From the NCBI GenBank assembly GCA_030604065.1, contig JAUVWO010000004.1, positions 1 to 35,366 on the forward strand: a stretch of 35,366 nt of DNA, given 5' to 3'. This stretch comes from Methanomassiliicoccales archaeon (GTDB taxonomy: Archaea > Thermoplasmatota > Thermoplasmata > Methanomassiliicoccales > JAUVWO01). Below the pieces are notes generated by a model. It worked only from the letters and a program-made list of their open reading frames with translations, was not told the DNA's origin and ran no database searches. Below, in pieces: positions 1-35,366 of the stretch. The translations under genes were made by a program, and so were the position numbers. Position 1 is the first letter of the stretch, and the number at the start of each line of letters is the position of its first letter.

Positions 1-110
1 ATCGAATCAGATGCCGTTCGGAGGCCGGAAGGAGAAACGATGTTCATTCGAAGATCAACCTTCACAACGTGAGGATGCTGGCCAAGACACTATTTGATAT
101 GGAAGATTAG
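1..110 (+). pseudogene. C-terminal end of a DDE-type transposase (partial, runs off window start)
   Basis: Frame 3 reads ...RIRCRSEAGRRNDVHSKINLHNVRMLAKTLFDMED*; the 'N-D/E-V-x-x-K-x-x-x-HN-x-R-x-L' pattern resembles C-termini of IS5/IS1182-like transposases. Intactness cannot be judged because the 5' part is outside the window. Confidence 0.45.
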
Positions 111-919
111 TTTACAGTCAAAGCCATTTTATTAATTAATTATACTACTGGGTACTACCTATAATCAAGAGTTAATAGCGAGTTAAGAAGCCCTCTATGA
201 GTTAACAAGAAGGGATTTGAAGGGGACTCGACCGGCGGAATGACATAGCACGGGCTTGATCATCGAGCTTCGATGATGAACGACCGCCTGCAGCATCCTT
301 CAAAAAGGCTTATTGGATCCCAATATTCGACGAAAGCCTCTGTATTGCAAATAAAGAGAGAGAGGTCCTCTCTATTTGGTATCTAAATAAGTACATGAAT
401 CACACTCTGTCCAGCCTCGCTCACGCTCTTTTGCCCACCTCATGATCAAGGGCTCCGCCCCTATCCTCACGACCGGATCCCTGCAGTCATCCCTATCATG
501 ATCAGGCGGCCGCAACGGCCTGATAGCAACGGTGAAAGCCGGGGTGACGCCTGATCCATGCATGATCGATGGAGGGATCCTCTCAACGTGCGCCCGCTCA
601 AGCATCGGATGAGGGGCTTGAGCTGGTCTAAGCATTCCAATGTTAGTACCTACATAGATACAACACATAGTAGGCCTCTCTCTCTTTTTACTCGATCATC
701 GCTCGGACGACAATATTGGTGGCGATATCGGGTCGGTGCCAGGGCCTCGTTGATCGTCTGCTGCAGCGTGTCGGTGGCCACCCGAACCTGACAGTCAATG
801 GGTACGGGTGGCCGCTGGCTGTATGTTGCCAATGGTCCATATCAATCTATATTATCAATAATGAAAATATATCATATGCCATATAAATAATACGAACACA
901 TGGCAATCCGGGTGAGAGG

Positions 920-1216
920 TTGCGGAAGGAATGCGTTGCATACTGTCTGATCGTGTTCATATCAGGGTCAATGATGGGTGCATATGTGGCCACCTACGAT
1001 TTCATCGGCACGACATGTGATTGTTGCGTCATGACGGCCGTCGTGGCATGCGCAACGGTTGCCGTGATAGGATCTGGCTTGTTCATGCGCAGTCTGACAG
1101 ACGGGAGAGTGAAGAGAGCCGGCAGCACATGCCCCCGCTGTGGAGCCCCGATCAACCCAGGGTCGACATACTGCTTCGATTGCGGGATCCAACTAAAACG
1201 GAAAGGCAACAAGTAG
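920..1216 (+). CDS. Small membrane protein with C-terminal zinc ribbon (TTG start)
   Basis: Two hydrophobic segments followed by CPRCGAPINPGSTYCFDCG. Confidence 0.6.
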   Translation: MRKECVAYCLIVFISGSMMGAYVATYDFIGTTCDCCVMTAVVACATVAVIGSGLFMRSLTDGRVKRAGSTCPRCGAPINPGSTYCFDCGIQLKRKGNK

Positions 1217-1608
1217 CCAATGGTAAGCCCCTCTGCGAACGTTAAAACGATCATGACGGAGCCCCCTGAGGGGGCCCTGAGCATCAGGACCTCGTTGGCC
1301 ATCGACTGTAGTTGTCGGTGGCCACCAGGTGCTGATGGTCGCCAGGTCGCCCCGGGCCGTTGTTGAGGGACGGGTGAGCTCCAAGCCGCCGGTGTGGATT
1401 GAGGCGTTTCCTAATTGTCCTTTTTATGAGCATGATGGGTGAATGGATTTATTGTGAGTAATAAATTGAGAATCATTTGAAATATACTGGCTTTCTTCAC
1501 CTTTCGATTGTTTGGTAAATAATCACGAAGATTGAGTGGATAATCATATTATCACTTTAACCAACTTAAATAAATACAACTTACCATAATTACCGATGGG
1601 TTAGGGCT

Positions 1609-1929
1609 ATGGGTTTAGAGTGCGAACCTTTGCAATTGATGGTTAAGGGTGCGAATCTGGTTCGATTTCTCGATTCGAGGTTTGTCGGGGAATTAAATAA
1701 GCAACTCAGTAATGTCGAGTTTGTTCAAATTCAGATAATGTTTGAGAAGGGAAAAGACGAGAAGACGGATAAACCAATCCTTGACAGTGCCATAATGTTC
1801 CATAGGAATCGTGAAGAGTATAAAATCGATAAATTAGTGGTTGATGCGAACGATTCAGATACCTTAAATAAAATAAAGAATGCGTTTGAAGCCTTCTACG
1901 ATGGGTGTCCAGATGGCGATGACGAGTGA
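1609..1929 (+). CDS. Hypothetical protein
   Basis: 106-aa ORF in AT-rich DNA, coding-like composition; slight overlap with the next ORF. Confidence 0.55.
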   Translation: MGLECEPLQLMVKGANLVRFLDSRFVGELNKQLSNVEFVQIQIMFEKGKDEKTDKPILDSAIMFHRNREEYKIDKLVVDANDSDTLNKIKNAFEAFYDGCPDGDDE

Positions 1930-2395
1930 TACAACACACATGCAAAAATCGGGATTGATATCTCCTGATGACAGGCCGATATTCGAAAATCAGACTGGTA
2001 AGATTATTGGGCATATGTACTCAAAGAGAGGAAGGAGTTCTCGCATAGATGAGTACGTACAAGATAATGTTCACCATTCGATGAAATTACCAATCTCCGT
2101 TCAATATTATTTCAGCCTGCCACAAGATGATCCCGAGCTCTCTATTAAAACTCAACTTGCATCACTTGAGAGGCGTTTTTCAGAACTGCAGGCCTTATTG
2201 TCCACATATGAAGATGATGAAAAAATTTGGACAAGGGATGAAGTGAAGAAAACTATTCTTAAAGTGACTCAGGACATGGATCCTTCAGAACCTATTTATG
2301 CATGCGATCTTGCGATGGATTATGATATCGACTATGATCTGGTTGTTGAAGTGATGGAAGATATGAGGAAGGCTGGATTGTTTGAATTCCGATGA
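1913..2395 (+). CDS. Hypothetical protein, C-terminal winged-helix-like segment
   Basis: ORF 1880..2395; internal ATG at 1913 preferred. C-terminus WTRDEVKKTILKVTQDMDPSEPIYACDLAMDYDIDYDLVVEVMEDMRKAGLFEFR looks like wHTH. Confidence 0.55.
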   Translation: MAMTSDTTHMQKSGLISPDDRPIFENQTGKIIGHMYSKRGRSSRIDEYVQDNVHHSMKLPISVQYYFSLPQDDPELSIKTQLASLERRFSELQALLSTYEDDEKIWTRDEVKKTILKVTQDMDPSEPIYACDLAMDYDIDYDLVVEVMEDMRKAGLFEFR

Positions 2396-2615
2396 GCCCT
2401 TGGCAATAGATGATACATATTTTATCGCAAGAAGACCTAAATGCAATTCGAAAGTGGAACAGGTTGAAAAGGCGATTATCACTGCACGAAAGATTAGAAA
2501 GCCGAAACCACATCATCAAACAGAAACGCATAAAGCACAATTGACAACCGTTGAAGGAAATGTAATTTTTAAGGTGGTCACACCTTACTTCAAAACCAGA
2601 AATAATAAACTATGA
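2382..2615 (+). CDS. Hypothetical protein (TTG start, overlaps previous gene)
   Basis: 77-aa ORF continuing the AT-rich gene block; basic composition. Confidence 0.35.
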   Translation: MNSDEPLAIDDTYFIARRPKCNSKVEQVEKAIITARKIRKPKPHHQTETHKAQLTTVEGNVIFKVVTPYFKTRNNKL

Positions 2616-2985
2616 TCCACGTGAATAATCGATAATATAAAATTATTATTTAGCATATTGTTGGTTACAAAACGCTGGAGAGAATAATACATAGATTTAG
2701 TTCGATTATCATGGACCGTCCACGTTTATTTCCCAAATCCTTTGATCATCTTCAAGGACGCCCTCGCTCAGGCGGATCCATTTCGCATTTCTCCGTAGAC
2801 GGCATCTCAGCCCCTTGATCATCACCTTTTCGACCTTCTAAAGCCCCGATATCGCCTCCGGATTTCGCACAACGCCCCATTCTGCGAAAGGGATCCCGAC
2901 CACGGATCATTCGAATGCACGGGTGAAGAGCATGCGTCAAGTCCCGGTAGGGAAATTCAGATATTCTGATGCGCATTGAGGTTGC

Positions 2986-3567
2986 GTGAGGCAAGAGAAC
3001 AAGAGGAGGGCAGAGCTCCCGGAGATACTCACCTACGACGAGATCGACAGGTTCCTGGTATCGCTCGCCGAGGAGGGACCGGAGGCGCTGATCATGGGCC
3101 GTCTGATGCTCATGGGCGGCCTGCGCATTGCGGAGGCAGCCTCGGTGAGGCCCAAGGACCTGGTGCCGGCCAACCCCTGCTCGGTGTTCGTCGAGTCCGG
3201 GAAGGGCGGCAAGGATCGGTATGCGCCGATAGACGTGGCCACCTTCTCTCACGCACTCTGCCACTCATTGGACCAGGAGCTCCTCGAGGACGTGGCGATA
3301 TACTCCAGGACGGTGAGGACCCTGCAGAACCGGATCAAGTCAGCCTACCTGAGGGCAGGACTGCTGCATGACGGATGCTCGAGGGAGCTCACTGCGCACA
3401 CCCTGCGGCACACCTGCGCCACATGGCAGCTCGATCAGGGGGTCCCGCTCGAGGTGGTGAGGGAGAATCTCGGCCATGAGGACATCACCACCACTCAGAT
3501 CTACCTCCACCTGAACATCAGGCAGAGGTCCCGGATGTACTCCGAGGTCACCAGGTTCGGGGTCTGA
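2986..3567 (+). CDS. Short tyrosine recombinase/integrase (catalytic domain only)
   Basis: GGLRIAEAASV (R), AHTLRHTCATWQL (HxxR), LGHEDITTTQIYLHL (H...Y); GTG start; no N-terminal core-binding domain. Confidence 0.85.
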   Translation: MRQENKRRAELPEILTYDEIDRFLVSLAEEGPEALIMGRLMLMGGLRIAEAASVRPKDLVPANPCSVFVESGKGGKDRYAPIDVATFSHALCHSLDQELLEDVAIYSRTVRTLQNRIKSAYLRAGLLHDGCSRELTAHTLRHTCATWQLDQGVPLEVVRENLGHEDITTTQIYLHLNIRQRSRMYSEVTRFGV

Positions 3568-3657
3568 TCAACGAGGGCGCTGCGGCCGCCCACAGTCGAT
3601 GGGACGGCACCCGGGCGCTCCTACCTCGAACAATGTGCGCTGAGCCGTCATCGGACG

Positions 3658-3681
3658 TGCCCGAGATGACGTCATCGGGCA
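3658..3681. repeat. Near-perfect 24-bp palindrome TGCCCGAgATGACGTCATCGGGCA
   Basis: Left arm TGCCCGAgATGAC versus right arm GTCATCGGGCA, one inserted base; ~90 bp downstream of the short recombinase gene. Confidence 0.8.
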
Positions 3682-4015
3682 TGATCCCGTTCATGTTTCA
3701 CGTCACCACCGGCGAAACCCCGGCCAGATCGGGCCCGGCGGCATCTATTCCCCTGCCGTTGACCCCTCTGAATATTCAAGAAAGCCGTCATGTGACGGGG
3801 GAGGCATCACGGGAGATTCATGTTTCGTTCACGTTTCGTAGGAGGCTTCCCCGCCCCCCCCCTCGATGCTTCAACCCTCCCCTATGATTCCCTCGTAACC
3901 TAAAAGCGATTCTCCAATTTCGAGCATCTGAACACGGCGATTCTCAAGAAGATCCTGATCGTGCAGCGAAAGCCAAACTGTCAATTATCTCCGAAAACAG
4001 AATTAGGTGTCGAGG

Positions 4016-4339
4016 TCAGGACTCTTTATCAAATTTCTTTGGGTCTTTCATAACCCTTGCCAGCACGTTAGTTGTCTGCTCTATTAATGGCCAACATTGA
4101 CCTTGAACGATACATATATCATCTGGCCTTGCGGAACATAACTCAGGATGGGCGATCTTGTTTCGTATTTCTACAAATTCCTTGAACTGGCTCATTTCCG
4201 ATTCAATTTCCTCAGTTGTTTTTTCATCCCATAGGTAATTGAAAACCGCATTGGCTCTATTTGAAAGAGATTGATTCAGCACATTATTATAGAGGTCATT
4301 AATGGATTCCAAACAGTTATCCCGGGTGATTTTTACCAA
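4016..4339 (-). CDS. HEPN-like C-terminal fragment (out of frame with 4317..5150)
   Basis: Contains VEIRNKIAHPE (RX4H HEPN-type motif); overlaps the upstream ORF in another frame. Confidence 0.55.
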   Translation of the reverse strand: MVKITRDNCLESINDLYNNVLNQSLSNRANAVFNYLWDEKTTEEIESEMSQFKEFVEIRNKIAHPELCSARPDDICIVQGQCWPLIEQTTNVLARVMKDPKKFDKES

Positions 4340-5150
4340 TTCGCTCTATTATCTTATCTTTTTTCTCATTTTTCTTCAGCTTCTTTTTTTCTCCAGATGG
4401 AAGTCTATTATATAGCTCGTTGACAATGCTTTCCAAAGCCTGGAAGATGTTTAAATACTGGTTAAGAATCCATGTTTGATTTAATCCAGATCGCAACCAG
4501 GTTAATGATTCTCGAACTGGGCCTTCAATCTGACCTAATTTACCTGCCTTTATTGCTGAGTATCCATCAAGAATTCTATCCACACTAACATTGTCGAGAA
4601 CTAAAGAAGTTTGCTCAGTCTGGTATTTATTCAGCCCTTTAAACATAAAGAACTGTTTTGGCATATCATCCGTCCAAGTCGGATGGTTTTTATCCATCTG
4701 AGATGAGTTATCATCAACAAGAATCTGACAAGCTGGCCTCCAATCAATGTTTCCCTGATGGAAGAATCCAAAAAGGTCAGTAAGAAGGTAAATATCTTCG
4801 ATGGCAATTTCCAGGTCCCTTTTTGCTTCTGAAGGGTCGTCACTTATTTTACGCTTCAGTTTACCATTGATAGTAAATGTGTTCAAATTCCACTGGCTAT
4901 GCATTTTTGGTTGATTATAGTTAATATTGCGTCCATTAATGTCATAATACCCAGTTTCTAATTCCACTTCATCTTTACTAATGCGTGCCCCTTCTGGTTG
5001 CCATTGAATGGCACCATACATTTCAAATGCTATGAAACCTTGATTATTGATTCCCTCACTGAGTCCCCAGCAGCAGTTGATAATTTCATCTTCTGTCAAT
5101 GAGCGCATTGCCATAATTTTCTTGACACGATTTTCAAATCCATCTGTCAT
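4317..5150 (-). CDS. Large N-terminal part of a HEPN-domain protein, ApeA-like architecture suspected
   Basis: 277-aa ORF immediately upstream of the RNKIAH ORF; reading frame changes at an A5 run in GGTAAAAATCACCCGG. Confidence 0.5.
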   Translation of the reverse strand: MTDGFENRVKKIMAMRSLTEDEIINCCWGLSEGINNQGFIAFEMYGAIQWQPEGARISKDEVELETGYYDINGRNINYNQPKMHSQWNLNTFTINGKLKRKISDDPSEAKRDLEIAIEDIYLLTDLFGFFHQGNIDWRPACQILVDDNSSQMDKNHPTWTDDMPKQFFMFKGLNKYQTEQTSLVLDNVSVDRILDGYSAIKAGKLGQIEGPVRESLTWLRSGLNQTWILNQYLNIFQALESIVNELYNRLPSGEKKKLKKNEKKDKIIERIGKNHPG

Positions 5151-5250
5151 TTTTCTACCAAAGTATCCTAATGGGCCTTGACTGTAAACTTCTTCTGCTG
5201 ACTTGAGAAACAGAACATTGCTCGATTATTGATAATATTCTTGAGATGAG

Positions 5251-5490
5251 TTACCATTTAACCACCTCAAAACTCTTCAATAGTAATTCTCTCAGCAGTT
5301 GTCCAGCCTCTCCCAGATCCGATTCATCACAATCAACATACTCTCCCCAGAGAAGTGCAAGATGTTCCTTCATTTCGGATTTTGCCTTGTTAAAATCCTT
5401 GTCGTAACCAACAGCGTTGATGCCTGGGATGCATAGAGTCCACAGACTCTCGAAACAGTCTACGGTTAAATGAATATCCCCTGCGAACAT
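5251..5490 (-). CDS. HicB-like fold protein candidate (orphan)
   Basis: Pattern ...DCFESLWTLCIPGINAVGYDKDFNKAKSEMKEHLALLWGEYV resembles the HicB antitoxin layout; weak. Confidence 0.35.
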   Translation of the reverse strand: MFAGDIHLTVDCFESLWTLCIPGINAVGYDKDFNKAKSEMKEHLALLWGEYVDCDESDLGEAGQLLRELLLKSFEVVKW

Positions 5491-5541
5491 TCCGTATCTC
5501 TTCGCGCGGCGACGGATCAGCTCCTGGCGCTCAAAGTTGGT

Positions 5542-6045
5542 TTAGTATTTCCTTTTCGATAATCTTTCAATCTCTTTGGTCAACATTGCATGATCATTTT
5601 CTACGCTTTCCAGAAGCTCATGAGATTGTTTTTTAAAATATTCTAAATCCATATCCCGATGAGATATTATTAGCCCCTCAAAATCATCAGAGGTTAGGTG
5701 AGTTATATTGCTAATTGTGGCACCAGCCAGCATTTCACTATATTCTCTAAACAATTTATATGTTCCAGGCTCGGCTAGATTTGCGTTATTCCCAATTAAA
5801 TCAGTATTGTGATAAATATGTTTTGAATCGTGTCCAGCATATAATATGATAGAACCGCTTATTTCCTTTGCACAATTGATGAAAGGCTCATAGAATCCAT
5901 CAATCCGTCTTTGAATATGGTTAAGCCTCATATTCTTGTTCTTTTTATCTTCCTTATACCGTTCAAATAAAAGACCAATCGCCGTAAATAAAAGACCAAT
6001 CGCCGCGCATACTGCTATTATCCATGTGGGATCAAACTGCATCAA
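5542..6045 (-). CDS. Membrane-anchored hypothetical protein
   Basis: 167 aa, one N-terminal TM (WIIAVCAAIGLLFTAIGLLFERY), then charged soluble domain. Confidence 0.6.
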   Translation of the reverse strand: MMQFDPTWIIAVCAAIGLLFTAIGLLFERYKEDKKNKNMRLNHIQRRIDGFYEPFINCAKEISGSIILYAGHDSKHIYHNTDLIGNNANLAEPGTYKLFREYSEMLAGATISNITHLTSDDFEGLIISHRDMDLEYFKKQSHELLESVENDHAMLTKEIERLSKRKY

Positions 6046-6121
6046 ATCATACAGGTTATTTGCCGGTAAATAATGGTATGGAGGGGGAGCCGAAAAGGCC
6101 TAAAATGGTTTTTCAAGCAAT

Positions 6122-6201
6122 ACGAAGAGTCCCCTTTTCTTTCAACTTTCACCGAACCATTTCACCAATGGCCAATTGGTAACATTCGGTGACCTCTTCG
6201 T
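6122..6201. repeat. Nested inverted repeats (imperfect long hairpin)
   Basis: ACGAAGAG 6122-6129 / CTCTTCGT 6194-6201; CACCGAA 6150-6156 / TTCGGTG 6185-6191; ACCAAT 6164-6169 / ATTGGT 6175-6180. Confidence 0.75.
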
Positions 6202-6251
6202 TTACCTTCTTATGCTACATTTGACCACTGTATGATAGGTAAGAGGTAGAG

Positions 6252-6389
6252 ATGAAGGTTGAAGTCGTAGTATACATTGGGAATCATAGGGACGTGGACC
6301 TGGATCAGATCCAAGAGCTCACTAATAGGTACAAGACAAAATTAGAGGGCGAGATCAATCAGCTTTTACAAATTTCATCTTGCGAATAA
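6252..6389 (+). CDS. Small hypothetical protein (45 aa)
   Basis: MKVEVVVYIGNHRDVDLDQIQELTNRYKTKLEGEINQLLQISSCE*; purine-rich GAGGTAGAG before ATG; absent from the supplied ORF list. Confidence 0.45.
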   Translation: MKVEVVVYIGNHRDVDLDQIQELTNRYKTKLEGEINQLLQISSCE

Positions 6390-6528
6390 TAACAGCATTA
6401 TCCTCTCCAGGAAGTGGATAGAACCCGACATAGTCACCAGGTTGAACTCCTAAGCGATCGGCGACGTCCTTTTTTAGAGTGACCCGATTTGACGCCTTCA
6501 CCTCTACGATTTCCAAAACTTCCGACAT
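6355..6528 (-). CDS. AbrB/SpoVT-family regulator (57 aa)
   Basis: MSEVLEIVEVKASNRVTLKKDVADRLGVQPGDYVGFYPLPGEDNAVIIRKMKFVKAD*; classic 'NRVTLKKDVADRLGVQPGDYV' swapped-hairpin motif; below ORF-track size cutoff. Confidence 0.75.
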   Translation of the reverse strand: MSEVLEIVEVKASNRVTLKKDVADRLGVQPGDYVGFYPLPGEDNAVIIRKMKFVKAD

Positions 6529-6624
6529 TATGTCGTAATCCCCTTTCGCCCTATTATTATATTCAGGTCAATTCGCCATATTGACAAAACGACACTTAAA
6601 ATAACAAAACGTCGTTATGACGTT

Positions 6625-6792
6625 ATGATGAGTGCATTAGGGAGGCGGGAAATTCGGGAATCGAACAGATTGACAATTCCAAAAGCCGTTGTAGATGCCC
6701 TTGATCTCCGCCCTGGAGATTTTCTAGAGTTCACTGATACTGATGGAAAAATCATACTCCGAAAGAAAATTCTTACAAGCGAGGTGGTCTAA
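6625..6792 (+). CDS. AbrB/SpoVT-family regulator (55 aa)
   Basis: MMSALGRREIRESNRLTIPKAVVDALDLRPGDFLEFTDTDGKIILRKKILTSEVV*; 'NRLTIPKAVVDALDLRPGDFL' motif; divergent from 6355..6528. Confidence 0.8.
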   Translation: MMSALGRREIRESNRLTIPKAVVDALDLRPGDFLEFTDTDGKIILRKKILTSEVV

Positions 6793-7017
6793 TCGTGTTC
6801 CCCGCCTGCTACTCTCATCTCCTCGCTGTCCGGAGCTGCAGGCCGGCAGGGTTCCTCTTTTACGCAGCAATGGGGGCCTGCGCATGACATCACGCTCACT
6901 GGGACGGGGTTCCCATGACCAACTTCCCACCAGGAGCCCCGTCCCGTGGGAAACATCGCACATGCGGCCGCCAGGGCCCGGCGGGATACAAGCAGGGTCC
7001 ACCATGAGTAGAGGTGA

Positions 7018-7326
7018 ATGACCATGTTCGCAACAGCAACGAGATCCGGGATCCCGGAAGCCCATGAGCATGATCCGCACACGGATCAGCGGATCATCCA
7101 TGGCGTCGACCGGACCCTCGGCACTGAGTATGGATTGGGAGCGACCGACCTGGCGGAGTACATCCTCGAGAGGTTCGACCACCTGGAGGATGCGAAGGCC
7201 GGGTATGAGGGCATCAAGGAGGCCCTGTACGACGTGATAACGTCCGCAAGGTTCGCCAGGACCTCGATGTTCGAGGAGAGGTTCCTCGTCCATCCAGGGC
7301 ACTGGAGGAAGGCGCAGAAGGCCTAG
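7018..7326 (+). CDS. Hypothetical element protein
   Basis: 102 aa, GAGGTG upstream, GC-rich coding-like; TAG stop. Confidence 0.6.
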   Translation: MTMFATATRSGIPEAHEHDPHTDQRIIHGVDRTLGTEYGLGATDLAEYILERFDHLEDAKAGYEGIKEALYDVITSARFARTSMFEERFLVHPGHWRKAQKA

Positions 7327-7474
7327 ATGCCCAAGGCATTGGATGGAGAACGTGAATGATCAGGCGGCCCCGGGGCCCGGCGATCCGCATGGAGCGATCG
7401 CAGGGATCCCCAGTCGCCGGCGAATGTCCGGCCGGCGGGATCCGGCGGCCACCGCAAGGTAGAGAGGACGTGAG

Positions 7475-7735
7475 ATGAAGACCAAGACCAAGGAAAGGAC
7501 CCACGCCGGCGAGTGCGTGTCATGCTGGAAGCGGATCCCTGAGGAGAGGCTCCTCGAGGATCCAAACGAGCTGTTCTGCTCAGAGACTTGTGAACGCTTT
7601 GCCTATGGGCGGATGAACGTCCCCACGGGCAAGAAGCTGAAGGTTGTTCACACCTACAACCCAGGGCTGTGCCTGCTGTCCAACCGGGGCGAGCAGAGGT
7701 TCCTTCAGCGGGTCCGGATAGTGGATCTCGAATAG
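7475..7735 (+). CDS. Small zinc-finger-like element protein
   Basis: ECVSCWKRIPEERLLEDPNELFCSETCERFA, CxxC...CxxxC arrangement. Confidence 0.6.
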   Translation: MKTKTKERTHAGECVSCWKRIPEERLLEDPNELFCSETCERFAYGRMNVPTGKKLKVVHTYNPGLCLLSNRGEQRFLQRVRIVDLE

Positions 7736-7760
7736 GGATGATCGAACGAGGTGGGAAGGG

Positions 7761-8036
7761 ATGGGAACCAATAGCGGCAATGAGGAGCTCCTCGAGGATG
7801 TCCGGATACGTCTCGCCTTCTGGATCGACCGGAGGCTGGAGCTCACCGACTGCCCGCCATCGCTCAGCGAGATGGCAATGCGGTGCCAGGGCCTCTTCGG
7901 CGGCGACATCGAGGAGGCGCATCGCTTCATCGAGGGAGCGATCGAGGGCGGGCGTCTGCCCTTCTCTATGGTGGTCCGTGTCGAACCCGCTCCCCAGTGG
8001 CCGCTGTGGCCCGTGGCGGGAGGCCGGCCGTCTTGA
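7761..8036 (+). CDS. Hypothetical element protein
   Basis: 91-aa ORF overlapping the next start (TTGA). Confidence 0.55.
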   Translation: MGTNSGNEELLEDVRIRLAFWIDRRLELTDCPPSLSEMAMRCQGLFGGDIEEAHRFIEGAIEGGRLPFSMVVRVEPAPQWPLWPVAGGRPS

Positions 8037-8389
8037 ACGGCAACGCACTGAAGGTGGTGTCGGCCAAGGTGGACCTGGAGCTGTTCGAGGACCTCGAGCG
8101 GGTGAGATCCCGCCTGCGTGTCCGGACGAGGAACGAGTTCATCGTCCGGGCCCTGGAGTTCTATGTCCATTCGTTCGATGAGGCCGTCGGGGATCAATTG
8201 TATACTATTCTGTCCGACCCAGAGCTGAAAGCCCGTTTACTTGCCGAGAAGGGCGGGCGTGATGGATCGGAATATGCAGAGACCTTGAACAAGCCCACCG
8301 GAACAGAGGGGATGACCGTTCCGGGCTCCGGGCCGGCATCAGGGGAGAGGGGAGGTGCCCGCTCGGGCGTTGATGACGGGAAGCCCTGA
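8033..8389 (+). CDS. Putative ribbon-helix-helix-like regulator (TTG start)
   Basis: VVSAKVDLELFEDLERVRSRLRVRTRNEFIVRALEFYVHSF resembles RHH; start overlaps upstream stop. Confidence 0.55.
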   Translation: MNGNALKVVSAKVDLELFEDLERVRSRLRVRTRNEFIVRALEFYVHSFDEAVGDQLYTILSDPELKARLLAEKGGRDGSEYAETLNKPTGTEGMTVPGSGPASGERGGARSGVDDGKP

Positions 8390-8401
8390 GGAGTGATCAT
8401 G

Positions 8402-8572
8402 ATGGAAGATAAGCTAAGCAAGCCCAGATGGAAGACCCGGGCGGTCATCCTGCGATGCCCGAACGACACGTTCCTGGAGGTCCTCAACCTGATGGAGCGG
8501 TACCCGGACTGCTACGTCGTCTACTCGAGGAGCAGCGACCACAAGCTGATGATCAATGAAGAGGGGTGGTGA
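8402..8572 (+). CDS. Small element protein (56 aa)
   Basis: MEDKLSKPRWKTRAVILRCPNDTFLEVLNLMERYPDCYVVYSRSSDHKLMINEEGW*, stop directly followed by the ATPase ATG. Confidence 0.55.
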   Translation: MEDKLSKPRWKTRAVILRCPNDTFLEVLNLMERYPDCYVVYSRSSDHKLMINEEGW

Positions 8573-9943
8573 ATGCTCACCGTCCCCATGATGCTGGACA
8601 ACTGGGAGGTCCGGCTGGATACCGCCCTGTGCATAGAGCCGTTCGAGGACGACGAGGGCCAGGGCCTGGCGGTCATCAACCATGAGCGCCGGCTGTTCAT
8701 CGAGGACCTCGACGTCCTGATGAAGGAGGGCGACAAGGTGAGGAACCGGGCGATCAAGGTCTTCGAGGACTGCTTCTGGAAGCTGCCCCGGAGGCCCTGC
8801 GTCGAACTTCCTGATCAGGATCTGCACACCGATGTGGTGAGATTCGTCTATGATCACATCGAGTTCACCGACGAGGGGTTCTACGAGGTGGTGGCCAGCT
8901 TCATACTGTGCTCCTACATCCCGGAGCTGCTGAGGTTCGCTCCCAGGATGATGTTCTACGGGCCCACCAGGTCGGGCAAGAGCCGGGCCCTGGACGTGCT
9001 CAGGCGCCTGAGCTACCGGGGATGGTGGCTGCTGGCCCCCACGGGAGCGGCGCTGTACCGCACGATCGAGGAGTATCATCCCACGGTGCTGATGGACGAG
9101 TACCAGGACATCGTGGGAGACCGCAGCATCGACGTCGACCTGGTGTTCAAGGGCGGATTCGAGCAGGACATCAGGATCCCCCGGGTGTCGTCGGACAACG
9201 GGAGCACGATCATGTTCAAGCCATACTCCCTGATGGCGATCGGAACCAAGAAGTTCCCTAAGGAGGACCTCATGAACCGGGCCTTCCAGATCAACATGAT
9301 GGAGAAGACCAGGGATCTCAGCCGGTTCATCGACGAGGATCGGGCGAAGGATCTGCGTGGGCGCTTGCTCGGGTTCAGGCTGAGAAGCCTCATCGACCCC
9401 GGCCCGGTGGCGGAGAGGACCGTGGAGGCCATCAGGCGGGCCTCTGAGCCAATGTTCTCCAAGGACCTCCGCTGCAACACGTTCCTGGATGACAGGAGCA
9501 TCGACATGGCCTCAGGGCTGCTCACCTCAGGCCTGATGTTCTGCGAGTGCGATGACACCCTCCGGCTGCTGATGGAGTCCCAGGAGATGTCCAAGGACGA
9601 GCTGCGGGACACTTTCGAGGCCCAATGCTTCAACGCCCTTGTAGACATGCTCGAGGACCGGGCCCGGGACTGCAGCATGACCGGGTGGAACATCCTCACC
9701 GACAAGGACAAGGAGGAGCTCCTCCTCGACATAAGCACCAAGGACATCGCCGACAGGCTCAATACCAACCTGATCGACCAGGGCAACGACCGCAAGAACC
9801 CGGTGAAGACCAGGAGCGTGACCAACTCCCTGAAGACCCTCGGCTTCAAATTCCGCTCCGGAACGGGCAATAGATCGTACCTCAAGGACGAGAACATGAT
9901 GTGGACCTTTTCCCGTAATTTTACCAAATTTACCGGGGAATGA
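8573..9943 (+). CDS. P-loop ATPase / putative replicative helicase-like protein of the element, C-terminal winged helix
   Basis: Walker A MMFYGPTRSGKSRALD; Walker B-like PTVLMDEYQD; C-terminal SVTNSLKTLGFKFRSGTGNRSYL wHTH-like. Confidence 0.7.
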   Translation: MLTVPMMLDNWEVRLDTALCIEPFEDDEGQGLAVINHERRLFIEDLDVLMKEGDKVRNRAIKVFEDCFWKLPRRPCVELPDQDLHTDVVRFVYDHIEFTDEGFYEVVASFILCSYIPELLRFAPRMMFYGPTRSGKSRALDVLRRLSYRGWWLLAPTGAALYRTIEEYHPTVLMDEYQDIVGDRSIDVDLVFKGGFEQDIRIPRVSSDNGSTIMFKPYSLMAIGTKKFPKEDLMNRAFQINMMEKTRDLSRFIDEDRAKDLRGRLLGFRLRSLIDPGPVAERTVEAIRRASEPMFSKDLRCNTFLDDRSIDMASGLLTSGLMFCECDDTLRLLMESQEMSKDELRDTFEAQCFNALVDMLEDRARDCSMTGWNILTDKDKEELLLDISTKDIADRLNTNLIDQGNDRKNPVKTRSVTNSLKTLGFKFRSGTGNRSYLKDENMMWTFSRNFTKFTGE

Positions 9944-9962
9944 GTTAGTTGAGGTCGATAAA

Positions 9963-10034
9963 GTTAACAAGGGAATTAACACGAAATCGGCTGTTAACTC
10001 GACAGCCAGATGTCCGAATAGTTAACAAGTTAAC
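9963..10034 (+). repeat. Cluster of GTTAAC(AAG) repeats
   Basis: GTTAAC at 9963, 9993, 10021, 10029 plus a related ATTAAC near 9975, in an otherwise GC-rich region. Confidence 0.8.
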
Positions 10035-10067
10035 AAGAATGGGGTACACGGGGCAGGCCCCCCCGGA

Positions 10068-11183
10068 ATGTCAATGATTATCATGTCCTCATGCCCTTCT
10101 AAGAATCGAGGCCCTAAGCATGTGCGAAAGGAGTCGGGCCTCGATCGTGCCGATCCGGAGGTGCGGGGGATGAAGCTCGGGAGGTACCCCTTCGCCGCCG
10201 GGATCAAACATTACCTAGAGAGGAGGTACGGCGTTATCGCCGAGTCGACGTACAAGGAGGAGGATAGGAAGTTGAGGTACATTGCGAAGGTCTTCCGGGA
10301 TCTCAAGGACGAGGGAAGGATAAGGACGACCGACCCCCGGCACATCCGGAGGAAGGAGCTGCAGGAGTTCTTAGCGTGGATGAAGAGGGACGATCTCGAC
10401 CCGACAACGCAGGCCAAGTATCTGCAGTATCTCAAGAACTATCTCAAGTTCTTCCGCAACCACGTCTTCGAGGAGATGAAGGCCGACGGGGTTCGGTTCC
10501 CCAAGGCCACGACCAAGCCCATACGGGTGATAGGCAGGGGCGACCTGGACAGGATCTTCGAAACGGTGGAGCGTATGGGAGGCTGGCATGGTTCGGTGGC
10601 CACCGGCATGATCGCCCTGTACTTCGCCACCGGTGCGAGGCCGAAGGAGCTCCGGCTGGCCCACTTCGAGGACCTGGATCTCGAGAAGGGATGGCTGTTC
10701 ATCCGCCACCCCAAGGGCGAGGGGTCCTGGGCCGGCGGGTCCCAGGTCGCCATAATCAGGCCGGACGTCATGCGGTACGTCCGGATCTACCTGAGGGAGC
10801 GGGAGGCCCGCATCCAGGCCAGGGGCCTGAAGGAGGCCACATACCTGTTCCCGAACCTGTACCGGGGGAGCGACACGTTCTACTCGGCGAACAGCTTCAA
10901 CGTGATCAAGAGGAAGGTCGAGGACCTCTCCGGAGTGGACTTCAAGCTGAAGGACTTCCGCTCGACCCTGGCATCGGTCACGGTGATGAACGATCTCAGC
11001 CGCCTACCGGCGGTATCGGCACAATTGAGGCACACCAAACTTGAGACGACACAGAAGTTCTACGCAAGGATAGAACAGGGTGTCGCCGGGAAGCAGCTGG
11101 AGGATGTCTGGAAGGAGTCTCCGGTCAGAAGCGCCAAAAAGCCGTTTATTGAAAATAAATTTGACTACACTGGGTATGCATAA
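10068..11183 (+). CDS. Tyrosine recombinase / integrase
   Basis: YFATGARPKELRLAHF (R), LKDFRSTLASVT and LRHTKLETTQKFYARI (R/H...Y); N-terminal SAM-like core-binding region; ends at the tRNA 3' end. Confidence 0.85.
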   Translation: MSMIIMSSCPSKNRGPKHVRKESGLDRADPEVRGMKLGRYPFAAGIKHYLERRYGVIAESTYKEEDRKLRYIAKVFRDLKDEGRIRTTDPRHIRRKELQEFLAWMKRDDLDPTTQAKYLQYLKNYLKFFRNHVFEEMKADGVRFPKATTKPIRVIGRGDLDRIFETVERMGGWHGSVATGMIALYFATGARPKELRLAHFEDLDLEKGWLFIRHPKGEGSWAGGSQVAIIRPDVMRYVRIYLREREARIQARGLKEATYLFPNLYRGSDTFYSANSFNVIKRKVEDLSGVDFKLKDFRSTLASVTVMNDLSRLPAVSAQLRHTKLETTQKFYARIEQGVAGKQLEDVWKESPVRSAKKPFIENKFDYTGYA

Positions 11184-11281
11184 TGGTGGGCCCGTCCGGA
11201 TTTGAACCGGAGATCTTTGCCGTTTTCAGACGTACTCCACGTCTTGTGAAGGCAACGTCATAACCACTAGACCACGGGCCC
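11184..11281 (-). tRNA. tRNA-Val(CAC) with ~22-nt intron at 37/38, CCA encoded
   Basis: Minus strand GGGCCCGTGGTCTAGTGGTTATGACG TTGCC TTCACA [AGACGTGGAGTACGTCTGAAAA] C GGCAA AGATC TCCGG TTCAAAT CCGGA CGGGCCC A CCA. Confidence 0.92.
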
Positions 11282-11310
11282 TTGGGCACTCACAAGGATT
11301 ATTGGACCGG

Positions 11311-11318
11311 TATAAGTC
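11311..11318 (-). promoter_or_regulatory. Candidate TATA box for tRNA-Val
   Basis: ACTTATACC on the minus strand ~30 bp upstream of tRNA 5' end. Confidence 0.4.
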
Positions 11319-11406
11319 CTTTGTGGTAAAGGTAGCCAGTCCCTTGTTTCGAGGGCCGTCGACACCTTAAAGGGGAGGCAGAGACGATACATTGGATGGA
11401 GAGGAT

Positions 11407-11751
11407 ATGAGAGGTAGAACGATAATAGCGATACTCATCGTAGCCGTCTTGGCGACCACCGGATGCCTGGGGATCACTGGGCCGTCATGTGAGCTCACCG
11501 CAGACCGCACCCAGGGCCCCGCGGTCCTGCACGTGACCTTCACTTTGGGGGTCAGTGCGGGAAGCGATGCCATATCCTCATGGAGTTTGGACTTCAATGG
11601 GGATGGTAACATAGATTTTAGCGGCACCGGTGATCCGCCAGGTACGTGGGCTTACGACTACTTCGAGCCAGGAGAGTACGAGGCCAGGTTCCAGGTCGAG
11701 GATGCTGGCGGCAGAACCTGCGAGAGCACGCTGACCATCATCGTCAGTTGA
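11407..11751 (+). CDS. PKD-domain lipoprotein
   Basis: MRGRTIIAILIVAVLATTGC lipobox; SCELTADRTQGPAVLHVTFT...SWSLDFNGDGNIDFSGTGDPPGTWAYDYFEPGEYEARFQVED PKD pattern. Confidence 0.8.
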   Translation: MRGRTIIAILIVAVLATTGCLGITGPSCELTADRTQGPAVLHVTFTLGVSAGSDAISSWSLDFNGDGNIDFSGTGDPPGTWAYDYFEPGEYEARFQVEDAGGRTCESTLTIIVS

Positions 11752-11763
11752 GCCAGCCACCTA

Positions 11764-12495
11764 TCAGTCAGAGATGGTCTGGGTAGCGGTGAATATGCCG
11801 TCATTGAATAGCAGTGAGTAGTGACCGGTGTGGTGATTGGTGCTTCGCATCTTGATCACTCTTATGCGGCGCTGGATGTCTGTCTCCGACATCTCCACCA
11901 GTTTGAGGCTGATGATGGCGTCGGCCAGGTATCCCTCATGGGAGCTGGCGTCGAACATGCGGTCTGGATCCGCCTCCTTGATAAGTATGCTGGTCAAGTC
12001 CAGATCCCGAAACCATTCGAATAGGTGGAAGAGCTCGTCCCTTTGGTCATCCACCATGCCGCTAGCCACCTCAAGAACGTCCAGGGAATCGACCACGATC
12101 AGGTCGTAGCCTCCGTTGTCCATCAGATTCTCAGTGTACATCTTGAATAGTTGCATCCATGTCCCCGAGGTCCCGATCTGCCGTAGGTTCTTGCGGATGA
12201 GTCCCAGGTCCAGTATGTCCAGGTTCTCGGCCACTTCGTCATGGTCCATTCCTAAGACAGCCATCTGGGTAAGCAGGTTATTCCTTGATTGTTCCAGGGA
12301 GATGTACAAACCCCGTTTTCCCGCGCTTGCATTGCGGAACAGGATGCTGTAGGCCAACGATGTTTTCATAGTACCGGGTGTTCCGGTGAGCAGTACCACC
12401 TGTCCAGTGGGAATGCCACCCTGGATATCTTCATCGAATCGTCTGATATAGGTTCGAATACGATGGATGTCGGGCCTCATGAGAACGGTACCCAA
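11764..12495 (-). CDS. KaiC/RadA-like RecA-superfamily ATPase
   Basis: Walker A LLTGTPGTMKTSLAY, Walker B YDLIVVDSLDVLE. Confidence 0.85.
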   Translation of the reverse strand: MGTVLMRPDIHRIRTYIRRFDEDIQGGIPTGQVVLLTGTPGTMKTSLAYSILFRNASAGKRGLYISLEQSRNNLLTQMAVLGMDHDEVAENLDILDLGLIRKNLRQIGTSGTWMQLFKMYTENLMDNGGYDLIVVDSLDVLEVASGMVDDQRDELFHLFEWFRDLDLTSILIKEADPDRMFDASSHEGYLADAIISLKLVEMSETDIQRRIRVIKMRSTNHHTGHYSLLFNDGIFTATQTISD

Positions 12496-12531
12496 TCACC
12501 TATCGATTGGATAAGGTTTTGGATGCCCCCT

Positions 12532-13737
12532 CTAGAACGATGGGGCAATGGGAACAGATAATATGAGCTCCCCTTTCTCGTAATGGAAGCTTTGGTAACG
12601 GGTGTCGTTCCGATTGCCGCGCATCTTCAGGCACCTCATCCAGCGTTGCATCGCACTCGGCGATGTCTGACGCATTCTCAGCTCAATGACGCCGTCAGCG
12701 AGGTAGATGTCATCCTCCTCCCCGATCCCCCTGGTATCGACACTGGTCTCGCTTATAAGAAGACTGGTCACCCCCATGCCCGATAGGTGGTCGAACAGCG
12801 CCCTCACATCCTGTCTGGTGTACTCGAAGCCGGATATCGCTTTGAAAGCCTCTAGTGAATCAAGGACCAGCATGCTGAACCCGGGGGTCTCGTGCACTTT
12901 TGTTATGTGGTCCATGATAACCCGTCGCCAGTTTCCTTCAGAGTCCTCGCGTCTGAGGTCGACCATGTCTGATAGCATGATATTGTCACTGACATCCATG
13001 CCCATCTTATTCATCTGCCTGGCGAGCGAGGACGCCCTTTGTTCCAATGACATGTAGAGGCACTGTTTTCCATCAGCTGCCGCTTTGGCCAGTATATGAT
13101 AGCAAAACGTGGACTTCATGGTGCCGGGGGCACCACTGACCAGGATCACGTGGCCTATTGGGATCCCTCCGCCTAACAGGGAGTCCAGCTTGGGGTTATG
13201 GGTGGCAATGACCTCGAAACCGCCCGGTTCGCGCCCCATGTGCAGCTGGGCATTCAGCCTGCTGGCGATCATAGGCATCAACCGTTGGATCACATAGTCC
13301 TCGGCGGCCAGCGTCTCCATCTCTCGGATACTGGTGGGTTCGGGAGGTATCAGTTCCGCCTGTAACTGTCTCAGCGACTGTTCCCTCTGGTCCAATTCCT
13401 CGATGGTCTCCTCCAGAGAGGTCGCATCCTCCTCCATCTGGTTGTAGATGTCATCGATCTCCTTCTCCTTGGACTTGAGGAGGCGCTCCTTGGCATCTAG
13501 CTGTTCACGGAGCTTCTCCAGCTTCGTCTCATTCTCCAACAGATCGTTGCTGGCGAATTTGGAGGCTTCGTAGCCTTGATTGCTCACGGTCTTGAGATTA
13601 TATCGATCCGAGGCCTTGTTTCCTTTTAGGTACTGCGTTCTGTTCAGCATCTCACCGCAACGGTGACACTGGAGATCCGCTGGTCGCACGCCCGAGCCGC
13701 ATCGGGGACACTCGAATTGGTTGATATCGATCGACAT
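12532..13737 (-). CDS. KaiC-like ATPase with N-terminal zinc ribbon and coiled coil
   Basis: FECPRCGSGVRPADLQCHRCG; ~90-aa coiled coil; Walker A LVSGAPGTMKSTFCYH; Walker B SMLVLDSLEAFK. TAG stop. Confidence 0.88.
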   Translation of the reverse strand: MSIDINQFECPRCGSGVRPADLQCHRCGEMLNRTQYLKGNKASDRYNLKTVSNQGYEASKFASNDLLENETKLEKLREQLDAKERLLKSKEKEIDDIYNQMEEDATSLEETIEELDQREQSLRQLQAELIPPEPTSIREMETLAAEDYVIQRLMPMIASRLNAQLHMGREPGGFEVIATHNPKLDSLLGGGIPIGHVILVSGAPGTMKSTFCYHILAKAAADGKQCLYMSLEQRASSLARQMNKMGMDVSDNIMLSDMVDLRREDSEGNWRRVIMDHITKVHETPGFSMLVLDSLEAFKAISGFEYTRQDVRALFDHLSGMGVTSLLISETSVDTRGIGEEDDIYLADGVIELRMRQTSPSAMQRWMRCLKMRGNRNDTRYQSFHYEKGELILSVPIAPSF

Positions 13738-13744
13738 GCTACCA

Positions 13745-14455
13745 TCACTCGCTGATGACCTTGGCTATCTGGAACTGGCCGTCATTGAATAGCAGGGAGT
13801 AATATGAGGTATCGTGGTGAGTCTCACGCATCTTGAGGCAGCGTATTCGGCGCTGCACTTCGATCTCCCGTACCAGATGCATCTTGAGTCCAATGATGCC
13901 GTCCGAGAGATAGCCCTCGTCGTAGCTCCCTTCTAGGATGCGGTCGGGGAGTATCTCGGATATGAGCAAGGTAGTGATCCCTAGCTCCCGCATCCACTCG
14001 AACAGGTAGAATAGATCGGTTCGGCTGTTGCCGATGCCGGACATGGTCTCAAGGACCTCTAGCGAGTCAATGGCCAGGAACTCGAACCCTTCTTTGGCCA
14101 CTAGTTGGCCAAGGTAGGTCTTGAAGATGTGAAGCCAGGATCCGGGACCTGAGTTTTCCCCCAGACCTTCGTTTATGACTCCCAGGTCCAATACGGCCAG
14201 GGTGTCCTTGACCTCATCCATGTCCATGCCCAAGCGGGCCATCTGTCGTACCATTGAGGAACGTGACTGCTCTAGGGTGAGATACAGCCCCTTGCGTCCG
14301 TCCCGCTTCGCTTGGTTGAAGAGAACATAGAACGCCAGTGACGACTTCATCGCCCCAGGGGTTCCCGACACTAGAACTACATGCCCTTTTGGAATGCCCC
14401 CCTCGATAAGCTCATCGAAGCCTTTCACATAGGTCTTGACCCTATCCTGTTCCAT
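13745..14455 (-). CDS. KaiC-like RecA-superfamily ATPase
   Basis: Walker A LVSGTPGAMKSSLAF, Walker B EFLAIDSLEVLE; close paralogue of 11764..12495. Confidence 0.85.
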   Translation of the reverse strand: MEQDRVKTYVKGFDELIEGGIPKGHVVLVSGTPGAMKSSLAFYVLFNQAKRDGRKGLYLTLEQSRSSMVRQMARLGMDMDEVKDTLAVLDLGVINEGLGENSGPGSWLHIFKTYLGQLVAKEGFEFLAIDSLEVLETMSGIGNSRTDLFYLFEWMRELGITTLLISEILPDRILEGSYDEGYLSDGIIGLKMHLVREIEVQRRIRCLKMRETHHDTSYYSLLFNDGQFQIAKVISE

Positions 14456-14531
14456 CGTGTTCCTCCGACCTCAAAGGCAACTATGCCCCGTTCTGATAAA
14501 AAAGCTTCCAGTTCGTTCTTGAGATTGATAA

Positions 14532-15260
14532 TCAGACGTCGCCTCTCAGCAGCACCTTGCGCACGTGCTTGCGGGCGAGCTTGGCCATGTCAAGCATACG
14601 CTGCCCTGTGTAAGGATCAAGCAGCGATAGCTTGGGATCAAGGGTAGTGCCAGGCACGAACTGCTGCAGCACGTACTTCCTAGCACCAGTGATGGCCCGG
14701 GCAATGTCCTCCACGTCTCCCTCCTTGAGCAGTATCGGGACCACGGTGGTGCGGAACTCGTAGTCCACTCCAGATGACATGATGATGTCGATGCTCCTGT
14801 GGATGGCGCCTAGATCTGGTTCCACTCCGCACAGGGATGTGTATCTGTTGTCCAATGGTGCCTTGACGTCCATGGCCACATAATCCACCAAACCTGCGCC
14901 CAAGAGGTCGTCAAGCACTTCTGGGCGGGTGCCGTTGGTGTCCAACTTGATCTTCATACCGAGGCCCCGCAGCCACTTGATCAGTTGGAGTAGATCCGGT
15001 TGCAGGGTGGGCTCTCCCCCGGTGATCACCACGCCATCGAGGAAGTCGGAGTGTTCCACTAGGTACGTCTCCACTGCTTCCATGTCCACCTTGCCGGACT
15101 CGCCCATGACCAGATCGGCGTTCTGGCAGAATGGGCAGCGGAAGTTGCATCCCGGTAGGAACAGCACCGCCGATACCATGCCATCCCAATCTAGCAGGGA
15201 GGTTTTGAGGAATCCCGCAACACGCATCCAACCTCCATGGGTGGTTTGATGCTTGAACAT
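14532..15260 (-). CDS. Radical SAM activase, anaerobic ribonucleotide reductase activating-protein type
   Basis: PGCNFRCPFCQNADLV (CxxxCxxC), VVITGGEPTLQ, KLDTNGTRP. Confidence 0.85.
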   Translation of the reverse strand: MFKHQTTHGGWMRVAGFLKTSLLDWDGMVSAVLFLPGCNFRCPFCQNADLVMGESGKVDMEAVETYLVEHSDFLDGVVITGGEPTLQPDLLQLIKWLRGLGMKIKLDTNGTRPEVLDDLLGAGLVDYVAMDVKAPLDNRYTSLCGVEPDLGAIHRSIDIIMSSGVDYEFRTTVVPILLKEGDVEDIARAITGARKYVLQQFVPGTTLDPKLSLLDPYTGQRMLDMAKLARKHVRKVLLRGDV

Positions 15261-15311
15261 TATCCCGTGACAGCAGAAAAGATTTTATCCTGTGAATGTC
15301 AGGGGTGACCC

Positions 15312-16787
15312 ATGGACAGCAGCGAGACGCTAGTGCCCAAGTGTATGAGCACTCAGCACCCAGACAACGTGAACTCGCCATTCTTCGCCCATAGCGCTGA
15401 GCTCGGGGGGGATGACGAGATCCAGGAGGCGTACTACGTATTCTCCCATCTAGGCTGTGATGAGCAGATGTGGGACTGCGAGGGCAAGGAGGTGGATAAC
15501 TTCGTGGTCAAGAAATTGCTGTCCCGATACGACCACTTCTTCTCTAAGCAGCGTATAGGGGAGGATCTTTTCATCACCTTAAGGGTCCCGAATCCCTCAG
15601 TGGAACATAACGAGGCCAAGATCCTGCTGGAGGCGTTGGAGAGCATACCTCGTTCCTTGGACACCTCTCGTTTGTTCTATGGCGATGACCGCCCCCCGAT
15701 ATTCGAGGTCATCATGCCCATGTCCGCCTCGGCCAAATGCCTCGACCGTGTTTATCGTTACTACCGCGACTTCGTGGTGGGAAAACAGCATGTGGCTTTC
15801 AAGGAGGGCGATATCACCATAGCGGACTGGATCGGGGACTTTGGTCCCGAGCGCATCAACGTCATACCACTCTTCGAGGATTATAATAGCATGATGCACG
15901 CGCACGACATCACCCGTGAGTATCTGGAGGACAAGGACGTGTCCCGACAGCGGGTGTTCCTGGCCCGTTCGGACCCTGCTCTGAATTATGGGCTGGTGCC
16001 GGCGGTGTTGCTCAACAAGTTCGCTCTGATGAACCTGCATCAGTTGGAGGAGGACAGTGGCATAGAGATACTCCCCATCGTTGGTATGGGCTCAGCCCCG
16101 TTCCGTGGCAACCTCTCACCGAATAGGGTGCACCAGGTCATGGATGAGTATCCCTCAGTGCACACCCATACTGCTCAGTCGTCATTCAAGTATGACCATT
16201 ACCCAAATGAGGTCGAGAATGCGGTGGCGGCCATCCGTGACCACCGCCGCTCCGAGCCGCACACCGTGGAGATGCCCTGGGCGCTGGACGTGATCGACCG
16301 CTATGCGAAAGAGTACAAGAACCAGCTGCTGAAGCTCGCCCCTCATGTCAACGAAGTGTCCAAGACGGTGCCCCGTCGGCGCATGAGGAAGCTTCATATC
16401 GGGTTGTTCGGCTACTCCCGCAGCATGGATGGTGTGGCCCTGCCCCGGGCCATCGGATTCACTGCGTCCATGTATTCGCTCGGCATACCTCCTGAGCTTC
16501 TTGGTCTCAATGCCCTAAGGGACCGGGATTGGGAAAAGCTGGATGATGTGATGCCCCACTACCGTGAAACCCTGGCCCAAGTGATGGTATATGCCAACCC
16601 CAATTCGTTCCTACTACTACCGGATGATCTGGTACGGGCCCTGAGATCATTGGACCTGGATTTCGAGCCCGATGAGGATCACCATCGCATATCCGACAGC
16701 GTGGTCAACTCGCTCAAGCATCGTCGTGCCGATGGAATGCAGAGGCTGGTGCTGCGGGCCGCCAACCAGCGAGGCTTCCTGGGATAA
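15312..16787 (+). CDS. ppcA: Archaeal-type phosphoenolpyruvate carboxylase
   Basis: MDSSETLVPKCMSTQHPDNVNSPFF...; 491 aa, archaeal PEPC (PF14010-like) sequence recognised. Confidence 0.92.
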   Translation: MDSSETLVPKCMSTQHPDNVNSPFFAHSAELGGDDEIQEAYYVFSHLGCDEQMWDCEGKEVDNFVVKKLLSRYDHFFSKQRIGEDLFITLRVPNPSVEHNEAKILLEALESIPRSLDTSRLFYGDDRPPIFEVIMPMSASAKCLDRVYRYYRDFVVGKQHVAFKEGDITIADWIGDFGPERINVIPLFEDYNSMMHAHDITREYLEDKDVSRQRVFLARSDPALNYGLVPAVLLNKFALMNLHQLEEDSGIEILPIVGMGSAPFRGNLSPNRVHQVMDEYPSVHTHTAQSSFKYDHYPNEVENAVAAIRDHRRSEPHTVEMPWALDVIDRYAKEYKNQLLKLAPHVNEVSKTVPRRRMRKLHIGLFGYSRSMDGVALPRAIGFTASMYSLGIPPELLGLNALRDRDWEKLDDVMPHYRETLAQVMVYANPNSFLLLPDDLVRALRSLDLDFEPDEDHHRISDSVVNSLKHRRADGMQRLVLRAANQRGFLG

Positions 16788-16818
16788 TTTGATATCCGCA
16801 CCCGTAGATGGTGTTCGC

Positions 16819-18588
16819 ATGAGGGTGACCTTCCTCCCAGACGATGTGACCGTAGACGTGGAAAGAGGGGTATCTCTCATGCAGGCCGCTGAGCTGGCCG
16901 AGGTGCAGCTCCATGCCCCATGCGGGGGCAAGGGCACCTGTGGGCGCTGCAAGGTCATAATCTCTGGTTCGGTGGATGCGGAGCGGGACAGTCATATCAG
17001 CGATGCCGAGTGGGCGGCCGGATACCGTTTGGCCTGTCGCAGTGGCGTGGCCGGTGACGTCACTGTGATGGTACCAGATCCGCCAGAGCTCAGTCGTCCC
17101 CGAGTGCTGGTGCGGACCCCTGGAGAGGTATCGAACATGACCCCCATAGTACAGCGGTCCTCGATCGAGGTTCCGGTGGCGTCCATGGATGACCCCACCG
17201 CATTGCTGGAGCGGGTATTGGGATCGGCTGGCGAGGGGATAGGGGCCTCTGTACCCCTGGATCTGATACGAAGTCTTCCTGAGGTGGTCTCCCAGTGTAA
17301 TGGCAGCGTAGACGTCCTATTAGGGGCAAAAGGTCTCGTGACGGTTCTGCCCCGAGGCTCGGTGTACGGCATGGCCGTTGACCTAGGCACAACCACTGTG
17401 GTCGTGAACCTGATCGATCTGGACACAGGGGGTACGGTAGCCGGGGCTGCTGGTTACAATGACCAGATACTGATGGGTGAGGACGTCCTCTCTCGTATAG
17501 AACGGGCCGAGGAGGGCGACCTGGAGAGGCTTCGTCAGCTGGCGCTGGGCAGTATCAACCGCTTGACCGTCGAAGCCATAGCTGCCATCGATGGATCCAC
17601 TGACCAGGTGACGACCGCCGTGGTCGCTGGCAATACGGCCATGGCCCATATGATGTTGGGGGTCGACCCATCCAGCATACGATATCACCCGTACTCGCCT
17701 GCCTTCAACGCTTCACCCATGCTGTCTGCGGGAGAAATAGGTCTGAAGATCCTGCCCGCGGCCCCGGTGATGCTGGTGCCAGGCACTGCTGCATGGGTAG
17801 GCGGCGACATAACTGCCGGCGTGGTAAGTAGTGGCATGCACCGACGATCGGAACTCTCCCTGCTTATCGACGTGGGCACCAATGGAGAGGTGGTGCTCGG
17901 CAACCGGGATTGGCTTATGTGCTGCTCCTCGTCCGCGGGGCCAGCTTTCGACGGGGGGGAGGTAGCCTGCGGCATGAGGGCCATGGATGGGGCCATCGAT
18001 CGGGTGGGATCGGACCTTGGGTTCCATGTCCTCGGTGATGCACCCCCCCGTGGCATCTGCGGTTCCGGGCTGATCGATCTGATAGCGGCCATGCTTGAGC
18101 AAGGTATCGTGGATCGTAAGGGGAGATTGCAGGATCATATATCGGTCACAGAGCGGGACGGCATCAAGGAGATGACCTTGTGCCCTGGGATCGCAGTGAA
18201 CGAGGACGACATAGCCAATCTGATCCGGTCAAAGGCGGCGGTCTTCGCCGCCATCCGTTGCCTACTCCGAGCCGCGGGGCTGACAATAGGCGCGGTAGAG
18301 CGGTTGCACTTGGCGGGGGGTTTTGGCCATTATGTCGACCCAGATAATGCCGTTGCCATCGGGCTGTTGCCCGATATCCCTCGGGATCGGTTCTCATATC
18401 TTGGGAACTCATCGCTGGCGGGAGCCAGGGATGTCCTGCTGTCCACGCCCCGTCGTCTCGAGGCAAGGGAGGTGGCGGCGTCTATGACCTATGTGGACCT
18501 CAGCACTTCTCCGGAGTTCTTCGACGAGTTCACCTCGGCCCTGTTCTTGCCCCACACCGACCTGTCCCTGTTCCCGCGGCCTCAGTAA
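16819..18588 (+). CDS. RACo-like ATP-dependent corrinoid protein reductive activator (2Fe-2S ferredoxin + ASKHA/DUF4445)
   Basis: N-terminal HAPCGGKGTCGRCKVIISG...RLACRS; MAVDLGTTTVVVNLID; VDVGTNGEVV; CGSGLIDLIA; HLAGGFGHYVDP. Confidence 0.88.
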   Translation: MRVTFLPDDVTVDVERGVSLMQAAELAEVQLHAPCGGKGTCGRCKVIISGSVDAERDSHISDAEWAAGYRLACRSGVAGDVTVMVPDPPELSRPRVLVRTPGEVSNMTPIVQRSSIEVPVASMDDPTALLERVLGSAGEGIGASVPLDLIRSLPEVVSQCNGSVDVLLGAKGLVTVLPRGSVYGMAVDLGTTTVVVNLIDLDTGGTVAGAAGYNDQILMGEDVLSRIERAEEGDLERLRQLALGSINRLTVEAIAAIDGSTDQVTTAVVAGNTAMAHMMLGVDPSSIRYHPYSPAFNASPMLSAGEIGLKILPAAPVMLVPGTAAWVGGDITAGVVSSGMHRRSELSLLIDVGTNGEVVLGNRDWLMCCSSSAGPAFDGGEVACGMRAMDGAIDRVGSDLGFHVLGDAPPRGICGSGLIDLIAAMLEQGIVDRKGRLQDHISVTERDGIKEMTLCPGIAVNEDDIANLIRSKAAVFAAIRCLLRAAGLTIGAVERLHLAGGFGHYVDPDNAVAIGLLPDIPRDRFSYLGNSSLAGARDVLLSTPRRLEAREVAASMTYVDLSTSPEFFDEFTSALFLPHTDLSLFPRPQ

Positions 18589-18620
18589 ACCTTAACTAGG
18601 CCGTAAGGAATCGATGCTCG

Positions 18621-19637
18621 ATGGACTGGAACTGCACTGCAACCTGTGTGGGTTCGCTGCCCCATACGGATCCGGTGGCGGCGGTGGACCTCATCGTCTC
18701 CCGTCCCGCTCTCATTCCGTTCTGGCCGCAGCTGCCGGCTCGGGGGTTCAGGGAGAACATGTATGCCCAGTACGCCAGCCGACTCCCCGGTATGCAGATG
18801 GACGAGGGCTCGCAGCGGCTTACGGTGGATCTTGATGATTACGACCCCTTGGAGTTCTACACGATGATGCTTTCGGAGGAACTGGATTGGTTCGCCATGC
18901 CCGAGGCGCTGTTCAGCGGGTATTACGAGCTCATCGAGCGCGACCTGGGTTATGCCACCTTCATCAAGGGGCAGGTCACTGGTCCGGTTTCGGAAGGGTT
19001 GCAGATCCTGGATCGCAAAGGTAAGCCGGTTCTGTACGATGCGTCGTACTCGGAGATCGTGCGAAGGAACCTCAACATGATGGCCAGATGGCAGCAACGC
19101 CAGCTTTCCGCTCTGTGCCCGAACACTATAATGTTCCTCGACGAGCCGTCGTTGTCGCTTATGGGGACGCCGTTCGCATCGTTCAGCAGTGTCGATGCAA
19201 CTCGGTGGATGGATGAGACCTTGGAAGGGGTGGAAGGATACACCGCCATCCACTGCTGTGGAAACACCGACTGGCCCACGGTGCTGGCCAGCTCGATCGA
19301 CATACTGTCGTTCGATGCCTACAGTTATGGCCACACCATCGCTCTGTTCCCGGAGGAGCTATCAGCGTTCCTGGAACGAGGAGGGTCACTGGCCTGGGGC
19401 CTGGTACCCAATACACAAGAGGCACTGGCCATCGAGGACGCTGACAACCTGGTCCGTCTGTATGAGATCCACATATCGTCCCTGGTGGTGAAGGGCATGG
19501 ATGAGGACCTGTTACGGAGGCGGACCTTGGTAACGCCTCAATGCGGTCTTGGGGGGCTGTCGGTCGCTGAGACCGGATCGGTGCTGGATATGCTGGTACA
19601 GGTATCTGACCTGCTGGGTGAGAGGCTCGGGGCATGA
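18621..19637 (+). CDS. UROD/MetE-core family methyltransferase, candidate core methionine synthase (MesB/MesC type)
   Basis: TCVGSLPH N-terminus; zinc ligands HCC (AIHCCGNTDW) and C (LVTPQCGLGG); no folate-binding N-terminal domain; located in CFeSP/ACS cluster. Confidence 0.7.
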   Translation: MDWNCTATCVGSLPHTDPVAAVDLIVSRPALIPFWPQLPARGFRENMYAQYASRLPGMQMDEGSQRLTVDLDDYDPLEFYTMMLSEELDWFAMPEALFSGYYELIERDLGYATFIKGQVTGPVSEGLQILDRKGKPVLYDASYSEIVRRNLNMMARWQQRQLSALCPNTIMFLDEPSLSLMGTPFASFSSVDATRWMDETLEGVEGYTAIHCCGNTDWPTVLASSIDILSFDAYSYGHTIALFPEELSAFLERGGSLAWGLVPNTQEALAIEDADNLVRLYEIHISSLVVKGMDEDLLRRRTLVTPQCGLGGLSVAETGSVLDMLVQVSDLLGERLGA

Positions 19638-20356
19638 TGATCGCCATTGCTGGCAAGGGTGGTGTGGGCAAGAGCACCGTGGCCACAATGCTGACGCTGG
19701 CGCTGGGCAAGGAGTCTCTGGTCTTGGCGGTGGACGCCGATCCCAATCCCACTCTGGCAGAGAAGTTGGGTATGGATGCGAGGACGACCCTGGCGCAGGT
19801 GCGCGAGGGCAGCCGGGAGGCGGGAGCGGATGGCGTTCCCAAGCACGAGGCGGTGGCCTTGCGGACCAGGATGGCGTTGGAGGAGGGAGAGGGCTTCGAT
19901 CTTCTGACAATGGGTCGACCAGAGGGCAGGGGCTGTTACTGCTATATCAACAACGTTCTCAAGGGAACGCTGGAGGATATGTCCGATCGTTATCCTTGGG
20001 TGGTGGTGGACAATGAGGCTGGTATGGAACACCTGTCCCGTGGCCTATTGCCTTCGGTGGATGCTTTGGTGATCGTCTCCGACGCCACACCAGCTGGATT
20101 GAGGACCGCAGGGCGGATTGCCGAGCTGGCCGATGAATTAGGTCTGGATGGGGTTAAGAGGGTGATGCTGGTCAACCGGATACGGGGCCAAGGGGAAATA
20201 TCCTCGCCCCGGTCTGCTGGTGTCCTGGTGCTCATGCCCGCGGACCCGGAGCTCGAGATCATGGACATGGAAGGGGAGCCGGTCCAGTTGGACCGGATAT
20301 CTACCGCCACTCGGGCCGCCTTGGGACGATTGATCGCCTCGATCAGAGATCCTTGA
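19634..20356 (+). CDS. cooC: CooC-type nickel-insertion ATPase
   Basis: MMIAIAGKGGVGKSTVATML, VDADPNPTLAEKLG, GRPEGRGCYCYINNVLK, VVVDNEAGMEHLSRG. Confidence 0.92.
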   Translation: MMIAIAGKGGVGKSTVATMLTLALGKESLVLAVDADPNPTLAEKLGMDARTTLAQVREGSREAGADGVPKHEAVALRTRMALEEGEGFDLLTMGRPEGRGCYCYINNVLKGTLEDMSDRYPWVVVDNEAGMEHLSRGLLPSVDALVIVSDATPAGLRTAGRIAELADELGLDGVKRVMLVNRIRGQGEISSPRSAGVLVLMPADPELEIMDMEGEPVQLDRISTATRAALGRLIASIRDP

Positions 20357-21650
20357 GCATACGCGGCAGTCCGGAGGACTCCCGCGGGCCCACGATGACC
20401 CTCATGCCTGAGGCCTCCTGCAACTTGCCGCTCATTCGGGCCACCATGCCCGGTATGATCAGCATATCCGATCCATTTTCCTTGGCCTTGGATGCATCCA
20501 TGGCCTTGATCACATGGTCCACGGTCAGCTTGCCAGCTGAGTAGGCGGTGAGGACCGACAGTCCTTCGGTATCCACCACCTGCAGCCAAACAGGCACCCG
20601 GCTACGCTCGATGTCGCTGGCCACGGTGAAGTAGGTCAATGAGAAGTTGGTGGTGAACAATATGGGTGAGCTGTTGTCAGGATCGTTGATGGGGTACAGC
20701 CCCTCTTTGACCTGAATTGGTACCTGGGGGTCGGTGTATATGTTCTGCCTGAGAACGAACAGGGGCAACGCCTTCTCTGGCCCAATATCCTCGAATGCCA
20801 CTAGGCTACCATATTTCATGGTGGCCACCAGTGCCATGGTCGTTCCGTGGTCATCATCGGGCACACACACCATGAACGGATGGCCCAGCCCGCGGAACGA
20901 GCGCTTGATGGCGTTGCGCCGCAGTATCGTCCCCATCTCCAGAAGCTCCCGAGATGTGGACACGTCCAGGTCCAGGACCAGGTCCTCGATGCCGGCGGCG
21001 CGTGCGTTCTCTACCAGCTCGACCAGGCCGTCCAAGGTATTCGATCGTAGTGCCATGGGGGCGCCGTGCGCCTTGGCCAGTCCTGCCATGCCAAGCGGAC
21101 GGTCAAGACCGTGGACGAGCGGTCTCTGATCCGGTACGACCGACAAGGCCGCGGACATGCAATCCGGGTCCCGGACCATCAGCATCAGCGGCATGCCCAA
21201 GGCGGCGGCCTGACCGGTAACGGTTGCGAATCGTGCTCCGTCACCGGAGTCGCAACGCACTGCCACCAGGTCCATGGATATGGTCTCACCGATACGCTCG
21301 AAGCTGAGCTCACCGAATCGAGCCAATTTGTTCTCGATCTCGGTATCGGTCATCGTATCGTTGATGATCATCGCATAGGCCGTGGGATGGTCGAACCGTC
21401 GCTCATGGCGATAGAGCACCGTCTCATCACCCATCTCCACGGTACGCTCCTTGCCGATCGTCACCCGGCGTATCGGCGGGGCCGAGGACTCGGCCATCGC
21501 CGTCTTGGCATCGTCGGAGACATGGGGGCAATCATCGAGCTTTGTCTTCTGGTTGGCCAACTGCATAGCGAACGCCAGGCAGGTGGGGAAGCCGCAATCG
21601 CCGCAGTTGGTCTTGGGCAGCATCTTGAAGAACTCGATGGCGGTGGGCAT
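20343..21650 (-). CDS. cdhE: Corrinoid/iron-sulfur protein large subunit (CdhE/AcsC)
   Basis: FFKMLPKTNCGDCGFPTCLAFAMQLANQKTKLDDCP [4Fe-4S] motif; TIM barrel and C-terminal Rossmann-like B12 domain. Confidence 0.93.
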   Translation of the reverse strand: MPTAIEFFKMLPKTNCGDCGFPTCLAFAMQLANQKTKLDDCPHVSDDAKTAMAESSAPPIRRVTIGKERTVEMGDETVLYRHERRFDHPTAYAMIINDTMTDTEIENKLARFGELSFERIGETISMDLVAVRCDSGDGARFATVTGQAAALGMPLMLMVRDPDCMSAALSVVPDQRPLVHGLDRPLGMAGLAKAHGAPMALRSNTLDGLVELVENARAAGIEDLVLDLDVSTSRELLEMGTILRRNAIKRSFRGLGHPFMVCVPDDDHGTTMALVATMKYGSLVAFEDIGPEKALPLFVLRQNIYTDPQVPIQVKEGLYPINDPDNSSPILFTTNFSLTYFTVASDIERSRVPVWLQVVDTEGLSVLTAYSAGKLTVDHVIKAMDASKAKENGSDMLIIPGMVARMSGKLQEASGMRVIVGPRESSGLPRMLKDL

Positions 21651-22565
21651 TCAGGCCACCTCCATGAGGTCCTCGATGGCGTCGATCACAATGCCAGCTG
21701 CTCTGGCGCCACGGATGATGACCACGTCCGCTCCCGAAAGTAGGGCGGCAAGCGCGGTGGTCGCCTCCCACCAGGCCACCCGTTCGGACGGGTCACCCAA
21801 CCCCGGACCCTCCTCTGAGGCCTCACGCACCTGCCATGCAGGCACCGCGTCGCAGAGCATGGGCACCTGCAGCATGCGGTCACCACTGAGCGCGGCTAGA
21901 CGAATGCGCTCGTTCACCGAGTAGGAGTATTCAAGTCCCATACCCAACGCTGCCATGAGCGGGTCCATGATCACAGTGCCCAGATCCATGCCGAAATCGG
22001 TCAGCAGGATGTTCATCTGCTTGGCCAGGTTGATATCAAGGTTAGAGAATGCTATGAGTGGGTTGCCGCCAGCCATCGAGGTGGCTGCCACGGTGCGATA
22101 GGTCTCCTCTTCGGCATGGCCCAGCACCACTCTCCCCGCTGTGGCGGAGATAGCCTCTATTACCTTGGCATCGGATCCGGGGTTACCACTGCCGTATACG
22201 ATGATCGGCACATCGACCGCCTTTAGCACACGTGTCACCATATCTGCGGCATCCTCAGGTGGGCGAGCATCACCATCGGGGTCCGTGGATATCAGTCTTA
22301 GACAGATGGCGTCGGCACCGATCCCCACCCATGCCTGGGCCCAAGCTTCAGGTGTGTCGATCCTGCCATCGAACTGCCTGGCAGCCATTTCCGGATAGTC
22401 GGTCAGCGTGTCCAGGACCTCGCCGGCCACCATGGGACGGTTCGTTGTTCCCTTCTCGAAGGACAGGAAGGGCATGCCTCGACCCCCGCCAATGGTGCGA
22501 TCGCCTAGCTCGATGGTGCCAATGGCACTGGACTATTTCTCCTTAGGTATGGGAACCTTGGACAT
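21651..22565 (-). CDS. cdhD: Corrinoid/iron-sulfur protein small subunit (CdhD/AcsD); in-frame TAG at 22533-22535 (codon 11), ORF-track start is 22475
   Basis: Body (LGHAEEETYRTVAATSMAGGNPLIAFSNLDINLAKQMNILL...) is AcsD/CdhD. Upstream same-frame MSKVPIPKEK-(TAG)-SSAIGTIELGDRTIGGGRG matches the family N-terminus, with SD GGAGAG and TATA box. Confidence 0.75.
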
Positions 22566-22613
22566 CCGTTTCTCTCCTGGCCACTGTTGGGCCCGTTTGG
22601 CATGAGACCATTG

Positions 22614-22625
22614 ATTTTTATATAG
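22614..22625 (-). promoter_or_regulatory. Candidate TATA box for cdhD-cdhE
   Basis: Minus strand CTATATAAAAAT ~50 bp upstream of ATG 22565, between genes. Confidence 0.5.
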
Positions 22626-22631
22626 GTTTGG

Positions 22632-25607
22632 TCAGGAAAGCAAAGGCGGCATGCCTAAAGCAGGGTGATTACGCTCTACCATCCACGTCATCAGCTCCTC
22701 GGCGGTGGTGACCATGGTTTCATCGGCCACCTTGTCCAGGAAGTCCGGGTGCTCCAGATCCTCCGCCCTCCGTTGCAACTCGGTCCGCATCGACTCCTTG
22801 AGCGATCGGGGCATCCAGGCTATGCGCAGGAACCCTCCGTCAGCGGGTATGACTTTGGAGCTCAGTAGGTAACGGCGTCCGATACCGATGAACCCAGGTG
22901 TCTGCTTTCCCCCTCCGATGGATCCAGCCAGGGTGGAGAACTTCATGCCAATGGGAGTCATGCCACTGAATTCCCTGGACACCACTATCACCGCCTGCAC
23001 GTCGGCGGTCATGGCCACGATGGCCTCGAAGCATCCGCAGGCGGTCATGGGTAGGTCCATCAGGGTGTAAAGGTTGATGGCCGCCACCTTGCGATGCGAT
23101 AGCTCCATGACCGTATCGTTGATCCCTTCCCACTGACCTGACACTGGGTCGATGGGTGTACCCTTTGAAATGGGTTGATTGGGGCCGTTGGGTGATATCT
23201 GCGATGAAGCCTTGGCGTCCAGCCAATTGATCGCCCCACAAAGCCCTATCCTCTCGGGGGTCACGATGCATACATGATCAGGAGCGAACGACTGGCACAG
23301 GGTACAGGTGTAGAACGTGTCCACGTTCTCATCGGACAGATCACGGAGTCGATGGTCCCTTTCCGCATAGACCAAGACCGCTTCGCGGTGCAACTCTGTC
23401 ACCCGTTCCGGATGGGTGACGATGGTCACCTGCACCCGGGTGACGATGCTGCCGAACTCATCCTTGAGCATGCGCACCATAGCCTCGCCAAGATGCTCGA
23501 ACCTCAGACCCGCTGACACCGCATCACGGCTGAGGCGTATCCACACCATGTCTCGCTGTCCGGTGTGCCAAGCGCCCTCGGTGTAGTTGACGAATTGGTG
23601 TATGCGACGCTCCATCACCCCCTCGAAGTCGGGTTGCATATCCCTGCCATAGACCTCGACCAGGATGGCCAATGGGGTGACTGTCCCCGCTTCCATGGTG
23701 TCGGCATCCTGGCCGATCACGGTCACCAGGCCGTCCTCTGCCATCGGGGAGATGCGCAGCAACTCGAAGCTCTCGCTCCTGCCGCCTCCCGCCTCCACAT
23801 GGGTGACCGGGCGCCGGATGACCTCGCCCTCGAATGCTGGGCCATAGGACACGGGGAGGTCCACAGGTGGCAGCCTCACTTGGATGCCGCGGACCTCGAT
23901 GGCATCCTGGACCGCTTTTGCGTTATCAGGTTGTCCCATCAGGGCGCCTGGGATGATCTCCACCTCCATATCGGCGATCACCAGGGCACCGTGGGCGATG
24001 GCGGCGAACGCCGCAGCGGCTGACAGTGCGTCGACCGGACCCATGTGGTACACGAACACCTTGGGCCTTTTGGCCATATAGCTTTTCAGACGATCGGCGT
24101 CACCGGGCCCGATGCCGCCAAAGGACAGCGCCGCCCGGACCGCGAAGTTTATGGCGTGGATGACCTGAGTGCCTCGTCCCAGGGGATAGAGCATCATGTC
24201 CAATCCCATTTGGATCCCCAGCTCCCTCATCTGTTGGATGATGTCGTCGGTGGCCATGATGAGCATGCCTTTCGATCGGCATTCCCGGACGATGGAGCGA
24301 AGCCCCTCCGGGTCCCGGGCCCGACCCATGAGCACCGCTGCGCCAGGGATGGTCTCGTCCACTAAGCTGATCCCCAGCGACCTGAGGACCTTGTCCGGTA
24401 CGAAACCGATGAAACCGGTGCCATCGAACGGGGCATCATCATCCAGGTATCGCAGCGCCTCGATCACATCCAAGGCTATGGCGGCGGTCACCCCTATCTC
24501 TGTCGGATCCAGAGCCTCAGCCCTGGTCGTCATCATATTGGCCGCCAAGCCGAGGGTGAGCCGCTCGTGCCCCAACCAGGCGTACGCCGTGGGTATGCCA
24601 TAGGCGGTCTCAGGGTAGTCTAGTGCCGTCTCTTCTCCTCGTTTGTCTATGGCCAGGGCCAGAAGGTACCGTGCCAGCGCCACTGCGGTCCGGGCCCCAT
24701 GCCGAGCGGAGGCGGCAAGCTCGTCCACAGTGGCCGGAGGCAGGTCAGGCATGTCAGTCCGATCGTCGAGGCCCAGGGACCACCGGCGTCGCTCCACCTC
24801 CGTGACCACATCGCCGGTCAGATGTCCATGAAACAGTTCCTGCGCCACTTTTCCGAACAGCAGCTCGGTCCCGGCGGGGGCGGTGCCGGTCACCGGCAGG
24901 CCCATAGCCACCAGGGCGACCCCTGTCATCGGATCGGAACTTGAGGCGGCAGCAGGCAGGCGACCCACACGACAGCCCATCGACTGAGCCACCTCGTGAA
25001 GCAGATCCAACGCCTCGGGCAATCCACTGACCTTCAGGTCGCCCTCGGCGCCAGCGTCGCCATAGACTATCCTAAGCAGTCCTGGTGGCGTATCGCCGGG
25101 GGACCCGTCCACCAGCATCAAGCCCCTGACCACACCACTGGAAATGTCTTGGGACAAGGACTCTGCCGCTTCCGTATGGCTTTCGATGTCCCGTTCGAAG
25201 AGATCGTACTTCATACAGGCCAGGTTAAGCGCCGATAGCGACTTGACGATAGAGGTGAGAGCTTCGTCGATGGACCGATCTCCTGATGATGGTCTGTAGC
25301 TGCCGGGGATCAGGCCGAGGTCCCGTAGCGCCTGCGATCGTATTTTGGACATGCGTCTTGAAAGGAAGGAGTGGCCCCCGTCAAGTTCAGCGAGAGCCAG
25401 GCGCACAATCTCATCTTCCAGATCCGATCTGCGTGGGTCCATTCCCAGAGATCTGGCCGTTTGGGATATCCTAGAACCATCCAACCCTTGGCCAAGCAGG
25501 TTACGCAGGGAGACCACATCCACGGTTTGCAAGCTGACACCACCTATGCGGGAATGCCCGCAGATAGTCGATGGCGTTCCTGGATAAAATTTTTTGTTCG
25601 GCCTCAT
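22632..25607 (-). CDS. acsB: Acetyl-CoA synthase, bacterial AcsB-like full-length type with ~300-aa N-terminal extension
   Basis: A-cluster motifs FYTCTLCQSFAPDHVCIVTPERIGLCGAINW and MTACGCFEA; AcsB domain-1 homology from ~residue 320 (LDYPETAYGIPTAYAW...EALRYLDD...WIG-like TGFIGFVPDKVLRSLGISLVDETIPGAAVLMGRA). ATGA start overlap with upstream gene. Confidence 0.93.
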   Translation of the reverse strand: MRPNKKFYPGTPSTICGHSRIGGVSLQTVDVVSLRNLLGQGLDGSRISQTARSLGMDPRRSDLEDEIVRLALAELDGGHSFLSRRMSKIRSQALRDLGLIPGSYRPSSGDRSIDEALTSIVKSLSALNLACMKYDLFERDIESHTEAAESLSQDISSGVVRGLMLVDGSPGDTPPGLLRIVYGDAGAEGDLKVSGLPEALDLLHEVAQSMGCRVGRLPAAASSSDPMTGVALVAMGLPVTGTAPAGTELLFGKVAQELFHGHLTGDVVTEVERRRWSLGLDDRTDMPDLPPATVDELAASARHGARTAVALARYLLALAIDKRGEETALDYPETAYGIPTAYAWLGHERLTLGLAANMMTTRAEALDPTEIGVTAAIALDVIEALRYLDDDAPFDGTGFIGFVPDKVLRSLGISLVDETIPGAAVLMGRARDPEGLRSIVRECRSKGMLIMATDDIIQQMRELGIQMGLDMMLYPLGRGTQVIHAINFAVRAALSFGGIGPGDADRLKSYMAKRPKVFVYHMGPVDALSAAAAFAAIAHGALVIADMEVEIIPGALMGQPDNAKAVQDAIEVRGIQVRLPPVDLPVSYGPAFEGEVIRRPVTHVEAGGGRSESFELLRISPMAEDGLVTVIGQDADTMEAGTVTPLAILVEVYGRDMQPDFEGVMERRIHQFVNYTEGAWHTGQRDMVWIRLSRDAVSAGLRFEHLGEAMVRMLKDEFGSIVTRVQVTIVTHPERVTELHREAVLVYAERDHRLRDLSDENVDTFYTCTLCQSFAPDHVCIVTPERIGLCGAINWLDAKASSQISPNGPNQPISKGTPIDPVSGQWEGINDTVMELSHRKVAAINLYTLMDLPMTACGCFEAIVAMTADVQAVIVVSREFSGMTPIGMKFSTLAGSIGGGKQTPGFIGIGRRYLLSSKVIPADGGFLRIAWMPRSLKESMRTELQRRAEDLEHPDFLDKVADETMVTTAEELMTWMVERNHPALGMPPLLS

Positions 25608-26830
25608 GGATCTATACGCCTCAACCCGGCAAGCTCGAAACCATCACCCAGTCCGGAACATAGCTTTTGGGATAGCACATCGATGCCATGAGGATATTCC
25701 CCGAGGTCGATGACCAGGTCCAGGCTCATGCGTTCATAGAACACAAGCACCTTGGTGTGGACTGCCAGCAGATTCATTTCCAATTCCGATAGGGCTTCGG
25801 TCACTTTCTGCACCGCTCCCGGACGGTCCGGGATGATCAGCGACAGTTCGGCCAGGTGTGCATCCTTGAGAAAGGTCAGCGACAGCACTGCGGAGTCAGT
25901 GTCCGCTACCATCATGGCCACCGAGCCATCGTCGACGTCCTTGAGCATCTCCAAGTACTCTGTGGGTATGCGGAACTCCCCATCCTCGATCACCGTGGGC
26001 TCGCTATCGGTCTTGATAAGCTTGGTGCTGATCCCGGTGACGCTGGGAGCGGCTCCGAGGTTGAAACGTTCACAGATATTCGATTCGCATAGGACCATTT
26101 CCTCAACCTTGGAGAGCGAACTCGTCCCCTTGAGGGAGCGGAACGCCTCTTCCAGTTCATCGGCCTCGCCGAAGTAGGATATATCTGCGAGCATCCTCCA
26201 GACCATCCCTACGCTGGAGATGACCGATAAGGAGTCCGAGTTCAGGATATCGATATCGCGCTCAGCTAGGAACCGTGAGACCTGAGCGCAGGCGCTGGCC
26301 TCGTCGCGCATGTGGAACGTGATGGAGTACAATCGTCGATAACTCTCAGGTCCGAATGAGGACAGGGCGATCTCGTAGGAGCGGTGTCCTCCCTGGTCGT
26401 ACCGGAACATCCGGGAGAAGACCTGACTACCGTTCACCATGCCTAGGGGCCCGCCAACGGCGGCGGGAATTCGCACCTTGGACCCCTTCAATCGGCCGAA
26501 ACCCCAAAGTCTCATCTTCGCACCTGAGCGGGAATTCCACTTATGCTTGATTAAGGTTGCCCCGGCAGCTCGCCGGTCCGGATATTTGGGCGATCCCAGC
26601 GGTTGGGTCCACAGTGGGTCCTGGGAACGCAGGGATAGGTTCTTGCTAAGGTTGACCAGAGAGGTAGGCTCGCCCGTATCCCTGGCCCAGTGGTCCAGAG
26701 CTGAAAGAATGCCATTCTTGGTAAGATGCTCCATGTCCGTTCCCCGCACTGCTTCACGAACCAGATCATGGGCATGGGCGATCAGTTCCGCGGCCTGATG
26801 CAGAGTCTCTGCCCGCTCTTCATCGTCCAT
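25604..26830 (-). CDS. ACT-domain-containing protein of unknown function, co-transcribed with ACS
   Basis: C-terminal LSLIIPDRPGAVQKVTEALSELEMNLLAVHTKVL ACT motif; start ATG 26830 (MDDEERAETLHQ) preferred over 26935. Confidence 0.75.
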   Translation of the reverse strand: MDDEERAETLHQAAELIAHAHDLVREAVRGTDMEHLTKNGILSALDHWARDTGEPTSLVNLSKNLSLRSQDPLWTQPLGSPKYPDRRAAGATLIKHKWNSRSGAKMRLWGFGRLKGSKVRIPAAVGGPLGMVNGSQVFSRMFRYDQGGHRSYEIALSSFGPESYRRLYSITFHMRDEASACAQVSRFLAERDIDILNSDSLSVISSVGMVWRMLADISYFGEADELEEAFRSLKGTSSLSKVEEMVLCESNICERFNLGAAPSVTGISTKLIKTDSEPTVIEDGEFRIPTEYLEMLKDVDDGSVAMMVADTDSAVLSLTFLKDAHLAELSLIIPDRPGAVQKVTEALSELEMNLLAVHTKVLVFYERMSLDLVIDLGEYPHGIDVLSQKLCSGLGDGFELAGLRRIDP

Positions 26831-27224
26831 CCACTTCCTCCACGTGGAAAACATATCGGTTGGGCACCCGTTTCCGCATTCCCGTCCAGTATGGGCAGAC
26901 GGTACAGCGGTAGCCGTTGGTGACCGTACCATCATATATGGTCATGTTCTTGAGCCGCCGCATCTTGGAGGAGCACACCGGGCACCGTCTGTATCGGGAC
27001 CTCTCTTCGGTGTCTGCCGCGTGTATCTCCAGTCTGACCAGGCCATTGAGGATGGCGATCCTCCGAACGCGCTCGGGACTCACTCGAGCTTCAGGATCGC
27101 GGCGTCGCAGCGTCTCTGAGACCGCGGCCGAGAATCGCCTCTGTGAAGTGAACATCTGGTGTTCTTCCATGACCTCGGAGATAACCTCGATAAGGGTATC
27201 CTCGGTTGGAATGCGGTAGCTCAT
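26820..27224 (-). CDS. Zinc-ribbon protein with N-terminal wHTH-like region
   Basis: RRCPVCSSKMRRLKNMTIYDGTVTNGYRCTVCPYWTG; 3' end overlaps start of the ACT gene. Confidence 0.75.
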   Translation of the reverse strand: MSYRIPTEDTLIEVISEVMEEHQMFTSQRRFSAAVSETLRRRDPEARVSPERVRRIAILNGLVRLEIHAADTEERSRYRRCPVCSSKMRRLKNMTIYDGTVTNGYRCTVCPYWTGMRKRVPNRYVFHVEEVDGR

Positions 27225-27317
27225 ATCAAGTAATCGTCATGGGCGATAATAACCCTTCGTGGCAGGGCGACAGCTAATTATATGCTTCAATAGGATATTT
27301 AGGTTTCAGGTGGGTCT

Positions 27318-28676
27318 TTGGATAGGAAAAGGGTCATAATAATGGGCGCTGCAGGTAGGGACTTCCACAATTTCAATACCTATTTCAGGGATGATCTTGG
27401 GTATGAGGTGGTGGCGTTCACCGCAGCCCAGATACCGAACATAGATGAGCGCAGGTACCCCTCAGAGTTGGCTGGGGAGCATTATCCGCGGGGAATTGAG
27501 ATATTCCCTGAGGAGATGCTGCCGGAGCTAGTAAGGGATCTAGGAGTGGACCAGGTGATATTCGCTTACTCTGATATATCCCATGAAGAGGTGATGCACC
27601 ATGCTTCGGAGGTCATGCGATTGGGGGCAGACTTCGTCATATTGGGCAACCAGGAGCTGTACATCAAGGCGAGGGTGCCGGTGATATCGGTCACCGCTGT
27701 GAGGACAGGAAGTGGCAAGAGCCCCACGACCAGATTCATCTGCAACCATCTGAAGACGAAGGGGAAAAGGGTGGTGGCCATCAGACACCCCATGCCATAT
27801 GGGGACCTGGTGCGGCAGCGGGTACAGAGGTTCGACTCAATGGACGATCTAGATGCAGCGGATTGCACCATTGAGGAGCGAGAGGAGTTCGAGCCGCTCA
27901 TTGAGAGCGGGATCGTGGTGTACGCGGGTGTCGACTACCAGGCGATAGTGGATCGGGCTGAGACCGAGGCCGATGTGATCGTTTGGGATGGTGGCAACAA
28001 CGATGTATCGTTCCTTCGTTCCAATTTATATATAACCGTGGCCGACCCACATCGGATCGGACATGAGACCCGATACCATCCAGGGGAGGCCAACGTTCGC
28101 ATGGCTGACATAGTGATGATCAACAAGGTCGACTCGGTGGATCGGGACACCACCAGCCAGCTGGTGGCCAACATATTGGCGGTGAACCCATACGCGCGGA
28201 TCATCGAGGCCGAGTCATTGATGCTGATCGATGATCCCGAGGAGATCATGAACCGAAGGGTCCTGGTCGTGGAGGACGGGCCCACCGTTACCCATGGCGG
28301 AATGGGGTTCGGTGTTGGCTTATTGGTGGCGGAGAAGTCTCACGCCAAGGAGATCGTGGATCCTCGTCCGTATGCGGTTGGCACCATAAGGGAGGCATAT
28401 GAGCAATATGGGCATCTGGAGCGAGTACTGCCAGCGCTAGGTTACTCCAAGGGGCAGTTAGATGATCTGAGGGAGACCATACTCTCAGTGCCATGTGACG
28501 TCGTGGTGAGCGGGACCCCGGTGGATCTGCGTAGGTTGATCAAGATCGATAAGCCCATCGTTCGCGTTCGCTATGGCATAGGCGGTGCTGGCTGTGAAGA
28601 TCTGCGTCGGGTCCTGGATTCGTTCATCAGAGGTGAGATGCAGGAGCACTACATGCATCACGGTCAGCCCCGATGA
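27318..28676 (+). CDS. Cyclic 2,3-diphosphoglycerate synthetase-like protein (TTG start)
   Basis: RVIIMGAAGRDFHNFNTYFRD, SVTAVRTGSGKSPTTR, DVIVWDGGNNDVSFLRSNLYITVADPHR. Confidence 0.88.
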   Translation: MDRKRVIIMGAAGRDFHNFNTYFRDDLGYEVVAFTAAQIPNIDERRYPSELAGEHYPRGIEIFPEEMLPELVRDLGVDQVIFAYSDISHEEVMHHASEVMRLGADFVILGNQELYIKARVPVISVTAVRTGSGKSPTTRFICNHLKTKGKRVVAIRHPMPYGDLVRQRVQRFDSMDDLDAADCTIEEREEFEPLIESGIVVYAGVDYQAIVDRAETEADVIVWDGGNNDVSFLRSNLYITVADPHRIGHETRYHPGEANVRMADIVMINKVDSVDRDTTSQLVANILAVNPYARIIEAESLMLIDDPEEIMNRRVLVVEDGPTVTHGGMGFGVGLLVAEKSHAKEIVDPRPYAVGTIREAYEQYGHLERVLPALGYSKGQLDDLRETILSVPCDVVVSGTPVDLRRLIKIDKPIVRVRYGIGGAGCEDLRRVLDSFIRGEMQEHYMHHGQPR

Positions 28677-28680
28677 CCGT

Positions 28681-28875
28681 TCACTTGTTCCAGGAGATGG
28701 CGTCTTGCGGACAGGTCTTGATGCAGCCTCCCAGCGCATCGCAGTGATCGTAGTCGATAACCGCCACCTCGTCGATCACATGGATCGCGTCGTGGGGACA
28801 CATGTCCTCACACTTGCCACAGCCGCTGCACTCCCCCTCGTCCACGACGACTCTGCGCTTTTTTCCACTGGTCAT
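28681..28875 (-). CDS. 2x[4Fe-4S] ferredoxin
   Basis: CSGCGKCEDMCPHDAIHV ... CDALGGCIKTCPQDAI. Confidence 0.88.
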   Translation of the reverse strand: MTSGKKRRVVVDEGECSGCGKCEDMCPHDAIHVIDEVAVIDYDHCDALGGCIKTCPQDAISWNK

Positions 28876-28953
28876 GCCGATATCTAGTGATTCAGAGCCA
28901 TTAAAAACAGGGGATGGCAACCTTAAAGAACCTCATTCCCCTCTCTGCTTCGA

Positions 28954-29058
28954 GCTGGGGTAGCCAAGCCTGGCCAACGGCGCAGGACTTAAGTGGGCCG
29001 ATGGTCCAAAGAAATTCTGTCCCGCAGGGGTTCGGGGGTTCGAATCCCCTTCCCAGCA
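28954..29058 (+). tRNA. tRNA-Leu(UAA) with ~20-nt intron at 37/38 (28994-29013); CCA not encoded
   Basis: GCTGGGG acceptor pairs TCCCAGC; CAGGA-CTTAAG-[TGGGCCGATGGTCCAAAGAA]-A-TTCTG anticodon arm; long variable arm; GGGGGTTCGAATCCCCT T-arm. Confidence 0.92.
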
Positions 29059-29198
29059 CCTCATACATCGTTCTTGGAGAATTGTTAACGATCAGATTCG
29101 TGGCGCAGTCTCCCATGTCCCTTGAACATATGGCCCAGAGCATGTCGTTTGAACATGGTGGGTGAATCTTTATCTGTAATGGCACTATCACAAGGCGA

Positions 29199-29260
29199 GG
29201 GTCCGGATGATGAGTGAATCCAATGCTGACCGATGATGACATCGTATACTGACGGCCCTC
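29199..29260 (+). ncRNA. Candidate archaeal C/D-box sRNA
   Basis: C ATGATGA 29207-29213; D' CTGA 29226-29229 (12-nt spacer); C' ATGATGA 29233-29239; D CTGA 29249-29252; flanks AGGGtCCG / CGGCCCT can pair. Confidence 0.55.
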
Positions 29261-29297
29261 ATATATTCTCCACCAATGCCAGTGGTATTGTGTTCGT

Positions 29298-29585
29298 GTG
29301 ATTACAACAAGCATGATCGCCACCAGGGCTATCATGGAGCATCGCCTTGCACATTGGATATTCGTAACGCTCAGGTCATTCATCACGGAGCTGTTCCGAA
29401 AGGCTCTTGATCAGCAGGTGACCATTATGCCCTGGCCGCCGTTTCATATCAACGGCGGAGGTCAACGCGGTGTACGCCTTGATATCTCTAATTTCGATCA
29501 GGAGCTCATAGGGAGAGGCATGTACTGTATAGCCGAGATCACCAACACCTTCATGTGCGACCTGGGCCGCTCATCCGATGCTTAA
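29298..29585 (+). pseudogene. Decayed C-terminal fragment of a PLP-dependent class I/II aminotransferase
   Basis: ELFRKALDQQVTIMPWPPFHINGGGQRGVRLDISNFDQELIGRGMYCIAEI matches the aminotransferase C-terminal pattern (…V.F.PG..F...G.G....RL.FS…); no upstream catalytic part. Confidence 0.5.
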
Positions 29586-29640
29586 CAGCCCCTGATAATG
29601 TTCATAACCATAAGGGGAGCTAGTCTATTCTGGTGAATGC

Positions 29641-30003
29641 ATGGAGAGATTCAGACACCCCGAGGTGGATCGCTATATCCAAGAGGGTGATGAGCGGAGT
29701 CGCATCATCATGTGCATGCTCAGGCGCATGCTGTTCGAGTGTGACCCAGAGCTGAGGGAGTGCTATGAGTACGGAATGCCAGTGTATCGAAAGGGCCGAC
29801 CGCTCATGGCCATGTGGCGGAGCAGCGACCATGTCAACCTCGGCTTTATAGGGGGCGCAGGATTGCTGGATGAGCATGGAATGATGGAGGGTCGGGCGGG
29901 GGAGCATCGTCACGTGAAGCTTTTTTCACCCCGCGACCTGGCCAGGGACCTGCTTGAACTCATCGAACTGTCGGTGAACTCGGCGGATCCGGACGATCGT
30001 TGA
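29641..30003 (+). CDS. DUF1801 (YdhG-like) protein
   Basis: 120 aa; RMLFECDPELRECYEYGMPVYRKGRPLMAMWRSSDHVNLGF. Confidence 0.7.
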   Translation: MERFRHPEVDRYIQEGDERSRIIMCMLRRMLFECDPELRECYEYGMPVYRKGRPLMAMWRSSDHVNLGFIGGAGLLDEHGMMEGRAGEHRHVKLFSPRDLARDLLELIELSVNSADPDDR

Positions 30004-30123
30004 ACGTAGGCCAATGGAATGATCAAGTTCCACCAACCATCCCGGGGCCAAGATGGTCGAGGTAGGGCTGTATTCTCGATCGGCTGGCGATCCCTAGATC
30101 ATTCTGTCGAGAAAATCAAATAG

Positions 30124-30843
30124 ATGGTTTTGCAATGGGGTTGTGGTAACATGGGGGTGATGGGGGCGAGGGATCGGGTATGGGCCATGATCGGAAGGTG
30201 TGACGGAGAAGGCCTGCTGGATCTGGCGGCCTCGATCCATGGACATTATTGCCCCGGGCTCGCCTTGGGCGTGTTGGCTGGAGCCGAGCTGGTACGACAA
30301 CTGGCCGCCGACCATGCGGGCATGGAGGATGTGATCGCCGTGGTCGAGACCAACAACTGCTTCTCCGATGGAATACAGGTGACCACCGGTTGTACCTTCG
30401 GCAACAATGCCCTGGTGTACCGTGACATCGGTAAGAACTCGGTCACGCTGGCACGGAGGGATGGTGATGGAATCAGGGTGACCTACGACCCGGTGGCAAT
30501 GGATGGCCTTAGACGCCGTGCTCCTGAGTTCGAGGCCATGTTCCAATTGGTGGTAAGGGAGCGGCGGGGAAACGAGGCCGACCTGATCCGATACTCAAAG
30601 CTGGCCCGGGAGAATGCCCTGCGGGTGCTGAACACTGGCTCCGACGCTCTATTGCGATTCGAGGTCACCAGCGTTGAACTGCCGCCTCTATCCCCCATGC
30701 ATGACACCCTTATTTGCGGGTCGTGCGGGGAGGCGTTCATGGCATCCAGGGCAGTGGATGGTATCTGTGGAGACTGCGCTCAGGCTGACATACCCTGTCT
30801 TGACGGGCGCGGGATACGCTGCCCAGGCAATAGTAAAACCTAA
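30124..30843 (+). CDS. FmdE-like protein (formylmethanofuran dehydrogenase subunit E family) with C-terminal zinc ribbon
   Basis: IHGHYCPGLALGVLAG, VETNNCFSDGIQVTTGCTFGNNALVYRD; ICGSCGEAF...GICGDC. Confidence 0.88.
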   Translation: MVLQWGCGNMGVMGARDRVWAMIGRCDGEGLLDLAASIHGHYCPGLALGVLAGAELVRQLAADHAGMEDVIAVVETNNCFSDGIQVTTGCTFGNNALVYRDIGKNSVTLARRDGDGIRVTYDPVAMDGLRRRAPEFEAMFQLVVRERRGNEADLIRYSKLARENALRVLNTGSDALLRFEVTSVELPPLSPMHDTLICGSCGEAFMASRAVDGICGDCAQADIPCLDGRGIRCPGNSKT

Positions 30844-30874
30844 AGGGACCTACGATGATGAGTTCTATGGTACC

Positions 30875-31168
30875 ATGGATATAGACAGAGAGGATGAGGA
30901 GCTGCGCAAGCTAGCCAAGGAAATTGCCGAAGAGAAGATCGGGTTCTATATACACTTGACCGCATACGTCCTGGTCAACCTGATGCTATGGACCATCTGG
31001 GCAGTCAACTCCTGGGGTTCGTTCCCGTGGCCATTGTTCGTAAGTGCCTTCTGGGGCATAGGTCTATTCTCCCATGGTCTATCGGCCTATGGCAAGGGTA
31101 CTTGGGGTCAGCGCATGGAGGATCGTGAGTATGAGCGTCTTAAGTACCAGCGTCGGGACCGTTACTGA
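30875..31168 (+). CDS. 2TM-domain small membrane protein
   Basis: MDIDREDEELRKLAKEIAEEKIGFYIHLTAYVLVNLMLWTIWAV...FPWPLFVSAFWGIGLFSHGL. Confidence 0.75.
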   Translation: MDIDREDEELRKLAKEIAEEKIGFYIHLTAYVLVNLMLWTIWAVNSWGSFPWPLFVSAFWGIGLFSHGLSAYGKGTWGQRMEDREYERLKYQRRDRY

Positions 31169-31280
31169 GACCCCTATTTCTCAAGGTTCGCAACCGGTTG
31201 ATGGCGAAGGGCAGTTCGAGCCCGCGGAACCAGATCCCCCGCGGATCGGTCGGAGAGGTGGCACATCCCTTCCGTGGCCA

Positions 31281-31397
31281 TCATTCATGATACATCCCGC
31301 ACAAGCTGTTCCAGTCATCGTTCCTCGTTGGCTTGGCAGACAGGGCGGTCATCCTTTCCCTATGGCATAGGTCTGCCCGGTCCACCAGATACTCCAA
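31281..31397 (-). CDS. Candidate small ORF or gene remnant
   Basis: MEYLVDRADLCHRERMTALSAKPTRNDDWNSLCGMYHE* from TTG; coding-like but short. Confidence 0.25.
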   Translation of the reverse strand: MEYLVDRADLCHRERMTALSAKPTRNDDWNSLCGMYHE

Positions 31398-31568
31398 CGC
31401 ATTCCGTTCATATCAATGGTATCGAATTGTAATGGTGAACCCTGGTCATGGACCCCTATCAGGGTCCGAATGAGGTCTTAATCCCTTATGTATACGCCTT
31501 CGTCCCCGACAAAGGTAATGCATCCCGGGCGAAAGATTATCATCCGTCCTGGTTGATGAGGACAGGGC

Positions 31569-32462
31569 ATGAACGGTCACGATCAGGGAGAGGCGAGAGG
31601 TCGTAGGCTGGCGGCGACGGTGGTGCTCAACGCTGCCATTACCGTGGCCCAGGTAATAGGGGGACTATGGTCCGGTAGTCTGTCCCTTCTCTCGGATGCG
31701 ATGCACAACCTCAGCGACGTCATCGCTCTATCCATCAGCTGGATCGCCAACCGGCTCTCTTCCAGTGACAGCACCCCGGAGAGGACCTTTGGTCTACGTG
31801 GGGCGGAGGTCATGGCGGCGCTGATAAACTCATCAGCGTTGTTCGTGGTCTCTATCTTCCTGGCCATGGAAGGCATCAAGAGGCTCATGGATCCTGTCCC
31901 GGTGGCCTCAGGGATCGTTATCGTGCTAGCGGCGATGGGGTTGGCGGTAAATGGATTCAGCGCCTTGGTGCTGAAGCCGGTCGTCAAGGGCAGCCTGAAT
32001 GTACGCTCGGCTTACCTGCACGTGCTCACCGACGCCCTGGCTTCGATCGCGGTTCTGGTCGGAGGGGTGGCCATGCTTGCATGGGACGCTTACTGGGTGG
32101 ACGGAGCGATAACCCTGGCCATATCCGTTGCCATAGTCTACTCTAGTATCAGGCTGCTGTGGGACACGGTAAGGGTGCTGATGCATTTTACCCCAAAGGG
32201 TCTGGACATGGATGAGGTGGTGGATCGGATCACTATGGTGCCAGGAGTACTGGGGATGCATCACGTGCACGTATGGATGCTGGACGAGGATCAGATCCAT
32301 TTCGAGGCCCATGTGGTTATGGACTGCGATATGACGCTCTCTGAGGTGCAGGAGTCCTTGGTTAATGTAGAGAAGCTATTGCTTGAGTACGATATAGGAC
32401 ATGTCATCCTCCAGCCCGAGGTGGGGCCCATCTGCGATGTGCAGAAGGTGTTCGGCCCCTGA
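31569..32462 (+). CDS. CDF-family cation efflux transporter
   Basis: SLLSDAMHNLSDVIALSISWIA; AYLHVLTDALASIAVLVGG metal-site motifs. Confidence 0.9.
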   Translation: MNGHDQGEARGRRLAATVVLNAAITVAQVIGGLWSGSLSLLSDAMHNLSDVIALSISWIANRLSSSDSTPERTFGLRGAEVMAALINSSALFVVSIFLAMEGIKRLMDPVPVASGIVIVLAAMGLAVNGFSALVLKPVVKGSLNVRSAYLHVLTDALASIAVLVGGVAMLAWDAYWVDGAITLAISVAIVYSSIRLLWDTVRVLMHFTPKGLDMDEVVDRITMVPGVLGMHHVHVWMLDEDQIHFEAHVVMDCDMTLSEVQESLVNVEKLLLEYDIGHVILQPEVGPICDVQKVFGP

Positions 32463-32483
32463 AGAGGAAATGGTATTAATCGA

Positions 32484-34025
32484 TTGATGCGGTATGGTCT
32501 AAAGATGAGAAGGGTCCTACTGGTCCTGGTACTGATAATTCTGCTTACCGTTGCCATGCCCAGTGCCGATGCTGATGATGGCATCAATGTCATCCCGGCC
32601 CAATCACCGTACGAGAAGATGGTGTCACCGGGTGAGCAGACCAGCTTCATGTTCGGTATCTACAACGGATTGAACGAGAGCGTGTTCGTCACCCCCAGGG
32701 TCACGTATCCTCTCGATCAGGGTATCGACGATGTGATCATGTCAGACATGCTGGTCATCGGTCCGGGAGGCACCGGTATCGTCAACATGACCCTGGTGAC
32801 GAACTACTATTCTGTCAGCAGGGACCTCATTGTGACCTTGCACCTCAACTGCACGGGGGCTGTTAGCGGTGAGATGCTGGAGAACACCACCAGCGTTCGC
32901 TTGATCATAGATTCGCAGTTCGGGCCAGGGGCCAACCAGAACAAGATATTTGGCATATGGGACAACTCTCTACCGTCTCCCTTTGATGGGAATTGGGGGG
33001 CATATCTGGTGACCATACTTGGGTGGCTGGGCATAGCTGCTCTGGTAGTGTATGCGATCGAGCCTCTGGTTGTCAGGGTCACCACTCGTTTCCGTCTTGC
33101 TCTCATCGGTTCGTGGGTGGCGAGGACACGGGCTACAATGGTCACGGCAATACTGGTCACCGGGTTCTTCAACTCCACTAGGATCCTGGACATCGATCAG
33201 AGATTGTATGCTAGCATCATATTGATTGGTGACATAATACTCATCCTGCTCATCTCCTGGATGGTATACTGTCTCTATGATGAGTTGCTCAACTGGTATT
33301 TCGCCCGTGGCCAGAGAGAGAAGGACCGGGACCGGGTGGCCCATTCCCTGGTGCTCAACATGGGCAAGATCATGATATCAGTGGTGGTCGTTGCCGCCTT
33401 ATTCAACGAGTTGGGTTATAATCTCACTGGTTTCTGGGCCACTGCGGGACTGGCGGGCCTGGTCATCGGCCTGGCGATGCAGGACACGTTATCCAATTTC
33501 TTCTCTGGGCTGTACCTGATGATCGGGAGGCCGTTCAAGATCGGTGATCTGGTCGAGACCCCTGACGGGGTGTTCTGCGAGGTCATGAATATCGGGTTCC
33601 GGAACACCACGCTTTATAATATCACCGATGCCGAGTTCTTCATCATCCCCAATAACCAGATGGCCAACAACAAGGTCGTCAACATGCACAAGCCCGATCC
33701 TAATGTGAAGATATGCGTCACCGTCGGCGTCACTTACGGCTCTGATGTTGCCGAAGTAAGGGCCTGTTTGCTAGAGGCGGCCAGCGAGCACTCCAAGGTG
33801 CTTCATGGCCAGGATATGGATCCGTTCGTGCGCTTCGCCCAGTTCGGCGAATCCTCCCTGAATTTTGAGTTATGGGTGTGGATAGATGACATTCCTGACA
33901 GATGGGACATCATGTCGGACCTCCGCCTACGCATCGATGAGCTATTCCGTGCCAATGACATCGAGATAGCCTTCCCGCAGCGTACTGTGTGGTTCAACCA
34001 GGATCCTAGGAGGATAGATGCATGA
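32484..34025 (+). CDS. MscS-family mechanosensitive channel with N-terminal extracytoplasmic domain
   Basis: Signal peptide; ATAGLAGLVIGLAMQDTLSNFFSGLYLMIGRPFKIGDLVE MscS core. Confidence 0.9.
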   Translation: MMRYGLKMRRVLLVLVLIILLTVAMPSADADDGINVIPAQSPYEKMVSPGEQTSFMFGIYNGLNESVFVTPRVTYPLDQGIDDVIMSDMLVIGPGGTGIVNMTLVTNYYSVSRDLIVTLHLNCTGAVSGEMLENTTSVRLIIDSQFGPGANQNKIFGIWDNSLPSPFDGNWGAYLVTILGWLGIAALVVYAIEPLVVRVTTRFRLALIGSWVARTRATMVTAILVTGFFNSTRILDIDQRLYASIILIGDIILILLISWMVYCLYDELLNWYFARGQREKDRDRVAHSLVLNMGKIMISVVVVAALFNELGYNLTGFWATAGLAGLVIGLAMQDTLSNFFSGLYLMIGRPFKIGDLVETPDGVFCEVMNIGFRNTTLYNITDAEFFIIPNNQMANNKVVNMHKPDPNVKICVTVGVTYGSDVAEVRACLLEAASEHSKVLHGQDMDPFVRFAQFGESSLNFELWVWIDDIPDRWDIMSDLRLRIDELFRANDIEIAFPQRTVWFNQDPRRIDA

Positions 34026-34462
34026 CCGGAACTCGGGAGCATTTCGATCGGCACCTGCGTATGGATAGGCTGAGAGTGCTCGAATCGGGAAAATTCACTC
34101 AGACAATGGGCATCAGAACCGTGCACTTGGACGATTCGATCGCCATTCTGGAGATGGATGTCGAGGACAAGTTGAATGGTTTTGGTATGGGTCACGGTGG
34201 GGCGGTGTTCACCCTGGCTGATCAAGCCTTTGCTTTATTGGCCAATGCCTGTGGCGTCGCTGAGGTGGCGATGTCGGCAACGATAACATACCTGAGGCCT
34301 GCCAAAGGAATGATCAGAGCCGAATGTCGCCGAGTGGCCGAAGGAGCGCGTACCGCGGTATATCGTGTCGACGTCTTCACTGGAACAGAACTTGTGGCAA
34401 CTTTCCAAGGTACCAGCTATAAGATGCCGGAGGGATGGGGCGATCAGGGGTTGGAGAAATAG
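34022..34462 (+). CDS. PaaI-type hotdog thioesterase
   Basis: GMGHGGAVFTLADQAFALLANACG...MSATITYLRPAKG; TAG stop. Confidence 0.88.
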   Translation: MTGTREHFDRHLRMDRLRVLESGKFTQTMGIRTVHLDDSIAILEMDVEDKLNGFGMGHGGAVFTLADQAFALLANACGVAEVAMSATITYLRPAKGMIRAECRRVAEGARTAVYRVDVFTGTELVATFQGTSYKMPEGWGDQGLEK

Positions 34463-34499
34463 GGGAAGGGGTTTAGTTCCAATACCTCAGGTGTGACGT

Positions 34500-34715
34500 T
34501 CAGTCGAACTTGATCACGCCACCGCCAACGGCCGAACCGATGGTCAATATGGCAGCTGAGAGTACGGCCCAGTCGGTTGATACACCGACATCGAAGACCA
34601 CGTCCGCAGCAACTTGGATGATGAACAGTGTGATGATGAACATGATTATGCTCATTATGATCATCAACAAGGTCGCAAGCACTGCAAAACCTATCTTCAT
34701 GATTGCATCTTTCAT
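34500..34715 (-). CDS. Small 2TM membrane protein
   Basis: 71 aa hydrophobic; strong SD (AGGAGGAGG) upstream on minus strand. Confidence 0.65.
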   Translation of the reverse strand: MKDAIMKIGFAVLATLLMIIMSIIMFIITLFIIQVAADVVFDVGVSTDWAVLSAAILTIGSAVGGGVIKFD

Positions 34716-34868
34716 ATTGTATTCGCCTCCTCCTAGTGATATGTTAATTTACACACTGGTATGCTTAAATAATTATCTGTAATATAATTGATGAATAGAT
34801 ATGTATTTAACGATTATACAATAATTATGAATAATAAAAGACAAATGCATTAAATTCATAACATTCTG

Positions 34869-35021
34869 TTAACCAGTTTGATGAATTCTTCGCTTCTCAT
34901 ATACCCAGATGCTATTCATATCTTCCTGGGATATGGCTGATATCTTGTCCAGGCAGACCGCGAAGAGCGCGATCTCTATTTTGGCGCGGCCCTTGGGATC
35001 GCCCTTTCCCACCCTAACCAT
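34869..35021 (-). CDS. Candidate small protein (50 aa)
   Basis: MVRVGKGDPKGRAKIEIALFAVCLDKISAISQEDMNSIWVYEKRRIHQTG*; not in supplied track. Confidence 0.35.
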   Translation of the reverse strand: MVRVGKGDPKGRAKIEIALFAVCLDKISAISQEDMNSIWVYEKRRIHQTG

Positions 35022-35100
35022 CGTTTGATGGATGGTGGAAGCCAAAAACGTACTAGATGTATCTTAGGTCATTGGTATGAATCCAATATCCTATCTTGGC

Positions 35101-35119
35101 ATGCCGATATGATCGGCAT
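35101..35119. promoter_or_regulatory. Perfect 8-bp inverted repeat ATGCCGAT-ATG-ATCGGCAT upstream of MarR gene
   Basis: Direct reading; ~75 bp upstream of the ATG. Confidence 0.55.
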
Positions 35120-35195
35120 CTGATCATTTAATATGGGGGCGAGGACGAAATATTGAAAAACAGGTAGTTACAATTGGTTTATATAATCGTTGCAT

Positions 35196-35366
35196 ATGCA
35201 ACAGTTCATCGCGATGGAACAATCAGAGATATTCGGAAGAGACCTATCACGCATTGTCCGTTACCTGCGGGTGGGCAGGGATCGGGCGCTGGCTGATATG
35301 GGCATAGGTCATAGCCAGCTCGGCCTCATGATCATGTTGAACCATATGGGCAGCGTGAGACAGAAC
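35196..35366 (+). CDS. MarR-family regulator, N-terminal part (runs off window)
   Basis: MQQFIAMEQSEIFGRDLSRIVRYLRVGRDRALADMGIGHSQLGLMIMLNHMGSVRQ... Confidence 0.7.
   Translation, partial: MQQFIAMEQSEIFGRDLSRIVRYLRVGRDRALADMGIGHSQLGLMIMLNHMGSVRQN

Follow-up and report, generated by a model that had tools for sequence, protein, structure and literature searches.

The CFeSP small subunit family CdhD/AcsD (PF03599; NF003376) is characterised by its sequence, an operon with cdhE and acsB, a TIM barrel and an N-terminal KEK-aromatic motif, and the crystallised CFeSP of Carboxydothermus has KEKW as well. The cdhD gene described here shares all of these features. Unlike its orthologues in this family, however, it has TAG instead of an aromatic codon at codon 11. 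With its in-frame TAG, its role in corrinoid metabolism and its place in an order that contains Pyl, the gene resembles those of the Pyl methylamine methyltransferases MtmB, MtbB and MttB. We conclude that the cdhD amber is a private substitution, ordinary in kind, with no evidence of decoding.

The gene lies between the acetyl-CoA synthase gene and cdhE in a window of 35,366 nucleotides, the whole stretch of Methanomassiliicoccales DNA that was analysed. On the minus strand the frame opens with ATG 22565-22563, reads MSKVPIPKEK up to TAG 22535-22533 (codon 11) and continues through SSAIGTIELGDRTIGGGRG to ATG 22475. Across the amber it reads KEK-X-SSAIGTIELGDR, where X is codon 11. The features of this region are as follows:

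22632-25607, minus strand: acetyl-CoA synthase, acsB/cdhC-type, 991 aa, intact
22614-22624, minus strand: candidate archaeal TATA box (TATATAAAAAT) of the cdhD-cdhE transcript, proposed from the sequence
22572-22577, minus strand: Shine-Dalgarno GGAGAG for ATG 22565, 6-nt spacing, anti-SD duplex of -7.1 kcal/mol
22533-22565, minus strand: ancestral cdhD start, MSKVPIPKEK followed by TAG (22533-22535); Trp, Tyr or Phe at codon 11 in relatives
22476-22532, minus strand: cdhD codons 12-30 (SSAIGTIELGDRTIGGGRG), matching the family N-terminus and containing the predicted beta-hairpin (residues 17-26)
22482-22487, minus strand: GGGGGT within Gly codons, possible internal SD for ATG 22475, duplex of -10.7 kcal/mol
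21651-22475, minus strand: cdhD/acsD open frame from ATG 22475, 274 aa, CFeSP small (delta) subunit, complete TIM barrel
20343-21650, minus strand: cdhE/acsC, CFeSP large (gamma) subunit, intact

The first-pass annotation had placed the TAG inside an ancestral cdhD frame opened by ATG 22565, with GGAGAG 6 nt before this ATG and a TATATAAAAAT box upstream, and had noted that the stretch from the TAG to ATG 22475 contains no other in-frame start (ATG, GTG or TTG); the re-read sequence agrees on all of these points and places TATATAAAAAT at 22624-22614. Since homology to the family extends to either side of the TAG without a change of frame, the change is a substitution and not a frameshift, and a frameshift origin of the break is ruled out. 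Beyond the TAG, the codons keep the reading frame of the closest relatives in the alignment, as with KEKWSGAITSAALGDGSVRIGGAKG-MPFLAFED in L013. The 274-aa frame matches PF03599 with 116 bits, solved CFeSP small subunits match the product at 1e-60, and the shortened CdhD reaches 270.6 bits against NF003376, slightly under the cut-off of 280. The remainder of cdhD and the CODH catalytic gene are both intact.

Several other features of the window were recorded. The acetyl-CoA synthase (22632-25607) carries an N-terminal extension of ~300 residues without Pfam match. ORFs of comparable length (987-1036 aa) occur in the relatives L045, L047-L049, L051 and L055, while the enzyme elsewhere in the order mostly has about 720-770 aa and fusions of ~1400 aa exist in some Thermoplasmata. 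A 338-aa ORF (18621-19634, plus strand) has no confident family and a weak Meth_synt_2 resemblance. It is found near cdh genes in many relatives at about 38-59% identity and is perhaps a methyltransferase tied to the corrinoid protein. A gene for a tyrosine-recombinase integrase (10068-11183) directly adjoins the tRNA-Val(CAC) gene at 11184-11281 (minus strand). This tRNA gene has an intron of 22 nt, and ARAGORN without introns miscalls it as Cys(ACA). The left part of the window has a higher AT content and probably represents an integrated element; a search within the window for att repeats of at least 14 bases gave none. A second intron-containing tRNA gene (28954-29060, plus strand) was missed by the default scan, and ARAGORN with introns assigned it to Leu, AAG, with an 8-nt intron and an uncertain anticodon.

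A full-length CdhD query found a match in 93 of 148 Methanomassiliicoccales genomes, and the identity of CdhD to orthologues of the order is about 48-60%. These orthologues begin with M-[VAS]-[EK]-VPIPKEK-W-[ST]GKIG or near variants. At codon 11, most relatives have Trp, others Tyr and some more distant Thermoplasmata Phe, encoded by TGG, a Tyr codon or occasionally a Phe codon. No stop codon occurs in any of the 68 close orthologues (E below 1e-80, source gene excluded) from these 148 genomes; 67 of them span codon 11, and the remaining one is truncated at the end of its contig. Three 'GTA' entries and one 'GTG' entry in the codon-11 motif search were mis-hits, with W or Y by eye. Among these cdhD genes, a TAG is reported for the source genome alone, which is the sole representative of its family among the genomes compared. 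Since the relatives have an aromatic codon, the TAG derives from TGG or TAC/TAT through a single base change, which is private to this genome. No relative examined uses the downstream Met as start, and their alignments bear out the earlier proposal that ATG 22475 is a non-ancestral start and the segment upstream of it the conserved family N-terminus. The ancestral cdhD start is therefore corrected to ATG 22565.

The source genome (1.43 Mb, 129 contigs, 90% complete) encodes McrA and the CODH catalytic subunit, which identifies the organism as a methanogen with CODH/ACS. PylS was not found in it, the best matches reaching 36 and 20 bits versus a cut-off of 178 that was passed by 59 of 101 genomes of the order; CdhD-near genomes such as G045, G080, G067 and G004 were also under this cut-off. 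Pyl biosynthesis was represented by PylB, and its best match in the source genome had 37.8 bits versus a cut-off of 348. Of the client methyltransferases, MtmB and MttB were sought and had no match there, with a positive Methanosarcina acetivorans control. A tRNA-Pyl covariance model (R1), built from four relatives, gave a best tRNA-Pyl of 69-97 bits in each of eight Pyl-positive control genomes; its sole match in the source genome was a tRNA-Gly with 36 bits. All anticodons were read among the 33 source-genome tRNA matches over the Rfam threshold, and CUA was absent. Pyl decoding was rejected on the basis of these protein, tRNA-Pyl and all-tRNA searches, with a slight chance that a pyl cluster lies in the missing ~10% of the genome. 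The source organism appears as an McrA-bearing Methanomassiliicoccales methanogen without detectable PylS, MtmB and MttB, and for this reason it probably does not use methylamines in the usual way.

Stop codon usage was determined in a sample of 512 kb, about a third of the source genome, in which TAG ends 21 of 113 homology-supported ORFs (19%), similar to the PylS-negative relatives G004 (34/191) and G003 (45/205). Among source-genome ORFs of at least 250 aa the share is 25 of 129. In Pyl-bearing Methanomassiliicoccales amber accounts for at most 11% of stops (PMC3941956). Avoidance of TAG as terminator was not seen in the source genome, and this stop usage rules out genome-wide TAG recoding. 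The earlier statement that TAG is a rare terminator holds within the window, where it is uncommon, but not genome-wide. The first-pass suggestion of pyrrolysine or programmed amber readthrough is unsupported, since none of the Pyl components sought nor a CUA tRNA was found, TAG is a normal terminator, and the site is aromatic in relatives and not lysine-like.

For an estimate of assembly soundness, about 136 kb of coding DNA were aligned to proteins of two relatives and scanned for nonsense and frameshift changes. The cdhD TAG is the only credible in-frame nonsense codon in this DNA; the other flagged alignments were matches of low identity or in a wrong frame, ends of alignments, or the regular cdhD stop read upstream of cdhE. 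No credible frameshift was found, the sole candidate lying in an alignment of 21-31% identity. The consensus is therefore generally sound, and a sloppy assembly is unsupported.

In the AlphaFold model of CdhD (mean pLDDT 91.7) residues 17-20 and 23-26 form a predicted beta-hairpin, and the first barrel strand spans residues 45-51. A start at Met31 would cost the hairpin and two invariant glycines (26-27) and leave all eight barrel strands in place. GGGGGT is located 6 nt before ATG 22475. Relatives that start upstream have equal or better sites at this position, via their glycine codons, so that the site shows no sign of adaptation, and the idea that an SD arose here specifically to serve ATG 22475 is unsupported. 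In Haloferax, reinitiation after termination is near zero beyond about 20 nt (PMC10666635). Given the 57-nt gap, termination-reinitiation from the TAG to ATG 22475 is unlikely, and initiation at 22475 would need to be independent.

Since there is no sign of Pyl machinery, the most likely origin of the cdhD amber is an ordinary nonsense mutation or one wrong base. A nonsense mutation rescued by ATG 22475 and a sequencing error had both been listed in the first-pass annotation, rightly as possibilities. We tentatively favour a nonsense allele that is private to this genome and due to one base change, with a shortened CdhD made from ATG 22475; here we infer that the base is real and that this ATG is used. 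Codon 11 would have changed from TGG (or TAC/TAT) to TAG in the source strain, and translation from the upstream start would end as a 10-residue peptide. Independent initiation at ATG 22475, with the SD-like GGGGGT upstream, would yield a 274-residue CdhD that keeps the eight barrel strands and misses the N-terminal hairpin. This reading builds on what is directly observed, namely a TAG unique among the orthologues at a W, Y or F site, no Pyl system or CUA tRNA found, and ordinary use of TAG as terminator. The intact rest of cdhD, cdhE, acsB and the CODH catalytic gene, the SD-like site, the late first barrel strand and the sound consensus also argue for it. However, a start at the downstream Met is seen in none of the relatives examined, the invariant glycines would be lost, the SD-like site is unremarkable, and reinitiation over 57 nt is improbable. 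The rival explanation is an erroneous base in the consensus of the metagenome assembly, or a variant from a minor strain, the real codon being TGG or Tyr and CdhD being full length from ATG 22565. A true TGG read as TAG corresponds to a C-to-T change on the plus strand. The fragmentation into 129 contigs, the intact start codon, SD and TATA box of the upstream ATG, and the lack of nonsense codons in the same segment of any other orthologue examined speak for such an origin, as do the codons after the TAG, which still fit the family N-terminus, as though their translation continues or ceased only recently. This is a serious contender, but errors are infrequent in the ~136 kb aligned, and by judgement we place the real allele slightly ahead.

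Some readthrough of the TAG by a near-cognate tRNA (Trp, Tyr, Gln), resulting in minor amounts of full-length CdhD, is unlikely. The preserved upstream start signals and codons 12-30 would suit it, and aromatic insertion would restore the ancestral sequence, but the 33 tRNAs include no CUA suppressor, the aligned genes contain no further in-frame TAG, and TAG is an ordinary terminator. A reading in which a near-cognate or unrecognised suppressor tRNA places an aromatic residue at a genuine TAG, making part of CdhD full length without pyl genes, is very unlikely. Insertion of pyrrolysine at codon 11 is hardly credible. Many species of the order encode Pyl, but none of the Pyl components sought was found in a 90%-complete genome with positive controls, several of the nearest CdhD relatives also lack PylS, TAG is not avoided, and the ancestral residue is Trp or Tyr.

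A Methanomassiliicoccales gene with a TAG in frame should therefore not be taken as evidence of pyrrolysine unless the genome has a Pyl system. If the TAG is real, the locus would be a rare natural experiment on whether the CFeSP small subunit can do without its N-terminal hairpin. Unlike in MtmB, MtbB and MttB, the cdhD TAG lies close to the N-terminus, at a site that is aromatic in relatives, and occurs in no other orthologue examined, and unlike the Pyl methyltransferase systems the source genome has no detected pyl genes or MtmB/MttB. The cdhD case, known from the assembly consensus, shares with N-terminal nonsense alleles that use a downstream start the early single-base stop, the intact remainder of the gene and an in-frame ATG soon after.
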